From Actinomycetales bacterium (GTDB lineage Bacteria > Actinomycetota > Actinomycetes > Actinomycetales > Cellulomonadaceae), in assembly GCA_020444245.1 (NCBI GenBank), contig JAHLLI010000002.1:186001-250000 (forward strand): a stretch of 64,000 nt of DNA. Reading direction: 5' to 3'. The notes under the pieces are model-generated. The model saw only the letters and a list, made by a program, of their open reading frames with translations, was not told the origin of the DNA and ran no database searches. This document shows, in pieces, positions 1-64,000 of this stretch. Position numbers and translations under genes: made by a program. How positions within the stretch are numbered: the first letter of the stretch is position 1; every line of letters starts with the position of its first letter.

Positions 1-1
1 C

Positions 2-1672
2 CCGGCCGACGTGGCGCCGAACGCGTGGGTGTTCAACGACCCGGTGTTCCTGCTGCTCAACATGGCGATCGGCGGCAACTTCGGCGGGGCGGTCAGCGAC
101 CAGCTCACCTTCCCGCAGTCGATGAAGGTCGACTACGTCCGCGTCTACCAGGGCCCGGACACCGCGGAGCGCTTCCAGGCCCCGTTCGTCGACGACTTCA
201 CCGGCTGGAAGAAGATCACCGTCCCGTTCTCCGACTTCACCCGCAGCGCGACGCAGCCGGCCGGCGCGCCCGATGACGGGCTGGGTCTCGACCAGGTCTG
301 GGGCTACGGCTTCACCCTGCCGGCCGGTGGCTCCACGACCGGTGCCGTCCTGCTCGACCAGGTGCGCCTGGTCGACACCACGGCGCCGACCGTGACCATC
401 ACGGACGACGTGGACGGCGACGTGGCGACCGGTGACGTCACGTTCACCTTCGCCTTCAGCGAGGACGTCGGCACGAGCTTCACCAAGGACGACGTCGCCC
501 TGACCGGTGGCACCAAGGGCGCGTTCACCCGGGTCGACGCGACGCACGCCACGCTCGTGGCCAAGCCGCCGGCCGACGCGACGGGGACCCTCGAGGTCAG
601 CGTCGCCGCCGGGGCCTTCACGGATCTCGCCGGCAACCCGAGCACGTCCGCGGCCACCGCGCAGCAGGCCTACGACACGCCGCCGCTGCCGGGTGGCGGG
701 TTCGTCATCTCGTTCGACGAGGCGACGGCGCCGGTGCTGACGGGGTTCGGTGGGGCGGAGGACTCGCAGGTGGTGGTCGACCCGACCGACGCGGCGAACA
801 AGGTCGCCAGGGTGGTCAAGGCCGACGGTGCGCAGGTCTGGGCGGGTACCACGGTGTCGACCGAGCCGGGTCTGACGGTCCCGGCGATCCCGTTCGCGGC
901 CGGTGCCACGGTCATGACGGCGCGGGTGTGGTCGCCGGACGCGGGCATCCCGGTCCGGCTGAAGGTCGAGAACTCGGCGGTCGGGTCGACGTCGGTGGAG
1001 ACCGAGGCCACCACGACGGTCGCCGGGGGGTGGGAGACGTTGACCTTCGACTTCGCCGACCAGGTCGCCGGCACCCCGGCGCTGGACCTGGCCGCGACCT
1101 ACGACAGGGTCTCGATCTTCTTCGACTTCGGCACGGCCGGCAGCGGGAAGACCTACTACCTCGACGACCTCACCTGGCCGGCGCCCACCTTCGCGATCTC
1201 GTTCGACGAGGCGACGGCGCCGGTGCTGACGGGGTTCGGTGGGGCGGAGGACTCGCAGGTGGTGGTCGACCCGACCGACGCGGCGAACAAGGTCGCCAGG
1301 GTGGTCAAGGCCGACGGTGCGCAGGTCTGGGCGGGTACCACGGTGTCGACCGAGCCGGGTCTGACGGTCCCGGCGATCCCGTTCGCGGCCGGTGCCACGG
1401 TCATGACGGCGCGGGTGTGGTCGCCGGACGCGGGCATCCCGGTCCGGCTGAAGGTCGAGAACTCGGCGGTCGGGTCGACGTCGGTGGAGACCGAGGCCAC
1501 CACGACGGTCGCCGGGGGGTGGGAGACGTTGACCTTCGACTTCGCCGACCAGGTCGCCGGCACCCCGGCGCTGGACCTGGCCGCGACCTACGACAGGGTC
1601 TCGATCTTCTTCGACTTCGGCACGGCCGGCAGCGGGAAGACCTACTACCTCGACGACCTCACCTGGCCGTAG
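2..1672 (+). CDS. Secreted GH16-family glycoside hydrolase, 3' part (5'-truncated by window edge)
   Basis: The reading frame is already open at the window edge, so the N-terminus and catalytic motif lie outside. Residues 1-50 (counted from base 2) match the end of a GH16 (laminarinase/beta-glucanase) fold: a hydrophobic strand, then LNMAIGGNFGG and VDYVRVYQ. Residues about 52-118 resemble the second half of a CIA30/CBM11-like jelly-roll (APFVDDFTGW, ITVPFSDF, then a VLLDQVRL strand). About 122-225 is a bacterial Ig-like module. Residues 236-393 and 399-556 are two copies of a jelly-roll-like, probably carbohydrate-binding module of about 158 residues that ends YYLDDLTWP. The family hydrolyses beta-1,3 or mixed-linkage glucans outside the cell. 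The exact substrate cannot be read from this fragment. Confidence 0.8.
   Translation, partial: PADVAPNAWVFNDPVFLLLNMAIGGNFGGAVSDQLTFPQSMKVDYVRVYQGPDTAERFQAPFVDDFTGWKKITVPFSDFTRSATQPAGAPDDGLGLDQVWGYGFTLPAGGSTTGAVLLDQVRLVDTTAPTVTITDDVDGDVATGDVTFTFAFSEDVGTSFTKDDVALTGGTKGAFTRVDATHATLVAKPPADATGTLEVSVAAGAFTDLAGNPSTSAATAQQAYDTPPLPGGGFVISFDEATAPVLTGFGGAEDSQVVVDPTDAANKVARVVKADGAQVWAGTTVSTEPGLTVPAIPFAAGATVMTARVWSPDAGIPVRLKVENSAVGSTSVETEATTTVAGGWETLTFDFADQVAGTPALDLAATYDRVSIFFDFGTAGSGKTYYLDDLTWPAPTFAISFDEATAPVLTGFGGAEDSQVVVDPTDAANKVARVVKADGAQVWAGTTVSTEPGLTVPAIPFAAGATVMTARVWSPDAGIPVRLKVENSAVGSTSVETEATTTVAGGWETLTFDFADQVAGTPALDLAATYDRVSIFFDFGTAGSGKTYYLDDLTWP
707..1180 (+). repeat. 474-bp perfect direct repeat, copy 1
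   Basis: This segment encodes the first C-terminal module of the GH16 protein. By eye it is identical, base for base, to 1196-1669, so third codon positions have not diverged. The period is 489 bp (163 codons) including a five-codon linker. Such identity implies very recent duplication or ongoing gene conversion. Confidence 0.9.
1196..1669 (+). repeat. 474-bp perfect direct repeat, copy 2
   Basis: Second copy of the C-terminal module, ending directly at the TAG stop codon. It matches 707-1180 exactly by eye. The pair is a substrate for recombination that would add or remove one in-frame module. Confidence 0.9.
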
Positions 1673-1774
1673 GAGCTGCCGGGGGCGGACGGCGCAGGGC
1701 CGGCGGCACGGTCTCTCATGCGGCGCACATGACTGCCACAGGGGCCGGCCAGGCCGTGTGACGACGGTGGCCCC

Positions 1775-3733
1775 ATGGCCACGACCCTCGCCCCGGACGC
1801 CGTCGCCCCCGCGGCAGCCCCAGCTGCCGCACGACCGCGCCGGGTCCCCTGGTCGCTCGCGGCGCTGCTGGTCGGCACCGCGGCGCTGTACCTGTGGGGT
1901 CTGAGCGCCTCGGGCTGGGCCAACGACTTCTACGCCGCCGCCGTCCAGGCGGGCGCCACCGACTGGAAGGCGTTCTTCTTCGGGTCGCTGGACGCCGGGA
2001 ACTTCATCACGGTCGACAAGCCACCGGCGTCGCTGTGGGTGATGGCGCTGTCGGTCAGGGTCTTCGGCCTCAGCTCGTGGAGCCTGCTGGTGCCGCAGGC
2101 GCTGGAGGGCGTCGCGGCGGTCGCGCTGCTGTACGCGGCGGTGCGGCGGTGGGCCGGGCACGTCCCTGGCCTGGTGGCCGGAGCGATCCTCGCGCTCACG
2201 CCCGCCGCTGCGCTGATGTTCCGGTTCGACAACCCGGACGCGCTGCTGGTGCTGCTCATGGTCGCCGCGGCGTACGCCGTGGTCCGCGCCGTGGAGGGCG
2301 CGAGCACGCGTTGGCTCGTGCTCGCCGGGGTGGCGATCGGCTTCGCCTTCCTGACCAAGATGCTCCAGGGCTTCCTGGTGCTGCCGGCATTCGTGCTGGT
2401 GTACCTGGTCGCGGCGCCGACGTCGTTGCGCCGCCGGCTGGCCCAGCTGCTCGCGGCCGCGGTCGCGGTGGTGGTCTCCGCGGGCTGGTGGGTGGCGATC
2501 GTCGAGCTGTGGCCGGCGTCGTCGCGGCCCTACATCGGCGGCTCGACCGACAACTCCGTGCTCGACCTCGTGCTCGGCTACAACGGGCTCGCGCGGATCC
2601 TCGGCCAGGGCGGCGGCTCGGCGGGCGGCGGCGTGCAGGGCTCGGCCTTCGGCGGTGCCACCGGACTCGGCCGCCTGTTCTCCAGCGAGATGGGCTACGA
2701 GATCTCCTGGCTGCTGCCCGCGGCGCTCGTCGCACTGGTCGCGGGCCTGTGGCTGACCCGGGGCCGGCCCCGCACCGACCGGACCCGCGCCGGGTTGCTG
2801 CTGTGGGGCGGGTGGTTGGTGGTCACGGGGCTGGTGTTCAGCTTCATGGCGGGCGTCGTCCACCCGTACTACACGGTCGCCCTCGCACCGGCGGTCGCCG
2901 CGCTGGTGGCGATCGGCGGCGGCGCCCTGTGGCAGGCGCGGGACCGGATGACGGCCCGGGTCGGGCTGGCGCTCATGGCGGTCGCCGCGGGCGGGTGGAG
3001 CGCCGTGCTGCTCGACGGTGCCTCGGCGATGACCTGGCTCTCGCCGGTGGTGGGTGCGGTCGGGGTCTTGGCGGGCGTGGCCCTCCTGGTGGTCGATCGA
3101 CGCACCCCGCGGCTGGTCGCCGCCGCGGTGCTGGGCGCGGGGCTGATCGCGGGGCTGACCGGCTCCGCGGCGTCCGCGGTCGCCACGGCGGCCACGCCGC
3201 ACTCCGGGTCGATCCCCACCGTGGGGCTCTCACCCTCGGCTGACGGGGTCGGCGGGTTCGGTGGTGGCGGTGCAGGCGGACCGGGGGCCATCGGCAGTCC
3301 GGGCGCGCAGGCGCCTTCGGCGGACGGCGTCCGCGGCGCGCCGCCGGCGGGCGGCGCCGGCGGAACGGCCCCGGGCGCGGGGGCGGGCCCCGCCACTGCC
3401 GCGACCGGCGGCTCGACCGCGGACCTCGCGAGCCTGCTGTCCTCGACCACGAGCCGATGGTCGGCCGCGGTGGTCGGCGACCAGTCGGCGGCCGGGCTCG
3501 AGCTGGACAGCGGCACGGCGGTGATGGCGATCGGCGGCTGGAGCGGCACCGACCCCGCACCCACGCTCGCGCAGTTCCAGGAGTACGTCGCGTCCGGGCA
3601 GGTCACCTACTACGTCGCCGGCGGCCAGGGTGGGGGGCGCGGCGGCGCCGACAGCGAGATCGCGACCTGGGTCGCGCAGAGCTTCGCGGCGACCAGCGTC
3701 GGCAGCTGGACGGTGTACGACCTGACCTCCTGA
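1775..3733 (+). CDS. PMT/ArnT-like membrane glycosyltransferase
   Basis: A 652-residue polytopic membrane protein of the GT39/GT83 (dolichyl-phosphate-mannose mannosyltransferase / ArnT) superfamily, which moves a sugar from a polyprenyl-phosphate donor onto a protein, lipid or wall acceptor outside the membrane. After the first membrane helix comes an extracytoplasmic loop with the acidic motif WANDF (near residue 47) and the VDKPP signature near residue 80. About ten further hydrophobic helices follow to about residue 470. Residues about 490-555 are a Gly/Ala/Pro linker, followed by a soluble C-terminal domain of about 95 residues (QFQEYVASGQVTYYV). This actinobacterial layout is common; donor and acceptor are unknown. 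The ATG at 1775 has only a weak upstream GACGGTGG. Confidence 0.85.
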   Translation: MATTLAPDAVAPAAAPAAARPRRVPWSLAALLVGTAALYLWGLSASGWANDFYAAAVQAGATDWKAFFFGSLDAGNFITVDKPPASLWVMALSVRVFGLSSWSLLVPQALEGVAAVALLYAAVRRWAGHVPGLVAGAILALTPAAALMFRFDNPDALLVLLMVAAAYAVVRAVEGASTRWLVLAGVAIGFAFLTKMLQGFLVLPAFVLVYLVAAPTSLRRRLAQLLAAAVAVVVSAGWWVAIVELWPASSRPYIGGSTDNSVLDLVLGYNGLARILGQGGGSAGGGVQGSAFGGATGLGRLFSSEMGYEISWLLPAALVALVAGLWLTRGRPRTDRTRAGLLLWGGWLVVTGLVFSFMAGVVHPYYTVALAPAVAALVAIGGGALWQARDRMTARVGLALMAVAAGGWSAVLLDGASAMTWLSPVVGAVGVLAGVALLVVDRRTPRLVAAAVLGAGLIAGLTGSAASAVATAATPHSGSIPTVGLSPSADGVGGFGGGGAGGPGAIGSPGAQAPSADGVRGAPPAGGAGGTAPGAGAGPATAATGGSTADLASLLSSTTSRWSAAVVGDQSAAGLELDSGTAVMAIGGWSGTDPAPTLAQFQEYVASGQVTYYVAGGQGGGRGGADSEIATWVAQSFAATSVGSWTVYDLTS

Positions 3734-3740
3734 CCCGGGT

Positions 3741-3760
3741 CGGGCGGCGAGGCCCGCCCG
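3741..3760. terminator. Hairpin between convergent genes
   Basis: A 7-bp GC stem (CGGGCGG / CCGCCCG) with a 6-nt loop lies between the convergent stop codons of the glycosyltransferase and the GGDEF gene. There is no U-tract, which is usual in high-GC actinobacteria. It could act for both directions. Confidence 0.4.
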
Positions 3761-3796
3761 CCCCGGGGCGTCGGGTGTGCCCCGGGCCCCCGTGGC

Positions 3797-5251
3797 TCAG
3801 CCGGGCTCGGCGCCGGCCACTTGCACGCCGCCCTTGCCCAGCGCCTTCACGCGGTACATCGCGACGTCGGCGGCGCGCAGCAGCGCGGACGGGTTCAGCT
3901 CGCCGTCCGGAGCCGAGGCGACCCCGACGCTGCCCGTCACCACGATGTCGACGCCGTTGGCCTGCATCGGCGCCCGCAGGGCGTCGCGGATCGCGTGGGC
4001 GAGCTCGCGAGCGGCCTGCGCCGCGTCGCGCAGCAGGAGGACGGCGAACTCGTCACCGCTCATCCGGACGGCGAGCGCGTCGTCGCCGTACCCGCCGAGG
4101 GCGGCGGTCAGGCGGTGGGCGACCTCGACCAGCACCGCGTCGCCCGACGCGTGCCCGTAGGCGTCGTTGACGCCCTTGAAGTCGTCCAGGTCCACGAAGG
4201 CGACGGCGACGGGGAGCCCGGACATGCCCCGCTCGGCCGAGGCCGCCTCGAGGCGCTCCCACAGCACGACGCGCCCGGGCAACCCGGTGAGGTGGTCGTG
4301 GGTGGCCTGGTGGCGCAGCAGCCGCTCGGTCGCCTCGAGGCGGACCAGCAGCTCCCGGCTCTCGATCGAGACGACGTGCTGGCGCACGACCAGCAGCACC
4401 AGGACAGTGGAGGCGCCCAGCACCTCGGGTGTCGTCGGACCGCCGCGGGCCATGCTCGCCGCGAGCGCGGCCGCGGTGGGCAGCACGAGGACGTAGGGCT
4501 CGTAGGCCAGGGCGACGTGGGTGGTGACCACGGGCACCCGCGGCGAGGTGCCGCCGTACCGGCGGACCGCGACCCAGTAGACCGCCCAGGCGACTGCCCA
4601 CACCGGAGTGCTGCCGAGGGCCCAGCGGATGTCGGAGACCGCGATCGTGAGGAGGGCCACCACGAACAGGGTCGGCATCACGCGGTGCCGGTGGCGCATC
4701 TCGGTCCAGGTCATGCCGAAGCCGAGCACCGCGAGCCAGATCGCCATCAGCGGCAACGCGACGGCCGTGACCCCGTGGACGCCCCCGCCGGAGCGCGCCC
4801 AGACGGACGAGTAGGCGGGCGCCCAGCCCAGCACGAACGCCGTTGCGGCCGCGAGCCCACCGTCCAGCACGAGCCTCGCCCGGGACCAGCGGTCCCCGGC
4901 CCTGGAGGCGAGCAGCCAGGAGGCGGCCGACAGCGCCATCGCCAGCGCCCGGCCGAGGTCGGCCAGTGCTTCCGGCCAGCCGAGCAGCCAGGTCACGGGT
5001 GCGGCGAGCCAGGCGAGCGGGTACACGGTCAGCAGCGCCCATGCGCGCCGGCTGCGCGCGTCTCGCGCCTTGCGGCTCGAGGCCCGTGCCGCCAGCCAGA
5101 CCGCGACGGCCGCTGCGCCGTCCAACGCGAGGCCCGCGCGAGCAGCGGCCGGGCCGCCTGCGCCGAGCGCCAGGCGGATCGCGAGCAGGCCGGCGAGGGC
5201 GACGACGGGGATCGCCGCCTCGCGTGCCACCCTCCTCAGCCGGTGAGCCAT
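3797..5251 (-). CDS. Membrane-anchored diguanylate cyclase (GGDEF)
   Basis: An N-terminal block of about nine hydrophobic helices (to about residue 300) is followed by a short coiled segment and a C-terminal GGDEF domain, which would make cyclic di-GMP from two GTP. The signature reads SGDEF near residue 397, with the preceding FVDLDDFKGVNDAYGH strand-helix intact. The product-inhibition I-site (RxxD upstream of the signature) appears absent, since the arginine position is Gly in YGDDALAVRMSGDEF. I chose the ATG at 5251 because GGAGG sits five bases upstream; upstream in-frame starts at 5272 and 5302 lack such a site. The gene is divergent from the EAL gene at 5489, so synthase and hydrolase may be co-regulated. 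Confidence 0.85.
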   Translation of the reverse strand: MAHRLRRVAREAAIPVVALAGLLAIRLALGAGGPAAARAGLALDGAAAVAVWLAARASSRKARDARSRRAWALLTVYPLAWLAAPVTWLLGWPEALADLGRALAMALSAASWLLASRAGDRWSRARLVLDGGLAAATAFVLGWAPAYSSVWARSGGGVHGVTAVALPLMAIWLAVLGFGMTWTEMRHRHRVMPTLFVVALLTIAVSDIRWALGSTPVWAVAWAVYWVAVRRYGGTSPRVPVVTTHVALAYEPYVLVLPTAAALAASMARGGPTTPEVLGASTVLVLLVVRQHVVSIESRELLVRLEATERLLRHQATHDHLTGLPGRVVLWERLEAASAERGMSGLPVAVAFVDLDDFKGVNDAYGHASGDAVLVEVAHRLTAALGGYGDDALAVRMSGDEFAVLLLRDAAQAARELAHAIRDALRAPMQANGVDIVVTGSVGVASAPDGELNPSALLRAADVAMYRVKALGKGGVQVAGAEPG

Positions 5252-5373
5252 CCATGCCTCCACATCGCTCATCGGCAGGCCGGCGCGGACATGAAGGTGC
5301 ACCCTGCAGCGAGTTCGCGTCGATCATGGGATGCGCGATCGCGCAGCGGTGCCACACTGGGGCGGAGCACTTC

Positions 5374-5395
5374 GGCGCGAGCACGCGCTCGCGCC
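5374..5395. other. Inverted repeat between divergent c-di-GMP genes
   Basis: A perfect 9-bp stem (GGCGCGAGC / GCTCGCGCC) with a 4-nt loop, flanked by GCAC and GTGC that could extend the stem. It lies in the 237-bp region between the divergent GGDEF and EAL genes. It could be a regulator site or an RNA hairpin; nothing in the sequence distinguishes these. Confidence 0.4.
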
Positions 5396-5414
5396 GTGCA
5401 GGGACGGGCATGCT

Positions 5415-5434
5415 GCCGGCCAAGGGCGGCCGGC
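5415..5434. other. Second inverted repeat upstream of EAL gene
   Basis: GCCGGCC and GGCCGGC are separated by 6 nt, 54 bases before the EAL start. Together with the hairpin at 5374-5395 it could form tandem stem-loops in a leader transcript. GC-rich palindromes of this length also arise by chance in this genome. Confidence 0.25.
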
Positions 5435-5488
5435 TGCCCGCACGGCGCGAGGGCAGCGTGCCAGGTCCCGAGCTCCGGGAGGTCTGGG

Positions 5489-6676
5489 ATGGGGACCCAG
5501 GACGGTTCGTCGCCGCAACAGCGCCGGTCAGCAAGGTCGAGGTCCGGCGACTCCGCGCGCGCCGCCTCGCTGCCGACCGTGCTCGGCGTGCTCGTCGTCA
5601 CCGCGCTGATCACGGCGGCGGTCTGGCACACCGCACCATCCGGCTCGCCGACCGGCCTGGTGCACCTGTACTACCTGCCGGTGATCTACCTGGCCGCCTT
5701 CGTCGGGCCGTGGTCCGCGATGCTGCTCGCCGCCGTGGCGGGTCTGGCGGCCGGCCCGTTCATGCCGGTCGACGGGCGTATCCAGGTGACCGCCAGCGAG
5801 CAGCCGGTCACCGAGTGGCTGGTCCGTCTGACGTTGCTCGTGGTCGTCGCCGCGGTGGTCGCCTGGCTCGCCGGGCGGCAGGCGCGGCCGGTGGACCAGC
5901 TGCTGCGGGACCTGGCCTCGGCGCGCTCGCTGCGCGGGGCGATCGCCGCGGGCCGGCTCACGGTGCACTACCAGCCGATCGTCAACCTGGCCGACGGCAG
6001 CGTCGCGGGTCTGGAGGCGCTGTGCCGCTGGACGGACCGGTCCGGCCGACTGGTCCCGCCGTCGGAGTTCATCCCGGTCGCCGAGCGGACCGGGATGATC
6101 GGGGTGCTCGGTGCCCGCGTGCTCGAGCTCGCCGTCCGGCAGGCGGAGGAGTGGTCCGACGGCCCGGCCCAGCGGCCGTCGATGTCGGTGAACGTGTCGG
6201 CCGCCCAGCTCAGCGACCCGGGGTTCGGCGCCGCGGTGGCCGACGTGCTGGTCGGCTCGCGCCTCGACTCGAGCCAGCTGTGCCTGGAGATCACCGAGAC
6301 GGCGATCATCGCCGACCCCCGGGCCGCGCTCACCGCCGTGCGTGCGGCTCGGCAGCTGGGCGTCCGGGTCGCGCTGGACGACTTCGGCACCGGCCACTCG
6401 TCCCTGGCCCAGCTGGCCGGGTTCCCGATCGACGTCGTGAAGATCGACAAGGCGTTCGTCGACCGGATCGACACCGACCCCAAGGTGCGCGCGCTGGTGC
6501 TCGCGATCGTCGAGATGGCCGGCGCGCTGGGGGCGGCAGCGGTCGCCGAGGGCATCGAACGGGCGTCCCAGCTCGCGGTGCTGCGCGACCTCGGCTGCCC
6601 GCTCGGCCAGGGCTTCCACCTCGGGCGGCCCGCACCGGCCGACGCGGTCGACCTGTCGCCCCGGACCGTCGCGTAG
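5489..6676 (+). CDS. Membrane-anchored EAL-domain c-di-GMP phosphodiesterase
   Basis: A 395-residue protein that would hydrolyse cyclic di-GMP to linear pGpG. Three or four hydrophobic segments occupy residues 25-130 (LYYLPVIYLAAFVGPW is typical of MASE/DUF4118-like sensors), followed by an EAL domain from about 150 to the end. Catalytic and metal residues are present: EAL near residue 175, the ITET glutamate, the DDFGTGHSSL loop, KIDKAFV and VAEGIE. An active enzyme is therefore expected. The ATG at 5489 follows GGGAGG at good spacing; the open frame extends far upstream, but that part is antisense to the GGDEF gene. No GGDEF partner domain is fused here. Confidence 0.88.
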   Translation: MGTQDGSSPQQRRSARSRSGDSARAASLPTVLGVLVVTALITAAVWHTAPSGSPTGLVHLYYLPVIYLAAFVGPWSAMLLAAVAGLAAGPFMPVDGRIQVTASEQPVTEWLVRLTLLVVVAAVVAWLAGRQARPVDQLLRDLASARSLRGAIAAGRLTVHYQPIVNLADGSVAGLEALCRWTDRSGRLVPPSEFIPVAERTGMIGVLGARVLELAVRQAEEWSDGPAQRPSMSVNVSAAQLSDPGFGAAVADVLVGSRLDSSQLCLEITETAIIADPRAALTAVRAARQLGVRVALDDFGTGHSSLAQLAGFPIDVVKIDKAFVDRIDTDPKVRALVLAIVEMAGALGAAAVAEGIERASQLAVLRDLGCPLGQGFHLGRPAPADAVDLSPRTVA

Positions 6677-6709
6677 CGCCGGCGAGGCGACGCCCACCGT
6701 CGTCGGGGC

Positions 6710-6715
6710 TAGAAT
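6710..6715 (+). promoter_or_regulatory. Candidate -10 element for MFS-MarR operon
   Basis: TAGAAT fits the actinobacterial TANNNT -10 pattern and stands out in GC-rich surroundings. It lies 40 bp before the GTG at 6755 and so rules out the in-frame GTG at 6716 as the start. No convincing -35 hexamer is visible. Confidence 0.45.
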
Positions 6716-6754
6716 GTGCTGAGACAGAACAATCGGCGAGAGGCAGGCCCGCGG

Positions 6755-8134
6755 GTGTTCATGGCGACCGAGCCGCCGCGACCCCGGGTGATCCGCGAGC
6801 ACCCGCACGCCGGCTGGCTGGCCGTCGGCACGGTCTGCCTCGGCGCCTTCATGGGCCAGCTGGACGCGAGCATCGTCACCCTCACCTTCCCCGCCCTCCA
6901 GCAGGAGTTCGGTGCGCCGCTCGCCGCCGTCTCGTGGGTCTCGCTGGCCTACCTGCTCACCCTCGTCGGCCTGGTCGCCGCGGTGGGCCGGGTGGCCGAC
7001 GCCGCGGGCCGCAAGCTCGTGTACCTGTACGGGTTCGTGGTGTTCTCGGCAGCGTCGGCCGCGTGCGCCCTGGCGCCCGGGCTCGGAGCGCTGGTCGGGT
7101 TCCGCGTGCTCCAGGCCGTCGGCGCCGCGATGCTCCAGGCCAACAGCGTCGCCCTGGTGGTCACCAGCGTCCCGCGGCGGTCCATGCGCGCCGCGCTGGG
7201 CGTGCAGGCCGCGGCTCAGGCCCTCGGGCTGGCGCTCGGCCCGGCGCTCGGCGGCGTGCTGGTGGCCACCGCCGGGTGGCGCTGGGTGTTCTGGGTCAAC
7301 GTGCCGGTGGGCGTGGTCGCGGTCGCCGCGGGGTGGTTCCTGCTGCCGCGGACCCGCGAGCGCACCCGGATCGGCTCGTTCGACACCCCGGGGCTCGTGC
7401 TGCTCGGTGGCTCGACCGCGGCCCTGCTCCTCGGGCTCTCCGGCCTGGCCGGCCTGGCGATGCCGCTGTGGGCGGCGCTGGGGCTGGTCGCCGCCTCGGG
7501 CGTGGGGCTCGTGGCGTTCGTGGGGCGCGAGCGGCGGGCACCGAGCCCGCTGGTGGATCTCACGGTGCTGCGGCCCCGGGCGGTGTCCGTGGGTCTGGTC
7601 GGGGCGCTGAGCGCCTACCTCGTGCTGTTCGCCCCGCTGGCCCTGTTCCCCCAGGTGCTCGGCGCCCACGGGCGGTCCGGCCTGATCCTCACCGCGCTGC
7701 CCGTCGGGTTCGCGGTCGCGGCGCTGCTCGCCGAGCGGCTGCTGCCCCGGCGGTGGGGTGCGCAGGCGCGGGGCGTGCTCGGCGCCGGCGCAGGGGTGGT
7801 CGCCGCCGTCGCCCTGGCCGCGCGACCGGACGACGCGGTCTGGGCGATCGCGTGGCTGGCCCTGCTGGGTCTCGGTGTCGGCGTGTTCATCCCGGCGAAC
7901 AACTCCGCGATCATGGGAGCGATCCCGGTCGGGGTCTCGGCGACCGGCGGTGGCCTGGTGAACATGGCGCGCGGCCTGGGCACCGCACTCGGTGTCACCC
8001 TGGTCGCGTTGTCGCTGCACCTGGGCGGGCCCGACGTGGTGGCGGGCGCACGGATCGCGCTGGTCGCCCTCGCGGTGGTGGGCGGGGTGTCGGCGCTCAC
8101 TGCGCGCGTCGGAAGGCCGGAGGCGGCGCGATGA
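6755..8134 (+). CDS. MFS drug/solute exporter (DHA2/EmrB-like, 14 TM)
   Basis: About 459 residues with roughly 14 hydrophobic segments, typical of the proton-antiport DHA2 multidrug family. The start of helix 1 carries GAFMGQLDASIVTLTFPAL, the family's motif D1-like segment. GRVADAAGRKLVY is the conserved loop 2-3 motif A, and LGPALGGVL resembles antiporter motif C. The start is either GTG at 6755 (11 nt after GAGAGG) or ATG at 6761; both lie downstream of the -10. The stop overlaps the marR-type start (ATGA), so exporter and regulator are translationally coupled. The transported compound is unknown; an aromatic or antibiotic inducer sensed by the MarR partner is plausible. Confidence 0.88.
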   Translation: MFMATEPPRPRVIREHPHAGWLAVGTVCLGAFMGQLDASIVTLTFPALQQEFGAPLAAVSWVSLAYLLTLVGLVAAVGRVADAAGRKLVYLYGFVVFSAASAACALAPGLGALVGFRVLQAVGAAMLQANSVALVVTSVPRRSMRAALGVQAAAQALGLALGPALGGVLVATAGWRWVFWVNVPVGVVAVAAGWFLLPRTRERTRIGSFDTPGLVLLGGSTAALLLGLSGLAGLAMPLWAALGLVAASGVGLVAFVGRERRAPSPLVDLTVLRPRAVSVGLVGALSAYLVLFAPLALFPQVLGAHGRSGLILTALPVGFAVAALLAERLLPRRWGAQARGVLGAGAGVVAAVALAARPDDAVWAIAWLALLGLGVGVFIPANNSAIMGAIPVGVSATGGGLVNMARGLGTALGVTLVALSLHLGGPDVVAGARIALVALAVVGGVSALTARVGRPEAAR

Positions 8135-8595
8135 CGGGTGGGTCCGGCCCCGCCGACCCGGAGGACCTGGCCGACGTCGTGGCGCGGCTGCGCCGGGCGA
8201 TGCGCCGGGCGGCCCGCGCGCACGACCCCGACAACCCCCTGTCGGTCGCCCAGCTCGAGCTGCTGTCCTGCGTGGCCGAGAACCCCGGCGCCAGGCCCAG
8301 CGAGGTCGCCCGGATGCTGCGCCTGGCGCCCAACTCGGTGGCGACCCTCGTCCGCGGCGCGCTCCAGCGCCGGCTGCTCACCCGCTCCAGCGGGCGGGCC
8401 GACCGGCGCACCGTCGCCCTGACCCTCACCGCCGACGGCGCCGCGGCCGTGGCCCGCTGGCAGGCGACCAACGCCGCGATCCTGAGCGGCGCCCTGGCGG
8501 GCATGGCCGACGAGCGGCGCGACCAGCTCGCCGCGGCCCTCCCGGCGTTGCGCGAGCTCGTCGAGGGCGTGGACGCGCTGGGCGAGGAAGGGTAG
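8131..8595 (+). CDS. MarR-family transcriptional regulator
   Basis: A 154-residue protein with a winged helix-turn-helix at residues 40-105 (LSVAQLELL, PSEVARMLRLAPNSVATLV, then the wing SSGRADRRTVALTLT), flanked by dimerisation helices as in the MarR family. These proteins usually repress their own operon and release DNA on binding small phenolic or drug-like ligands. The 4-bp overlap with the upstream exporter makes regulation of that exporter the most economical role. No clear palindromic operator was found near the -10 at 6710. Confidence 0.88.
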   Translation: MTGGSGPADPEDLADVVARLRRAMRRAARAHDPDNPLSVAQLELLSCVAENPGARPSEVARMLRLAPNSVATLVRGALQRRLLTRSSGRADRRTVALTLTADGAAAVARWQATNAAILSGALAGMADERRDQLAAALPALRELVEGVDALGEEG

Positions 8596-8599
8596 TGCC

Positions 8600-9034
8600 T
8601 CAGCCCGCGCCGGCCAGCAGCGCGAGCAGCCAGATCCCGTAGCCCAGGGTCACCACGCCCAGCACCGAGACGGCCACGGTCACCCGCCGTCGCCCCACCG
8701 CGCCCAGCCCCAGGTCGAAGGCGATCGCGCGCACGCCGAGCATCGCGTGCCAGGTCACCACGACCAGGAAGAGTGCCTCGATCACCAGCATCAGCGGGCT
8801 GGCCAGGTAGGCGATCACCGCGTCGTAGTCCCGTAGGCCGGCGGGGGCGTCCACCACGAAGTGCTGCGCCACGAGGTGCACCACCACGAGCACGCCCAGC
8901 GCGCCCCCGGTGACCACCTGTGCGATCCAGCCCCAGCTGCCGCCGGACGCCCGCGCGGGGGCCCCGACCCGTCGCTCCTCAGGTGCGCGCCCGTCGAGCG
9001 CCCCACCGGTGCGGTCTCGAACGTCCACGCTCAT
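8600..9034 (-). CDS. SdhD-type cytochrome b membrane anchor
   Basis: A 144-residue protein with three hydrophobic helices after a hydrophilic N-terminus of about 30 residues. Histidines in VVHLVAQHF and TWHAMLGVRAI match the haem b and quinone-site positions of succinate dehydrogenase/fumarate reductase small anchors. It starts 3 bp after the SdhC-type gene ends and is the last gene of the three-gene minus-strand operon. Because the flavoprotein of this operon is GlpA-like, the complex is probably not an ordinary succinate dehydrogenase, so I do not assign the symbol sdhD. The 3' end is only 4 bp from the convergent marR-type gene. Confidence 0.8.
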   Translation of the reverse strand: MSVDVRDRTGGALDGRAPEERRVGAPARASGGSWGWIAQVVTGGALGVLVVVHLVAQHFVVDAPAGLRDYDAVIAYLASPLMLVIEALFLVVVTWHAMLGVRAIAFDLGLGAVGRRRVTVAVSVLGVVTLGYGIWLLALLAGAG

Positions 9035-9037
9035 CGC

Positions 9038-9436
9038 TCAGCCCTCCGCCAGCAGCGCCACGGCCGCCACCACGAGCGCCACGACGCTGACCACGACCAC
9101 GCCGACCAGCAGCGCGCGCTGGCGGCGCACCGCCACGCCGGAACCGACCAGGCCCACCCGCACGCCGTTCGCCGCGTGCCAGACCACCGCGGCGAACAGC
9201 ACCAGGTCCACCACCAGGAACGCCTTGTGCTGGGCCAGGGTGACGAACGAGTCCCAGCTCTCGGCGCCGCGCGCCAGCAGGGACAGCACCGCCAGGTGCA
9301 GGTAGAGGTAGCCCACCAGGACCAGCGCCGAGACCCGGTTGGCCACGAACGCCCACGTCGGCGTGCCACCTCCGGGATGCGCCAGCCAGCCGCGCAGGCC
9401 GCGGCGTCCGGCCCTCGTGCCGCTCTGGGCGCTCAT
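9038..9436 (-). CDS. SdhC-type cytochrome b membrane anchor
   Basis: A 132-residue, three-helix protein. ANRVSALVLVGYLYLHLAVL corresponds to the first helix and quinone-site region of SdhC/FrdC anchors, and VVWHAANGVRVGL to the haem-histidine helix that precedes a GxR motif. Its ATG overlaps the stop of the upstream GlpA-SdhB fusion (4 bp, ATGA), so synthesis is coupled and a stoichiometric membrane complex is expected. It would carry haem b and form the menaquinone site together with the SdhD-type protein. Confidence 0.8.
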   Translation of the reverse strand: MSAQSGTRAGRRGLRGWLAHPGGGTPTWAFVANRVSALVLVGYLYLHLAVLSLLARGAESWDSFVTLAQHKAFLVVDLVLFAAVVWHAANGVRVGLVGSGVAVRRQRALLVGVVVVSVVALVVAAVALLAEG

Positions 9437-11529
9437 CGGGTCGCCGCCTCCCGGTCGTCGGTCCGGGACCGGCCCGCGCCGTCCCGTCCGCCCCGGTGCC
9501 CGAGCCCCAGGTGCCGCCGGGTCAGGGCGCCGCGAAGCGCCATGATGCCGCCGGCCGGGTCGGCGCCCGTGGGGCACACCTCGCTGCAGGCGAAGCTCAG
9601 GTGGCAGCGCCAGCAGCCCTGGTGGTCGTCGACGCCGTCCAGCACCGAGATCGCGTCCAGCCCACGCGGCTCGGCGACCACCCGCCACGCCGCGCCCAAC
9701 GCGGCCGGTCCCAGGTAGTCCGGGTCGGTCCCGGTGATCGGGCAGGCGGACACGCACAGGCCGCACTCGACGCAGTCCTCCAGGCGCATCGCCCGGTCCT
9801 CGGCGCCGCGCGCGCCGTCGGCGGGCACGTGCTCGCTCGCCCGCACCAGCGGGCGGCCGATCCCGTCGAGGCGGGTGTACAGCTCGGTCATGTCGACCAC
9901 CAGGTCGCTGAGCACCGGCGCGTTCGCGATCGGCTCGACCTTCACGACGCCATCCGGCAGGTCGTCCAGCCCGGTGACGCAGCCGAGCACCTCGGCCCCG
10001 TTGACCCGCAGTCCGCAGGTGCCGCACGAGGAGTGGCAGCAGGAGTGGCGCAGGGTGAGCGTCGGGTCGTCGTGCCAACGCACCGCGCGCAGCGCGTCCA
10101 GCACGGTGGTGCCGGGCTCGACGATCACCTCGTACTCGACGGGGACCGGTTCGGGCCAGCCGGGCTTCCAGCGCGACACCGCCAGTCGGCGGGTGGTCAG
10201 CGGCAGGTTCGAGGTGTCGACGCCGTCGCCTGCCGCGCTCGTCGGCCGCGCGCACGTCCGGGCGGGCTCGCGCCCGGCGGTCCGGCGGGGCGCGGGGGCC
10301 GTCATGTGCGAGGGGGTCGTGCGACGCGCCGCCTCCTGGGCGCCGCGCTCGGCGACGTACGCGGTGTGCGGTGCGAGCACGGTGTCGCGGGTCCGGCACG
10401 GCTCGTCGACGCCGAGCTTGCGGCACACCACGTCGGCGGTGGCCTCGGCCATCGCGCGCAGCGTGGTCGCCTTGCCGCCGGAGATCGTGACGAAGCCCTC
10501 GACGCCGTCGCGCTCCGCGTGGTCGAAGCACTTGAACGTGCGCGACAGCTCGCGTCCGGTCTGGGAGCCGGCGTCGCCGATCAGGGGCCGGACGGCCGAC
10601 CAGGCGGCCCGGATCTCCGCGTCGGCGACCGCCGGGACCAGGCGGGAGCCCTGCTCGATCATGGTGCGCACGTGGTCCGCAGGCAGGTGCAGCTCATCCG
10701 GGTCGTCGACCACCCACGAGCTGGTCCCGATCACCGACAGCTCGCGCTGGGGCAGGACGATGTCGCCGTCGCCGGACGGGTGCAGCCGGTTGATCACCAT
10801 CTCGCAGGGCCGCATGCGAACCGCGACGAGCACGCCGGGCGAGCACCGCACCGGCACCTGGACCCCGGCCATGTCGGCGACCCGCTGGGCCCACGGCCCC
10901 GTCGCGTTGACCACCAGGTCGGCGGCCAGCTCGGACTCCTCGCCGCTCACGTCGTCGCGGACCTGGACCCCGGTGACCGCGCCGTTCTCCCGGCGCAGGC
11001 CGACGACGCTGGTGTACGTCCGGACCACCGCGCCGTTGCGCTGGGCCGAGGCGAAGAACCGCAGCGGCAGCCGCATCGCGTCCATCGTGCCGTCCGGCAC
11101 GCGCACCGCGGCCTTGATCGCCGGTGACAGCCCGGGCGCGACGCGCAGGGCCTCGGCGGGGGAGAGCACGGCCGCCGGGATGTCGCACGCCTCACAGCCC
11201 TCGACGAACCGCGGCAGGTAGTCCATGTCCTCGTCGGTGAGGGCGACGAACAGGCCGTCGTTCAGCTCGAACGAGCCGGGCGCGATCCGGCGCAGGATCC
11301 GGTTCTCGGTGATGCACTCGACGGCGGACTCGGTGTCGGACACCGCGTAGCGACCGCCGCTGTGCAGCAGCCCGTGATGGCGTCCGGTGGTCCCGGACGT
11401 GACCTCGCCGCGCTCCAGGACGGTGACCCGCAACCCCCGCAGGGCGAGGTCGTGGGCCACGGCGCCGCCGGTGCCCCCACCCCCGATCACGATGACGTGC
11501 GGCCTGTCTCCAGGGAGGGCTGTCGGCAC
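9433..11529 (-). CDS. Fusion: GlpA-type FAD glycerol-3-phosphate dehydrogenase + SdhB-type iron-sulfur protein
   Basis: A 698-residue chimera. Residues 1-400 are an FAD-dependent dehydrogenase of the GlpA/GlpD (DAO) family: dinucleotide motif VIVIGGGGTGG, then TSGTTGRHHGLLHSGGRYAV and ENRILRRI, which are typical of the anaerobic glycerol-3-phosphate dehydrogenase GlpA. After a low-complexity linker (about 405-445), the C-terminal half is SdhB/FrdB-like. It has a plant-type 2Fe-2S site CX4CX2CX11C (CCHSSCGTC, near 495-515), a 4Fe-4S site CVECGLCVSACP (near 585) and the 3Fe-4S motif CX2CX5CX3CP (near 640-650). GTG at 11529 is chosen because AGGAGG lies 8 nt upstream and overlaps the earlier GTG at 11538. 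An internal ATG (10305) at the junction has no Shine-Dalgarno. Expected reaction: glycerol 3-phosphate to dihydroxyacetone phosphate, with electrons passed to menaquinone through the downstream anchors. Confidence 0.82.
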   Translation of the reverse strand: MPTALPGDRPHVIVIGGGGTGGAVAHDLALRGLRVTVLERGEVTSGTTGRHHGLLHSGGRYAVSDTESAVECITENRILRRIAPGSFELNDGLFVALTDEDMDYLPRFVEGCEACDIPAAVLSPAEALRVAPGLSPAIKAAVRVPDGTMDAMRLPLRFFASAQRNGAVVRTYTSVVGLRRENGAVTGVQVRDDVSGEESELAADLVVNATGPWAQRVADMAGVQVPVRCSPGVLVAVRMRPCEMVINRLHPSGDGDIVLPQRELSVIGTSSWVVDDPDELHLPADHVRTMIEQGSRLVPAVADAEIRAAWSAVRPLIGDAGSQTGRELSRTFKCFDHAERDGVEGFVTISGGKATTLRAMAEATADVVCRKLGVDEPCRTRDTVLAPHTAYVAERGAQEAARRTTPSHMTAPAPRRTAGREPARTCARPTSAAGDGVDTSNLPLTTRRLAVSRWKPGWPEPVPVEYEVIVEPGTTVLDALRAVRWHDDPTLTLRHSCCHSSCGTCGLRVNGAEVLGCVTGLDDLPDGVVKVEPIANAPVLSDLVVDMTELYTRLDGIGRPLVRASEHVPADGARGAEDRAMRLEDCVECGLCVSACPITGTDPDYLGPAALGAAWRVVAEPRGLDAISVLDGVDDHQGCWRCHLSFACSEVCPTGADPAGGIMALRGALTRRHLGLGHRGGRDGAGRSRTDDREAATR

Positions 11530-11565
11530 TGTCCCCACCTCCTCGATGAGGTGCGCAGCACTATC

Positions 11566-11571
11566 ACGTTA
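11566..11571 (-). promoter_or_regulatory. Candidate -10 element for GlpA-SdhB operon
   Basis: On the minus strand TAACGT fits TANNNT, 37 bp upstream of the chosen GTG, in the only AT-rich patch of the 214-bp divergent region shared with the HNH gene. No clear -35 is visible. Confidence 0.35.
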
Positions 11572-11743
11572 TGCCTGGTGGGAGGGGAGGCGGCAGGGTC
11601 CATCGTCCTTCACCCGCCCGCGCGGCGCTGCCGTTCGAGAGCCGATGACGGCACGACGGGCGCGCCGGTCCCGCGTGCCAGACCCGGTTGTCGACCTCGC
11701 TCCGGTCGCGTGTCGGACCTTGACGGTATCGTACAGGTGTTCG

Positions 11744-13264
11744 ATGTCGGGGGGTGGTCTGGTGACCGTGGTCGCTGCGGGGCCGAGCGCGCCCTGGGCG
11801 TGGAGCGAGCGCCATCCGGTCGCCGCGGAGCTGGAGGCTCGGAGCGCGTCGGTCGGTCTCGTGTCCCGGCTTGTCGAGCTGGATCCGGCCGTGGTGGACG
11901 ACGCGGCGCTGGTCGAGGGCATTGCGGGGTGGGAGCGGGCCGGCGCGTGGGTGGCGGGGCGGCAGGCGAGGTGGGTGGCCGAGCTGGGCGCCCGGGCCGT
12001 GCGCGGCTCGGAGGTGGATCGTGTGCCTGACGAGGTCGCGGCCCGGCTCGCGATCACGCGGCGGGCGGCCGAGCACAAGGTCGAGCTCGCGCTGGGGCTG
12101 CAGCGCCACCCGCGGCTGGCCGCCGCGCTGGAGGAGGGGTCGGTCTCGGCGCGCAAGGTCGAGGTGCTGGTGCATGACACCGAGCACCTGCCGCGTGCGC
12201 TGGCCGATGAGGTGATCGCCCGGGTCCTGGAGACGGCGGACGAGCGCACCGTCCCGCAGCTGCGCGCCGACGTCCGCGCGACCGAGCTCGCGCTCGACGC
12301 CGAGGCCGCGGCGGCCCGGCACGCGGTCGCGCGCCGGGAGCGCTGCGTGCGGATGACGCCCGCGCCGGATGCGATGGCGTGGATCCGTGCCCTGCTGCCC
12401 GCTGCCGACGCCGCTGCGGTGATGACGGCTCTCGACGGTGCCGCTGCGGCGCGCGAGCCGGGCGAGGAGCGGACCGCCGACCAGCGTCGGGCCGACGCCT
12501 TGACCGCGATGGCGCGACGGGTGCTCGACTCCGGGCTCGGTCCCGACGGTGTGCCGCTGCCGGTACGCCAGCACCGGCGGCCCCACCTGCTCCTCACGGT
12601 CGCCGGTGAGTGCGGCGGCGCGGGGTCCGGGCGTGGGAGTGCCGGCGTGGGCGCGGCGCGCGCCGCCGTCACCGCCGGGGATGCCTGCGTGGGTGCGGTG
12701 GGCGCCTGCGTGGGTGCGGGGGACGCCTGCGTGGGTGCGGGGCCTGCCGCGCAGGTCGCACACCTGGCCGGGTACGGGCCGGTGCCGCTGGCGGCCGTCG
12801 CGCACCTGCTCGACGAGGCGACACGGGAGCTCGTGCGGGTCGACGAGGACGGTGTGGCGGTCGTCGACGTCGCCGGGACGGACGGGTACCGGCCCTGCGC
12901 CGAGCTCGCCCGGGCGATCGTCGACCGGGACCGGACCTGCCGGTTCCCCGGGTGCCGGGTCCAGGCCGCGCGCTGCGACATCGACCACGTGGAGCCGTTC
13001 GACCCGGACCGGCCCGCGCGCTGGCAGACCGTCGAGCAGAACCTCCAGGCGCTGTGCCGCCACCATCACCGACTCAAGACACACGGCGGCTGGTACGTCA
13101 GCCGGGACCCGATCAGCGGGGCCACCCTGTGGCGCTCACCGACCGGACGCGTCTACATCGTCAGCCTCGAACCGGTGCTGCCCGCGACCCTGCGGGGCCC
13201 AAGGGACCCGCGGGACCCACAGCACCCGCAGGACCCGCCGGACCCACGGGCGCGGACCGGCTAG
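11744..13264 (+). CDS. DUF222 / HNH endonuclease (13E12 repeat-like)
   Basis: A 506-residue protein of the DUF222-HNH family, known in mycobacteria as the 13E12 repeat family. The N-terminal helical DUF222 region spans about 20-300 (ARLAITRRAAEHKVELAL, LEEGSVSARKVEVL). A Gly/Ala/Val segment with three near-identical seven-residue repeats (about 310-335) precedes the HNH domain near 385-450: paired cysteines CRFPGC, the metal-binding CDIDHVEPF, an asparagine in the EQNLQALC helix and CRHHHRLKTH. Active-site residues are intact, so nuclease activity is possible. The biological role of this multicopy family is unresolved. The extreme C-terminus is a Pro/Asp/Arg repeat tail (RDPRDPQHPQDPPDP). The ATG follows a TATCGT hexamer by 11 bp, suggesting a very short leader; a GTG at 11762 is the alternative. 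Confidence 0.82.
   Translation: MSGGGLVTVVAAGPSAPWAWSERHPVAAELEARSASVGLVSRLVELDPAVVDDAALVEGIAGWERAGAWVAGRQARWVAELGARAVRGSEVDRVPDEVAARLAITRRAAEHKVELALGLQRHPRLAAALEEGSVSARKVEVLVHDTEHLPRALADEVIARVLETADERTVPQLRADVRATELALDAEAAAARHAVARRERCVRMTPAPDAMAWIRALLPAADAAAVMTALDGAAAAREPGEERTADQRRADALTAMARRVLDSGLGPDGVPLPVRQHRRPHLLLTVAGECGGAGSGRGSAGVGAARAAVTAGDACVGAVGACVGAGDACVGAGPAAQVAHLAGYGPVPLAAVAHLLDEATRELVRVDEDGVAVVDVAGTDGYRPCAELARAIVDRDRTCRFPGCRVQAARCDIDHVEPFDPDRPARWQTVEQNLQALCRHHHRLKTHGGWYVSRDPISGATLWRSPTGRVYIVSLEPVLPATLRGPRDPRDPQHPQDPPDPRARTG
12683..12745 (+). repeat. Three tandem 21-bp repeats inside HNH gene
   Basis: The 16-bp core GCCTGCGTGGGTGCGG recurs at 12683, 12704 and 12725. The 21-bp period keeps the frame and encodes repeats of ACVGAG-type heptads between the DUF222 and HNH parts. 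Copy number may vary between strains by slippage. Confidence 0.8.
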
Positions 13265-13335
13265 GCCCGCCCGAAGCATGCCGCGGCCCTGGCCGGCCCG
13301 GCCGGGCGTGCGGTGTGTGCTCCCGGTGGCGGTGT

Positions 13336-13369
13336 GCCGGCCGGCTGCGAGGATGGCAGTCCGGCCGGC
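13336..13369. terminator. Hairpin after HNH gene
   Basis: GCCGGCCGG and CCGGCCGGC can form a 9-bp stem with a 16-nt loop in the 124 bp between the HNH and DUF385 genes. It could terminate the HNH transcript; chance is not excluded because the arms are simple GC repeats. Confidence 0.3.
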
Positions 13370-13388
13370 CCGATCCCGTGGAGAGTCG

Positions 13389-13826
13389 ATGCCCAGCAGG
13401 TTCACCCTCGCTGCCATGAACGCGGTGCACCGTGGCCTGATCGCGGTGTCCTTCGGGCGGTGGGGGTGGCGGCTGGGCAGCACACCGGTTCTCGAGCTCA
13501 CCACCACCGGACGCCGGTCGGGGCTGCCGCGCTCGACCATGCTGACCTCGCCGCTGCAGCTGGGCGACGCGCTCGTGGTGGTCGCCTCGCGCGGCGGGGA
13601 CGACCAGCACCCCGCGTGGTTGCTCAACCTGCGCGCGAACCCGGAGGTGCAGGTGGCGCTGGAGGGCCGGCCCGCGGTGACGATGCGCGCCAGGGAGATG
13701 ACCGACGACGAACGCGCCCGGCACTGGCCGACGATCACCTCGACGCACCCCAACTACGCCGCCTACCAGCGCAGGACGGATCGCGTGATCCCCCTCGTGG
13801 TGCTCGAGCCGGTGGTCGGAGGGTGA
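13389..13826 (+). CDS. DUF385 / deazaflavin (F420)-dependent nitroreductase-family protein
   Basis: A 145-residue single-domain split-barrel protein. The block LELTTTGRRSGLPRSTML, followed by VVVASRGGDDQHPAWLLNL and NPEVQVALEG, is characteristic of the DUF385 family (Ddn-like), whose members bind deazaflavin F420 and reduce various substrates or protect against oxidative stress. GGAGAG lies 3-8 bp before the ATG. The stop overlaps the GTG of the next gene (GTGA), forming a two-gene unit. The substrate cannot be inferred. F420 usage in the host is implied only through family membership. Confidence 0.75.
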   Translation: MPSRFTLAAMNAVHRGLIAVSFGRWGWRLGSTPVLELTTTGRRSGLPRSTMLTSPLQLGDALVVVASRGGDDQHPAWLLNLRANPEVQVALEGRPAVTMRAREMTDDERARHWPTITSTHPNYAAYQRRTDRVIPLVVLEPVVGG

Positions 13827-14227
13827 CGGAGGGCGCGGGCGTCCTCGTGGTTGACGCCGCGAACGTCGTCGGCTCCCGCCCGGACGGCTGGTGGAACGAT
13901 CGCGTCGGCGCCGCCGAGCGGCTGCTCGCCGGCCTGGCCGCCGCCGTCGCGCGTGGCGACCGGCCCGACCTCGCGGCCCGCCGCATCGTCGTGGTGCTCG
14001 AGGGTCGCGCCAACGAGGCGGCGCCGGGCGGGGTGCCCGGGATCGAGATCGTGCGCGCACCGCGCGACGGCGACGGTGCGATCGTCGACGTGGTCGGCGA
14101 ACGGGCCGTCGACGACGTGCTCGTCGTCACCTCCGACCGCGAGCTGCGGCGGCGGGTGCAGCAGCGCGGCGCGTCCGTGCGGGGCGCGGGCTGGCTGCGC
14201 GACGTGCTGGACGCCGCGCAGCCCTGA
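13823..14227 (+). CDS. NYN/PIN-like (YacP-type) putative RNase
   Basis: A 134-residue protein with the alternating strand-helix pattern of the NYN/PIN superfamily. An N-terminal VLVVDAANVVGSRPDGWW contains the first acidic residue and the conserved Asn. A central strand VVVLEG precedes a helix, then VLVVTSDRELRRRV carries the second acidic cluster. PIN-like enzymes are Mg-dependent RNases. The sequence is short and degenerate, so this is a fold-level call; such proteins are often annotated only as hypothetical. It is translationally coupled to the DUF385 gene. Confidence 0.6.
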   Translation: MTEGAGVLVVDAANVVGSRPDGWWNDRVGAAERLLAGLAAAVARGDRPDLAARRIVVVLEGRANEAAPGGVPGIEIVRAPRDGDGAIVDVVGERAVDDVLVVTSDRELRRRVQQRGASVRGAGWLRDVLDAAQP

Positions 14228-14577
14228 GCCCCGCGCCCCCGAACGCCGCGGCCAGCGGCCCCACGTCCGCCTGAGGTCGCCGCTCTCGGGGCTCGGACGT
14301 ACGCTCCGGGACGGGTCGACTGCGCCCCCCGCCGGCTCGCTCGGACACCACGTCGTGGGCCTTGCGCCGAGTCCCTTCCGGTGACCGCTTCGGTGAGTGT
14401 CCGGCGCGCGTCGAGTCCCCGAACAATGACGCCTACCCATTTTCGGGCTCCCATTCCTGGGAATTACCTTGGAATTGCGGAGACATCGTGAACATGCCCT
14501 TCCAGCATTCGCGGGCCCAAGTTCCCGGAGTGACGATCGCCCGGCCGGGCACCCGGTCCGGCGGAAGGAGTCCCCCT
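14228..14577. other. 350-bp intergenic region upstream of XylF-type gene
   Basis: No coding potential is apparent. The first 200 bp are ordinary GC-rich sequence. Bases 14430-14490 are unusually AT-rich and hold the candidate promoter and inverted repeat listed separately. Bases 14490-14577 would be the leader of the importer operon. Confidence 0.6.
14441..14470 (+). promoter_or_regulatory. Candidate promoter with operator-like inverted repeat
   Basis: TTTCGG (14441-14446) and TACCTT (14465-14470, TANNNT type) are 18 bp apart. The spacer contains the palindrome ATTCCTGGGAAT (14453-14464). A repressor bound between -35 and -10 would block transcription, as expected for sugar importers under LacI/ROK-type control; no regulator gene is adjacent. 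Confidence 0.4.
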
Positions 14578-15807
14578 ATGTCTCGACGTCGAACCCTGCC
14601 GGTCATGGCGGTCGTGGCCGCCTCCGGTCTGATCCTGGCAGGTTGCAGCTCATCGACGAGCAGCGGCTCTACGAGCTCGGGCTCATCGTCGCCCAGCATG
14701 TCGTCGTCATCGGCGTCGATGCCGCAGGTCGACGCTAGCGCCTTCACGGCGGACTTCTCGGTGATGACTCAGCTCAAGGACCTCGCGGCCCAGGGCAAGG
14801 GCATGGTCGGTGTGCTCCTGCCGGACACCACCACCTCGACGCGCTACGTGCAGTACGACGCGCCCTACCTCAAGAAGGCGTTCGAGACCGCCGGCCTGTC
14901 GGCCGACCAGTTCAAGATCGACAACGCCAACGGCAGCGCGTCCACCATGCAGACGCAGGCCGAGGCGGACATCAACGCCGGCGCGTCGGTGCTGCTGGTG
15001 GACCCGCTCGACCCGGGCAGCGGCGCGGCCATCGAGTCCAAGGCGAAGGCGGCGGGCGTCGCGGTGATCGACTACGACCGCCTGGTCACCGGTGGCCCCA
15101 AGGACCGGTACTACGTGTCCTTCGACAACGTGAAGGTCGGCACCCTGATCGGCCAGGGCTTCGTGCAGTGCGTCTCGGACTGGAACGTCAGCAAGCCCCA
15201 GGTGCTGGTCATGGACGGTGACCCGACCGACAACAACGCCACCCTCTTCGCCCAGGGCTACAACGGCGTGCTCAAGTCGTACTTCGACAACGGCACGTAC
15301 ACCAAGGTCGGCGAGCCGGCCGGCACGTGGGACCCGGCGACCGCCGCGACCACCTTCCAGCAGCAGCTCACCGCGCACCCCGAGATCAACGCCGTGGTCA
15401 CGCCCAACGACGACAACGCCAACGCGGTGATCTCGATCCTCAAGGGCAACGGCGTCAAGCCGAAGACGTTCCCGACCACCGGTCAGGACGCCTCGCTGGT
15501 CGGCCTGCAGAACATCCTGACCGGCTACCAGTGCGGCACGGTCTACAAGCCGATCTACCTCGAGGCGCAGGCCGCCGCGGCCCTCGCGCTGTACCTGCGG
15601 GCCGGTGACACCCCGCCGAGCACCCTGGTCAACGCCACGACCAAGGACACCACGCTCAACGCGGACGTCCCGTCGGTCTACACCACCCCGATCTGGGTCA
15701 CGACCGCCAACATGAAGGACACCGTCGTCAAGGACGGCGCCGTGACCACCGCCAAGCTGTGCGCCGGTGACGTGGCGAGCGCCTGCACGGCAGCCGGGAT
15801 CGGCTGA
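14578..15807 (+). CDS. xylF: Sugar ABC transporter binding lipoprotein (XylF-like)
   Basis: A 409-residue lipoprotein. The signal peptide has lipobox LILAGC, followed by a Ser-rich tether of about 40 residues and a periplasmic-binding type-1 domain. The segment VAVIDYDRLVTGGPKDRYYVSFDNVKVG and later TGQDASLVGLQNI, TVYKPI closely follow the xylose-binding protein XylF pattern. It would capture xylose or a related aldose at the outer membrane face and deliver it to the permease. Start ATG 14578 has GGAAGGAG 8 nt upstream. It is first in the xylF-G-H-type operon, 3 bp before the ATPase gene. Substrate specificity is inferred from family resemblance only. Confidence 0.82.
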   Translation: MSRRRTLPVMAVVAASGLILAGCSSSTSSGSTSSGSSSPSMSSSSASMPQVDASAFTADFSVMTQLKDLAAQGKGMVGVLLPDTTTSTRYVQYDAPYLKKAFETAGLSADQFKIDNANGSASTMQTQAEADINAGASVLLVDPLDPGSGAAIESKAKAAGVAVIDYDRLVTGGPKDRYYVSFDNVKVGTLIGQGFVQCVSDWNVSKPQVLVMDGDPTDNNATLFAQGYNGVLKSYFDNGTYTKVGEPAGTWDPATAATTFQQQLTAHPEINAVVTPNDDNANAVISILKGNGVKPKTFPTTGQDASLVGLQNILTGYQCGTVYKPIYLEAQAAAALALYLRAGDTPPSTLVNATTKDTTLNADVPSVYTTPIWVTTANMKDTVVKDGAVTTAKLCAGDVASACTAAGIG

Positions 15808-15810
15808 GCC

Positions 15811-16638
15811 ATGGCGGACGGGGCCTCGGCCCCGCCCCTGTTGTCCCTACGTGGGGTGTCGAAGTCGTTCGGGCCGGTTCATGCCCTGACCGACGTCGAC
15901 CTCGACGTGCCGGCCGGCGCGGTCACCGCGCTGGCCGGCGACAACGGGGCGGGCAAGTCCACCCTGATCAAGTGCATCGCCGGCATCCATCCGCCGGACT
16001 CGGGGGAGGTGCTCTGGGAGGGTCAGCCGGCCCGGATCCACGAGCCGTCGGACGCCGCCGCGCTGGGCATCCAGACCGTGTACCAGGACCTCGCCTTGTG
16101 CGACAACCTGGACATCGTGCAGAACATGTTCCTCGGCCGTGAGCGGCTGCGGCGCGGACAGCTCGACGACGTGTCGATGGAGCAGGCCGCAGCGGAGACC
16201 CTCACCGAGCTCGCGGTCACCACCGTGCGTTCGGTGCGCCAGCAGGTGGCGTCGCTCTCCGGTGGGCAGCGCCAGTCCGTCGCGATCGCCAAGGCGGTGC
16301 TGTGGGAGTCCAAGCTCGTCGTGATGGACGAGCCGACCGCGGCGCTCGGTGTCGCCCAGACCCGCATGGTGCTCGACCTGGTCCGGACGCTCGCCGATCG
16401 CGGGCACGCCGTGCTGCTCATCTCGCACAACATGGTCGACGTGTTCGACGTGGCCGACCGGGTCGCGGTGCTGCGGCACGGGCGGATGGTCGGCGTGCGG
16501 CCGATCGACCAGATCGACCAGCGCATCGTCGTCGACCTGATGACCACCGGGACCTCGGACCGCGAGCCGGACGTGGGGTCGTCCGGGCCGCGCGGCGCGC
16601 GCCGGACCCGGGACACCGACGAGGGGGTGCAGCGATGA
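15811..16638 (+). CDS. xylG: Sugar ABC transporter ATPase (single cassette, XylG-like)
   Basis: A 275-residue ATP-binding protein with Walker A GDNGAGKST, Q-loop VYQDLAL, signature LSGGQRQSV, Walker B LVVMDEPTAALG and switch histidine in LISHN. Unlike the tandem two-cassette XylG/RbsA of enteric bacteria, this is one cassette, the form common in actinobacterial xylose-type systems; it presumably works as a homodimer. The last 30 residues are a charged, low-complexity tail. It overlaps the permease gene by 4 bp (ATGA). Confidence 0.85.
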   Translation: MADGASAPPLLSLRGVSKSFGPVHALTDVDLDVPAGAVTALAGDNGAGKSTLIKCIAGIHPPDSGEVLWEGQPARIHEPSDAAALGIQTVYQDLALCDNLDIVQNMFLGRERLRRGQLDDVSMEQAAAETLTELAVTTVRSVRQQVASLSGGQRQSVAIAKAVLWESKLVVMDEPTAALGVAQTRMVLDLVRTLADRGHAVLLISHNMVDVFDVADRVAVLRHGRMVGVRPIDQIDQRIVVDLMTTGTSDREPDVGSSGPRGARRTRDTDEGVQR

Positions 16639-17879
16639 CCGCCCGCGAGGACGTCGCCGAGCAGGCGACCGGGTCCGGTCCGCAGGTCGGCGGCGTCGGC
16701 GACTACCTGTCGCTGGTCTGGAGCCGGGTCAAGGGCGGCGAGACCGGGGTGCTCCCCGTGGTCGGCGGCCTGCTCCTGGTCTCCATCCTGTTCCAGAGCC
16801 TCGACGGCCACTTCCTGACCGCCGGCAACCTGGTGAACCTGCTGGTCCAGGCGGCGGTGTTCGCGCTCCTGGCGATGGCCGAGGTGTTCGTCCTGCTGCT
16901 CGGTGAGATCGACCTGTCGGTCGGCTTCGTGGCCGGCATCGGCGCCGTCGTGCTCGCGTGGCTGTCCCAGCCCCAGGTCGGTTGGCCGTGGTGGGCGGCG
17001 ATCGGCGCGGCTCTGCTCGCGACCGCGGCCATCGGTCTGCTCCAGGGCACCCTGATCACCCGGATCGGCCTGCCGTCGTTCGTCGTCACGCTCGCCGGGC
17101 TGCTGTTCTGGCAGGGCGTGATGCTCTTCGTGCTGGGCAACGGCGGCTCCATCCAGATCCAGGACCCGGTGCTCACCGGGATCTCCAGCGGGACGCTGTC
17201 GCGCCTGTGGGGCTGGGTCGTGATGCTCGTCGCCGTCGCCGGGTTCGCCGCGGTGACCTGGCGCCGGGACGCGCGGCGTCGGGACTCGGGGCTGGTCGCG
17301 CCGCCCGCGGCACTGACGGGCGCCAAGGTCGGCGCGACCCTGCTCGCGGGCATCGGGCTCGTGCTCCTGGTCAACGCGGACCGGGGCGTGCTCGCGCCCG
17401 TCTTCGGGCTGCCGTGGGTGGTGCTCGTGGTGGTCGGCGTCCTCGTGGTCTGGGCGTACCTGCTCGGCCGACGGCGGTTCGGGCTGTACGTCTACGCGGT
17501 GGGCGGGAACGCCGAGGCCGCCCGTCGAGCCGGGGTGAACCTCGCGCGGATCCGGACCGCCGGATTCGTGCTGAGCGCTCTCACCGCAGGCATCGGCGGC
17601 ATCGTCTACGCCTCCCGACTCCGCTCGATCTCGACCTCTCTGGACGGCGGCACCCTCGTGCTGTACGCCGTGGCCGGAGCCGTGATCGGCGGCACGAGCC
17701 TGTTCGGCGGTCGGGGCAAGGCGCTGCACGGCGTGCTCGGCGGGGTCGTCATCGCCGCGATCGACAACGGCATGGGCCTGCTCGGCTTCAGCGCAGCGGC
17801 GAAGTACGTCGTGACGGCGGTCGTGCTGCTCGTGGCGGTCACGATCGACGCCGTCGCACGGCGGCGTCGGCCGGCCTAG
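16635..17879 (+). CDS. xylH: Sugar ABC transporter permease (XylH-like)
   Basis: A 414-residue integral membrane protein of the branched-chain/sugar permease family with about ten hydrophobic helices. LLLGEIDLSVGFVAGIGAV and LPSFVVTLAGLLFWQG are the conserved helix motifs. YAVGGNAEAARRAGVN is the cytoplasmic EAA-like coupling loop, and GRGKALHGVLGGVVIAAIDNGMGL matches XylH closely. It would form the translocation channel for the upstream binding protein and ATPase. Last gene of the operon; a bidirectional hairpin follows. Confidence 0.87.
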   Translation: MTAREDVAEQATGSGPQVGGVGDYLSLVWSRVKGGETGVLPVVGGLLLVSILFQSLDGHFLTAGNLVNLLVQAAVFALLAMAEVFVLLLGEIDLSVGFVAGIGAVVLAWLSQPQVGWPWWAAIGAALLATAAIGLLQGTLITRIGLPSFVVTLAGLLFWQGVMLFVLGNGGSIQIQDPVLTGISSGTLSRLWGWVVMLVAVAGFAAVTWRRDARRRDSGLVAPPAALTGAKVGATLLAGIGLVLLVNADRGVLAPVFGLPWVVLVVVGVLVVWAYLLGRRRFGLYVYAVGGNAEAARRAGVNLARIRTAGFVLSALTAGIGGIVYASRLRSISTSLDGGTLVLYAVAGAVIGGTSLFGGRGKALHGVLGGVVIAAIDNGMGLLGFSAAAKYVVTAVVLLVAVTIDAVARRRRPA

Positions 17880-17913
17880 GGGCGGTGCGGCCGCAGCGGT
17901 TCACCGCCGGGAC

Positions 17914-17947
17914 GGCCGGGAGCGGCTACGGCGTGGCGCTCCCGGCC
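17914..17947. terminator. Bidirectional hairpin between convergent xylH and GGDEF genes
   Basis: A perfect 11-bp stem (GGCCGGGAGCG / CGCTCCCGGCC) with a 12-nt loop. Its right arm lies inside the last codons of the convergent GGDEF gene, so the two transcripts can share one terminator. A weaker stem GGCGGTG/CACCGCC (17881-17908) precedes it. Confidence 0.55.
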
Positions 17948-19533
17948 ACGACCACGTGCGTGCGGCTCGCCTTCGCCACGTACATCGCGGCGTCCGCCGC
18001 GTCCATCAGCGACGCCATGTCCTCGCCGTGCTCGGGGTGCAGCGCAACGCCGATGCTCGTGCCGACCGTGACCTCCCCCGCGATCGGCGACTCCCGCATC
18101 GCCTCGGTGATCCGGTCGGCCACGTTCTGCACGACGGCCAGATCGGCGTCCGGCATGAGGATCGCGAACTCGTCGCCGCCCACCCGTGCGACCACGTCGG
18201 TGAGCCGCACCGAGGCCCGCAGCCGGCGCGCGACCTCGATCAGCAGCGCGTCACCCGCCGAGTGCCCGCGGGTGTCGTTGACCGACTTGAACCCGTCGAG
18301 GTCCAGCATCAGCACGGCATGGGTCCGGCGGGACCCGGACGCGAGAACCCGCTCGGCCTGCTCACCGAGCTCGCGGCGGTTCGGCAGGCCGGTGAGGTCG
18401 TCGGTGTGCGCCTGGGCCCGCAGCCGTGCCTCGGTCGCCAGGAAGCGGAAGCCCATCTGGGTGCGTGCCGCCGCGCCGAGCGTCGTCAGTGCGGCGAGCG
18501 CGGCCGACATCACCGGCAGCTCCCGCCACGTGCCGATGACCAGCACGGTGAGCACGCCCGCTGCGGCGATGCCGGCGGAGAGCGCCGCGGCGTGCGCGGT
18601 GCGCCGGGACTCGGCGCCGTCCGCGTAGGGGGACTCGCGCGGCACCGGGGCCGCGGCTCGGGAGACCACCACGACCCACATCGCGATGAGCGCGAGCCCG
18701 GCGCCCCAGCCCAGCTGGAGGGCGGAGTCCGGCATCGCCGAGGTGTCCGGGCCGAGTGCGAAGGCGGTGTCGGTGGCCGCGAGCGCGGCCAGGCCGCCGA
18801 CGAGCCACGGCCAACCCCGCATCACGCCCGGCGTGATCGTCACCAGGCCCAGGACGCCGGAGACGAGCGCGAGGTCGGCGAACGGGTAGGCGAGGAACAC
18901 CGCCATCGTCGTCGAGTCGCCCGACGCCTCGAGTGCCGGCTCGAGCCGGACCGAGAGCACCGCCGCGATCGCCAGCAACGCGATCGCGGAGTCGAGCACG
19001 GTCACGAAGCCCAGCCGTGGGACGCGGTGGCGCATGTGGCGGACCAGCGCCACCGAGAGCAGCACGTAGAAGCCCGCGAACCCGACGTCGGCGACGGATG
19101 GGAACGGCACGGTGCCGGTGGCGACGAAGACCAGCCCGTTGAGCGTCAGGCCCAGGGCGAACGCGCCGAGAGCGGCGGCGGTCAGCCGCACTCCGCGGAC
19201 TCGACGCCGGGCCCGCGACGCGGCGAGCGCCGCCACCGTGGCGGGCACCCATGCGAGCACGAGCCCGATCGCCGCGCCGGTCGTGGACGGGGTCTCGTCG
19301 AGCGCGACGAGGAGCACGCCGTAGGCCACCACGAGCCCGAGGGCGACGACGGCCCAGCGCGGGCCCGGGGATCGCGGAAGCCGACGCCGCGTGTCGTCGA
19401 TCAGGTCACGTCCGCGGGCCACGGCGGGGCGCTCTCGCGGTCGTCGAGGGACGCCGCGCGTCGACGGGGCGATCGTGGGGGGACGGGGCGCACGCGTGCC
19501 TCCTCTCAGGCTTCTGCCTGTGACATCGGCCAT
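17926..19533 (-). CDS. Membrane-anchored diguanylate cyclase (GGDEF, with I-site)
   Basis: About 535 residues. The N-terminal half has roughly nine hydrophobic helices (from about residue 55 to 350), forming a membrane sensor with no named domain I can recognise. The C-terminal 165 residues are a complete GGDEF domain: DDLTGLPNRR, LMLDLDGFKSVND, then RLTDVVARVGGDEFAIL. The canonical GGDEF signature and the RxxD inhibitory site (RLTD) are both present, so it should make c-di-GMP and be feedback-inhibited. The start is uncertain: ATG 19533 lacks a good Shine-Dalgarno, and the frame remains open upstream. Confidence 0.83.
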   Translation of the reverse strand: MADVTGRSLRGGTRAPRPPTIAPSTRGVPRRPRERPAVARGRDLIDDTRRRLPRSPGPRWAVVALGLVVAYGVLLVALDETPSTTGAAIGLVLAWVPATVAALAASRARRRVRGVRLTAAALGAFALGLTLNGLVFVATGTVPFPSVADVGFAGFYVLLSVALVRHMRHRVPRLGFVTVLDSAIALLAIAAVLSVRLEPALEASGDSTTMAVFLAYPFADLALVSGVLGLVTITPGVMRGWPWLVGGLAALAATDTAFALGPDTSAMPDSALQLGWGAGLALIAMWVVVVSRAAAPVPRESPYADGAESRRTAHAAALSAGIAAAGVLTVLVIGTWRELPVMSAALAALTTLGAAARTQMGFRFLATEARLRAQAHTDDLTGLPNRRELGEQAERVLASGSRRTHAVLMLDLDGFKSVNDTRGHSAGDALLIEVARRLRASVRLTDVVARVGGDEFAILMPDADLAVVQNVADRITEAMRESPIAGEVTVGTSIGVALHPEHGEDMASLMDAADAAMYVAKASRTHVVVAGSATP

Positions 19534-19652
19534 TCGGGCGAGGACTTGAGTCCCGGACGGCGTGTCGCGGCTCACGGTCATGGCGGCCCACGCCGGCGCT
19601 CCTGACATCCCGCAGTACGAGCCACGGGCTGGCAGGCGGACGGTGCCTGACG

Positions 19653-19658
19653 TACCGT
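19653..19658 (+). promoter_or_regulatory. Candidate -10 for CBS-domain gene
   Basis: TACCGT lies 58 bp before the ATG at 19716 and forms the right arm of a GACGGT...ACCGTC inverted repeat (19639-19659). An operator overlapping the -10 is possible. No clear -35 was found. Confidence 0.3.
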
Positions 19659-19715
19659 CACCGCACAGCCACCACGACGAGGTGGGGGCCCAGCGCACCG
19701 CAGGAGGTGGTCGCC

Positions 19716-20144
19716 ATGCGTATCGCCGACGTCCTGGCTCGCAAGGGGGACACGGTCGTCACGATCGCGCCGGACCGTACGGTCCGCGAGCTCCTCGCCC
19801 TGCTGGCCGAGCACGGGATCGGAGCGGTCGTCGTCTCGGGGGACGGCGCCACGGTCGCCGGCATCGTCAGCGAGCGCGACGTGGTCCGTAGGCTGCACGC
19901 GGCCGGTGACTCGGTCCTGGACGGCGCGGTCTCCGCGATCATGACCACCGAGGTCCACACCTGCACGCCCGACGACACCGTCGAGGGCCTGATGGAGACC
20001 ATGACGGCACGCCGGTTCCGGCACGTGCCGGTGGTGGTCGACGGCGCCCTGGTGGGCATCATGAGCATCGGCGACGTGGTCAAGCGCCGGCTGGAGTACC
20101 TGCAGGCCGAGCGGGACCAGCTCACCGCCTACATCTCGAGCTGA
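19716..20144 (+). CDS. Tandem CBS-domain protein
   Basis: A 142-residue protein made of two CBS motifs (about residues 8-62 and 75-130). GIGAVVVSGDGATVAGIVSERDVVR and FRHVPVVVDGALVGIMSIGDVVK are the paired beta-beta-alpha units that bind adenosine nucleotides between them. Stand-alone CBS pairs act as energy or redox sensors; the partner here is unknown. A strong AGGAGG sits 8 nt before the ATG. Divergent from the GGDEF gene and convergent, 7 bp apart, with the luciferase-like gene. Confidence 0.88.
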   Translation: MRIADVLARKGDTVVTIAPDRTVRELLALLAEHGIGAVVVSGDGATVAGIVSERDVVRRLHAAGDSVLDGAVSAIMTTEVHTCTPDDTVEGLMETMTARRFRHVPVVVDGALVGIMSIGDVVKRRLEYLQAERDQLTAYISS

Positions 20145-20151
20145 CCCGGCC

Positions 20152-21207
20152 TCAGGTGGCCGGCTGCTCGGCGAGCAGCTCGCGCACCCGCGGGACCACC
20201 ACGGTGCCGTACAGCTCGATCGCGCGCATCAGGTCGGCGTGCGGCTGAGGGCCGTTCGCGTACTTGAGGTCGAACCGGTCGATGCCGAGCGCGCGGACGG
20301 TGGCGGCGATCTTCCGCGCGACGGTCTCGGGCGAGCCGACGTAGAGCGACCCGGTGTCGGCCTCCGCCTCGAACTGGTCACGGGTCATCTCGCCCCACCC
20401 GCGCTCGCCGCCGACGCGGTCGCGGTTCGCCTTGAGGTGCGGGTAGAGCAGGTCGCGGGCCTCCTGGTCCGTCTCGGCGACGAAGCCGGGGGAGTGCACG
20501 CCGACCTGGAGCCGGCCGTCGGCAGGCCCGGTGCCCGCCTCGGCGACGCTGGTGTGGAAGAGGTCGACGAACGAGGTGAACCGCTCCGGGCGCCCGCCGA
20601 TGATCGCGAGCATCATCGGCAGCCCGTAGCGCGCGGTGCGGACCACCGACTCGGTGGTCCCGCCCACCCCGACCCAGACCGGCAGCGCGCCCCGGGCGGT
20701 GGTGGGGAAGACGCGGATGTCGGTCAGGGCCGACCGCGTCCGCCCGGTCCACGAGATCGCCTCCTCGCGGCGTAGCCGCGAGAGCAGGTCGAGCTTGTCG
20801 TCGAAGAGCACCACGTAGTCGGACAGCTCGTGCCCGAACAGCTCGAAGGACTCGGTGAACGAGCCTCGGCCGACCTGGATCTCGGCCCGGCCGCCGCTGA
20901 GGCCGTCCAGGGTCGCGAACCGCTCGTAGACGCGCACCGGGTCGTCCGTGGACAGCACGGTCACCCCCGAGCCGAGGGTGATCCGCTCGGTGCGGGCGGC
21001 GATCGCCGCGAGCACCACGGCCGGTGCGGAGATCGCGTAGTCGTCGCGGTGGTGCTCGCCGACCACGAAGTGGTCCACGCCGCAGCGGTCGGCCAGCACG
21101 CCCTGCTCGACGACGTCGCGCAGCACCTGGTGCACCGGGGTGGTCGCCCCGTCGGGGTCGAGCGTGACGTCGCCGAAGGTGTCCAGGCCGAGCGTGAGGG
21201 GGGTCAC
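20152..21207 (-). CDS. LLM-class flavin-dependent oxidoreductase
   Basis: A 351-residue luciferase-like monooxygenase-fold (TIM barrel) protein. Diagnostic blocks: GVDHFVVGEHHRDDYAISAP near residue 45, ERITLGSGVTVLSTDDPVRV, GRAEIQVGRGSF, and VWVGVGGTTESVVRTARYGLP. Members use FMN or F420 to oxidise or reduce small molecules; the substrate is not predictable. GTG 21207 is chosen because GGGAGG lies 9 nt upstream and an in-frame extension beyond it has non-protein-like composition. It lies immediately downstream of the alcohol dehydrogenase gene on the same strand (44-bp gap), so co-transcription is likely. Confidence 0.85.
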   Translation of the reverse strand: MTPLTLGLDTFGDVTLDPDGATTPVHQVLRDVVEQGVLADRCGVDHFVVGEHHRDDYAISAPAVVLAAIAARTERITLGSGVTVLSTDDPVRVYERFATLDGLSGGRAEIQVGRGSFTESFELFGHELSDYVVLFDDKLDLLSRLRREEAISWTGRTRSALTDIRVFPTTARGALPVWVGVGGTTESVVRTARYGLPMMLAIIGGRPERFTSFVDLFHTSVAEAGTGPADGRLQVGVHSPGFVAETDQEARDLLYPHLKANRDRVGGERGWGEMTRDQFEAEADTGSLYVGSPETVARKIAATVRALGIDRFDLKYANGPQPHADLMRAIELYGTVVVPRVRELLAEQPAT

Positions 21208-21251
21208 ATCACAAATCCTCCCACCGCGGCGTGCGGACGGCACGAACCGTC

Positions 21252-22391
21252 TCAGGCCGAGCGGTCGAGGATCTCCAGCACCTCGTCGCGGGTCAGACGC
21301 ACCGGGTTGCCGGCCATCGAGCTCGCGACCAGTGCCGCGTCGGCCACCCGGGCGTGGTCGCGACGGTCGAGGCCGAGCTCGCCCAGCGGCGGGACCTCGA
21401 GCAGCGCGACGGTCTCCCGGATCCAGGCCACACCGTCGGCCACCCGGGCGGCCGGGTCGCCGGTGAGCAGTCGCGCGGCCTCGGCGTACCGGCCGAGCGC
21501 CGGGTTGTCGGGCTCGCGCTCGGTCAGCGCCCGAACGTTGGCCTCCGTGGTCGCCGCGAGCACCGCCGCGCAGATCCGGCCGTGCGCGGCGCCCGTCATC
21601 CCGCCGAGCGGCGCGGCCAGGCCGTGCACCGCGCCGAGCTTGGCGTTCGCCAGTGCCATGCCCGACAGCAGGCTCGCCAGGCTCATGTCCGAGCGGGCGG
21701 CGAGGTCCGAGCCGTCGGCGAACGCCCGGCGCAGGCCGGCGGCGGCCCGGGCCAGCCCCTCGCGGGCCAGTGCGTCGCTGATCGGGTTGGCCTTGAGCGA
21801 GGTGAGCGGTTCGAGGCACTGGGTCAATGCGTCCAGCCCGGCCGCCGCGGTCACGTCCGGCGGGCAGGTGGCGGTGAGCTCGGGGTCCACGACGGCCGCG
21901 ACCGGGACCATGGCTGCGCCGCGCAGGCTGGCCTTGACGCGGTGCTCGTGCGAGAGCAGCGGGGCGTTGGCGGTCACCTCGGCGCCGGTCCCCGCCGTGG
22001 TCGGGACCGCGATCACCGGCACGGAGGTGGCGGGCAGCGGGGCTCCGGCGCCGATCACCTCGAGGTGGTCGAGGACGGGGCGGTCGCCGTGGGCGAGCAC
22101 GCCCACGGCCTTGGCCAGGTCGATCACGGACCCGCCGCCCCAGGCCACGATCACGTCGGGCCGGGTCGCGCGGGCGACCTCGAGCGCGGCGTCGACCGCG
22201 TCCAGGGTGGGTTCGCCGCTCCAGCGCACCAGGGTCGGGTCGTCCAGGTCGGCGAGCGGGCCGGTGGCCGGGTCGGTGTGGTGGCCCAGGACCACCATCG
22301 CGGACCCGTGCCGGGCCACGAGGTCGGGGACCCGGCTCGAGGCGCCCGCCCCGACGACGATGTGCCCGGCGGTGCTGAACGTGAACGTCAC
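21252..22391 (-). CDS. Iron-type (group III) alcohol dehydrogenase / maleylacetate-reductase-like
   Basis: A 379-residue Fe-ADH superfamily enzyme. The N-terminal Rossmann-like part has the NAD(P) loop VAWGGGSVIDLAKAVG. The helical C-terminal part holds metal ligands in AVHGLAAPLGG and AHGRICAA. The first histidine of the usual DALTHxxE motif is replaced by Gln (AGLDALTQCLEPLTS), a variant also seen in some subfamilies, so metal binding may differ from classical iron enzymes. It would interconvert an alcohol and an aldehyde/ketone; the substrate is unknown. The GTG at 22391 overlaps the stop of the upstream 112-residue gene (GTGA). Confidence 0.8.
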   Translation of the reverse strand: MTFTFSTAGHIVVGAGASSRVPDLVARHGSAMVVLGHHTDPATGPLADLDDPTLVRWSGEPTLDAVDAALEVARATRPDVIVAWGGGSVIDLAKAVGVLAHGDRPVLDHLEVIGAGAPLPATSVPVIAVPTTAGTGAEVTANAPLLSHEHRVKASLRGAAMVPVAAVVDPELTATCPPDVTAAAGLDALTQCLEPLTSLKANPISDALAREGLARAAAGLRRAFADGSDLAARSDMSLASLLSGMALANAKLGAVHGLAAPLGGMTGAAHGRICAAVLAATTEANVRALTEREPDNPALGRYAEAARLLTGDPAARVADGVAWIRETVALLEVPPLGELGLDRRDHARVADAALVASSMAGNPVRLTRDEVLEILDRSA

Positions 22392-22726
22392 AACCAGAGC
22401 CGTTCGACGGTGCTGCGGTAGGTGAACGGGCCCCCGCCGTTCGCCGGGACGAACTCCTCCGCCGCGACGTCCCCGGTCAGCGCCAGACCGAACGCCTCCA
22501 GCTCGAACGAGGCGATCATCCGCATGAGGTCGTCGCGCTCGTGCCACACGTTGGGGTCGCCGAACACGTGGTCCCAGACCGCGGGCCCCAGGGGGCCGTA
22601 CAGGATGGGCCGGCCGGCGCCGTAGAGGATGAGCTCGCCGCGATGGCGTTGGTTCTGGGCGTCGAGCACCACCGTGAGGTGCACCCGGTCGACGTCGCGA
22701 AGGTCCTTGCTGTGACTCTCCCGCAT
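22388..22726 (-). CDS. Uncharacterised 112-residue protein coupled to Fe-ADH
   Basis: I do not recognise the family. The protein is compact and soluble, with alternating hydrophobic strands (VHLTVVLDAQNQ, RGELILYGAGRPILYGPLG) followed by a helical region (WDHVFGDPNVWHERDDLMRMIASFELEAF). It overlaps the alcohol dehydrogenase start by 4 bp, so the two products may function together. The ATG at 22726 has no strong Shine-Dalgarno; the open frame extends upstream but overlaps the next small gene antigenically implausibly. Confidence 0.6.
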   Translation of the reverse strand: MRESHSKDLRDVDRVHLTVVLDAQNQRHRGELILYGAGRPILYGPLGPAVWDHVFGDPNVWHERDDLMRMIASFELEAFGLALTGDVAAEEFVPANGGGPFTYRSTVERLWL

Positions 22727-22782
22727 GGCCCCAGCGTGCCGGGCCGCCGTCCGCGGTGCGTGGAGGCGCGCGGCGCGCAGGC

Positions 22783-23001
22783 TCAGCCGGCGAGGCCGGT
22801 CAGACCGCCCAGCGCGGCCGCGAGGCCGAGGCCGGCGGCGGTCCAGGCGAGCATGCTGCCCGCCAGGTAGGCGATGTAGCGGCTCCGCTTCGACGCGGGG
22901 CCCTCCCAGCGCGGTGCCGGGGCGAACCGGACGGCGTCCAGGATCTCGCGCGCACGGGCGTCGGTGGAACGGTGGACGGGAGTCAGCGTGGTCGCTGCCA
23001 T
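22783..23001 (-). CDS. Small membrane protein (72 aa), function unknown
   Basis: Hydrophilic N-terminal half (residues 1-40, basic, with RWEGPASKRSRYIAYL) and one hydrophobic helix or hairpin, about 43-70, rich in Gly/Ala/Leu. AGGAG lies 7 nt before the ATG, which supports translation. No family recognised. It may be a single-pass accessory membrane protein. Confidence 0.6.
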   Translation of the reverse strand: MAATTLTPVHRSTDARAREILDAVRFAPAPRWEGPASKRSRYIAYLAGSMLAWTAAGLGLAAALGGLTGLAG

Positions 23002-23151
23002 GGTGCGCTCCTGGGTGTGGGCGTGCCAAAGGTGTCGGGGGTGCCCGACAACACCAGTATCGGCACTGGTCACGGCCGCACTGAGGGTGATCGCGCAGGC
23101 TGGGACACGTCGTCTCGGCCCGCGGTCACCGGTGCGGCGACGGCGCCCGGC

Positions 23152-23592
23152 TCAGGCCCAGGACGGCGGCGGCGGAGCCTCGGAGGCCGGCGGGGGCTCG
23201 GGCGCCGGTGCGGCTGCCGGCGGCGGCGCTGCGGCCGCCGGCGGTGGTGGTGCTGCTGCGGCTGCTGCCGGTGGCGCTGGTGCTGCGGCTGCTGCGGCCG
23301 CACCGGGCGGGGGCGGCGGCGTCGGCACGGCGGTCCTCAGCGCGAGCGACCGCAGGGTCCCGCGCCGCTCGGCCTCCTGGAGCCCGACCATCACGCGGGC
23401 GCGCTCCTCGGGCGGCGCGGGACGGCCGGTCGCCTCGAGGTAGTCGATCACGCCGAGGTCGTGCAGCAGGGCGTCGGGGTTGGGTGCGCCCGGCTCACCC
23501 CCGCTCAGGGAGGCTGCGGTGCTGCTCAGCGCGCTGTCGGCCTTCGAGGCCAGGTCGCTCGCGGCTGCTTTCGCCTTGTCCAGGAAACCCAT
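23152..23592 (-). CDS. Pro/Ala-rich protein (146 aa), function unknown
   Basis: The N-terminus MGFLDKAKAAASDLASKADS is a predicted amphipathic helix. A small folded-looking segment follows (LLHDLGVIDYLEATGRPAPPEERARVMVGLQEAERRG, about 42-80), resembling short oligomerisation or SHOCT-like helices. The last 55 residues are almost pure Pro/Ala. GGAGGAGGAG lies just upstream of the ATG. It is divergent from the AIM24-family gene, and the two share a symmetrical promoter region, so their products may act together at a membrane. Function is not inferable. Confidence 0.6.
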   Translation of the reverse strand: MGFLDKAKAAASDLASKADSALSSTAASLSGGEPGAPNPDALLHDLGVIDYLEATGRPAPPEERARVMVGLQEAERRGTLRSLALRTAVPTPPPPPGAAAAAAAPAPPAAAAAAPPPPAAAAPPPAAAPAPEPPPASEAPPPPSWA

Positions 23593-23647
23593 GACGCTCC
23601 TCCTCCCGTGGGCGGCTTCGCCCGTCCGGCGGACCCGTGCGGGTTTC

Positions 23648-23653
23648 ACACTA
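23648..23653 (-). promoter_or_regulatory. Candidate -10 for Pro/Ala-rich gene (divergent promoter pair)
   Basis: On the minus strand TAGTGT is followed directly by GAAACCC. The plus-strand counterpart at 23674 reads TACGGT then GAAACCG. The two -10 elements face away from each other and share the initial transcribed sequence. Confidence 0.4.
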
Positions 23654-23673
23654 CGACGGCGCGGTGGCCTGAC

Positions 23674-23679
23674 TACGGT
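23674..23679 (+). promoter_or_regulatory. Candidate -10 for AIM24 gene (divergent promoter pair)
   Basis: TACGGT (TANNNT) lies 40 bp before the AIM24 start. With 23648-23653 it forms a symmetrical arrangement containing the inverted repeat GGTTTCAC (23642-23649) / GTGAAACC (23678-23685), a possible shared operator. Confidence 0.4.
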
Positions 23680-23719
23680 GAAACCGCACACGAGGCAGTG
23701 GCACGCGAAGGAGCCGGGT

Positions 23720-24445
23720 ATGACCATCCACGGGACGCTCTTCAACGACTTCCGGGAGATCACGTCCCCGGACCCGTTCGCGCTGCAGAACAAGAAGCTG
23801 CTCAAGATCCAGATGCAGTACGGCCCGGTCTGGGCGAGGACCGGGTCGATGGTGGCCTACCAGGGCGACGTGCGGTTCCAGAACAAGGGCTCCGGCGGGC
23901 TCGACAAGCTCCTGAAGTCCAAGCTCACCGGCGAGGGCGTCGACCTCATGCAGTGCACGGGCGACGGCGAGCTGTTCGTCGCCGACGCCGCCTCGGAGAT
24001 CCAGGTGCTGTACCTGGCCGACGACATGCTCTCGGTGAACGGTTCCAGCGTCCTGGCCTTCTCCGACTCGATCCAGTGGGACATCCACCGGATCGCCGCC
24101 CGCGGCGGGATGATGGCCGGCGGCATGTACAACGTGGCGCTGCGGGGTACGGGCTACGTCGCTCTCGTGACCAGAGGTGACCCCGTCGCCCTCGACGTGG
24201 CGAGCGCCCCCACCTTCGCCGACGCCAACGCCGTGGTCTGCTGGACCTCCGCGGTCACGATGGACGTGCGGGTCGACACCGGGGGCCTGGGGTCGATGCT
24301 GCGTGGCGGCACCGGTGAGCTGATCCAGATGGCCTTCGGCGGTCAGGGCTACGTCATCGTCCAGCCGAGCGAGTCCGTGGTCTCCGGCGGTGGTGAGCGG
24401 GTGCAGAGCAAGGGCGGGGGCCTGGGCAGCCTGCTCGGGGGGTGA
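23720..24445 (+). CDS. AIM24-family protein
   Basis: A 241-residue all-beta protein of the AIM24 (TIGR00266-like) family. Markers: LLKIQMQYGPVWARTGSMVAYQGDVRF near residue 30, GEGVDLMQCTGDGELFVAD, and the Gly-rich VVCWTSAVTMDVR and GEGYVIVQPSES-like ending (GQGYVIVQPSES). The yeast namesake is a mitochondrial protein; bacterial members are of unknown function, possibly membrane-associated. GAAGGAG precedes the ATG at good spacing. Its stop overlaps the GTG of the degenerate GGDEF gene (GTGA), so the two are coupled. Confidence 0.8.
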   Translation: MTIHGTLFNDFREITSPDPFALQNKKLLKIQMQYGPVWARTGSMVAYQGDVRFQNKGSGGLDKLLKSKLTGEGVDLMQCTGDGELFVADAASEIQVLYLADDMLSVNGSSVLAFSDSIQWDIHRIAARGGMMAGGMYNVALRGTGYVALVTRGDPVALDVASAPTFADANAVVCWTSAVTMDVRVDTGGLGSMLRGGTGELIQMAFGGQGYVIVQPSESVVSGGGERVQSKGGGLGSLLGG

Positions 24446-25293
24446 CGGCCCCGCGCCGGGACCCACGGGCCCGACGCCCGCAGAGCCGACCGGGCGAACC
24501 CGCTCAGGTCGGGCGCCGGAACCGCCGATGGGAGATCGTGCAGACCCCCGTGCGCGCGCGTCGCTTCGGCGCGCCCTCCGTACGGCGGGTCGCCGGGATC
24601 GCCCTGTCCCTGACCGGCCTCGCGGTGATCGCCTGGTCGCTGGTGCCGGCGCACGGCGGCAGCCCGGCGTTCGTGTGGTGGGCGGCCGGCGCCGCGCTCG
24701 CCGCGGCGGGGACGGCGTTGTCCGTGGCCGGGCGCGCGAGGGTGCGCGCGTCGGGTGCGGCCGGCCGGGCACCGGCCAGGACGGTCGTCGAGCACCCGAT
24801 GTCCGAGACCGAGCTGCGCACCAGGATCCCGGTGCTGGCCGACATCGCTCGGGTCGAGCGCATGGGGCTGGCGCTGGTCCTGGTGGGAGCGGCTGCGGCG
24901 CACGAGGCGATGGGACCCGAGGCGCTCGACCGGCTCCTGGGCGCGCTCGCCGCCCAGTCCCGCGGTGACGACCTGCGCGCCGAGCTGCGGGACGCGGCCG
25001 GCGTGCTGCTGCCCTCGGTCTCCCGTGACGAGGCGTGCGGCTACGCCGCCCGGGTCGCCTCGGCGCTGGCCCGTGACCCCGCGGGCCCCACGGTCGTCTG
25101 CGTCGGCGTCGCCCTGACCTGGACCGACGCCTACCCCGCGGCCGCCCTGCTCCGGCGTGCGCGCCGGGCGCTGGCCGTCGCGCGCGAGTCCGGACCCGGC
25201 GCGATCGTCGTGAGCGACGCCGACGGCACCCGGGCGGTCGACCGGCGCACCCTGGCGGCCCGTCCCACGGTCGGCCGGCGCGCTCGGCGCTGA
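24442..25293 (+). CDS. Degenerate GGDEF-like membrane protein
   Basis: A 283-residue protein. A basic N-terminus is followed by two hydrophobic helices (about residues 50-95: VAGIALSLTGLAVIAWSL and WWAAGAALAAAGTALSV). The remaining 180 residues follow the GGDEF-fold order but with the catalytic motif lost: the stretch SRGDDLRAELRDAAGVLLP aligns with the RxxD I-site, a spacer and the place of GGDEF, which reads RDAAG. The typical C-terminal ALLRRARRALAVARESGPG...VVV is kept. It is therefore unlikely to make c-di-GMP but could bind it through the retained RGDD. The GTG at 24442 couples it to AIM24; GTG 24538 is an alternative start. Confidence 0.6.
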   Translation: MTAPRRDPRARRPQSRPGEPAQVGRRNRRWEIVQTPVRARRFGAPSVRRVAGIALSLTGLAVIAWSLVPAHGGSPAFVWWAAGAALAAAGTALSVAGRARVRASGAAGRAPARTVVEHPMSETELRTRIPVLADIARVERMGLALVLVGAAAAHEAMGPEALDRLLGALAAQSRGDDLRAELRDAAGVLLPSVSRDEACGYAARVASALARDPAGPTVVCVGVALTWTDAYPAAALLRRARRALAVARESGPGAIVVSDADGTRAVDRRTLAARPTVGRRARR

Positions 25294-25331
25294 GACGAGT
25301 CGGGGAACGCGCGCCGCCGGGCGGCGGTGCC

Positions 25332-27023
25332 CTAGGCCTCGGCCGCCCTGAGCCGCTCCCACTCGGCCCGGCGCCCGGCCTGCTCGACCGGGTCGGGCAC
25401 GGGCAGCGACGCGAGCAGTCGCTGGGTGTACGGGTCGCGGGGCGAGCCGAGCACCTCGTCGCCGGTGCCCTCCTCGACCAGCTTCCCGTGGTGCAGCACC
25501 GCGATCCGGTCGGCGAGCATGTCCACCACGGCCAGGTCGTGGCTGATGAACAGCGCGGCGAAGCCGAGCTCGCGGTGCAGCTCGTCGAACAGGTCGAGCA
25601 CCCGCGCCTGGACGGACACGTCGAGGGCGGAGGTCGGCTCGTCGGCGATGAGCAGCTCGGGGTCCAGCGCGAGGGCCCGCGCCAGGCTGGCCCGCTGGCG
25701 CTGCCCGCCGGAGAGCTCGTGCGGGAAGCGCGCGCCGAACGCCTTCGGCAGCTGGACCGCCTCGAGCAGCTCGTCGACCCGGGTGCGGGCGTCGGCGGGG
25801 TTCTCCGCCCGGCCGTGCACCACGAGGGGCTCGGCGACGCACTCGGCGATCGTCAGCAGGGGGTTGAAGCTGGTCGCCGGGTCCTGGAACACGAACCCGA
25901 TCCGGCCGCGCACCGGCCTGAAGTCGCGCTCGTGGACCCCGCGCAGCTCGACCCCGAGCACCTGGAGCGATCCACCGCTGACCCGGGTCAGCCCGGCCAT
26001 GGCGCGGCCGATGGTGGTCTTGCCGGAGCCGGACTCGCCCACCAGGCCCAGCACCTCGCCGGGCCGGATCGCCAGGTCGACCCCGTCGACCGCGACGAAG
26101 TCCGGCCGCCGGAACCGTCCGGGATACACGATCCGCAGGTCGTGGGCCTGCACCACCGGCGTCTGCTGCGCCCAGTCGTCGGCTCGGCGTGCCGCGCGCT
26201 CATGGGCTCGCGCGAGGCCCTCGCCGATCCGCGGCACGGCGGCGAGCAGCTGCTGGGTGTACGGCTCGCGCGGCGTGGCGAACAGCTCACGCACCGGCGC
26301 CTGCTCGACGAGCTTGCCCTGGTACATCACCGCGACCCGGTCGGCGAGGTCGGCGACCACGCCCATGTTGTGGGTGATGAGCACCACCGCGGCGCCGAAC
26401 TCGTCGCGGCAGCGGCGCAGCAGGTCCAGGATCTCGGCCTGGACGGTGACGTCCAGGGCGGTGGTCGGCTCGTCCGCGACGATCACGCCCGGGTCCAGGA
26501 TCAGGGCCTGGGCGATCACGATGCGCTGCTTCTGGCCGCCGGAGAACTGGTGCGGGTAGTGGTCGATGCGCTCCTCGGGGTCGGGGATCCCGACCCTGCG
26601 CATCACGTCGATCGCCTTGGCGCGGGCCTCGGCCTTGGTGTACTTCCCGTGCGCGCGCAGACCCTCGATGATCTGCCAGCCCACCGGGTACACCGGGTTG
26701 AGCGCGGTGGACGGCTCCTGGAACACCATCGCCGCATCACGACCGCGGACCTGGCGTAGGCGGGCGCCGGACATGGTCACCACGTCGCCCTCGGTGGTGC
26801 CGTCCTTGCTGGACAGCACCACGGCCCCGCGCACCCGCGCGGTCTCGGGCAGCAGCCCCAGGATCGTCTTGGCCGTCACGGTCTTGCCGCTACCGGACTC
26901 CCCGACCACGGCCAGGACCTCGCCGGGGTGCACCGACAGGCTCACGCCGTCCACCGCCTGCACCTGGCCGGCATCGGTGGCGAAGCTCACCGTGAGGTCG
27001 CGGATCTCGACGACGTCGTTCAT
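25332..27023 (-). CDS. Peptide/nickel ABC transporter ATPase, fused DppD-DppF type
   Basis: A 563-residue protein with two complete ABC cassettes in one chain. Cassette 1 (about 1-265) has Walker A GESGSGKTVTAK, signature FSGGQKQRI and Walker B VIVADEPTTALD. Cassette 2 (about 295-550) has Walker A GESGSGKTTIG, signature LSGGQRQRA and Walker B LLIADEPTSALD. Each carries the oligopeptide-family C-terminal PYTQQLL or PYTQRLL motif. In enteric bacteria these are two proteins (DppD, DppF); fused forms are frequent in actinobacteria. It overlaps the upstream permease gene by 4 bp and is the last gene of the operon. Confidence 0.92.
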   Translation of the reverse strand: MNDVVEIRDLTVSFATDAGQVQAVDGVSLSVHPGEVLAVVGESGSGKTVTAKTILGLLPETARVRGAVVLSSKDGTTEGDVVTMSGARLRQVRGRDAAMVFQEPSTALNPVYPVGWQIIEGLRAHGKYTKAEARAKAIDVMRRVGIPDPEERIDHYPHQFSGGQKQRIVIAQALILDPGVIVADEPTTALDVTVQAEILDLLRRCRDEFGAAVVLITHNMGVVADLADRVAVMYQGKLVEQAPVRELFATPREPYTQQLLAAVPRIGEGLARAHERAARRADDWAQQTPVVQAHDLRIVYPGRFRRPDFVAVDGVDLAIRPGEVLGLVGESGSGKTTIGRAMAGLTRVSGGSLQVLGVELRGVHERDFRPVRGRIGFVFQDPATSFNPLLTIAECVAEPLVVHGRAENPADARTRVDELLEAVQLPKAFGARFPHELSGGQRQRASLARALALDPELLIADEPTSALDVSVQARVLDLFDELHRELGFAALFISHDLAVVDMLADRIAVLHHGKLVEEGTGDEVLGSPRDPYTQRLLASLPVPDPVEQAGRRAEWERLRAAEA

Positions 27024-28027
27024 CGCTCGCCCTCCTGCTGCTCGGGCAGCTCGACGCCGAGGTCCTCGACGGGCTCCGGGCCGGCGGCACGCTTGCGCAG
27101 CCGCGGGTCGGCGAGGTCGTTGAGGCTCTCGCCCACCAGGGTCAGGCCGAGCACCACCAGCACGATCGCCAGGCCGGGGAACACCGAGGTCCACCAGATC
27201 CCGGCCGTGACGTCCGACAGCGACTTGTTCAGGTCGTAGCCCCACTCGGCCGCGGCGGTCGGCTCGATGCCGAAGCCCAGGAAGCCGAGCCCGGCGAGCG
27301 TGAGGATCGCCTCCGAGGCGTTCAGCGTGAGGATCAGCGGCAGGGTCCTGGTCGAGTTCCGCAGCACGTGCCGGGTCATGATCCGGACGTGACCCGCCCC
27401 GATGACGCGCGCGGACTCCACGAACGCCTCGGACTTGATCCGGATCACCTCGGAGCGGGTGACCCGTAGGTACTGCGGGATGAAGATCACCGTGATCGAC
27501 AGGGCCGCCGCGAAGATCCCGCCCCACATGCTCGACTGCCCGCCGCTGATGACGATGGCCAGCACGATCGCCAGCAGCAGGGACGGGAAGGCGTAGATCG
27601 CGTCGGCGATCATCACCATGATCCGGTCCAGCCACCCGCCGAAGTAGCCCGAGATCAGGCCGAGGAGCACGCCGACCAGGATCGAGGCGACCACCGCCAC
27701 GACGATCACCAGGAACGCCGTGCGCGCGCCCCAGATCACCCGGGACAGCACGTCGTACCCACCGACCGTCGTGCCCAGCAGGTGCTCGGCGGACGGTGGC
27801 TGCTGGGCGCCGAAGCTTCCGGAGGCGTCGCGCAGCTGGGCGTAGCCGTACGGTGCCAGGACGGGTGCGAACGCGGCGGTCAGCAGGAAGATCCCGGTGA
27901 GCACGAGCCCGCCGACGAGCATGCCGCGCTGCAGGCCGACGCTCTGGCGCAGCTGCGCGACGACCGGCAGGCGCGCCAAGCGCGAGCGCTGAGGCACGGC
28001 GGAGGCGGTGGCGGTGGAGGCTGCCAT
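27020..28027 (-). CDS. Peptide/nickel ABC transporter permease (DppC-like)
   Basis: A 335-residue permease of the binding-protein-dependent family. It has an N-terminal cytoplasmic stretch, helix 1 near residue 38-60, HLLGTTVGGYDVLSRVIWGARTAFLV before the transport domain, and the EAA loop ESARVIGAGHVRIMTRHVLRN. The extra N-terminal HLLGTDxxGRD-type segment marks the DppC/OppC subtype. It pairs with the upstream DppB-like permease, only 1 bp away. The last 30 residues are a charged tail. Confidence 0.9.
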   Translation of the reverse strand: MAASTATASAVPQRSRLARLPVVAQLRQSVGLQRGMLVGGLVLTGIFLLTAAFAPVLAPYGYAQLRDASGSFGAQQPPSAEHLLGTTVGGYDVLSRVIWGARTAFLVIVVAVVASILVGVLLGLISGYFGGWLDRIMVMIADAIYAFPSLLLAIVLAIVISGGQSSMWGGIFAAALSITVIFIPQYLRVTRSEVIRIKSEAFVESARVIGAGHVRIMTRHVLRNSTRTLPLILTLNASEAILTLAGLGFLGFGIEPTAAAEWGYDLNKSLSDVTAGIWWTSVFPGLAIVLVVLGLTLVGESLNDLADPRLRKRAAGPEPVEDLGVELPEQQEGER

Positions 28028-28028
28028 C

Positions 28029-29099
28029 TCAGTACCTCACCCTCGGGTCGATCAGCGCCGCGATGACGTCGACGATGAAGTTGGTCAGGGCCACGATCAC
28101 GGCCAGCACGGCGACGATGCCCTGCACCGCCACGAAGTCGCGGGCCTGCAGGTACTGGGCGAGCTGGAAGCCCAGCCCCTTCCACTCGAAGGTGGTCTCG
28201 GTGAGCACCGCTCCGCCCAGCAGCAGGGCGATCTGCAGGCCGATCACGGTGATGATCGGGATGAGGGCCGGCTTGTAGGCGTGCTTGCGCAGCAGCCGTC
28301 GTTCGGGGACGCCGCGGGATCGGGCGGCCTCGACGTAGCCGGCGCCGAAGGTCGAGATCACGTTGGTGCGCACCAGCCGGAGGAACACCCCGGCGGTCAG
28401 CAGGCCGAGGGTCAGCGCCGGCAGCACGGCGTGCGTGAGCACGTCCCCGATCACGGCGGGGTCGCCGGTGCGGATCGCGTCGATGAGGTAGATGCCCGTC
28501 GGGTTGTCGAGCTTCTGCATGGTCAGCTCGGCGCGGGTCGAGGCCCGGCCGGCGACCGGGAGCACGCCGAGCCACACCGAGAAGATGAGCTTGAGCAGCA
28601 GGCCGGCGAAGAACACCGGCGTCGCGTACGCCAGGATCGCCGAGACCCGCAGCACCGCGTCGGGCGCCTTGTCCCGGTGGTAGGCCGCCAGGCGGCCCAG
28701 GGGGATGCCGAGCAGGAACGCGACGATCAGTGCGTAGATGGCCAGCTCGAGCGTCGCGCTGCCGAAGGTGAGCAGCACCTCGGTGACCGGGCGGCGGTCG
28801 GACAGCGTCGTGCCGAAGTCGCCGCGGAGGATGCCGCCGAGGTACTCCAGGTACTGGGTGATCAGTGGCCGGTCGTAGCCGGCGGCGTGGATCCGTTCGG
28901 CGAGCTGGTCGGGCGGCAGCCGGCCGCCCTGCGAGGCGGTGATCGGGTCACCGGTGGTCCGCATGAGCAGGAACACCGTGGTCACCAGGATGAACACCGT
29001 CGGGATGATCAGCAGGGCCCGGACCAGGATGTACCGGCCGAGGGAACCGCCCGACTCCTTGGTGGTGGTCTCGGGAGGGGTGTCGACGGCGACGCTCAT
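28029..29099 (-). CDS. Peptide/nickel ABC transporter permease (DppB-like)
   Basis: A 356-residue permease with the DppB N-terminal pattern (YILVRALLIIPTVFILVTTVFLLMR), a periplasmic loop with the family's LPPDQLAERI...YDRPLITQYLEYLGGILRGDFG block, and about six helices. The EAA loop is EAARSRGVPERRLLRKHAYKPALIP, followed by GGAVLTETTFEWKGLG. The ATG at 29099 is preceded by 99 bp of intergenic sequence holding a strong hairpin, which probably lowers expression relative to the binding protein gene. Confidence 0.9.
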   Translation of the reverse strand: MSVAVDTPPETTTKESGGSLGRYILVRALLIIPTVFILVTTVFLLMRTTGDPITASQGGRLPPDQLAERIHAAGYDRPLITQYLEYLGGILRGDFGTTLSDRRPVTEVLLTFGSATLELAIYALIVAFLLGIPLGRLAAYHRDKAPDAVLRVSAILAYATPVFFAGLLLKLIFSVWLGVLPVAGRASTRAELTMQKLDNPTGIYLIDAIRTGDPAVIGDVLTHAVLPALTLGLLTAGVFLRLVRTNVISTFGAGYVEAARSRGVPERRLLRKHAYKPALIPIITVIGLQIALLLGGAVLTETTFEWKGLGFQLAQYLQARDFVAVQGIVAVLAVIVALTNFIVDVIAALIDPRVRY

Positions 29100-29151
29100 G
29101 GCTGGGTCCTGACTGGCCGGTGAGGCCTGGGGGGTGGGGCGGTCCGGACGC

Positions 29152-29191
29152 GGGGACCGGGCGCCCGGCACGTGCCGAGCGCCCGGTCCCC
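29152..29191 (-). terminator. Strong hairpin between binding-protein and permease genes (attenuator)
   Basis: A perfect 13-bp stem (GGGGACCGGGCGC at 29152-29164 and its complement at 29179-29191). The 14-nt loop contains the palindrome CGGCACGTGCCG, which could form an inner cruciform or continue the hairpin. It starts 8 bp after the binding-protein stop. It would act as a partial terminator and 3'-end stabiliser, giving more binding protein than membrane components. Confidence 0.65.
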
Positions 29192-29198
29192 TGTCACG

Positions 29199-30869
29199 TC
29201 AGCCCTTCGAGAGGGCGCCGTACCGGAACTTGAAGGAGGCGTCGAGGGTGTCCGAAGCACCCGAGACGTCCTTGCCCGTGACGGCGACCTGGGCGCCCTG
29301 CAGCAGCGGCAGGGTCGACAGGTCCTTGGCCACGGCGTCCTGGATCTCGCCGATCAGCGCGGCACGCGCCGTCGGGTCGGCCGTGGTGGCCTGCTCCAGG
29401 ATCATGTCGTTGACGGCCTGGTTCTCGTAGTGGTTGTGCAGGAAGTTGTCGATCAGGAAGAACGGCGTCAGGTAGTTGTCCGCGTCCGAGTAGTCCGGGA
29501 ACCAGCCGAGCTGGTAGGCCGGGTACACGTCGGTGGTGCGGTCCTTGGAGTACTGGACCCACTCGGTGGACTGCAGGTCCACCTTGAACAGCCCGTCGGT
29601 CTCGAGCTGGTCCTTGACCAGGGCGTACTCGTCGGCCGAGCCCGAGCCGTAGTGGTCCGGGTTGTACTGCAGGTGCAGCTCGACCGGGGTGCTGACGCCC
29701 GCGTCGGCCAGGGTCTTGGCGGCCTTGTCCGCGTCCGGGCCGCCGTTGCCGTCGCCATACAGGTCCTTGAGCGCCTCGTTCGCGCCGGTCAGGCCGGCCG
29801 GGACGTAGGAGTACAGCGGGGTGAAGGTGCCCTTGTAGACCTGCTTCGCGATGAGCTCACGGTCGATCAGGTCGGCGGCCGCCTGGCGCACCGCGAGGGC
29901 CTTGGCCGCGTCCGCGTCCGCGGTCGTGGCGCCGAAGGGCATCGTGTCGAAGTTGAAGACGATGTAGCGGATCTCGCCGCCGGGACCGTCGACCACCTTG
30001 ACGTTGTCGTCGCCGCGCAGGTCCTCGATGTCCGTGGCGGACAGCGAGCGGTACGCGACGTCGATGTTGCCCTGCTGGACGTCGAGCTTGAGGTTGGACT
30101 CCTCGGCGTAGTACTTCACGTCGATGTTGGCCGTCTTCGGCGCGCCGAGCAGGCCCTGGTAGTCCGGGTTGGCCTCGTAGCTGATCAGGTTGTTCTGGTC
30201 GTAGCTGGTGATCACGTACGGGCCGGCGAAGGCGTTGCCCGCGACGATGTCGGCGTCGGGGGTCAGCGCGTCGGCGGCGAAGACCTCCTCGTCGACGATC
30301 GGGCCGGCCGGGCTCGACAGGATCTGGGGGAAGATCTGGTCGTTCGCCGACTTCAGGTGGAAGACCACCGTGGTGTCGTCAGGGGCGTCGACGCTGTCCA
30401 GGTTGTACAGCAGCGAGCTGGGGCCGTTGCCGTCGTCCGCGCCGGACGCACCGATCGCGAGCTGGCGGTCGAAGGTGAACTTGACGTCCGAGGACGTCAG
30501 GTCGTGGCCGTTGGCGAACTTCAGGCCCGGCTTGAGGGTCACCGTGTACTCGGTGTCCGAGGTGAACTCGGCCTTCGTGGCGATGTCCGGCTCGACGTCG
30601 GGGGAGCCGTAGGGCGTGTTCATCAGGAACGGGAACACCTGGTTCATCACCGCGAACGAGCCGTTGTCGTACGAGCCCGCCGGGTCGATGGTCGTGATCT
30701 TGTCGGTGGTGCCGATGATCAGCGAGCTGGCGCCGCCGCCTCCCCCGCCGTCGGTGCTCGAGCCGCTCGAGTTGTCGCTGGTGCCGCCGGAGCACGCGGC
30801 GAGGGCGAGTGCCGTGACGGCGATGCCGGCCGCGAGGGCCGCGGGCCGTCGTCGTGGCAGATGAACCAT
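29199..30869 (-). CDS. Peptide/nickel ABC transporter substrate-binding lipoprotein
   Basis: A 556-residue SBP_bac_5 (DppA/OppA-like) lipoprotein. Signal peptide with lipobox ALAACS (Cys near residue 26), a Ser/Gly tether, then the two-lobe binding fold: ITTIDPAGSYDNGSFAVM at the start, LKPGLKFANGHDLTSSDVKFTFDR in lobe I, YIVFNFDTMPFG and VRQAAADLIDRELI in the family's conserved middle, and a C-terminal LPLLQGAQVAV strand. AGAAGG precedes the ATG. First gene of the minus-strand importer operon. The ligand (oligopeptide, nickel chelate or other) cannot be inferred. Confidence 0.9.
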   Translation of the reverse strand: MVHLPRRRPAALAAGIAVTALALAACSGGTSDNSSGSSTDGGGGGGASSLIIGTTDKITTIDPAGSYDNGSFAVMNQVFPFLMNTPYGSPDVEPDIATKAEFTSDTEYTVTLKPGLKFANGHDLTSSDVKFTFDRQLAIGASGADDGNGPSSLLYNLDSVDAPDDTTVVFHLKSANDQIFPQILSSPAGPIVDEEVFAADALTPDADIVAGNAFAGPYVITSYDQNNLISYEANPDYQGLLGAPKTANIDVKYYAEESNLKLDVQQGNIDVAYRSLSATDIEDLRGDDNVKVVDGPGGEIRYIVFNFDTMPFGATTADADAAKALAVRQAAADLIDRELIAKQVYKGTFTPLYSYVPAGLTGANEALKDLYGDGNGGPDADKAAKTLADAGVSTPVELHLQYNPDHYGSGSADEYALVKDQLETDGLFKVDLQSTEWVQYSKDRTTDVYPAYQLGWFPDYSDADNYLTPFFLIDNFLHNHYENQAVNDMILEQATTADPTARAALIGEIQDAVAKDLSTLPLLQGAQVAVTGKDVSGASDTLDASFKFRYGALSKG

Positions 30870-30977
30870 GGTGACCTTCTCTCTCAGGGGGACCGTCGCG
30901 GGACAGCACGACGGCCACAAGATGTCCATGGTTAGCACACGCTCGTCCCAACAGATGACACAACGGCCATATGTTTA

Positions 30978-30998
30978 CGGCACTGCAACGTTGTGCCG
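30978..30998. other. Operator-like inverted repeat upstream of peptide importer
   Basis: CGGCAC and GTGCCG flank a 9-bp centre, 109-129 bp upstream of the binding-protein start in an AT-enriched stretch (30950-30995) that probably holds the promoter. I could not fix a -10 or -35. Confidence 0.3.
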
Positions 30999-31101
30999 GC
31001 GCCGCACGATCGGCGGATCGATCCCGAATCATGATCCGGATCTGATCAGAAGGTGGCACAGCGGCCGCGTCGGCCGGCGCCCGTCCTTGCGCTCGCGAGG
31101 G

Positions 31102-32142
31102 TCAGGGCAGCGCCCGCACCGCGGCGTCGAGCTCGGCCGCGGCGCTCGCCGGCAGCGGCTCGAACGGGGTCACGTCCACCCCGGAGCGGGTCCGGGTCCA
31201 GGTGCCTACCACGACGCCCCGGCGCACGACGGTGGGCCGGAAGACCCCGTTGCCGCCCGGCGCGATCCGGCCAGCCATCTCGGCGGGCACGGTTGCGGTC
31301 CGGTCGGCGTACCCGAGCACGAGCTCGTCGAAACCGGGCAGCAGGTGGACCGCGCGGGCCCGCCGCCGGTGCGCGGCGAGCAGGTCGGGCAGCGCGGGAT
31401 CGAGCCAGTGCCGGGCCCCGGCGACCTCGGCGACGGCCAGGCGGTCTCCCGCCGCGGCGAGCCCGGTGCGCACCTGGCCCAGCGGCAGGCCGGACCAGCG
31501 CGCCAGGTCGGCCTCGGTGGCGGGACCGTGGGACGTCATGAACCGGAACGCGAGCTCGGCCAGCGCCGCCTCACCGGTCAGGTCGCGCGGCGTGGTGACC
31601 CAGCGGTCCACCAGGACGAATCGCTGCTCGCCGCCGTCGGAGGGCCCCAGGCACAGCACGCCGCGCTGGGCCAGCTCGGTGATCAGGTGGTAGCCGCGCC
31701 CGGCGCCGGTGGGCAGCCCGGCGGCGGCGAACGCGGCCAGCAGCTCGGCACGGGGCAGCCCCCTGGCGGGCAGGACGCGCGCGGCGGTCCGGCCCGCCGT
31801 GCGCACCGCGGCCTCGTCCAGCCCTAGGTCCGCGCGCCGTCGCTCCGCCGCCGCTCGGGGCCGAGCCGTCATGAGTGCGAGCATCCAGCCGAGGTCCTCG
31901 GCGGGCACGGCGTGCAACGTGCCGCGCATCGGCCACGACCGGACCACCGTGCCCGCGTCGTACGCGGCGAGCACCGCGGCGGTGGACCGCTCGGTGGTGC
32001 GCAAAGCGATCGAGCGCACGACGCCCGCCGCGTCCTGGCCCTGGAGCGCGAGCAGGTGGCGGACCGCCGCTGCCGGGTCCGGCCACGAGGGACCGGCGAG
32101 GCGCTGGGCGACCAGGCGCAGCAGGGCGATCTCGGCGGGCAC
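31102..32142 (-). CDS. Winged-helix AlkZ-like DNA glycosylase family protein
   Basis: A 346-residue protein of the HTH_42 / winged-helix AlkZ family. AlkZ-type enzymes unhook DNA interstrand crosslinks and use a QxQ or QxD catalytic motif; here LLALQGQDAAGV (near residue 35) carries QGQ. Other family blocks: SWPMRGTLHAVPAEDLGWML, a winged-helix segment (PATEADLARWSGLPLGQVRTGLAA), FDELVLGYADR and the C-terminal RTRSGVDVTPFEP. GTG 32142 has no Shine-Dalgarno but lies 6 bp after a TAGCCT -10-like element, which suggests a leaderless mRNA. Divergent from the DUF4229 gene. Substrate lesion unknown; many homologues are of undetermined activity. Confidence 0.75.
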   Translation of the reverse strand: MPAEIALLRLVAQRLAGPSWPDPAAAVRHLLALQGQDAAGVVRSIALRTTERSTAAVLAAYDAGTVVRSWPMRGTLHAVPAEDLGWMLALMTARPRAAAERRRADLGLDEAAVRTAGRTAARVLPARGLPRAELLAAFAAAGLPTGAGRGYHLITELAQRGVLCLGPSDGGEQRFVLVDRWVTTPRDLTGEAALAELAFRFMTSHGPATEADLARWSGLPLGQVRTGLAAAGDRLAVAEVAGARHWLDPALPDLLAAHRRRARAVHLLPGFDELVLGYADRTATVPAEMAGRIAPGGNGVFRPTVVRRGVVVGTWTRTRSGVDVTPFEPLPASAAAELDAAVRALP

Positions 32143-32148
32143 CCGGCC

Positions 32149-32154
32149 AGGCTA
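32149..32154 (-). promoter_or_regulatory. Leaderless-type -10 of AlkZ-like gene
   Basis: TAGCCT on the minus strand ends 6 bp before the GTG start, placing the transcription start at or next to the first codon. No ribosome-binding site is present. Confidence 0.5.
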
Positions 32155-32199
32155 GGACCGGCCACCCACGCGGCCGGGCCCGGGCCGGCCACCGATCGC

Positions 32200-32212
32200 C
32201 TACCGTTGCGGT
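32200..32212 (+). promoter_or_regulatory. Leaderless-type promoter CTACCGTTGCGGT of DUF4229 gene
   Basis: TACCGT (32201-32206) fits TANNNT and is followed by six bases and the GTG at 32213. The same 13-mer CTACCGTTGCGGT precedes menC at 39326-39338, there seven bases from the -10 to its ATG. Confidence 0.55.
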
Positions 32213-32644
32213 GTGCCCCTGGTCGTGTATTCCGCGCAGCGCCTGGCGCTGTTCGTCGCCGCGCTGCTCGCGCTGTTCTGGCTGCACCTGGGCGGGTGGC
32301 TGCTGGTGCTGCTGGCCGCGGTCATCGCGTGGGCGCTGTCCTACGTGCTGCTGGGACGGTCGCGGGACCGGGCGGCGCAGTGGCTCGCCGAGCGGGTGGC
32401 GGCCAGGAGGTCGGGAGCCCGCCGCGCGGACCCGGACGCGGAGGCCGAGGACGCGGAGGTCGAGGGCGGCCGGGCTGCGGGCGCCGAGGTGGCCCGCTCG
32501 ACCGTGCCCGGGTCAGAGGGCCAGGCCGAGCCCCAGGAGGATGCCGTAGCCGAGCTCGAGCAGACCGGTCCCGGCCAGGACGGGGCGCAGCAGGACCCCG
32601 CGCGCTCCGACCATCACGGTGGTGGTCAGCAGCGCGACCGGTAG
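32213..32644 (+). CDS. DUF4229 membrane protein with antisense-derived tail
   Basis: A 143-residue protein. Residues 1-50 form two hydrophobic helices (VVYSAQRLALFVAALLALFWL and GGWLLVLLAAVIAWALSYVLL), then an arginine-rich then acidic tail: the DUF4229 pattern seen next to menA in many actinobacteria. Function unknown, possibly linked to menaquinone enzymes in the membrane. The last 44 codons (from 32513) run antisense through the 3' end of menA, so the tail looks like a readthrough extension beyond an ancestral stop. The GTG is preceded by a leaderless-type promoter rather than a Shine-Dalgarno. Confidence 0.7.
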   Translation: MPLVVYSAQRLALFVAALLALFWLHLGGWLLVLLAAVIAWALSYVLLGRSRDRAAQWLAERVAARRSGARRADPDAEAEDAEVEGGRAAGAEVARSTVPGSEGQAEPQEDAVAELEQTGPGQDGAQQDPARSDHHGGGQQRDR

Positions 32645-33382
32645 GGCGAGCAGCAGCACGAGCAGCGACCACGGCGCGACCAGGGCGCACGAGGCCCCCA
32701 GCACGAGGGCGAGCCACAGGAACGCCGCGTACAGCCGCCGGGACCGCCCCTCACCGAGCCGGACCGCGAGGGTCCGCTTGCCGTTGAGCGCGTCGGTCGG
32801 GATGTCGCGGATGTTGTTGACCATGAGCAGCGCGCAGGCCAGCAGCCCGATGCCGACCGCGCCGGCCCACGCCGGCCAGCCCGGCACCCCCGCCTGGGTC
32901 CAGGTGGTGCCGAGCACCGCCACCAGGCCGAAGAAGACGAAGACCCCGACCTCGCCCAGCCCGCGGTAGCCGTACGGGTTGCGCCCGCCGGTGTAGGTCC
33001 AGGCCGCGAGGATCGCCACGGCGCCGACCGCGATCAGCCACCACTGCCCGCTCACCGCCGACAGCCACAGCCCCAGCACGCCGCCGAGACCGAACGCCAC
33101 CCACGCCGCGGTCCGCACGTGCTCCGGCCGCGCGGCACCGGATGCGGTCAGCCGCATCGGGCCGATGCGTTCGAGGTCGGTGCCGCGCACGCCGTCGGAG
33201 TAGTCGTTGGCGTAGTTGACCCCCACCTGGAGCGCCAACGCCACGCCGGCGGCCAGCGCGGCGCGACCCAGCTGGGCCGAGCCCTGCTGGGCCGCTGCGC
33301 CGGTACCCACCAGGACCGGGGCCACGGCGGCCGGCAGGGTGCGCAGGCGGGCGCCCTCGAGCCACTCGGCTGCTGTGGCCAT
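32513..33382 (-). CDS. menA: 1,4-dihydroxy-2-naphthoate polyprenyltransferase (MenA)
   Basis: A 289-residue UbiA-superfamily prenyltransferase that attaches the polyprenyl chain to DHNA, giving demethylmenaquinone, in the membrane. The allyl-diphosphate/Mg motif is NYANDYSDGVRGTD near residue 55-70. A second acidic motif is NNIRDIPTDALNGKRTLAVRLG near 190. About eight hydrophobic helices are visible. GAGGAGGACTG precedes the ATG, and the stop of menE overlaps that ATG by one base. The 3' end overlaps the convergent DUF4229 gene by 132 bp. Confidence 0.93.
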   Translation of the reverse strand: MATAAEWLEGARLRTLPAAVAPVLVGTGAAAQQGSAQLGRAALAAGVALALQVGVNYANDYSDGVRGTDLERIGPMRLTASGAARPEHVRTAAWVAFGLGGVLGLWLSAVSGQWWLIAVGAVAILAAWTYTGGRNPYGYRGLGEVGVFVFFGLVAVLGTTWTQAGVPGWPAWAGAVGIGLLACALLMVNNIRDIPTDALNGKRTLAVRLGEGRSRRLYAAFLWLALVLGASCALVAPWSLLVLLLALPVALLTTTVMVGARGVLLRPVLAGTGLLELGYGILLGLGLAL

Positions 33383-34530
33383 CAGTCCTCCTCGTCGCCA
33401 CGGGCGAGACGTGCCGCCGCGGCCCGGTCGACCTTGCTGGGGCCGCGACGGGGGAGCGCGGCCACCTCGACGAGCCTGCGGGGTGCCGCGGCGGAGCCCA
33501 GGGTACGCACCACCGCGGCCCTGGCACGCTCGAGATCCGGCGCCGCGGCCCCGCGCACCACGAGCGCGACGGGCACCTGCCCCCACCGCTCGTCCGGCAC
33601 GCCGACGACGCACGCCTCGTCGATCTCGGGCAGCCCCGCGAGCACGTGCTCGACGGCGGCCGGGGCGACGTTGTGCCCCCCGACGACGAGCACGTCGTCG
33701 CGCCGGCCCAGGATCTCCAGCCGGCCGAGGTCGTCCCAGCGGCCCAGGTCGGCGGTGCGGAACCAGCGACGCCCGTCGATCTCGGCGAACCCGCCGCCGG
33801 CATCCCGACCCGTCGGCTCGGTGTAGCCGCGGGCCAGGGTGGGGCCGGCGAGCCGGACCACCCCGTCGTCGAGGGCGACCTCGACCCCGGCGAGCGGGAC
33901 GCCGTCGTACACGCAGCCACCGGAGGTCTCCGTCGAGCCGTAGGTCGTGACCAGGTGCAGGCCCAGCGCGCGGCCGCGCTCAAGCAGGGCGGGCGGTGCC
34001 GCGGCGCCGCCCACCAGGATCGCGTCGAGGTCGGCCAGCGGCACCAGCTCCGCGGGCAGGCGGTCCTCGGCCGCGGCCAGGGCACGGTGCAGCTGGGTGG
34101 GGACCAGGGCTGCGTACCGGGCCCCGCCCTCCCGGACCCCCAGCGCGACCGACGCGACGTCCCGCGGGTCGGCGAGCACCGGCTCGACGCCCGCGAGGAC
34201 CGAACGCACCAGCACCTGGAGGCCGGCGACGTGCTGGGCAGGCAGCGCCAGCACCCAGCGCCCCGGCCCGCCGAGCCGGTCGTGGGTGGCCTCGGCGGAG
34301 GCGGTGAGGGCGTGGGCGTCCAGCAGCACCCCGCGCGGTGCCCCCGTGGACCCGGACGTGGCGACGACCGCTGCGACGCCGGTCGGAACGGTCCGTGGCA
34401 GGCCGGCGGGCGGCGCCGCGGCGTCGTGGGGGGCGAGGGCCGGCCCGGTGCCGTCGAGCGCGGCAGCCACGGCCCGGACCAGGTCCACGGCCGTGCGCCC
34501 GCCCACGGGCCACGGAGCCAGTCGATGCAC
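33382..34530 (-). CDS. menE: o-Succinylbenzoate-CoA ligase (MenE)
   Basis: A 382-residue AMP-forming acyl-CoA synthetase that activates o-succinylbenzoate with ATP and CoA. The P-loop-like motif is VVATSGSTGAPRGVLL near residue 55. Core motifs TTYGSTETSGGCVYDG, RWFRTADLGRWDDLGRLEILGRRDD and the terminal PRRGPSKVDRAA lysine are present. It is shorter than typical synthetases because the N-terminal subdomain is reduced, as in actinobacterial MenE. GTG start without a clear Shine-Dalgarno. Overlaps menA (TGATG). Confidence 0.9.
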   Translation of the reverse strand: MHRLAPWPVGGRTAVDLVRAVAAALDGTGPALAPHDAAAPPAGLPRTVPTGVAAVVATSGSTGAPRGVLLDAHALTASAEATHDRLGGPGRWVLALPAQHVAGLQVLVRSVLAGVEPVLADPRDVASVALGVREGGARYAALVPTQLHRALAAAEDRLPAELVPLADLDAILVGGAAAPPALLERGRALGLHLVTTYGSTETSGGCVYDGVPLAGVEVALDDGVVRLAGPTLARGYTEPTGRDAGGGFAEIDGRRWFRTADLGRWDDLGRLEILGRRDDVLVVGGHNVAPAAVEHVLAGLPEIDEACVVGVPDERWGQVPVALVVRGAAAPDLERARAAVVRTLGSAAAPRRLVEVAALPRRGPSKVDRAAAARLARGDEED

Positions 34531-34551
34531 CGTCCCACCCTAGGCGCGCCG

Positions 34552-34557
34552 TAGAGT
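34552..34557 (+). promoter_or_regulatory. Candidate -10 of DUF3048 lipoprotein gene
   Basis: TAGAGT fits TANNNT, 55 bp before the GTG at 34613, between that gene and divergent menE. A short hairpin CGCCC/GGGCG (34565-34578) follows in the presumptive leader. Confidence 0.35.
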
Positions 34558-34612
34558 GAGGCGGCGCCCTGCGGGGCGGACCGAAGCCACCGGCACATGA
34601 AGGAGTCCAGCC

Positions 34613-35707
34613 GTGCGCCCTGCCCACAGCCGCCGGCACCGCCTGCAGCGGTCCGGCACGGTGGTCACCGCCGTCGTCGCCCTGCTGGCCCTCGCGGGCT
34701 GCGCGTCCGAGACACCGGAGGCGCCGCCGCCGATCACCGTGACGCCGTCGGTGACCGCGTCGCGCGAGGCGCCCCCGACCCCGGAGGTGCCCGTGGTCTG
34801 GCCGTTGACCGGCGTGCAGACCGACACGCTCGTGGACCGCCCGGCCGTCGCCGTCAAGATCGAGAACTCCCACGTGGCCCGGCCCCAGAGCGGGCTCAAC
34901 GAGGCGGACATGGTCTGGGAGACCATCGTCGACTTCGACGTCTCCCGGCTGGTCGCGGTGTTCCAGTCCCAGACGCCCAAGGGGATCGGTCCGATCCGGT
35001 CCGTGCGCCCCATGGACATGGCGATCGTCGCGCCGCTCGGCGGTCCCCTGGTCTTCTCCGGTGGCCAGTCCGGCATCCTCGCGCTGGTCCCCAAGGCGGG
35101 CATCCAGGGCATGAACAACGACTACGGCGCCGCGGGCATGTACCGGATCAAGTCGCGGTCCGCCCCGCACAACGTCTACGGCGACGTCCCGGTGTTCATG
35201 GCCAACGCGGACGCGAACCACTCCTCGCCGCCGCCGGAGCAGTTCCACTTCGCGCGGAACCCGGCGCAGGCCACTGCGGTGCTCCAGGGCACCGACGCGA
35301 CGAAGGTGTCGATGCACCTGTCGTCCCTGTCCGACCCGTCCTGGACGTGGGACGCGACCTCGGGCTGGCTGCGCTGGGAGGGCAGCGCCAAGGCGGTGGT
35401 CGCGTCCGGGGACTGGATCCACGCGACCAATGTCGTGCTGGTGGTCGCGAAGCACCCCGCGAGCGGATTCCACGCCCAGAACAGGGCCGTCGTGCCGACC
35501 TACGACCTGGTGGGCGAGGGCGAGGCGCTGGTCGCGACCGGTGGCAAGACCATCGCCGCGACCTGGCACAAGGCGGCCCAGGACCAGCCGATGACGTTGA
35601 CCACCGCCGACGGCCAGGACGTGCTGCTGGCCCCGGGCAACACCTGGGTCGAGCTGGTGCCGCAGGGCACCGGCTCGTACAAGGTGGAGGCGCCGGCCGC
35701 CGGCTGA
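34613..35707 (+). CDS. DUF3048 (YerB-like) lipoprotein
   Basis: A 364-residue exported lipoprotein: signal peptide with lipobox LALAGC, a Pro/Thr-rich tether to residue 60, then the DUF3048 domain. Its diagnostic blocks are RPAVAVKIENSHVARPQSGLNEADMVWE, SRLVAVFQSQTPKGIGPIRSVRPMD, FSGGQSGI and NVYGDVP, and it ends with the C-terminal TAATWHKAAQDQPMTLTTADGQDVLLAPGNTWVELVP-like strand series. Homologues include Bacillus YerB, function unknown, anchored to the outer membrane face. AAGGAG lies 7 nt before the GTG. A 7-bp hairpin follows the stop. Confidence 0.85.
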   Translation: MRPAHSRRHRLQRSGTVVTAVVALLALAGCASETPEAPPPITVTPSVTASREAPPTPEVPVVWPLTGVQTDTLVDRPAVAVKIENSHVARPQSGLNEADMVWETIVDFDVSRLVAVFQSQTPKGIGPIRSVRPMDMAIVAPLGGPLVFSGGQSGILALVPKAGIQGMNNDYGAAGMYRIKSRSAPHNVYGDVPVFMANADANHSSPPPEQFHFARNPAQATAVLQGTDATKVSMHLSSLSDPSWTWDATSGWLRWEGSAKAVVASGDWIHATNVVLVVAKHPASGFHAQNRAVVPTYDLVGEGEALVATGGKTIAATWHKAAQDQPMTLTTADGQDVLLAPGNTWVELVPQGTGSYKVEAPAAG

Positions 35708-35729
35708 GCCGTACCGGCCGCGGTTCCGT

Positions 35730-35747
35730 GGCTCCGCTCGCGGAGCC
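35730..35747 (+). terminator. Hairpin after DUF3048 gene
   Basis: GGCTCCG-CTCG-CGGAGCC: a perfect 7-bp stem with a tetraloop, 23 bp after the stop codon. No U-tract. Confidence 0.45.
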
Positions 35748-35807
35748 CCGTGCCGGGTTCGCCGGTCACGGTTGGGTCACCGATCGTGACGCGGTTCGAG
35801 CGCGGGC

Positions 35808-35813
35808 CTAGCC
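35808..35813 (+). promoter_or_regulatory. Candidate -10 of PAS-GGDEF-EAL gene
   Basis: TAGCCT within CCTAGCCTGGC, the same hexamer and context as ahead of the AlkZ-like gene (32149-32154 on the minus strand). It lies 42 bp before the start at 35856. Confidence 0.35.
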
Positions 35814-35855
35814 TGGCGACCGTCGCCGACCGTCGGCGACCTCGGAGGGGGCGTG

Positions 35856-37928
35856 GTGAGCGACGACGCGGCTCGTCCATGGTGGGCGGGGGCTGCCCTC
35901 GACGAGACGCTCGACCCGCTCCTCGTGGCACGCCCGAGCCACCGCGACGGGCGGCTCGTGGACCTCGTCGTCGACTACGCCAACCCGGCGGCGCAGGCGT
36001 GGGGGACGCCCCCCGGCGCTCGCCTGGGGGCGAGGCTGGACGCGCACGGGCAGCGGGAGCTGTTCGAGGCCTTCATCGAGGTCGCGCGGACCGGCCGACC
36101 CATGGCACGCGACGGTGTGCCGATGACCATGGCCGGCGAGCACCGGCTGATCGACGTGCGGGCGGCCGCCGTCGGGGGAGCGGTCGTGGCGACCTGGCGG
36201 GACGTGACCTCCCGCCGCCGCGCCGAGGAGGCGGTGCACGAGTCCGAGCAGCGCTTCCGGCTCGCGTTCGACGACGCACCGGTGGGCATGACGATCACGG
36301 ACGTCACGCAGGACGGCGGGGCGCGCTACGTCCGGGTCAACCGGGCCTTCGCCGCGATGCTCGGGATGACACCGGAGCAGATGACGGGTCGGCAGGGCGC
36401 CGAGTTCACCCACCCCGACCACCGGGAGCTCGACGAGGCGCTGCGCGGGCGGCTGCGGGCAGGGCAGCTCGAACCGCACCAGGTCGAGAAACGCATGCTC
36501 CGGGCCGACGGCTCGACCCTGTGGGTCAAGGAGTCCGCGGCTCCGGCCGGCCAGGACGGCCACCCGACCTACGTCATCTCGCACGTCGAGGACGTCACCG
36601 AGCGGCGGGCCGCCGAGGCCGAGCTGGAGCGGCGGGCGTTGTACGACCCGCTCACCGGGCTGGCCAACCGGGTGCTGCTCCTGGACCACCTCGCGGTGGC
36701 GGCGCGCGAGCTGCGGCGATCCGGCGGTCAGGTCGCCGTGCTCTACCTCGACCTGGACCACTTCAAGGACGTCAACGACACGCTGGGGCACGCGGCGGGC
36801 GACGAGGTGCTGCGCGAGGTCGCCGACCGGGTCAGCGGCGTGCTGCGCCCCGACGCCACCGCCGCGCGGCTGGCCGGCGACGAGTTCGTGGTCGCCACCC
36901 GCGTCGAGGACGACCTCACCGCGGTGCGGATCGCCGAGCGGCTGCACGCGGCGATCGTGCCGCCGATCCGCGCCGGCGCCCGCGAGATCGTCGCGCGACC
37001 CAGCATCGGGGTGGCCACCAGCGACGACCCCGACGTGGACCCCGACGAGCTGCTGCGCAAGGCGGACGTGGCGATGTACCACGCCAAGCACCGCGGCACC
37101 GAGGCCTGGGCGCTGTACGACGACGACCTGCACGCGCTCGCGGTGAGCCGGCTCGCGATCGAGGAGGACCTGCGGACCGCTCTGGCCCGGTCCTGGTTCC
37201 GGTTGCGCTACCAGCCGATCGTGGACCTGGCCGACGGCCGGGTGGTGGCGGCCGAGGCGCTGCTGAGGCTCGACCATCCCGAGCGCGGGCTCCTGCGGCC
37301 CGCGACGTTCCTGGAGGTGGCCGAGGACTGCCAGCTCATCGTGCCGATCGGCGGCTGGGTGCTCGGCGAGGCAGCGCGGCAGCTCGCCCGGTGGCAGACC
37401 GTCCGGCCGGACATGGGCGTCTCGGTGAACATCTCGCCGCGCCAGGTGCGCCACCTCGTGCTCCGCGACCAGGTGAAGGCCGCGCTCGACGGCGCCGGCC
37501 CCGGCGCGGGCGACCTGCTGCTCGAGATCACCGAGCACGTCCTGCTGGACGCGGACGCGGCGACCCTCGCGGAGCTGCGCGACGTCACGTCCGAGGGGTG
37601 CGGGCTGGCGATCGACGACTTCGGCACGGGGTACTCCTCGCTGGCCAACCTCACCCGCTTCCCGGTGACCGAGGTGAAGATCGACCGCGCCTTCGTCGCG
37701 GGGCTCGGGGTGCGCAAGCGCGACACCGCCGTGGTCGAGGCGATCGTGCGCCTCGCCGACACGCTCGGTCTGGGCACCGTGGCGGAGGGCGTGGAGACCG
37801 CTGCCCAGCTCGCCGCGCTACGCGAGCTGGGCTGTCGGCGGGCGCAGGGCTACCTCCTCGGGCGCCCGATGACCGGCGACGAGCTGGGTGCGCTGCTCGG
37901 GCAGAGCGCGCCCGGACCGGGGTTCTGA
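35856..37928 (+). CDS. PAS-GGDEF-EAL c-di-GMP turnover protein
   Basis: A 690-residue cytoplasmic signalling protein without membrane helices. Two PAS-like modules occupy about 15-120 and 125-250 (FRLAFDDAPVGMTI is the classical PAS start). A GGDEF domain at about 255-425 has signature LAGDEFVV (AGDEF). An EAL domain spans about 430-685 with EAL in AAEALLRL, LLEITEHV, IDDFGTGYSSL, KIDRAFV and VAEGVE. The EAL residues look intact; AGDEF variants may be active or may serve as GTP-binding regulatory domains. The second of two adjacent GTG codons (35856) is preferred because GGAGG is 7 nt upstream. An inverted repeat follows the stop. Confidence 0.87.
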   Translation: MSDDAARPWWAGAALDETLDPLLVARPSHRDGRLVDLVVDYANPAAQAWGTPPGARLGARLDAHGQRELFEAFIEVARTGRPMARDGVPMTMAGEHRLIDVRAAAVGGAVVATWRDVTSRRRAEEAVHESEQRFRLAFDDAPVGMTITDVTQDGGARYVRVNRAFAAMLGMTPEQMTGRQGAEFTHPDHRELDEALRGRLRAGQLEPHQVEKRMLRADGSTLWVKESAAPAGQDGHPTYVISHVEDVTERRAAEAELERRALYDPLTGLANRVLLLDHLAVAARELRRSGGQVAVLYLDLDHFKDVNDTLGHAAGDEVLREVADRVSGVLRPDATAARLAGDEFVVATRVEDDLTAVRIAERLHAAIVPPIRAGAREIVARPSIGVATSDDPDVDPDELLRKADVAMYHAKHRGTEAWALYDDDLHALAVSRLAIEEDLRTALARSWFRLRYQPIVDLADGRVVAAEALLRLDHPERGLLRPATFLEVAEDCQLIVPIGGWVLGEAARQLARWQTVRPDMGVSVNISPRQVRHLVLRDQVKAALDGAGPGAGDLLLEITEHVLLDADAATLAELRDVTSEGCGLAIDDFGTGYSSLANLTRFPVTEVKIDRAFVAGLGVRKRDTAVVEAIVRLADTLGLGTVAEGVETAAQLAALRELGCRRAQGYLLGRPMTGDELGALLGQSAPGPGF

Positions 37929-37930
37929 TC

Positions 37931-37980
37931 CGAGATCGGGGTGTGCTGCACCGCGACCTCGAGCCGGTGACCCGATCTCG
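37931..37980. terminator. Long inverted repeat after PAS-GGDEF-EAL gene
   Basis: CGAGATCGGG (37931-37940) and its exact complement (37971-37980) flank 30 bp. The position right after the stop suggests a terminator; the long loop also allows a protein-binding dyad. Confidence 0.4.
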
Positions 37981-38099
37981 AGCGGGCCGACGTGCGACCG
38001 GAGGCGTAGCGGGGACCCGCCCGGGGTCGTACCCGGGGTCGGGCAGGACCGGCCTGCAGGCCGACGCGGCCCCCGGGGCGCCGGGCGCAGGCTCGAGGC

Positions 38100-38279
38100 A
38101 TGGCCACGACCGCCGTCCACCACCAGCCCTCGACCGACCTCGTCGAGCACCCGCCGCTGTGGCACACCGCGGTGCCGGTGATCGTCGCGACGGTCGCACT
38201 CCTCGGCCTCGCCGCAGGCGTGGCCTGGGCGTTGCGAGGCCTGCTCGCCCTCGGCCTGTGGTTCCTCGGCGCACAATGA
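38100..38279 (+). CDS. Small single-helix membrane protein (59 aa)
   Basis: ATG at 38100 opens a 59-codon frame ending TGA. The predicted product has a polar N-terminus rich in His (VHHQPSTDLVEHPPLWHT) and one or two hydrophobic helices (VPVIVATVALLGLAAGVAWAL, then LLALGLWFLG). CGAGGC directly upstream is only a weak Shine-Dalgarno. It lies in an otherwise empty gap of nearly 400 bp and convergent to menB. No family recognised; existence is moderately supported by its protein-like composition. Confidence 0.45.
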   Translation: MATTAVHHQPSTDLVEHPPLWHTAVPVIVATVALLGLAAGVAWALRGLLALGLWFLGAQ

Positions 38280-38325
38280 GCGCCGGCCCGGGCGTGCTCG
38301 GCCGCCAGGAGGCGGCCACGCCCGG

Positions 38326-39282
38326 TCAGAAGTAGTAGGGGAACCCCGACCAGTCGGGGTCGCGGCGCTCGAGGAAGGCGTCGCGCCCCTCGACCGCCTC
38401 GTCGGTCATGTACGCCAGCCGGGTCGCCTCCCCGGCGAACACCTGCTGGCCGGCCAGCCCGTCGTCGGCCAGGTTGAACGCGAGCTTGAGCATCCGCACG
38501 GCCTGCGGGGACTTGCCGGCGATCGTGCGGGCGTACTCCAGCGCGAGGGACTCCAGGTCCTCGTGCTCGGCGACCTCGTTGATCGCGCCCCAGCGCTCGG
38601 CGTCCTGCGCGGTGTAGGTCCGCGCCAGGAAGAAGATCTCCCGCGCGCGCTTCTGCCCCACCTGGCGGGCCAGCAGCGCGGAGCCGTACCCGGCGTCGAA
38701 CGAGCCGACGTCGGCGTCGGTCTGCTTGAACCGGCCGTGCTCGCGGCACGCGATGGTCAGGTCCGCGACCACGTGCAGCGAGTGCCCGCCGCCGGCCGCC
38801 CAGCCGTCGACCACCGCGATGACGACCTTGGGCATGGTCCGGATCAGCCGCTGGACCTCCAGGATGTGCAGCCGGCCGGCCCGGGCGGCGTCCAGCGGGT
38901 CCGCCTCGCCGGTGCCGGTCGCGTAGCGGTACCCGTCGCGGCCGCGGACCCGCTGGTCGCCGCCGGAGCAGAACGCCCAGCCGCCGTCCTTGGGGCTCGG
39001 CCCGTTGCCGGTCAACAGCACCACTCCGACGTCCGGTGACATCCGCGCGTGGTCGAGCACCCGGTAGAGCTCGTCGACGGTGTGCGGGCGGAACGCGTTG
39101 CGCACCTCGGGCCGGTCGAACGCGACCCGGACCACCGGCAGGTCGCGGTCGGTGGTCGCGCCGTCGGAGCCCCCGCGCGCGACGCCCCGGTGGTAGGTGA
39201 CGTCGGTGAGCCCCTCGAAGCCGGGGACCTCGCGCCAGCGCTGCGGGTCGAACGTGGCGGACACCTGGGGGAGCGTGCTCAT
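38326..39282 (-). CDS. menB: 1,4-dihydroxy-2-naphthoyl-CoA synthase (MenB)
   Basis: A 318-residue crotonase-fold enzyme that cyclises o-succinylbenzoyl-CoA to DHNA-CoA. Characteristic blocks: FDRPEVRNAFRPHTVDELYRVLDHAR, the oxyanion-hole segment FCSGGDQRVRGRDGY, VVDGWAAGGGHSLHVVADLTIA, DADVGSFDAGYGSALLARQVG and the C-terminal EGRDAFLERRDPDWSGFPYYF. The N-terminal extension of about 50 residues is usual in actinobacterial MenB. Divergent from menC across only 57 bp. Confidence 0.95.
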   Translation of the reverse strand: MSTLPQVSATFDPQRWREVPGFEGLTDVTYHRGVARGGSDGATTDRDLPVVRVAFDRPEVRNAFRPHTVDELYRVLDHARMSPDVGVVLLTGNGPSPKDGGWAFCSGGDQRVRGRDGYRYATGTGEADPLDAARAGRLHILEVQRLIRTMPKVVIAVVDGWAAGGGHSLHVVADLTIACREHGRFKQTDADVGSFDAGYGSALLARQVGQKRAREIFFLARTYTAQDAERWGAINEVAEHEDLESLALEYARTIAGKSPQAVRMLKLAFNLADDGLAGQQVFAGEATRLAYMTDEAVEGRDAFLERRDPDWSGFPYYF

Positions 39283-39325
39283 GTCCGGCAGCGTACGGGT
39301 GCGGGCGCCGGTCGCGCGGAGCCCA

Positions 39326-39338
39326 CTACCGTTGCGGT
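39326..39338 (+). promoter_or_regulatory. Leaderless-type promoter CTACCGTTGCGGT of menC-menD
   Basis: TACCGT (39327-39332) is followed by seven bases and the menC ATG at 39340. There is no Shine-Dalgarno. The 13-mer is identical to the one at 32200-32212. Confidence 0.55.
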
Positions 39339-39339
39339 C

Positions 39340-40323
39340 ATGAGCGAGCCCCGCCCCGACCTGCGGGTCTACCGGCTGGGCCTGCGCACCCGGTTCCGCG
39401 GGCTGACCGAGCGCGACGGCGTGCTGGTGCGCGGTGAGGCCGGCTGGGGTGAGTTCGCGCCGTTCTGGGACTACGACGACGCGGCGTCGGTCGCGTGGTG
39501 GCGGTCCGCGCTGGAGGCCGCCGACCTGGGCTGGCCGGAACCGGTGCGGGACCTGGTCCCGGTCAACGTGACCGTCCCCGCCGTCGACCCGGCCACCGCG
39601 CGGTCCCTGGTGGCCGCGTCGGGCGGGTGCCGCACGGCCAAGGTCAAGGTCGCCGAGACCGGGCAGGACCTGGGCGCGGAGGTCGCCCGGCTCGAGGCCG
39701 TGCGCGACGCGATCGGCCCGTCCGGCGCGATCCGGATCGACGTCAACGGCCGGTGGGACGTGGACACCGCGCTCGCGCGGCTGCCCGTCCTGGACCGGGC
39801 CGCCGGCGGGCTGGAGTACGTCGAGCAGCCGTGCGCGAGCGTGCCGGAGCTCGCAGCGGTGCGCCGCGCACAGCCCGTCCCGGTCGCTGCCGACGAGTCG
39901 GTCCGTCGCGCCGAGGACCCGCTCGCCGTGGCGCGGGCCGGGGCCGCCGACGTGCTGGTGCTCAAGGTCGCCCCGCTCGGTGGCGTGCGCGCGTGCCTGG
40001 CGCTCGCCGATCGGGCCGGGCTGCCGGTGGTCGTGTCCTCCGCCCTGGAGAGCTCGGTGGGGCTGGCCGCAGGGCTCGCGCTGGCCGCCGCCCTGCCAGA
40101 GCTGCCGTACGCCTGCGGGCTGGCCACCGCGCAGCTGCTGGCCGACGACCTGGTCGCCGACGCGCCGCGGGTGGTCGGCGGTGCGCTCCCGGCGCCGCAC
40201 GGTCCGGTGGTCGCAGACGAGGGGCTGCTCGCCGCGCTCGCCGCGGACCCCGAGCTCGATGCCCGCTGGCAGGATCGGGTCGCGCGGGTCGTCGCGCTCG
40301 CCGGTCGAGGGGAGGGCTCGTGA
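39340..40323 (+). CDS. menC: o-Succinylbenzoate synthase (MenC)
   Basis: A 327-residue enolase-superfamily enzyme that dehydrates SHCHC to o-succinylbenzoate. The lysine pair is in TAKVKVAE near residue 108. Metal ligands are in RIDVNGRWD, LEYVEQPC and AADESVRR, and the second lysine is in VLKVAPLGG. This short actinobacterial form ends with a VADEGLLAAL-type tail. The stop overlaps the menD GTG (GTGA), so menC and menD are coupled. The mRNA is probably leaderless. Confidence 0.93.
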   Translation: MSEPRPDLRVYRLGLRTRFRGLTERDGVLVRGEAGWGEFAPFWDYDDAASVAWWRSALEAADLGWPEPVRDLVPVNVTVPAVDPATARSLVAASGGCRTAKVKVAETGQDLGAEVARLEAVRDAIGPSGAIRIDVNGRWDVDTALARLPVLDRAAGGLEYVEQPCASVPELAAVRRAQPVPVAADESVRRAEDPLAVARAGAADVLVLKVAPLGGVRACLALADRAGLPVVVSSALESSVGLAAGLALAAALPELPYACGLATAQLLADDLVADAPRVVGGALPAPHGPVVADEGLLAALAADPELDARWQDRVARVVALAGRGEGS

Positions 40324-42119
40324 CCACCGACGCCGAACGGGCGAGCGGCGTGCCGGAGGACGGCTACCCGTCCGCCCAGGCTGCGAGGACGTTGCTCCAG
40401 GCGCTGGCCGACCTCGGCGTGCGCGACGTGGTGCTCGCGCCCGGCTCGCGCAGCGCACCGCTCGCCTACGCCGCCGCCGAGGCCGCCCTGCCAGGCGACG
40501 ACCCGGACCGCGACCCCGCCGCCCCTGCGCTGACCGTGCACGTGCGGGTCGACGAGCGGGTCGCGGGCTTCCTGGCCCTCGGCCTGGCCCGCGCCGCCAA
40601 GGCCCGCAAGGAGCCGCGCCCGGTCGCGGTCGTCACCACCTCGGGGACGGCGCCCGCGCACCTGCTGGCGGCGGCCCTGGAGGCCCGGCACTCGGGCCTG
40701 CCGCTGCTCCTGCTCACCGCCGACCGCCCGCACGAGCTGCGCGGCACCGGCGCCAACCAGACCACCGAGCAGGTCGGGCTGCTCGCTCCCGCCGTGCGGC
40801 TCTCGGTGGACGTGCCTGCCCCGGTGGGCCTGCCGGACGAGCTGCGTGACCTGCGCAACCTCGCGGCGCGAGTGGTGGCGGTGGCGCTCGGCACCCGTGA
40901 CCACACGCCAGGGCCGGTGCACCTCAACCTGGCCTACCGCGAGCCGCTGGTGCCGGGCGGGGCGTGGCCCGAGCGGTCCGACGACGGGTTGACCCGGGTG
41001 TTCGCGCACCCCGGCACGCCGGCCGGGATCGAGCTCGCGAGGTACTCGGACGTCGCCGTGCCGGTGGCACCTGCCGACGGGGTGCGCACCGTGGTGGTCG
41101 CCGGGGACGACGCCGGCCCCGAGGCCTCCGTCGTGGCGCACGCCAACGAGTGGCCGCTGCTGGCCGAGCCGTCGTCGGGCGCGGGTGGCGGCCCGAACAC
41201 GATCCCCGCGTACCGCCTGCTGCTGGACTCGCCGGCCCTCGGCGGTGCGGTGCAGCGAGTCGTGGTGATGGGCCGGCCGACCCTGTCCCGCCCGGTGCAG
41301 GCGCTGCTCGCTCGGCCGGACGTCGAGGTCCTGGTGATCGCCGAGCAGGGCCGTGACTGGCCGGACGCCGCCCGGCGGGCCGACCAGGTGTACCCCGGCG
41401 TGCCGGGGCAGCTGATGCGCGGCAACCTCGGCCGGGGGATGGGCTGGGTGGAGCGCTGGCGCAGGGCCGGCGAGGTCGCGGCCCAGGCGGTCGCGGAGGT
41501 GCTGGCCGAGGAGCGGCTCGGCGCGGCGTCGGGCCCGTTGCTCGCCGCGCTGGTCGCCTCGAGCCTGACCCCTGCCGACGTGCTCGTGGTCGCCTCGTCC
41601 AGCCCGGTGCGCGACCTCGACCTGGTGGCGCGTTGGGAGGACCCGCCGCTCGTGGTGGCCAACCGCGGCCTGGCCGGCATCGACGGCACGCTGTCCACGG
41701 CGGCGGGGCTCGCGCTCGGGCTGGGACGGCCGGTGCACGCGTACGTCGGCGACCTCGCGTTCCTGCACGACGCGGGCGCCCTGCTGGTGGGCCCCGGCGA
41801 AGAGGTGCCGGATCTTCGGGTGATCGTCGCCCATGACGGTGGTGGCTCGATCTTCGCGACCCTGGAGCACGGCGCCCCGGAGCTCGCCCGGCACGCCGAG
41901 CGGGTGATGGCCACCCCGCACCGCGCGGACCTCGGGGCGCTGTGCGCCGGGTACGGCGTGGGTTACCGGCGGATCGACGTCGATCGTCTGCCGCACGTGA
42001 TGGCCCAACCGGTCCAGGGCACCGAGGTGGTCGACGTCCCGGTGGACCGGGAGGGCAGGCGTGCGTTGACCGCACGGCTGGCGCAGGTCGTGACCGCGGC
42101 GGTGGCGGCGCTGGACTGA
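40320..42119 (+). CDS. menD: SEPHCHC synthase (MenD)
   Basis: A 599-residue thiamine-diphosphate enzyme that joins isochorismate and 2-oxoglutarate. N-terminal VVLAPGSRSAPLAYAAAE and VHVRVDERVAGFLALGLARAA (catalytic Glu), VVTTSGTAPAHLLAA and TADRPHELRGTGANQTTEQ are MenD hallmarks. The C-terminal ThDP site is GDLAFLHDAGALL and VIVAHDGGGSIF. Translation starts at the GTG that overlaps the menC stop. Confidence 0.95.
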   Translation: MTTDAERASGVPEDGYPSAQAARTLLQALADLGVRDVVLAPGSRSAPLAYAAAEAALPGDDPDRDPAAPALTVHVRVDERVAGFLALGLARAAKARKEPRPVAVVTTSGTAPAHLLAAALEARHSGLPLLLLTADRPHELRGTGANQTTEQVGLLAPAVRLSVDVPAPVGLPDELRDLRNLAARVVAVALGTRDHTPGPVHLNLAYREPLVPGGAWPERSDDGLTRVFAHPGTPAGIELARYSDVAVPVAPADGVRTVVVAGDDAGPEASVVAHANEWPLLAEPSSGAGGGPNTIPAYRLLLDSPALGGAVQRVVVMGRPTLSRPVQALLARPDVEVLVIAEQGRDWPDAARRADQVYPGVPGQLMRGNLGRGMGWVERWRRAGEVAAQAVAEVLAEERLGAASGPLLAALVASSLTPADVLVVASSSPVRDLDLVARWEDPPLVVANRGLAGIDGTLSTAAGLALGLGRPVHAYVGDLAFLHDAGALLVGPGEEVPDLRVIVAHDGGGSIFATLEHGAPELARHAERVMATPHRADLGALCAGYGVGYRRIDVDRLPHVMAQPVQGTEVVDVPVDREGRRALTARLAQVVTAAVAALD

Positions 42120-42133
42120 CCGGCTTCGGCCGG
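42120..42133 (+). terminator. UUCG-tetraloop hairpin after menD
   Basis: CCGGC-TTCG-GCCGG directly at the menD stop codon: 5-bp stem with the very stable C(UUCG)G loop. Short, but placed where a terminator or 3'-end stabiliser is expected. Confidence 0.4.
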
Positions 42134-42242
42134 CGGGGCCACGCGAGGGGTGGGCCTCGACTCTTAGCGCACTCCCAGGTTCGATCCAGGTCCGGGCCAG
42201 GCCGGTGGTCTTGAGTGTGGGAATCGAAGGAGGTTCACCACC

Positions 42243-43772
42243 ATGCACCCGAATGAGCCACGGCAGGACCCGCAGGGTCACACCCCCGACCCGCAGCAGG
42301 GACCTCGAACCGCGGCGCCCTGGGTGAGCCCCGGCACCGCGTCCGGCGCTGCTCCCCAGCAGGCCGCCGCCCCGCAGCAGGTCGCACCCGACGGGTACGC
42401 CGGGCCGGCGTCCGACCGGTCCGAGCCGCAGCCCGGCCAGCCCTCCCGGCCCGTGCCCCCGCCGCCGTACCAGCACGCCGCGTCGGGTGCGCAGTACCCC
42501 GGCCAGCAGCCGACCCACCCCCTCTACCCGGCGGCCGGCGGGCACGGCGCACCGCCGCCGTCCTGGCCGGTCGGTCAGGTCGCGATGCCGCAGCCCGCGC
42601 CCCGCCGCTCCGAGCGGCGCTGGATCCCGCTGGTGGCCACCGCGGCCGGTGCCGCGCTGGTCGCGAGCGTGGCGACGACGGGGCTCCTGGTCGGTTTCGA
42701 CCGGCCGAGCCACACGGCGACCACGATCGACAGCCTCGGGGCGACGTCGTCCGAGGCGGTGCCGGTCTCCGGCTCCACGGTCGAGAACCCCGACTGGGAG
42801 AAGGTGGCCGCGGCCGTGCGGCCGTCGGTCGTGGCGATCAAGGTCCAGATCTCCGGCGGCGAGGCCGAGGGCTCCGGCGTGATCGTCGACACCAAGGGCC
42901 ACATCCTCACCAACAACCACGTGGTCGCCGGTGCGACGCAGGGCGGCATCAGTGTGACCCTCTCCGACGGCCGGGTGTTCGACGCGACCGTCGCGGGCAC
43001 CGACCCGACCACCGACCTCGCGGTCATCACGCTGACGAACCCGCCGAGCGACCTCGTTCCCGCGGTGCTCGGTGACTCGTCCAAGGTCGTGGTCGGTGAG
43101 CCCGTCATGGCGGTGGGCAACCCGCTGGGTCTGTCCAGCACCGTGACCACCGGCATCGTCTCGGCCCTCGACCGTCCGGTGTCCACCTCCGACGGCAACT
43201 CGCAGGCGGTGGTGACCAACGCGATCCAGATCGACGCCGCGATCAACCCCGGCAACAGCGGTGGACCCCTGTTCAACGCCCAGGGCGAGGTCATCGGCAT
43301 CACGTCCTCGATCGCGTCGCTGTCCCAGTCGTCCGGGTCGATCGGCCTGGGGTTCGCGATCCCGTCGAACCTCGCGGACCGGATCGGCGCGGAGCTGCTC
43401 GCCGACGGCACGGCCAGCCACGCCTTCCTCGGCGTGGAGCTGACCGACGGCGAGGCCACGGCCGACGGCGTCACGCGGATGGGTGCGCAGATCCACTCCG
43501 TGAGCGAGGGCACGCCCGCCGCCGACGCGGGGCTCAAGGCCGGCGACGTCATCGTGGCGATCAACGGCAACCCGGTCAGCGGCGCCGAGTCGCTCACCGG
43601 CTACGTCCGGGCCCTGGCCGCCGGCCAGAGCGCGACCCTCACCGTCGTCCGCGACGGGAAGTCCTTCACGGTCGACGTCACGTTCGCGGCGCTCGACTCG
43701 TCCAGCACGTCCGGCTCGCAGCAGGGTCAGTCCCCCTCCCTGCCGAGCCTGCCCTGGGGTCAGGGGGGCTGA
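42243..43772 (+). CDS. Membrane-anchored HtrA/DegP-like serine protease with PDZ domain
   Basis: A 509-residue protein. A Pro/Gln-rich cytoplasmic N-terminus (1-120) precedes one transmembrane helix (about 125-150). The trypsin-like domain has His in LTNNHVVAGA, Asp in PTTDLAVITL and Ser in NPGNSGGPLFN. A C-terminal PDZ domain (about 405-490) includes GAQIHSVSEGTPAADAGLKAGDVIVAINGNPV. The catalytic triad is complete. This PepD/HtrA-type architecture handles misfolded envelope proteins and stress signalling. AAGGAGG lies 9 nt before the ATG. A strong terminator follows. An ECF sigma factor gene comes next, which suits an envelope-stress neighbourhood. Confidence 0.92.
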   Translation: MHPNEPRQDPQGHTPDPQQGPRTAAPWVSPGTASGAAPQQAAAPQQVAPDGYAGPASDRSEPQPGQPSRPVPPPPYQHAASGAQYPGQQPTHPLYPAAGGHGAPPPSWPVGQVAMPQPAPRRSERRWIPLVATAAGAALVASVATTGLLVGFDRPSHTATTIDSLGATSSEAVPVSGSTVENPDWEKVAAAVRPSVVAIKVQISGGEAEGSGVIVDTKGHILTNNHVVAGATQGGISVTLSDGRVFDATVAGTDPTTDLAVITLTNPPSDLVPAVLGDSSKVVVGEPVMAVGNPLGLSSTVTTGIVSALDRPVSTSDGNSQAVVTNAIQIDAAINPGNSGGPLFNAQGEVIGITSSIASLSQSSGSIGLGFAIPSNLADRIGAELLADGTASHAFLGVELTDGEATADGVTRMGAQIHSVSEGTPAADAGLKAGDVIVAINGNPVSGAESLTGYVRALAAGQSATLTVVRDGKSFTVDVTFAALDSSSTSGSQQGQSPSLPSLPWGQGG

Positions 43773-43805
43773 CACAGCCCGACGGACACCCTGACCCCCA
43801 CGGTG

Positions 43806-43842
43806 CGGGCCGGGACGCTCACGGCGCGAGCGTCCCGGCCCG
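43806..43842 (+). terminator. Strong hairpin terminator after HtrA-like gene
   Basis: A perfect 15-bp stem (CGGGCCGGGACGCTC and its complement) with a 7-nt loop, 34 bp after the stop codon. No U-tract. Confidence 0.7.
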
Positions 43843-43957
43843 CCGCCTTGCCTTCGGCCCGCCGCCTTGCCCTGGTCCCGCCGCCGGCCGAGCCGCATGC
43901 AGCGGATCGGCTGGTTCACTGCGTCTGTACCGGCGACGGTGACGGACGGGAGGGCCG

Positions 43958-44452
43958 GTGGACGTCGAGGCCTTCGTCGAGCAGCAGGGCGGCGCCCTGC
44001 TGCGCCTGGCCTACGTCCTGACCGGCGACCGGCACCGGGCGGAGGACCTCGCCCAGACGGCTCTCGTGGACGTGTACCGCCACTGGCGCAAGGTCTCCGC
44101 GGCCCGTGACCCGCAGGCGTACGCCCGCAGGGTGCTCGTCAACGCGCACCTGTCCGCGCACCGCCGGCGTTGGACCCGGGAGCGCCCGGCCCCGATCGAC
44201 GAACGTGACGCCGGGACGGTCGCGGACCCGGCCGACGCCGTGGCCGAGCGCGAGGCCCTGCGCTCGCGGCTCGCCGCCCTGGCCCCACGAGCCCGCACCG
44301 TCCTGGTGCTGCGCTACTGGGCCGACCTGGACGATGCCGCGATCGCCGAGGCGATGGGCATCGCGCCCGCCACGGTCCGCGCCACCGCCGCCCGCGCGCT
44401 CGCGACCCTGCGCGCGGCCGAGCCGGCGCTCGACGAGGGAGACCGGTCATGA
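43958..44452 (+). CDS. ECF RNA polymerase sigma factor (SigE family)
   Basis: A 164-residue sigma factor with region 2 (about 5-70: LRLAYVLTGDRHRAEDLAQTALVDVYRHW, the -10-binding helices) and region 4 (about 100-155: LAALAPRARTVLVLRYWADLDDAAIAEAMGIAPATV, helix-turn-helix). The short form with this YVLTGD start is the actinobacterial SigE-like ECF group. GGGAGGG precedes the GTG. The stop overlaps the next ATG by 4 bp, so the following membrane protein is its likely partner. Confidence 0.9.
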   Translation: MDVEAFVEQQGGALLRLAYVLTGDRHRAEDLAQTALVDVYRHWRKVSAARDPQAYARRVLVNAHLSAHRRRWTRERPAPIDERDAGTVADPADAVAEREALRSRLAALAPRARTVLVLRYWADLDDAAIAEAMGIAPATVRATAARALATLRAAEPALDEGDRS

Positions 44453-45123
44453 ACGACGGTGCGACGACGGACCTCGAGCTGCGGCTCAGGGGGATCTTCG
44501 CCGACGACGCGGCCCGCGCGCCGCAGGCCGGTGGACTGTCGGGCAGGGTCCGGCGCCGGGTGCGGCGCGGGCGCGCCGGTCGGGTGGCCGGGGTCGCGGC
44601 CGCGGCGGTGGCGGTGCTCGCGGTCGGGGGTGCGCTGCTCCCGGGCGGCCTGCCCTGGCGGTCGACCTCGGTCGGCACCGTGCCGCCCAGCGCCGCCGGC
44701 CAGGCGGTCGGTGGGGGCGGTGAGGCCTCGTGCGCCTGGGCGTACTCGCCCCAGGCGGTGGCCGAGCACGCCGACCTCGTCCTGGACGGCACGGTGACGA
44801 GGGTCGGTCCCCGGTGGGTGACGCTGACCGGCATGCCGTTCGACTGGGTCGACGTGACCCTCCAGGTCAACCGGTGGCTCCGGGGTGGCAGCGCGGACTC
44901 CGTCGTGATCTCGATGCCGGCGCCGGCCCCGTCGGGCGTCTGGGTGGAGGACCAGGAGGGCGCGCCGCAGTACTGGGTGGGCACGCGGCTGCTGGTCTCG
45001 GCCACCGCCCGGTCGGCCGACCAGCACGGCTCCGCCGCGGGGATGGCCCTGTGGGGGTGCGGGGGCTTCACCCGCTACTACAGCCCCGAGCAGGCGGCGC
45101 TGTGGGCGGCGGCGGTGGGCTGA
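44449..45123 (+). CDS. Putative membrane partner of ECF sigma factor (anti-sigma candidate)
   Basis: A 224-residue protein. A cytoplasmic N-terminus of about 45 residues has the LRLRGIFADDAARAP...LSGRVRRRVRRG pattern, followed by one transmembrane helix (about 46-68) and an extracytoplasmic domain (about 80-224) with paired Cys (SCAWAYSP and WGCGGF). The layout (short cytoplasmic region, one helix, outside sensor) and the ATGA overlap with the sigma gene suggest an anti-sigma or signal-receptor role. No zinc-binding HxxxCxxC anti-sigma motif is seen. The extracellular part resembles small unknown domains with a VVLDGTVTRVGPRWV strand. Confidence 0.65.
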   Translation: MNDGATTDLELRLRGIFADDAARAPQAGGLSGRVRRRVRRGRAGRVAGVAAAAVAVLAVGGALLPGGLPWRSTSVGTVPPSAAGQAVGGGGEASCAWAYSPQAVAEHADLVLDGTVTRVGPRWVTLTGMPFDWVDVTLQVNRWLRGGSADSVVISMPAPAPSGVWVEDQEGAPQYWVGTRLLVSATARSADQHGSAAGMALWGCGGFTRYYSPEQAALWAAAVG

Positions 45124-45141
45124 GGTCGCCGTCTGCCGGGC

Positions 45142-46431
45142 TCAGTCGGTGCCGAGTGCGTGGCGCATGGGCGCGAGCTTGGCCTCGGACTCGGCGAGCT
45201 CGGCCTCGGGGACCGATGCCGCGACGATCCCGCAGCCGGCGAACAGCCGCAGGCGGTGCGGGTCACGGGGGTCCAGCTCTGCCGAGCGCAGCCCGATGCC
45301 CCACTCGCCGTCGCCGTCGGCGCCGAGCCAGCCGACCGGGCCGGCGTAGCGGCCGCGGTCCATCCGCTCGAGCTCGGCGAGCAGCGCCGTGGCCAGCGCG
45401 GTAGGAGTGCCGGCCACCGCCGCCGTCGGGTGCAGCGCCGCGGCGAGCGCCAGGCTCGACGGGCCCTCGCCGCTCAGCACCCCGGTCACGTCGGTGGCCA
45501 GGTGCAGCACGTTGGGCAGGTGCAGGACGAACGGCGTCTCGGGCACGTTGGTCGACGAGCAGAACGGCTCGAGCGCCCTGGTCAGGGATGCCACCGCGTA
45601 CTCGTGCTCCTCGAGGTCCTTGGAGGAGTGCGCGAGGATCGCGGCGTGGGCGAGATCCGCGTCGTCGTCCCCGGTGCGCTGGATGGTCCCGGCCAGCACG
45701 CGTGAGGTGACCAGGCCCTTCTCGGAGCGCACCAGCAGCTCCGGCGTCGCGCCCACCAGGCCGTCGACCGAGAACGTCCAGCATGACGGGTAGTCGTCCG
45801 CCAGCCGGTGCAGCACCCAGCGGGGGTCGAGCGGCTGCTCCGTGCGGGCCACCACGTCGCGTGCGAGGACGACCTTGTCCAGCCGGCCGGCGCGGATCTG
45901 GGCGACCGCGTGCGCGACGGCCGCCCGCCAGCCGGCCGGGTCCAGGCCGCCGGCCCGGTACTCGACGGGCCCGGGCGGCTCCGGGGGCTCGGTGGCCCGT
46001 GGTGCGACCGGCGCCGACACCGCGCCGACGTCGATGGTGGTCAGCCACGCGTCGTCGCCGCGCCGGCCGACGACCACGCGAGGCACCACCAGCGTGCCGC
46101 CGGCCGGGGAGTCGTCGGCGAAGGCGAACGAGCCGAAGGCGACCGGTCCGGTGCCCGGCAGCCCGACCTCGTCGCGGACCACGGCGTGCCGCGTGGCCTG
46201 CGCCCACGCCGCGTCGGCGTCGGCGAACCGGTCGACTCCGGCGGTGTGCAGCTCCGCGGCGACGCCCCAGGCGACGAGGCCGTCGCCGCGGCGTACCCAG
46301 GCGTGGCCCTCGTGGGCAGGCAGCAGGTCGAGGAGGTCGGCCGGCAGGTCGCGCGGGTCCACGGCGACGGTGCGAGCGACCAGGGGAGCCGGCAGCAGCT
46401 GTGCGCCGTCGGGGCGGGCGTCGAGAGTCAT
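45142..46431 (-). CDS. menF: Isochorismate synthase (MenF)
   Basis: A 429-residue chorismate-utilising enzyme that makes isochorismate for menaquinone. The C-terminal catalytic domain shows GRLDKVVLARDVV (base lysine), PSCWTFSVDGLVGATPELLV, SRVLAGTIQRT, SSKDLEEHEYAV, HLPNVLHLATDVTGVL, HPTAAVAGTP and RGRYAGPVGWLGADGDGEWGIGLRSAEL, which are the family's substrate and Mg sites. Convergent with the sigma-factor operon (18 bp apart). The upstream 339 bp, shared with menG, is a repeat-rich region. Confidence 0.92.
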   Translation of the reverse strand: MTLDARPDGAQLLPAPLVARTVAVDPRDLPADLLDLLPAHEGHAWVRRGDGLVAWGVAAELHTAGVDRFADADAAWAQATRHAVVRDEVGLPGTGPVAFGSFAFADDSPAGGTLVVPRVVVGRRGDDAWLTTIDVGAVSAPVAPRATEPPEPPGPVEYRAGGLDPAGWRAAVAHAVAQIRAGRLDKVVLARDVVARTEQPLDPRWVLHRLADDYPSCWTFSVDGLVGATPELLVRSEKGLVTSRVLAGTIQRTGDDDADLAHAAILAHSSKDLEEHEYAVASLTRALEPFCSSTNVPETPFVLHLPNVLHLATDVTGVLSGEGPSSLALAAALHPTAAVAGTPTALATALLAELERMDRGRYAGPVGWLGADGDGEWGIGLRSAELDPRDPHRLRLFAGCGIVAASVPEAELAESEAKLAPMRHALGTD

Positions 46432-46484
46432 CGCCCCACACTGTAGGTCCACCCCCGCCCCTGTTCCCCACCAACCGTGCTCGG

Positions 46485-46559
46485 CCCCGACCGCCAAGCC
46501 CGCCCCGACCGCCAAGCCCGCGACCCGCCGCCGAGCCCGCGACCCGCCGCCGAGTTCGG
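46485..46559. repeat. Short tandem repeats (18- and 19-bp periods)
   Basis: CCCCGACCGCCAAGCCCG occurs at 46485-46502 and 46503-46520 (18-bp period). CGACCCGCCGCCGAG occurs at 46521 and 46540 (19-bp period). CCGAGTTCGGTGG then recurs at 46550 and 46569 (also 19 bp), the second running into the palindrome. Confidence 0.75.
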
Positions 46560-46570
46560 TGGCGGGGGCC

Positions 46571-46598
46571 GAGTTCGGTGGTCGCGACCACCGAACTC
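46571..46598. repeat. 28-bp perfect palindrome
   Basis: GAGTTCGGTGGTCG is followed immediately by its exact reverse complement, with no spacer. A third copy of the right arm's core CGACCACCGAACTCG recurs at about 46605-46619, leading into the 22-bp array. Confidence 0.9.
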
Positions 46599-46611
46599 GA
46601 ACGCCGACCAC

Positions 46612-46699
46612 CGAACTCGGGACCCTGGGGGCGCGAACTCGGGACCCTGGGGGCGCGAACTCGGGACCCTGGGGGCGCGAACTCGGGACCCTGGGGGCG
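46612..46699. repeat. Four tandem 22-bp repeats
   Basis: The unit CGAACTCGGGACCCTGGGGG plus CG is repeated at 46612, 46634, 46656 and 46678 with no sequence difference that I can see. The 22-bp period is not a multiple of three, so it is not a coding repeat. Confidence 0.9.
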
Positions 46700-46770
46700 C
46701 GGGCTTGCGGGCTCGCGGGGGCGCGGGCGCCGGTTCGGGGGGCGGGCGTTCTGCTGCCAGGATGTCGGGC

Positions 46771-47463
46771 ATGCGTGCCAGCCTGGACAAGCGACCCGGG
46801 GAGGTCGCGGCGATGTTCGACGCGATCGCCCGGCGCTACGACCTGACCAACGACGTGATCTCGCTCGGTCAGGACCGGCGCTGGCGGCGTGCGACCGTCG
46901 CGGCGGTCGACGCCCGGCCCGGTGAGGTCGTCCTCGACCTCGCAGCGGGGACCGGCACCTCCAGCGAGCCGTTCGACGCGGCAGGCGTCCGCGTGGTGCC
47001 GTGCGACTTCTCGGTGGGCATGCTCGCGGTGGGCAAGGCGCGGCGCCCCGACCTGGCGTTCACCGCCGGGGACGCGATGCGTCTGCCGTTCGCGGACGCG
47101 GTGTTCGACGCGGTGACGATCTCGTTCGGCCTGCGCAACGTGGTCGACACGTCCGCGGCGCTCGCGGAGATGCTGCGGGTGACCCGGCCCGGTGGGCGGC
47201 TGGTCGTGACCGAGTTCTCCACGCCGACCGACCGGATCTTCCGCACCCTGTACAGCGAGTACCTGATGCGCGCCCTGCCGTCCGTGGCACGCGCGGTCTC
47301 CCGGGACCCGGACGCGTACGTCTACCTCGCCGAGTCGATCAGCGGCTGGCCCGACCAGGCAGGCCTCGCGCGCCTGGTGGCCGGGGCCGGGTGGGCCCGG
47401 GTGGCCTACCGCAACCTGTCCGGCGGGATCGTCGCGCTGCACCGCGGGGTGCGCCCGCGATGA
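46771..47463 (+). CDS. menG: Demethylmenaquinone methyltransferase (MenG/UbiE)
   Basis: A 230-residue SAM-dependent methyltransferase for the last menaquinone step. It opens with the conserved [32 protein letters not shown] motif I is [13 protein letters not shown], followed by [25 protein letters not shown] and [14 protein letters not shown]. The shorter C-terminus ends with [11 protein letters not shown] as in actinobacteria. ATG 46771 is preferred from alignment with the usual MRASLDK start; ATG 46762 is in frame and also possible. Neither has a strong Shine-Dalgarno. Confidence 0.92.
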
Positions 47464-47532
47464 CGGACCTGGGTCCCTTGCGCGCGCCTTTCAACCAGTG
47501 GTCGCCGTCAGGCTCAGGGGTCGGGAGGGCAC

Positions 47533-47538
47533 TAGGAT
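47533..47538 (+). promoter_or_regulatory. -10 element ahead of reductase-nuo block
   Basis: TAGGAT (TANNNT) in ACTAGGATTGACC; transcription would start near 47545. The Rex-like operator starts about 7 bp further on, in a roadblock position. No good -35 is seen. Confidence 0.5.
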
Positions 47539-47551
47539 TGACCCGGCTCGT

Positions 47552-47569
47552 TCGTGAAGTTCTTCACAA
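47552..47569. promoter_or_regulatory. Rex-type operator (NADH/NAD+ redox repressor site)
   Basis: TCGTGAAGTTCTTCACAA matches the Rex consensus TTGTGAA-N4-TTCACAA with a single mismatch (C for T at position 2). In Streptomyces, Rex is known to repress respiratory genes, including nuo, at low NADH. Here the site precedes the geranylgeranyl-reductase gene and the nuo operon. Confidence 0.7.
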
Positions 47570-47589
47570 GCACGAAGGCAGGACCACTG

Positions 47590-48876
47590 GTGACAACTCC
47601 CGACGCTGACGTGATCGTCGTCGGCGCCGGTCCCGCCGGGTCGACCGCCGCCTTCTACCTCGCCACCGCCGGCGTCGACGTGCTCGTGCTGGAGAAGACC
47701 GCCTTCCCCCGCGAGAAGGTCTGCGGTGACGGGTTCACGCCCCGCTCGGTGCGCGAGCTGGTCGCGATGGGCGTGCCGATGCGGCCCGAGGACGGCTGGA
47801 TCCGCAACAAGGGCCTGCGGGTGCGCGGCGGCGGGCACGTCATCCACCTGCCGTGGCCGCAGACGGAGTCCTTCCCCGACTACGGCGTGAGCCGGACCCG
47901 CAAGGACTTCGACCAGACGCTGGCCCAGCACGCGCGCGCGGCCGGGGCCCGGATCCTCGAGCAGACCCAGGTGACCGGCCCGGTGACCGACGAGCGCACC
48001 GGCCGCGTGGTGGGCGTGACCGCCCGCCCGGTCGACGCCGCCGGGCGGCGCACGGGCGACGACGTCACCTACACCGCGCCGGTGGTGATCGCCGCCGACG
48101 GGGTGTCCTCGCGGTTCGCCCTGGCGCTCGGGCTGGAGAAGGACCAGCGGCGCCCGATGGGCGTCGCGGTGCGGACCTACTTCCGCACCCCGCGCCACGA
48201 CGACGACTGGATGGAGTCCCACCTGGAGCTGTGGGACGGCCCGCCGAACGCCTCGGCGTTGCTGCCCGGCTACGGCTGGATCTTCGGCCTGGGCGACGGC
48301 ACCGCGAACGTCGGGCTCGGCTCGGTCAGCTCGACCGCCGCAGCGACCAAGATTGACTACAAGGAGCTGCTCCAGCGCTGGGTGACGCACCTGCCACCGG
48401 AGTGGGAGTTCACCCCGGAGAACCAGGTGGGCCCGGTGCGCAGCGCCGCGCTGCCCATGGCGTTCAACCGCAAGCCGATCTACCACCGCGGGGTGCTGCT
48501 GGTGGGCGATGCGGGCGGCATGGTCAACCCGTTCAACGGCGAGGGCATCGCCTACGCGATGCAGGCCGCCCGGCGGGCCGCGGAGGTCGTCGTCCAGTCA
48601 CGGGCCCGGACCACCGACGCCCAGCGGGACCGCGTGCTCGCGACCTACCCGGACGTGATGGCCGCCGAGCTCGGCGGCTACTACACGCTGGGCCGGGCGT
48701 TCGTGCGGATCATCGAGCGACCGGACGTGATGCGGCTGCTGACGCGGTACGGTCTGCCTCGGCCCGCGCTGATGCGGCTGACGCTCAAGCTGCTGTCCGA
48801 CGTGTGGGACCCGAAGGGCGGGGACGCGTCGGACAGGTTCATCGCGGCGCTCACGCGGATTGCGCCCGCGGCATGA
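47590..48876 (+). CDS. Geranylgeranyl reductase family FAD protein (possible menaquinone side-chain reductase)
   Basis: A 428-residue FAD-dependent reductase. N-terminal dinucleotide motif VIVVGAGPAGSTAAFYLA, then FPREKVCGDGFTPRSV, VVIAADGVSSRFALALGL and the C-terminal FAD block VLLVGDAGGMVNPFNGEGIAYAMQ. The family saturates double bonds in polyprenyl chains. In mycobacteria a relative (MenJ) reduces menaquinone. Position between menG and nuoA supports a menaquinone role here. GTG 47590 is chosen because the upstream in-frame ATG (47554) would lie within the Rex-like operator. An 88-bp gap separates it from nuoA. Confidence 0.85.
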   Translation: MTTPDADVIVVGAGPAGSTAAFYLATAGVDVLVLEKTAFPREKVCGDGFTPRSVRELVAMGVPMRPEDGWIRNKGLRVRGGGHVIHLPWPQTESFPDYGVSRTRKDFDQTLAQHARAAGARILEQTQVTGPVTDERTGRVVGVTARPVDAAGRRTGDDVTYTAPVVIAADGVSSRFALALGLEKDQRRPMGVAVRTYFRTPRHDDDWMESHLELWDGPPNASALLPGYGWIFGLGDGTANVGLGSVSSTAAATKIDYKELLQRWVTHLPPEWEFTPENQVGPVRSAALPMAFNRKPIYHRGVLLVGDAGGMVNPFNGEGIAYAMQAARRAAEVVVQSRARTTDAQRDRVLATYPDVMAAELGGYYTLGRAFVRIIERPDVMRLLTRYGLPRPALMRLTLKLLSDVWDPKGGDASDRFIAALTRIAPAA

Positions 48877-48964
48877 CCCGACGACACTCGGCAACGACCC
48901 GGCGCCGGCAGCAGCTGCTGCGCCGCGCCCGCCCGCCTCGCGCGGGCCTGATCTGGAGGACGAG

Positions 48965-49327
48965 ATGAGCAACCCCTACGTGCCGATCCTCGTGCTCATG
49001 ACGGTGGCCGCCGTGCTCGCCCTCGGCGGGGTGGGCGCGAGCGCGATCATCGGCCCCAAGCGCTACAACCGGGCCAAGCTCGAGGCGTACGAGTGCGGGA
49101 TCGACCCGACCCCGCACGCGACCGGCCACGGGCGCTTCCCGGTCAAGTACTACCTCGTCGCGATGACCTTCATCGTCTTCGACATCGAGGTCGTCTTCAT
49201 GTACCCGTGGGCGGTGAGCTTCGGCGCGCTGGCGATGTTCGGCGTGGTCGCGATGCTCACCTTCCTCGCGCTCATCACGGTGCCGTTCGTCTACGAGTGG
49301 CGCCGCGGCGGGTTCGAGTGGGACTGA
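48965..49327 (+). CDS. nuoA: NADH-quinone oxidoreductase subunit A
   Basis: A 120-residue, three-helix membrane subunit. [43 protein letters not shown] is the hallmark loop and second helix that form part of the quinone channel entrance. First gene of nuoA-N. GGAGGACGAG precedes the ATG. Confidence 0.95.
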
Positions 49328-49361
49328 CCGCCCGACGACGACGAGAGGAAGGAGGCAGGCC

Positions 49362-49913
49362 ATGGGCATCGAGGAAGCACCGTCCGGGTTCCTGCTGACC
49401 ACCATCGAGAGCCTGGCGGGCTACTTCCGCAAGGCGTCGCTGTGGCCGGTCACGTTCGGGCTGGCCTGCTGCGCGATCGAGATGATGGCGACCGGCACGC
49501 CCCGGTTCGACCTCTCCCGGTTCGGCATGGAGGTGTTCCGCGCCTCGCCGCGCCAGGCCGACCTGATGATCGTCGCCGGCCGGGTGAGCCAGAAGATGGC
49601 CCCGATCGTGCGCCAGGTCTACGACCAGATGTCCGAGCCCAAGTGGGTGCTGTCGATGGGCGTGTGCGCCTCGTCGGGCGGCATGTTCAACAACTACGCG
49701 ATCGTCCAGGGTGTCGACCACGTGGTGCCGGTGGACATCTACCTGCCGGGCTGCCCGCCGCGTCCGGAGATGCTCATCAACGCGATCCTGGCGCTGCACG
49801 ACCAGATCCAGCACTCCCCGCTCGGCGTCAACCGCGAGGAGGCCGCCGCGGCGGCCGAGGCCGCGGCGCTCGAGGCCACGCCGACCTCCGACATGAAGGG
49901 TCTGCTGCGGTGA
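49362..49913 (+). CDS. nuoB: NADH-quinone oxidoreductase subunit B
   Basis: A 183-residue subunit that carries the terminal 4Fe-4S cluster N2 next to the quinone. Ligands: the CC pair in [11 protein letters not shown], the Cys in [10 protein letters not shown] and the Cys in [19 protein letters not shown] precedes the ATG. The C-terminus has an Ala/Glu-rich tail. The stop overlaps nuoC (GTGA). Confidence 0.96.
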
Positions 49914-50623
49914 GCGACGAGAAGAAGGACCTGGTCCCCGAGGGCGGTGCGCTGTCCGGCGGTCCCGAGGCCGTCGACGTGCGCACCGGCATGTTCGGGG
50001 TCCGCGGCTCGGGTGACACCAGCGGCTTCGGCGGGCTGGTGCGCACGGTGACGATGCCCGGTGCGAGCCCGCGCCCGTACGGCGGCTGGTTCGACGAGGT
50101 TGTCGACATCCTCGCCGAGGTGCTGGCCGAGGAGGACGTGGCCTTCGACGACGCGGTCCCCGCGGTGGTGGTCGACCGCGGCGAGCTGACCCTGCACGTG
50201 GCCCGCGAGCACCTCCTCGCGGTGTGCCGGGCGCTGCGCGACGAGCAGGACCTGCGCTTCGAGCTGGGTCTGGGCGTGTCGGGCGTGCACTTCCCGCACG
50301 AGACCGGGCGGGAGCTGCACGCGGTGTACCACCTGACCTCGGTCACCCACTCGCGCCGGCTGCGGCTGGAGGTCGCGGTCCCCGAGTCCGACCCGCACAT
50401 CCCGTCGTCCACGCCCGTCTACCCGGGTCACGACTGGCACGAGCGCGAGACGTTCGACTTCTTCGGGATCATCTTCGACGGGCACCCCGGCCTGGCGCGG
50501 ATCGAGATGCCCGACGACTGGGTGGGCCACCCGCAGCGCAAGGACTACCCGCTCGGTGGCATCCCCGTGGAGTACAAGGGGGCGCGCATCGCCCCGCCCG
50601 ACCAGCGGAGGTCGTACAACTGA
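49910..50623 (+). CDS. nuoC: NADH-quinone oxidoreductase subunit C
   Basis: A 237-residue peripheral-arm subunit (30-kDa family). [19 protein letters not shown] and the signature [17 protein letters not shown]...[21 protein letters not shown] are diagnostic. The N-terminal 75 residues are a low-complexity extension. Separate from nuoD, not fused as in enteric bacteria. GTG start overlaps nuoB; the stop overlaps the nuoD ATG by one base. Confidence 0.95.
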
Positions 50624-51969
50624 TGGCTGACTCCCGCATGCACGCCACCGGCGCCCCGCTGCCGGACGACGAGGACGCCACGGTCTTCGAGGCCGTCGGC
50701 GGCGACTGGTCGGACATCGCCGAGGAGGCCGCCCGCCTCGGCGAGGAGCGCATCGTCGTCAACATGGGCCCCCAGCACCCGTCGACCCACGGCGTGCTCC
50801 GGCTGATGCTCGAGATCGACGGCGAGACGGTGACCGAGGCCCGCGCGGGCATCGGCTACCTGCACACCGGCATCGAGAAGAACATGGAGTTCCGCACCTG
50901 GACGCAGGGCGTGACGTTCTGCACCCGGATGGACTACGTCGCTCCGTTCTCCACCGAGGCGGCCTACTGCATGGCCGTCGAGAAGCTCCTGCGGATCACC
51001 GACGACGTGCCCGAGCGCGCCCAGGCGATCCGGGTCCTGCTGCTCGAGCTCAACCGGATCACCTCGCACCTCATCGCGATCGGGACCGGCGGCAACGAGC
51101 TCGGCGCGACCACGATCATGACCGTCGCGTTCACCGCGCGCGAGGAGATCCTCAAGATCTTCGAGCTGATCACCGGCCTGCGGATGAACCACGCGTTCAT
51201 CCGCCCCGGCGGCGTCGCGCAGGACATCCCGCCCGGCGCGCTGGACACGGTGCGCGAGGCGATGCCGCTGGTGCGCAGGTACCTCGGCCAGCTCGGCGAC
51301 CTGATGCTCGCGAACCCGATCTTCAAGGGCCGCACGGTCGGCGTCGGGCACCTGTCGCTGGCGGGCGCGATGGCGCTGGGCATCACGGGTCCGGTGCTGC
51401 GCTCGGCCGGGCTGCCGTACGACGTGCGCAAGGCCTTCCCGTACCTGGGCTACGAGACCTACGACTTCGACGTGCCCACCTCGACCGACGCCGACGCGTA
51501 CGCGCGCACGGTGCTGCGCCTCGAGGAGTGCTACCAGTCGATGCGGATCGTCGACCAGGTGATCGAGCGGATCCAGCAGATGGGTCCCGGCCCGGTGATG
51601 GTCGGCGACAAGAAGATCGCCTGGCCCGCCCAGCTGGCGATCGGTGCGGACGGGATGGGCAACTCCCTGGCGCACATCAAGGAGATCATGGGCACCTCGA
51701 TGGAGGCCCTGATCCACCACTTCAAGCTCGTCACCGAGGGCTTCCGGGTGCCGGCCGGCCAGGTCTGGCAGACCGTCGAGGCGCCGCGCGGCGAGCTGGG
51801 CGTGCACCTGGTCTCCGACGGCGGCACCCGGCCCTACCGGGCGCACTTCCGAGACCCGTCGTTCAACAACCTGCAAGGAGTGTCCTTGATGTGCGAGGGC
51901 GGCCAGGTGGCCGACGTCGTCGTCGCGGTGGCCGGGCTCGACCCCGTGCTGGGAGGGGTGGACCGCTGA
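50623..51969 (+). CDS. nuoD: NADH-quinone oxidoreductase subunit D
   Basis: A 448-residue, 49-kDa-family subunit that builds the quinone site with Nuo[25 protein letters not shown] near residue 50, [33 protein letters not shown] and [13 protein letters not shown] are conserved. The C-terminal [27 protein letters not shown] resembles the hydrogenase-type ending. Overlaps nuoC and nuoE by one base each (TGATG). Confidence 0.96.
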
Positions 51970-52690
51970 TGGCGAGCTACGACGCGCAGACGCTGGCGCG
52001 CCTCGAGGCCGACGCCGCGCAGGTGGTGGCCCGCTACCCGGAGCACCCGCGCTCGGCGCTGCTGCCGCTGCTGCACCTGGTGCAGTCGGTGGACGGCTAC
52101 GTGAGCCCCGCCGGGATCGGTTTCTGCGCGCAGACCCTGGGCCTGTCGACGGCCGAGGTCTCCGCGGTCGCGACGTTCTACACCCAGTACAAGCGCCACC
52201 CCAACGGCACCTACACCGTCGGGGTCTGCACCAACACGCTGTGCGCGGTGATGGGCGGCGACGCGATCTGGGCCGAGCTCACCGAGCACCTGGGGATCGG
52301 GAACGACGAGACGACCGAGGACGGCGCGGTCACCCTCGAGCGGGTCGAGTGCAACGCGGCCTGCGACTACGCGCCGGTGATCATGGTCAACTGGGAGTTC
52401 TTCGACAACCAGACCCCGTCCTCGGCGACCGCGCTGGTCGACGCGCTGCGCGCCGGGGAGCCCGTGCACCCCACGCGCGGGGCGGACCGGGTGGTCTCGT
52501 TCCGGGAGACCGAGCGGGTGCTGGCCGGGTTCGCCGACGGGCACGCGAACGAGGGCCCCGGCGCGGGCGAACCGACCCTCGTGGGTCTGCGCCTCGCGGC
52601 CGAGAAGCGCTGGACCGCCCCGGGCGAGGCCGGCGAGCCGGACGGGCCGGCGGGTGCCCGCAAGCGCGGCGCGAAGCGTGAGGAGGCGTG

Positions 52691-52691
<1 letters not shown>
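51969..52691 (+). CDS. nuoE: NADH-quinone oxidoreductase subunit E
   Basis: A 240-residue, 24-kDa-family subunit that carries 2Fe-2S cluster N1a. The ligands are in [14 protein letters not shown] and [28 protein letters not shown] precedes them. The C-terminal 60 residues are a Pro/Gly/charged extension beyond the usual fold. Stop and nuoF ATG overlap by one base. Confidence 0.95.
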
Positions 52692-54021
<1,330 letters not shown>

Positions 54022-54025
<4 letters not shown>

Positions 54026-56649
54026 CGTCCACGACGACGAGCGGCTCGGCCGCCGCGGGCACCGTGGTGCCTGAGGTGACGTTCATCATCGACGACGTCG
54101 AGGTGTCCGTCCCCAAGGGCACCCTGGTGATCCGTGCCGCCGAGCAGATCGGCATCCAGATCCCGCGGTTCTGCGACCACCCGCTCCTCAAGCCGGCCGG
54201 CGCCTGCCGCCAGTGCCTGGTCGAGGTCGCGATGCCGGACCGTGAGGGCAACCTGCGTCCGATGCCCAAGCCTCAGGCGTCCTGCACGCTCGAGGCCTCG
54301 CCCGGGATGGTCGTGCACACCCAGCGGACCTCCGCGGTGGCCGACAAGGCGCAGCACGGCGTCATGGAGCTGCTCCTCATCAACCACCCGCTGGACTGCC
54401 CGACCTGCGACAAGGGCGGCGAGTGCCCGCTGCAGAACCAGGCGATGAGCAACGGCCGGGCCACCAGCCGGTTCGTCGACGTCAAGCGCACGTTCGCCAA
54501 GCCCCTGGCGATCTCCACCGAGATCCTCCTCGACCGCGAGCGCTGCATCCTGTGCCAGCGCTGCACGCGGTTCTCCAACGAGATCGCCGGCGACCAGTTC
54601 ATCGACCTCCAGATGCGCGGCGCTCGCCAGCAGATCGGCCGGTTCGACCCGGCGGTGCTGGGCTTCGACGGCGGCGGCGAGCTGCCGCTGTTCGTGGGCG
54701 CCGACGAGGACGGGAACCCGCTGACCCGCGCCGAGGGCATGCGCACGGCGGCCGAGGCTCCCGAGCGGCCCGTCGGGCCGGCGGCGCTGGACGAGTCCGG
54801 GCACCCGTTCGCCTCGTACTTCTCGGGCAACACCGTGCAGATCTGCCCGGTCGGCGCCCTGACCGGCGCGTCCTACCGGTTCCGGTCGCGCCCGTTCGAC
54901 CTCCGCTCGACCCCGTCGGTGGCCGAGCACGACTCGAACGGCTCGGCGATCCGGATCGACCACCGCCGCGGCGTCGTGATGCGCCGCCTGGCGGGCGACG
55001 ACCCGGTGGTCAACGAGGAGTGGCTGACCGACAAGGACCGGTTCGCCTTCACCTGGCAGACCGCGCCGGACCGCCTGGCCACCCCGCTGTTGCGTGACCT
55101 CGGCGAGGACGGCGCTCCCGGCGAGCTGCGCGAGGCGAGCTGGGCCGAGGCGCTCACGGTGGCGGCCGAGGGCCTGGCCGCCGCACGCGACGGCGCCGGG
55201 GTCGGCGTGCTGCCCGGCGGCCGGCTCACCGTCGAGGACGCCTACGCCTACGCCAAGCTCGCCCGCACGGCGCTGGGCACCAACGACGTCGACCATCGCG
55301 CGCGCCCGCACTCGGCCGAGGAGGCGTCGTTCCTCGGGCACGCGGTCGCGGGCCACGGCATCGACGTGACCTTCGCCGACCTCGAGCGCAGCGCCGTGCT
55401 GCTCGTGGGCCTGGAGCCCGAGGACGAGGGCGGCGTGATCTTCCTGCGGTTGCGCAAGGGCGTGCTCGCCGGCCGGACCAGGGTGTTCTCGGTCGCGCCG
55501 TTCGCCTCGCGCGGGCTGGCCCGGGTGTCCGCGACGCTGCTGCCCGCCGCCCCCGGCACCGAGCCGGAGGTGCTCGACGCCATCGGCGACGCCTCCGACC
55601 CGGACCTCGCTGCTGCGGCCGAGGCGCTGAACGGCGGCGTGGTCCTGGTGGGCGAGCGGCTCGCGACGGTGCCCGGTGCGCTGTCCGCGGTGCTGCGCCT
55701 GGCCCGCCGGCTCGGCGCACGCCTGGCCTGGGTGCCCCGGCGTGCCGGCGAGCGCGGCAGCGTCGAGGTGGGCACGCTGCCGGGCCTCCTGCCCGGCGGG
55801 CGCCCGGTGAGCGACGGCGCCGCCCGGACCGAGCTGGCCGCCGTGTGGGGCGTCGAGAAGCTGCCGAGCACGCCCGGTCGGGACCTGACCGGGATCCTGA
55901 CCGCCGCGGCCGCCGGCGACCTGCGGGCGCTGGTGGTCGGTGGCGTCGACCCCGCGGACCTGCCCGACCCGGATCTCGCGCTGCGCGCCCTGGACCGTGC
56001 GTTCGTGGTGAGCCTCGAGGTGCGCGCGTCGGCGGTCACCGAGCGGGCGGACGTGGTGCTGCCCGTGGCCCCGCCCGCGGAGAAGCCCGGCACGTTCTGG
56101 ACCTGGGAGGCACGGCCGCGGCCGTTCGCCCAGGCGCTGACCTCCACCGCGCTGCCCGACCACCGCGTGCTGCACGCCCTGGCCGGCCGGCTCGGCACGG
56201 ACCTGGGGCTCGGCTCGCTGACCGAGGTGCACACCGAGCTCGGCGGGCTGGCGGCGTGGTCCGGTGCCCGCGCCGAGGCCCCGCACGTGGCCTACCCCGA
56301 ACCCCCGGCTCCCGGCGAGGGCCAGGCGGTCCTGGCCACCTGGCACACGCTGCTGGACGCGGGCCGCTGCCAGGACGGCGAGGGCTTCCTGGCCGGCACG
56401 GCGCCGCGCCCGGTCGCGCGGGTCAGCGCCGAGCTGGCCGCCCGGATCGGCGTGGGTGACGGCGACCCGGTGACGGTGTCCACCGAGCACGGCGGCATCA
56501 CCCTGCCCGCCGTGGTCACCGCGATGCCCGACGGCGTGGTGTGGCTCCCGGTCGCCTCGCCCGGCTCGGCCGTGCGCACGACCCTGCGGGTCGACGCGGG
56601 CGCCGTGGTCGGCGTGGCGGCGGCGACGACGGACGGAGAGCAGGCATGA
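54022..56649 (+). CDS. nuoG: NADH-quinone oxidoreductase subunit G
   Basis: An 875-residue iron-sulfur subunit. The ferredoxin-like N-terminus has the 2Fe-2S ligands [16 protein letters not shown]...SCTLE. The N3-type [14 protein letters not shown] and 4Fe-4[14 protein letters not shown] with the fourth Cys in [10 protein letters not shown] follow. Between these last two lies an insertion of about 95 residues (about 200-275), Gly/Glu-rich, usual to some extent in actinobacterial NuoG but long here. The C-terminal half is molybdopterin-oxidoreductase-like and degenerate, without cofactor. It overlaps nuoF and nuoH. Confidence 0.94.
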
Positions 56650-58016
56650 GCCCGATGACGGCGCTGCCCATGGCCGCGGCCCCGGTGGGGGCCGACTTCA
56701 GCAACGACACCTGGTGGATCGTGCTGATCAAGGCGGTCGCGATCATCGTCTTCCTGCTGGTGTCGGTGCTGTTCGCGATCTGGTTCGAGCGCAAGGTCGT
56801 GGCCCGGATGCAGGTCCGGCCGGGCCCCAACGTGCACGGCCCCTTCGGCCTGCTGCAATCGCTCGCCGACGCGATGAAGCTGCTGCTCAAGGAGGACATG
56901 ATCGTCCGCGCCGCGGACAAGGTCATCTACCTCGTCGCACCGATGATCTCGGTGTTCGCCTCGCTGCTGGTGTTCGCGGTGATCCCGGTGGGGCCCGAGG
57001 TGAGCATCTTCGGCATCGTCACCCCGCTCCAGCTGACCGACTTCCCGGTCGCCGTGCTGTACATCCTCGCGGCCGCGTCGGTGGGCGTGTACGGGATCGT
57101 GCTGGGTGGCTGGGCCTCCGGGTCGACGTACCCGCTGCTCGGCTCGGTGCGCTCGACCGCGCAGGTGATCTCCTACGAGCTGGCCATGGGCATGTCGCTG
57201 GTCAGCGTGTTCATCATGACCGGCTCGATGTCGACCCGGCAGATCGTGGACGCCCAGGTGCCGATCTGGTGGGCCCTGCCGCTGCTGCCGGCCTTCGCCA
57301 TCTACCTGGTCTCGATGGCCGGTGAGGTCAACCGCCTGCCGTTCGACCTGCCCGAGGCCGAGGGTGAGCTGGTCGGCGGCTACATGACCGAGTACTCCTC
57401 GATGAAGTTCGCCTGGTTCTTCCTGGCGGAGTACATCAACATGCTCAACGTCTCTGCGGTGGCCACCACGCTGTTCTTCGGCGGCTACCACGCGCCGTGG
57501 CGCGGCGACTTCCTCAACACCGGCTGGTGGGGCGTGGGCTGGTTCGGCCTCAAGCTCTGGTTCTTCATGTTCCTGTTCGTCTGGGTCCGCGGGACGCTGC
57601 TGCGGTTCCGGTACGACCAGTTCATGCGGTTCGGCTGGAAGGTCCTCATCCCGTTCGCGCTGGTGTGGATCGTGGCCGTCTCGGTGGTCCAGGGGCTGCG
57701 CCGGTTCACCGACGTGAGCTGGCAGACCCTGCTGTTCGTGCTCGCCGGCGTCATGGTGGTCGGCGCAGTGGTGTCGTTCCTGATCCCGGAGAAGAAGCCG
57801 CCCGCCCGGGACGAAGCCCCGCCCGAGCCGTTCGACGCGTTCGCGGACGGGTACCCCGTGCCACCGCTGCCGGGACAGGTGCTGCCGCCGTCGCCGCGAC
57901 GTTCGCTGACCGTGGAGGGCACCGCGGTGGCCGTGGCGAACCCGGAGACCGACGAGTCCACCGCGGAGGACCCCGCTGCGGACGAGACCACTGCGGAGGA
58001 GGGCGACCGTGGCTGA
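56646..58016 (+). CDS. nuoH: NADH-quinone oxidoreductase subunit H
   Basis: A 456-residue membrane subunit joining the peripheral arm to the proton-pumping arm, with eight helices. [51 protein letters not shown] and [39 protein letters not shown] are its quinone-cavity motifs. The last 65 residues are a hydrophilic, acidic, Pro/Thr/Glu-rich extension beyond the membrane domain. It overlaps nuoI by 8 bp. Confidence 0.95.
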
Positions 58017-58704
58017 CGACCTCACGCGGCGCGACGAGCCGGGGCCGCTGGACCGGCCGAGCGAGGGCGGAGGGGAGTACGAGTCCCTGCTGCCCCGCAA
58101 GGGCGCCATCGGTCAGATCTTCGCGCCCGTCGCGGGCTTCGGCGTCACGCTGTCGTCGATGTTCCGGCCGACGGTCACCGAGCAGTACCCGTTCGAGAAG
58201 GTGCCGACCAAGCCGCGCTACCACGGCCGTCACCAGCTGAACCGGTACCCGGACGGCCTCGAGAAGTGCATCGGCTGCGAGCTGTGCGCCTGGGCCTGCC
58301 CGGCCGACGCGATCTACGTCGAGGGCGCCGACAACACCCCGGACGCGCAGTTCTCGCCCGGCGAGCGGTACGGCCGCGTCTACCAGATCAACTACCTGCG
58401 CTGCATCTTCTGCGGCCTGTGCATCGAGGCGTGCCCGACCCGGGCGCTGACCATGACCAACGAGTACGAGCTCGCCGGCCCCACCCGGCGCGGGATGATC
58501 TACGAGAAGGCCGACCTGCTGGCCCCGATGGGGGAGGGCATGCTCGCGGCCCCCCACCCGATGGTGCCCGGCACGGAGGACCTGGAGTACTACCGCGGCG
58601 AGATCACCGGCCCGGTGATCGAGCAGGTCGACTGGGTGGCGCAGTGGCGCCCCGAGGACCCGACGCTGGACGCCGCGCGGAGCCGGGCGGAGGGCGCACG
58701 ATGA
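58009..58704 (+). CDS. nuoI: NADH-quinone oxidoreductase subunit I
   Basis: A 231-residue subunit with two 4Fe-4S ferredoxin motifs: [16 protein letters not shown] and [16 protein letters not shown] (clusters N6a and N6b). [20 protein letters not shown] leads in and [22 protein letters not shown] follows. GTG start inside the end of nuoH, so coupled. Confidence 0.96.
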
Positions 58705-59552
58705 CGGTGAGCACCACGGTCGGCGCGCTCGTGCCGCTGGCCTCGTCCCTGGCCGACACCGGCCACACCTCCACCGGCGAGGCCGTGCTGTTCTGGGTCC
58801 TGGCCCCGGTGATGGTGATCGCCGCGCTGGGCCTGCTGTTCGCCCGCAAGGCGGTGCACGCCGCGATGGGCGTCGTGGTGGTGATGATCAGCCTGGCCGT
58901 GCTGTACGTCGCCCAGGAGGCGCCGTTCCTCGGCGTGGTCCAGGTGATCGTGTACACCGGCGCCGTGATGATGCTGTTCCTGTTCGTCCTGATGCTGGTC
59001 GGCGTCGACGCGTCCGACTCGCTGGTCGAGACGCTCGCGGGCCAGCGCTGGATCGGGCTGCTGCTGGGCGCCGGGCTCGCCTCGGTGCTGATCGGCGTGG
59101 TCGTCACCGCCACCTACTCCAAGCCCGTGGGCCTCGCCGCGGCGAACGTCGACGGCAACCCCCAGGACGTGGCCAAGGTGATCTTCGGCCAGCACGTCTT
59201 CGCCCTCGAGGTGGTCGGCACCCTGCTGATCACCGCGGCGGTCGGCGCGTTGGTGCTCACCCACCGTCCGCGGCTGAGCCGGCTGATCGGCCAGAAGGAG
59301 AAGGCCGACGCACGCGTCGCCACGCTGGCCGAGGGTGGGATCATCACCCCGCTGCCCGCGCCCGGCGTGTACGCCAGGTCGAACGCGATGGACGTCCCGG
59401 CCCTGGGCCCGGACGGCAGCCCGCTGGAGCAGTCGGTGCCTCGAGTGCTGCGGATCCGCGGGCAGGAGCGTGGTTACGGCGGCGTGTTCGCCGAGATCGA
59501 CGAGGAGACCCGCCACCAGATCGAGGGCGACCACACCGAGGAGCAGTCGTGA
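58701..59552 (+). CDS. nuoJ: NADH-quinone oxidoreductase subunit J
   Basis: A 283-residue membrane subunit with five helices; [23 protein letters not shown] is the conserved third helix with its pi-bulge. The C-terminal 85 residues (after [10 protein letters not shown]) form a hydrophilic tail longer than in enteric bacteria. Overlaps nuoI and nuoK by 4 bp each. Confidence 0.95.
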
Positions 59553-59848
59553 GCCTGACCAACTACCTCGTGCTGTCGGCGATCCTGTTCTCGCTCGGCG
59601 GCGCGACGGTGCTGCTGCGGCGCAACGCGATCATCGCGTTCCTCGGCGTGGAGCTGATGCTCAACGCCACGAACCTGGCGTTCGTCACCTTCTCCCGGAT
59701 CCACGGCAACCTCACCGGCCAGGTCATGGCGTTCTTCGTCATGGTGGTCGCCGCCGCCGAGGTGGTCGTGGGCCTGGCGATCATCGTGGCGATCTTCCGC
59801 ACCCGCCGCTCGGCCTCGGTCGACGACGTCAACCTCCTGAAGAGCTGA
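59549..59848 (+). CDS. nuoK: NADH-quinone oxidoreductase subunit K
   Basis: A 99-residue, three-helix, MrpC-like subunit. [23 protein letters not shown] carries the conserved Glu in helix 2, and [19 protein letters not shown] the Glu in helix 3, on the proton path. GTG start overlaps nuoJ (GTGA). Confidence 0.96.
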
Positions 59849-59854
59849 GGCCGG

Positions 59855-61837
59855 ATGACCACCGCACTCCTGCTCCCCACCGCGATGGCCGGCGTGACCG
59901 AGGCCACCGGTGCCTTCAGCGCGGCCTGGTTGCTGGTCGCCCTGCCGATGCTCGGCGCCGCTGTGCTGCTGCTCGGCGGTGCTCGCACCGACCGCTGGGG
60001 CCACTGGTTCGGCGTCCTGGCGTCCGCGTCGGCGTTCGTGGTCGCCGCGGTCGTCTGGGTCGCGATGCTCGGCCTGCCCGCCGACGAGCGCGTCGTCGAC
60101 CTCCACCTGTTCTCCTGGATCCCGGCGGGCGCGTTCTCGCTGGACGCCGGGATGCGGATCGACCCGCTGTCGATGAGCTTCGTGCTGCTCGTGACGTTCG
60201 TCGGCACGCTCATCCACGTGTACTCGGTGGCCTACATGGCCCACGACACCAGCCGGCGCCGGTTCTTCGCGTACCTCAACCTGTTCGTCGCGGCGATGCT
60301 GCTGCTGGTCCTGGCGGACAGCTACGTGCTGCTGTTCGTCGGGTGGGAGGGCGTCGGCCTGGCGTCGTACCTGCTCATCGGCTTCTGGAACCACGAGACC
60401 CCCAACGCCGTGGCCGCGAAGAAGGCGTTCGTCGCCAACCGCGTCGGTGACCTCGGGCTGATCGTCGCCATCGCGCTGATCTTCGCGACGTTCGGCGCCA
60501 CCGACTTCGTGACCGTGTTCGGTGCGTCGGGCGGCGCGGGTGAGGGCGTGCTCACCGCGATCGGCCTGCTCCTGCTGCTGGGCGCCACCGGTAAGTCCGC
60601 GCAGTTCCCGCTGCAGTCCTGGCTCGGCGACGCGATGGCCGGCCCCACGCCGGTGTCCGCGCTGATCCACGCCGCGACCATGGTGACCGCCGGTGTGTAC
60701 CTCGTGGTGCGCTCCGGCCCGGTGTTCGACGGTGCGCCCACGGCGCTGCTCGTCGTGGCGATCGTCGGTGCGATCACCCTGCTGTTCGGGGCGATCGTGG
60801 CCAGCGCCAAGGACGACATCAAGAAGTCGCTGGCCGGCTCGACGATGTCGCAGATCGGCTACATGATGCTCGGCGCGGGGCTCGGCCCGATCGGCTACGC
60901 GTTCGCGATCTTCCACCTGCTGACCCACGGCTTCTTCAAGGCCGGGATGTTCCTGGGCGCCGGCTCGGTGATGCACGGCATGGACGACACGGTCGACATG
61001 CGGCGGTACGGCGGCCTGGCCACCTTGATGAAGATCACCTGGGTGACCTTCGGGTTCGGCTGGCTGGCGATCATGGGCGTGCCGCCGTTCTCCGGGTTCT
61101 GGAGCAAGGACAAGATCATCGAGTCCTCGTTCGCGATGAACGGCGGCGAGGGCTGGCAACCGTGGGTGTTCGGTCTGGTCGCGCTGATCGGCGCCGGGAT
61201 CACCGCCTTCTACATGTCGCGGATGTTCTTCATGACGTTCCACGGCAAGGCGCGCTGGTCGGACGGCCACGGCGGCGGCGCGACGGACCCGGACGCGCCG
61301 GTGCGCCACCCGCACGAGTCCCCGGGCCTGATGACCTGGCCGATGATCATCCTCGCGGTCGGCTCGGCCGGGCTCGGCGGGCTGCTCGGGCCCACCGGGA
61401 TCTTCACGTCCTGGCTCGAGCCGGTGACCGGGCACGTCGAGGAGCACGAGCCGGTGCTCTCGGTGCCGGTGATCAGCGTCGTGACGCTGGTGCTCGTGGC
61501 GATCGGCATCGCGCTGGCCTGGCGGCAGTACTGGTCGGCGCCGGTCGCGGTGGTCCCGCCGCGCGGGAGCCTGCTCACCAGGGCCGCCCGGCAGGACCTC
61601 TACCAGGACCAGGTCAACGACGCGCTGCTCGTGCTGCCGGGCCAGGTCGCCACCCGTTCACTGGTCTACGGCGACCGCACGGTGGTCGACGGTTCGTTCG
61701 CCGGGCTCGCCCGGGCCGTCATGGGCACCGGATCGGTGCTGCGACGGCTGCAGAACGGCTACGTCCGCTCCTACGCCGCCACGATGCTCGCGGGGGTCGT
61801 CGCGCTGGTCGCGATCGTCCTGGCGTTCCGGATCTGA
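59855..61837 (+). CDS. nuoL: NADH-quinone oxidoreductase subunit L (antiporter-like)
   Basis: A 660-residue antiporter-like proton-pumping subunit. [17 protein letters not shown] (with its key Glu), [42 protein letters not shown] and [18 protein letters not shown] are the core channel motifs. The long amphipathic lateral helix near the C-terminus and a final helix are evident. It starts 6 bp after nuoK. Confidence 0.96.
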
Positions 61838-61849
61838 GGGAAAGAGACG

Positions 61850-63421
61850 ATGCCCGCTACGTTCCCCTGGCTGACCACCCTGATCGTGGTCCCCCTGGTG
61901 GGTGCCGCCCTGGTGTGGGCCCTGCCCGGCGCCGCCCGCCGGTTCGCCCGCCCGGTCGCGATCGGCGTCGCGCTGCTCGAGCTCGTGCTCGCCGTGGTCG
62001 CCGCGCTGTCCTTCGACACCTCGGCGGCCGGGACCCACCAGCTCACCGAGACGCACGCCTGGATCCCGTCCTTCGGGGTCAGCTACGCGGTGGGCATCGA
62101 CGGCGTGGGCCTCGCCCTGGTCCTGCTGTCCGTGCTGCTGACCCCGCTGGTGCTGATCGCCGCGTGGCGCGAGCACCCCGACGTCCACGACGACGGGCTG
62201 CCGGTGATCGGCGGCTCGCGGATCCGCACCTACGTCGCGCTGGTCCTGGTGCTCGAGTCCTTCATGGTCGCGGTGTTCTCCGCCCGCGACGTGTTCCTGT
62301 TCTACGTGCTGTTCGAGGCCATGCTGATCCCGGTCTACTTCATGATCGGCTCGTTCGGTGGGCTCCAGCGGCGGTACGCGGCCGTGAAGTTCCTGCTCTT
62401 CTCGCTCGCCGGTGGCCTGATCATGCTGGCCGGCGTGATCACGCTGTACGTCCACGGCCCGCAGGGACCGCAGGGCTTCCTGGTCGACAACCTGGTCGGG
62501 CACCTGGACATGTCGGTGAGCACCGAGCGGCTGGTCTTCCTGGCGTTCTTCATCGCCTTCGCGATCAAGGCGCCGATGTGGCCGGTGCACACCTGGCTGC
62601 CGGATACCGCCGAGGCCGCGCCGGTCGGCACGTCGGTGCTGCTCGTGGGCGTGCTGGACAAGGTGGGGACCTTCGGGATGCTCACCCTGTGCCTGCCCTT
62701 GTTCCCCGAGGCGTCGCGATGGGCGGCGCCGGTGATCGTCGTGCTCGCGGTGATCTCGATCCTGTACGGCGGCCTGCTGGCGATCGGCCAGGAGAACCTG
62801 CTGCGGCTGATCGCCTACACCTCGGTGAGCCACTTCGGCTTCATCGTGCTGGGCATCTTCGCGTTCACCTCGGTGAGCGTCCAGGGCGCCAGCCTGTACA
62901 TGCTCAACCACGGGCTCTCGACGGGCGCGCTGTTCCTGGTCGCAGGCTTCCTCATCGCCCGGACCGGCAGCGCCCGGATCGCCGACCACGGCGGCCTGCA
63001 GAAGGTCGTCCCGGTGCTGGCCGGCACGTTCCTGGTCGCGGGCCTGTCCGCGCTGTCGCTGCCGGGCCTGTCGACGTTCGTCAGCGAGTTCCTCGTGCTG
63101 GTGGGCACGTTCGGGGCGCACAAGGCCGCGGCGGTGGTCGCGGCGTTCGGCGTCGTGCTCGCCGCCCTGTACATCCTGCTGACCTACCAGCGGGCGTTCA
63201 CCGGGCCCACGCCCGAGAGGCTGTCCACGCTGCCGGACCTGTCCGTCCGCGAGCGGTGGGTCGTCGGGCCGCTGATCGCCGCCATGCTCGTGCTCGGCTT
63301 CTACCCCGCGCCGGCGCTGGACCTCGTGCGTGACCCCGCCACCGTCACCCTCCAGCAGGTCGGCGTCGCGGACGTGACCCCCACTCTCGCGAGCCCCTCC
63401 GACGACGGGAGCAACCAGTGA
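61850..63421 (+). CDS. nuoM: NADH-quinone oxidoreductase subunit M (antiporter-like)
   Basis: A 523-residue antiporter-like subunit with about 14 helices. LFYVLFEAMLIPVYFMIGSFGG carries the conserved Glu, and IKAPMWPVHTWLPDTAEAAPVGTSVLL the channel Lys and loop; RLIAYTSVSHFGFIVLGIFAFTS follows. GGGAAAGAG precedes the ATG. The stop overlaps nuoN (GTGA). Confidence 0.96.
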   Translation: MPATFPWLTTLIVVPLVGAALVWALPGAARRFARPVAIGVALLELVLAVVAALSFDTSAAGTHQLTETHAWIPSFGVSYAVGIDGVGLALVLLSVLLTPLVLIAAWREHPDVHDDGLPVIGGSRIRTYVALVLVLESFMVAVFSARDVFLFYVLFEAMLIPVYFMIGSFGGLQRRYAAVKFLLFSLAGGLIMLAGVITLYVHGPQGPQGFLVDNLVGHLDMSVSTERLVFLAFFIAFAIKAPMWPVHTWLPDTAEAAPVGTSVLLVGVLDKVGTFGMLTLCLPLFPEASRWAAPVIVVLAVISILYGGLLAIGQENLLRLIAYTSVSHFGFIVLGIFAFTSVSVQGASLYMLNHGLSTGALFLVAGFLIARTGSARIADHGGLQKVVPVLAGTFLVAGLSALSLPGLSTFVSEFLVLVGTFGAHKAAAVVAAFGVVLAALYILLTYQRAFTGPTPERLSTLPDLSVRERWVVGPLIAAMLVLGFYPAPALDLVRDPATVTLQQVGVADVTPTLASPSDDGSNQ

Positions 63422-64000
63422 GCTTCACCCCGCCCCAGGTCGCCTGGGGCGCCCTCGCCCCCGTCATCGCGGTGCTCGGCGCCGGGGTGCTCGGCGTGCT
63501 CGTCGAGGCCTTCGTGCCGGCCCGGGCCCGGCGCTGGACCCAGTTCGGCCTGACGACGGTCGCGCTCGCCGCGGCCGGCGTGGCGCTCGCGGCGCTGTGG
63601 CCCAAGACCGCGGAGTCCGCAGGCGGCGGCGTCGTGGTGCTCGGCGGCTCGATGATCCTGGACCGGCCCGCGCTGCTGCTGCAGGCCCTGCTGGTGCTGC
63701 TCGGCCTGCTCAGCGCGCTGGTGATGGCCGACCGGACCGACGCCGGTCAGGACGCGTTCGCGCCGTCGGGCGCGGCGGTGCCCGGCTCGGACTACGAGCG
63801 GGTGGCCACCGCGCGCGGGCTCGCGCAGACCGAGGTCTTCCCGCTCATGCTGTTCGCCCTCGGCGGGATGATGATCTTCCCCGCGGCCGGTGACCTGCTG
63901 ACCCTGTTCGTGGCGCTCGAGGTGCTCTCGTTGCCGCTGTACCTGCTCACCGGCCTGGCCCGCCGGCGCCGCCTGCTGAGCCAGGAGGCGTCGATGAAGT
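63418..64000 (+). CDS. nuoN: NADH-quinone oxidoreductase subunit N (3'-truncated by window edge)
   Basis: The first 194 codons of the third antiporter-like subunit. Hydrophobic helices alternate with short loops, and LLTLFVALEVLSLPLYLLTGLARRR holds the conserved Glu of helix 5. GTG start overlaps the nuoM stop. The rest lies beyond the window. Confidence 0.92.
   Translation, partial: MSFTPPQVAWGALAPVIAVLGAGVLGVLVEAFVPARARRWTQFGLTTVALAAAGVALAALWPKTAESAGGGVVVLGGSMILDRPALLLQALLVLLGLLSALVMADRTDAGQDAFAPSGAAVPGSDYERVATARGLAQTEVFPLMLFALGGMMIFPAAGDLLTLFVALEVLSLPLYLLTGLARRRRLLSQEASMK

Follow-up and report, generated by a model that had tools for sequence, protein, structure and literature searches.

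What enzyme would result if a glycerol-3-phosphate (G3P) dehydrogenase were joined to the iron-sulfur subunit of a succinate dehydrogenase? The question is raised by a locus in the window (the whole 64,000-nt stretch of DNA analysed here), where a single gene on the reverse strand (9433..11538) encodes a GlpA-type FAD dehydrogenase, a linker and an SdhB-type iron-sulfur protein in one chain of 701 aa. The frame is unbroken over 701 codons counted from the furthest GTG, a start at 11529 giving a 698-codon version. On the same strand lie an sdhC-type anchor gene (9038..9436, 132 aa), whose start codon, by the coordinates, shares bases with the stop codon of the fused gene, and, 3 nt further on by the same measure, an sdhD-type anchor gene (8600..9034, 144 aa). 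We propose, with a probability of roughly 85%, that these three genes encode a membrane-bound, diheme G3P:menaquinone oxidoreductase that has complex II as its chassis. The proposal rests on gene order, domain identity, residue conservation, genomic linkage and phylogeny, and from these we infer complex assembly, the electron path, G3P activity and menaquinone as the acceptor.

The GlpA domain (residues 1-393; 10360..11538, reverse strand) has a DAO fold and lacks the Fe-S domain found at the C-terminus of classical GlpA. Its best NCBIfam family match is GlpA (463 bits, covering residues 14-403 and model positions 1-390 out of 530; the genome search gave 464 bits). The full-length GlpA equivalog TIGR03377 is not reached (463 bits against a cut-off of 552.8) because the C-terminal part is absent, and the catalytic FAD domain of the TIGR03377 type is present with its G3P-site residues. 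The linker (58 aa; 10186..10359, reverse strand) is poorly conserved and rich in Ala, Arg, Thr and Pro, with a GC content by codon position of 0.72/0.76/0.95. In the SdhB domain (9514..10185, reverse strand), SdhB families match residues 449-675 of the fused protein (Fer2_3, 1.2e-23; dhsB, 163 bits at residues 454-668, cut-off 88), and the three iron-sulfur motifs are all intact (C500, C505, C508, C520; C589, C592, C595, C599; C645, C651, C655). Pfam identifies DAO, Fer2_3 and Fer4 on the fused protein, with DAO as best flavoprotein match and no match to Succ_DH_flav_C, which together with FAD_binding_2 marks SdhA. Both SdhC and SdhD match Sdh_cyt above cut-off. The unbroken GlpA-SdhB frame with two coupled anchors described in the first-pass annotation is confirmed by these GlpA, dhsB and Sdh_cyt matches and by the intact motifs. 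We also built a structure model of the 701-residue protein with 47 alignment rows from the window and contig-scan loci (mean pLDDT 77, pTM 0.62). In a fold search one half of this model resembles GlpD and alpha-glycerophosphate oxidase and the other E. coli FrdB (1kf6_B, TM by target 0.82), and the model confirms the two predicted folds, GlpA-type and SdhB-type.

The fused gene is not restricted to the window. We found it in 5 of 61 genomes of family group f1 (G000, G001, G008, G030 and G052, the last truncated by a contig end), and the genus group of the window genome includes two relatives that carry it. Together with public records these genomes provide eight distinct fused-gene loci, one from an Actinomycetes MAG. 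The two halves are joined in a single frame at all seven complete loci of the fused clade, and the frame of the eighth is open up to the contig end, which rules out a sequencing error behind the fusion; with seven loci beyond the window (six complete, one cut), chance or error is a very unlikely source. Measured from the conserved end of GlpA to the start of SdhB, the linkers span 39, 47, 55, 58, 67, 70 and 126 aa at the seven complete loci, and 70 aa where a contig end cuts the gene; all are in frame and of low complexity, with a third-position GC of 0.83-0.96. Four of the eight fused genes contain an in-frame ATG or GTG inside the linker, where an internal restart may give two proteins; however, we saw no convincing ribosome site by eye in the fused-gene linkers. 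Across the genera with fused genes, the three-gene cassette is all that the neighbourhoods have in common.

Elsewhere in bacteria the same components are encoded by separate adjacent genes. A genome-contig scan gave 29 loci, 22 of them from Chloroflexota, and glpA and sdhB are separate in all 20 Chloroflexota loci that have sdhB in the fetched DNA. Several of these loci were considered as candidate fusions and rejected, ORF calling resolving them into distinct genes that share one frame. A class sample of 298 genomes was drawn from the class of one Anaerolineae MAG of the contig scan; it shares at least 7 genomes with that scan, or 8 if G184 equals L040, to which contig number and length point. 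The GlpA of this MAG is matched at 1e-100 in 66/298 genomes, and 52/298 carry a member of the short-GlpA family at 52% identity or more; G205 (52% identity) was left out because it has a long glpA followed by glpB and glpC. Among the 51 of these 52 loci that were inspected (G400 being left out), sdhB lies directly behind the short glpA in 46, never fused to it (0/46); in the remaining five, one contig ends right after glpA and four have a solo glpA with no adjoining sdhBCD. Where the DNA reaches far enough, sdhC is always present (44/44 of the 46 loci), and sdhD was found in 40/46, the fetched DNA of the other six reaching at most about 1.5 kb. In an Actinomycetota sample, the family is present at 55% identity or more in 14/396 genomes, one of which is that of the window. 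Of the other 13, 12 have sdhB, sdhC and sdhD as separate adjoining genes, and the locus of the last is truncated by a contig end. In three Chloroflexota loci it is sdhB and sdhC that are fused, and this fusion, like that of glpA and sdhB, joins neighbouring subunits. We could not find sdhD in L035, L038 and L039, the first and last of which have more than 5 kb of downstream DNA. The genome search for GlpA with SdhB proposed in the first-pass annotation has returned the pair both fused (8 loci) and adjacent (Chloroflexota and Actinomycetota).

Concerning the substrate, several lines of evidence point to G3P. Residues H50, R54, Y55, R317, R332 and K354 of E. coli GlpD are what we take to be the substrate site, a point on which we found nothing in the open-licence full-text literature. 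In the family alignment (59 rows), the counterparts of H50, R54 and Y55 are each present in 57/57 covering rows and those of R317, R332 and K354 each in 59/59; all six are likewise present in E. coli GlpA and in the other GlpA groups aligned. Gene context adds to this. Among loci with sdhB and at least 1.2 kb of upstream DNA, a same-strand glpK occurs no more than 1.2 kb upstream in 37/42 of the class sample, 12/14 of the Chloroflexota contig scan and 7/11 of the Actinomycetota. For the fused genes, the count of loci with glpK within this upstream distance is 0/8. Many unfused loci also carry dhaK, dhaL and a PTS EIIA-HPr-EI protein; one of them (L114) has dhaK, dhaL, glpK, glpA, sdhB, sdhC, sdhD, one ORF and the PTS gene on one strand. 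GlpB scores above cut-off in 0/24 genomes with GlpA-SdhBCD, many of which are draft MAGs, and in the one GlpABC genome searched alongside it does. No homologue of GlpB or GlpC is encoded on the same strand in the counted loci within the fetched DNA, nor is any SdhA homologue in the counted loci, and the C-terminal Fe-S domain that GlpA has in GlpABC is absent in the alignment. The site residues, the linkage to glpK in most unfused relatives and GlpB scores below cut-off (24/24) support what had been suggested from the window sequence, a flavoprotein swap with G3P as the probable donor.

The partners of glpA in these glycerol loci vary. In glpK or dhaKL-glpK settings glpA is mostly accompanied by sdhBCD, and in similar settings it is found with glpB and glpC (L110, L113, L154, L155). 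At L101, L103, L105 and L106 the genes of both ETF subunits lie between glpK and another short GlpA; this ETF clade comprises six loci, of which L104 shows EtfA alone before the contig runs out, and L102 begins too close. The arrangement suggests a G3P dehydrogenase that would pass its electrons to ETF.

If the substrate is G3P, the conserved residues outline how the electrons may leave. All 11 cluster cysteines of SdhB are invariant in the family alignment (55-56 rows), completing the ligands of the 2Fe-2S, 4Fe-4S and 3Fe-4S clusters, and the third 2Fe-2S position is Cys in the GlpA-linked SdhB family and Asp in E. coli SdhB. Conserved histidines are found in both anchors: H47 (55/55 rows) and H87 (54/54) in SdhC, and H53 (49/49), H96 (47/47) and H58 (48/49) in SdhD. 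The haem ligands of the diheme Sdh2 of M. smegmatis are, in the part of PMC7447783 that lists them, D107/C87 for bP and D65/C47 for bD. Aligned to the SdhC of that enzyme (6lum_C), the window SdhC has H47 and H87 at identical numbers; the SdhD histidines were paired with Sdh2 by their place in the helices, without alignment to 6lum_D, and phmmer matched the window SdhD to 6lum_C only. The two anchors together hold the four axial histidines of a type A (diheme) enzyme, with the SdhD pair assigned by helix position, and from their invariance and their correspondence to Sdh2 two haems are therefore predicted. The anchor of the ordinary SDH of the host is of the Sdh2 type too. As for the quinone, menD is above cut-off in all seven fused-gene genomes searched, the host copy lying within the window, and in 14/24 genomes with the system overall, the ten below being all on the Chloroflexota side. 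With intact iron-sulfur and haem ligands and menD in the host, the exit through haem b to menaquinone that had been proposed for this locus gains support as a prediction.

The proposed mechanism would run as follows. The GlpA half would bind FAD and convert G3P into dihydroxyacetone phosphate (DHAP) on the cytoplasmic side, and the electrons would pass from FAD through the [2Fe-2S], [4Fe-4S] and [3Fe-4S] clusters of the SdhB half, in that order, then to haem bP and haem bD in SdhC/SdhD and finally to menaquinone, a diheme complex II relay fed by another donor. The SdhB half would substitute for GlpB and GlpC as well as for the Fe-S domain at the C-terminus of classical GlpA. In the Cellulomonadaceae clade the linker would tether donor to relay; elsewhere in bacteria each subunit is a protein of its own. 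With potentials of about -190 mV and -74 mV, the step from G3P to menaquinone is downhill, unlike that from succinate to menaquinone, and two haems are therefore not required to drive an uphill step. We consider it probable that this arrangement represents a widespread, undescribed respiratory complex of bacteria, a complex II with an exchanged flavoprotein, in which electrons from G3P would pass through three iron-sulfur clusters and two haems to menaquinone. Its glycerol loci would be modular, with SdhBCD, GlpBC or EtfBA as interchangeable exits, and with a fused form in Cellulomonadaceae.

Phylogeny helps to place the fusion. We built a GlpA tree with 74 rows, in which long branches are flagged among GlpD, E. 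coli GlpA and some others. The short-GlpA family (58 rows) forms one side of a branch (100/98) and joins a Chloroflexota GlpA whose gene adjoins glpB and glpC (100/99). A single clade holds the fused genes (8 rows, 100/100); it is nested in an Actinomycetota group of 17 rows (100/95), which pairs with two rows from Chloroflexota (99/97). L099 and L100, also from Actinomycetota, are placed elsewhere among Chloroflexota rows, and more than one transfer is therefore likely. An SdhB tree (70 rows) again unites the fused rows in one clade (7 rows, 100/99); there the GlpA-linked family is separate (100/100) from the 15 canonical SdhB included, a narrow sampling of 14 from the family of the host and one from E. 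coli; the deep order within the GlpA-linked family is poorly resolved. The fusion is best read as having arisen once and late, within one clade, with four separate genes as the usual form. The simplest story would be that a short GlpA recruited SdhBCD, perhaps in Chloroflexota, that the system was then transferred into Actinomycetota, a direction that we infer, and that a single fusion followed in Cellulomonadaceae.

Could the complex do something else? The DAO superfamily is broad, glycine oxidase and sarcosine oxidase are among the sequence and fold matches, and the fused-gene loci have no glpK within 1.2 kb upstream, all of which would fit a flavoprotein that oxidises some other small hydroxy or amino substrate and a complex that serves as its quinone reductase. 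Yet the best family match is GlpA, the six GlpD site residues are invariant, and most unfused relatives adjoin glpK, many of them at loci with dhaK and dhaL; we regard a different substrate as very unlikely. We give still less credence to a complex that works mainly in reverse, for example reducing DHAP with menaquinol, or that belongs to a redox shuttle instead of breaking down glycerol. The host already encodes a classical GlpD close to glpK, and in some species diheme complex II acts as a quinol:fumarate reductase, according to a passage of PMC7447783. However, the gene neighbourhood of the relatives is catabolic, and reduction of DHAP by menaquinol would be uphill at the potentials given above.

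Least credible of all is that there is no single complex, the SdhB half and the anchors serving the normal SDH of the host with GlpA as a passenger. A classical SDH is indeed encoded elsewhere in the host genome, but it has its own SdhA, SdhB, SdhC and SdhD, the GlpA-linked SdhB is a separate clade, and the glpA-sdhB fusion, the sdhB-sdhC fusion and the four-gene linkage recur in two phyla. A G3P:menaquinone oxidoreductase remains our preferred reading.

The nearest counterpart is archaeal. In its sections on Thermofilum-related archaea, PMC11962113 (2025) reports glpA followed by counterparts of sdhB, sdhC and sdhD, and draws GlpA-SdhBCD in Thermofilum pendens and relatives as a membrane G3P dehydrogenase complex inferred from synteny. 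The chassis swap itself is therefore not unknown. The first-pass annotation was aware of no described enzyme with this fusion; GlpA-SdhBCD without the fusion had already been proposed for Thermofilum. For bacteria, we found no description of GlpA-SdhBCD or of a GlpA-SdhB fusion in open-licence PMC full text, a search that did not extend to subscription papers or preprints. New are the occurrence of the family in bacteria, its GlpA-SdhB fusion, and glycerol loci in which the exit may be SdhBCD, GlpBC or EtfBA. PMC11962113 also states that in Bacteria canonical glpA is consistently accompanied by glpB and glpC, a rule that the bacterial family contradicts. The data suggest that, in bacteria as well as in Thermofilum, a dehydrogenase from a different family may use SdhBCD as its electron-export chassis. 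The natural single-chain link between GlpA and SdhB should ease structural access to their interface, and the pairing of a diheme anchor with a downhill step raises the question of whether G3P oxidation consumes, ignores or builds membrane potential.

Compared with known systems, the bacterial loci share the glpA-sdhB-sdhC-sdhD order with Thermofilum GlpA-SdhBCD, as far as the sections on that system describe it; the latter is archaeal, whereas the present family is bacterial, spans two phyla, is mostly linked to glpK and is fused in one clade. GlpABC has a homologous catalytic domain, family members being 40-44% identical to E. coli GlpA, and likewise carries electrons from G3P to quinone, as predicted here; unlike in GlpABC, the C-terminal Fe-S domain of GlpA, GlpB and GlpC are replaced by SdhB and haem-type anchors. 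GlpD and GlpO oxidise G3P on a DAO fold with the same substrate-site residues, as the present flavoprotein probably does, but they have no SdhBCD partner and identity to them is only about 22-29%. Finally, the system resembles the diheme succinate:menaquinone oxidoreductase represented by M. smegmatis Sdh2, as portrayed in part of PMC7447783, in the three-cluster motifs of SdhB and the four haem-ligand histidines, and differs from that complex II in that the position of SdhA is taken by a DAO-family flavoprotein.

The operon of the fused gene, which joins a GlpA-type flavoprotein to an SdhB-type iron-sulfur protein, is bordered on one side by an MFS transporter gene (window 6716-8134, + strand) and on the other by a DUF222 gene (11387-13264, + strand), neither of which indicates glycerol use. 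Within the window, some 29 kb separate menD (40380-41717, + strand) from the fused gene, and the two are also about 26-29 kb apart in the two Actinotalea relatives. The fused gene is also present in MAG BP9.bin99, where contig ends split it (L034 and L050). The genome search placed this MAG in the family of the window; its own label is Proteobacteria, which looks wrong.

In four genomes (L133, L134, L139, and L144) a gene of the GlpA family stands alone, with neither sdhBCD nor glpK found nearby. A LacI-type regulator gene adjoins the solo glpA in L134 (Pfam), and the L139 and L144 loci resemble each other by eye.

A second clade of short GlpA occurs in the gene order glpK-etfB-etfA-glpA, in which the genes for both electron transfer flavoprotein subunits separate glpK from glpA (L101, L103, L105, L106, and in part L104, where EtfA alone is seen before the contig end). 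We found no SdhB, GlpB, or GlpC at these loci, and their short GlpA is a possible glycerol 3-phosphate:electron transfer flavoprotein oxidoreductase. A further short GlpA of 392 aa is present in an Actinomycetota genome (L107:4569-5747), near a leucyl-tRNA synthetase gene; neither SdhB nor electron transfer flavoprotein was found at this locus, whose contig stops shortly past GlpA.

Finally, three Chloroflexota loci encode a single-frame SdhB-SdhC fusion (L032:4629-5762, L045:7098-8291, and L047:7165-8301). Compared with the GlpA-SdhB fusion of the window, these concern the same complex but join a different pair of subunits.
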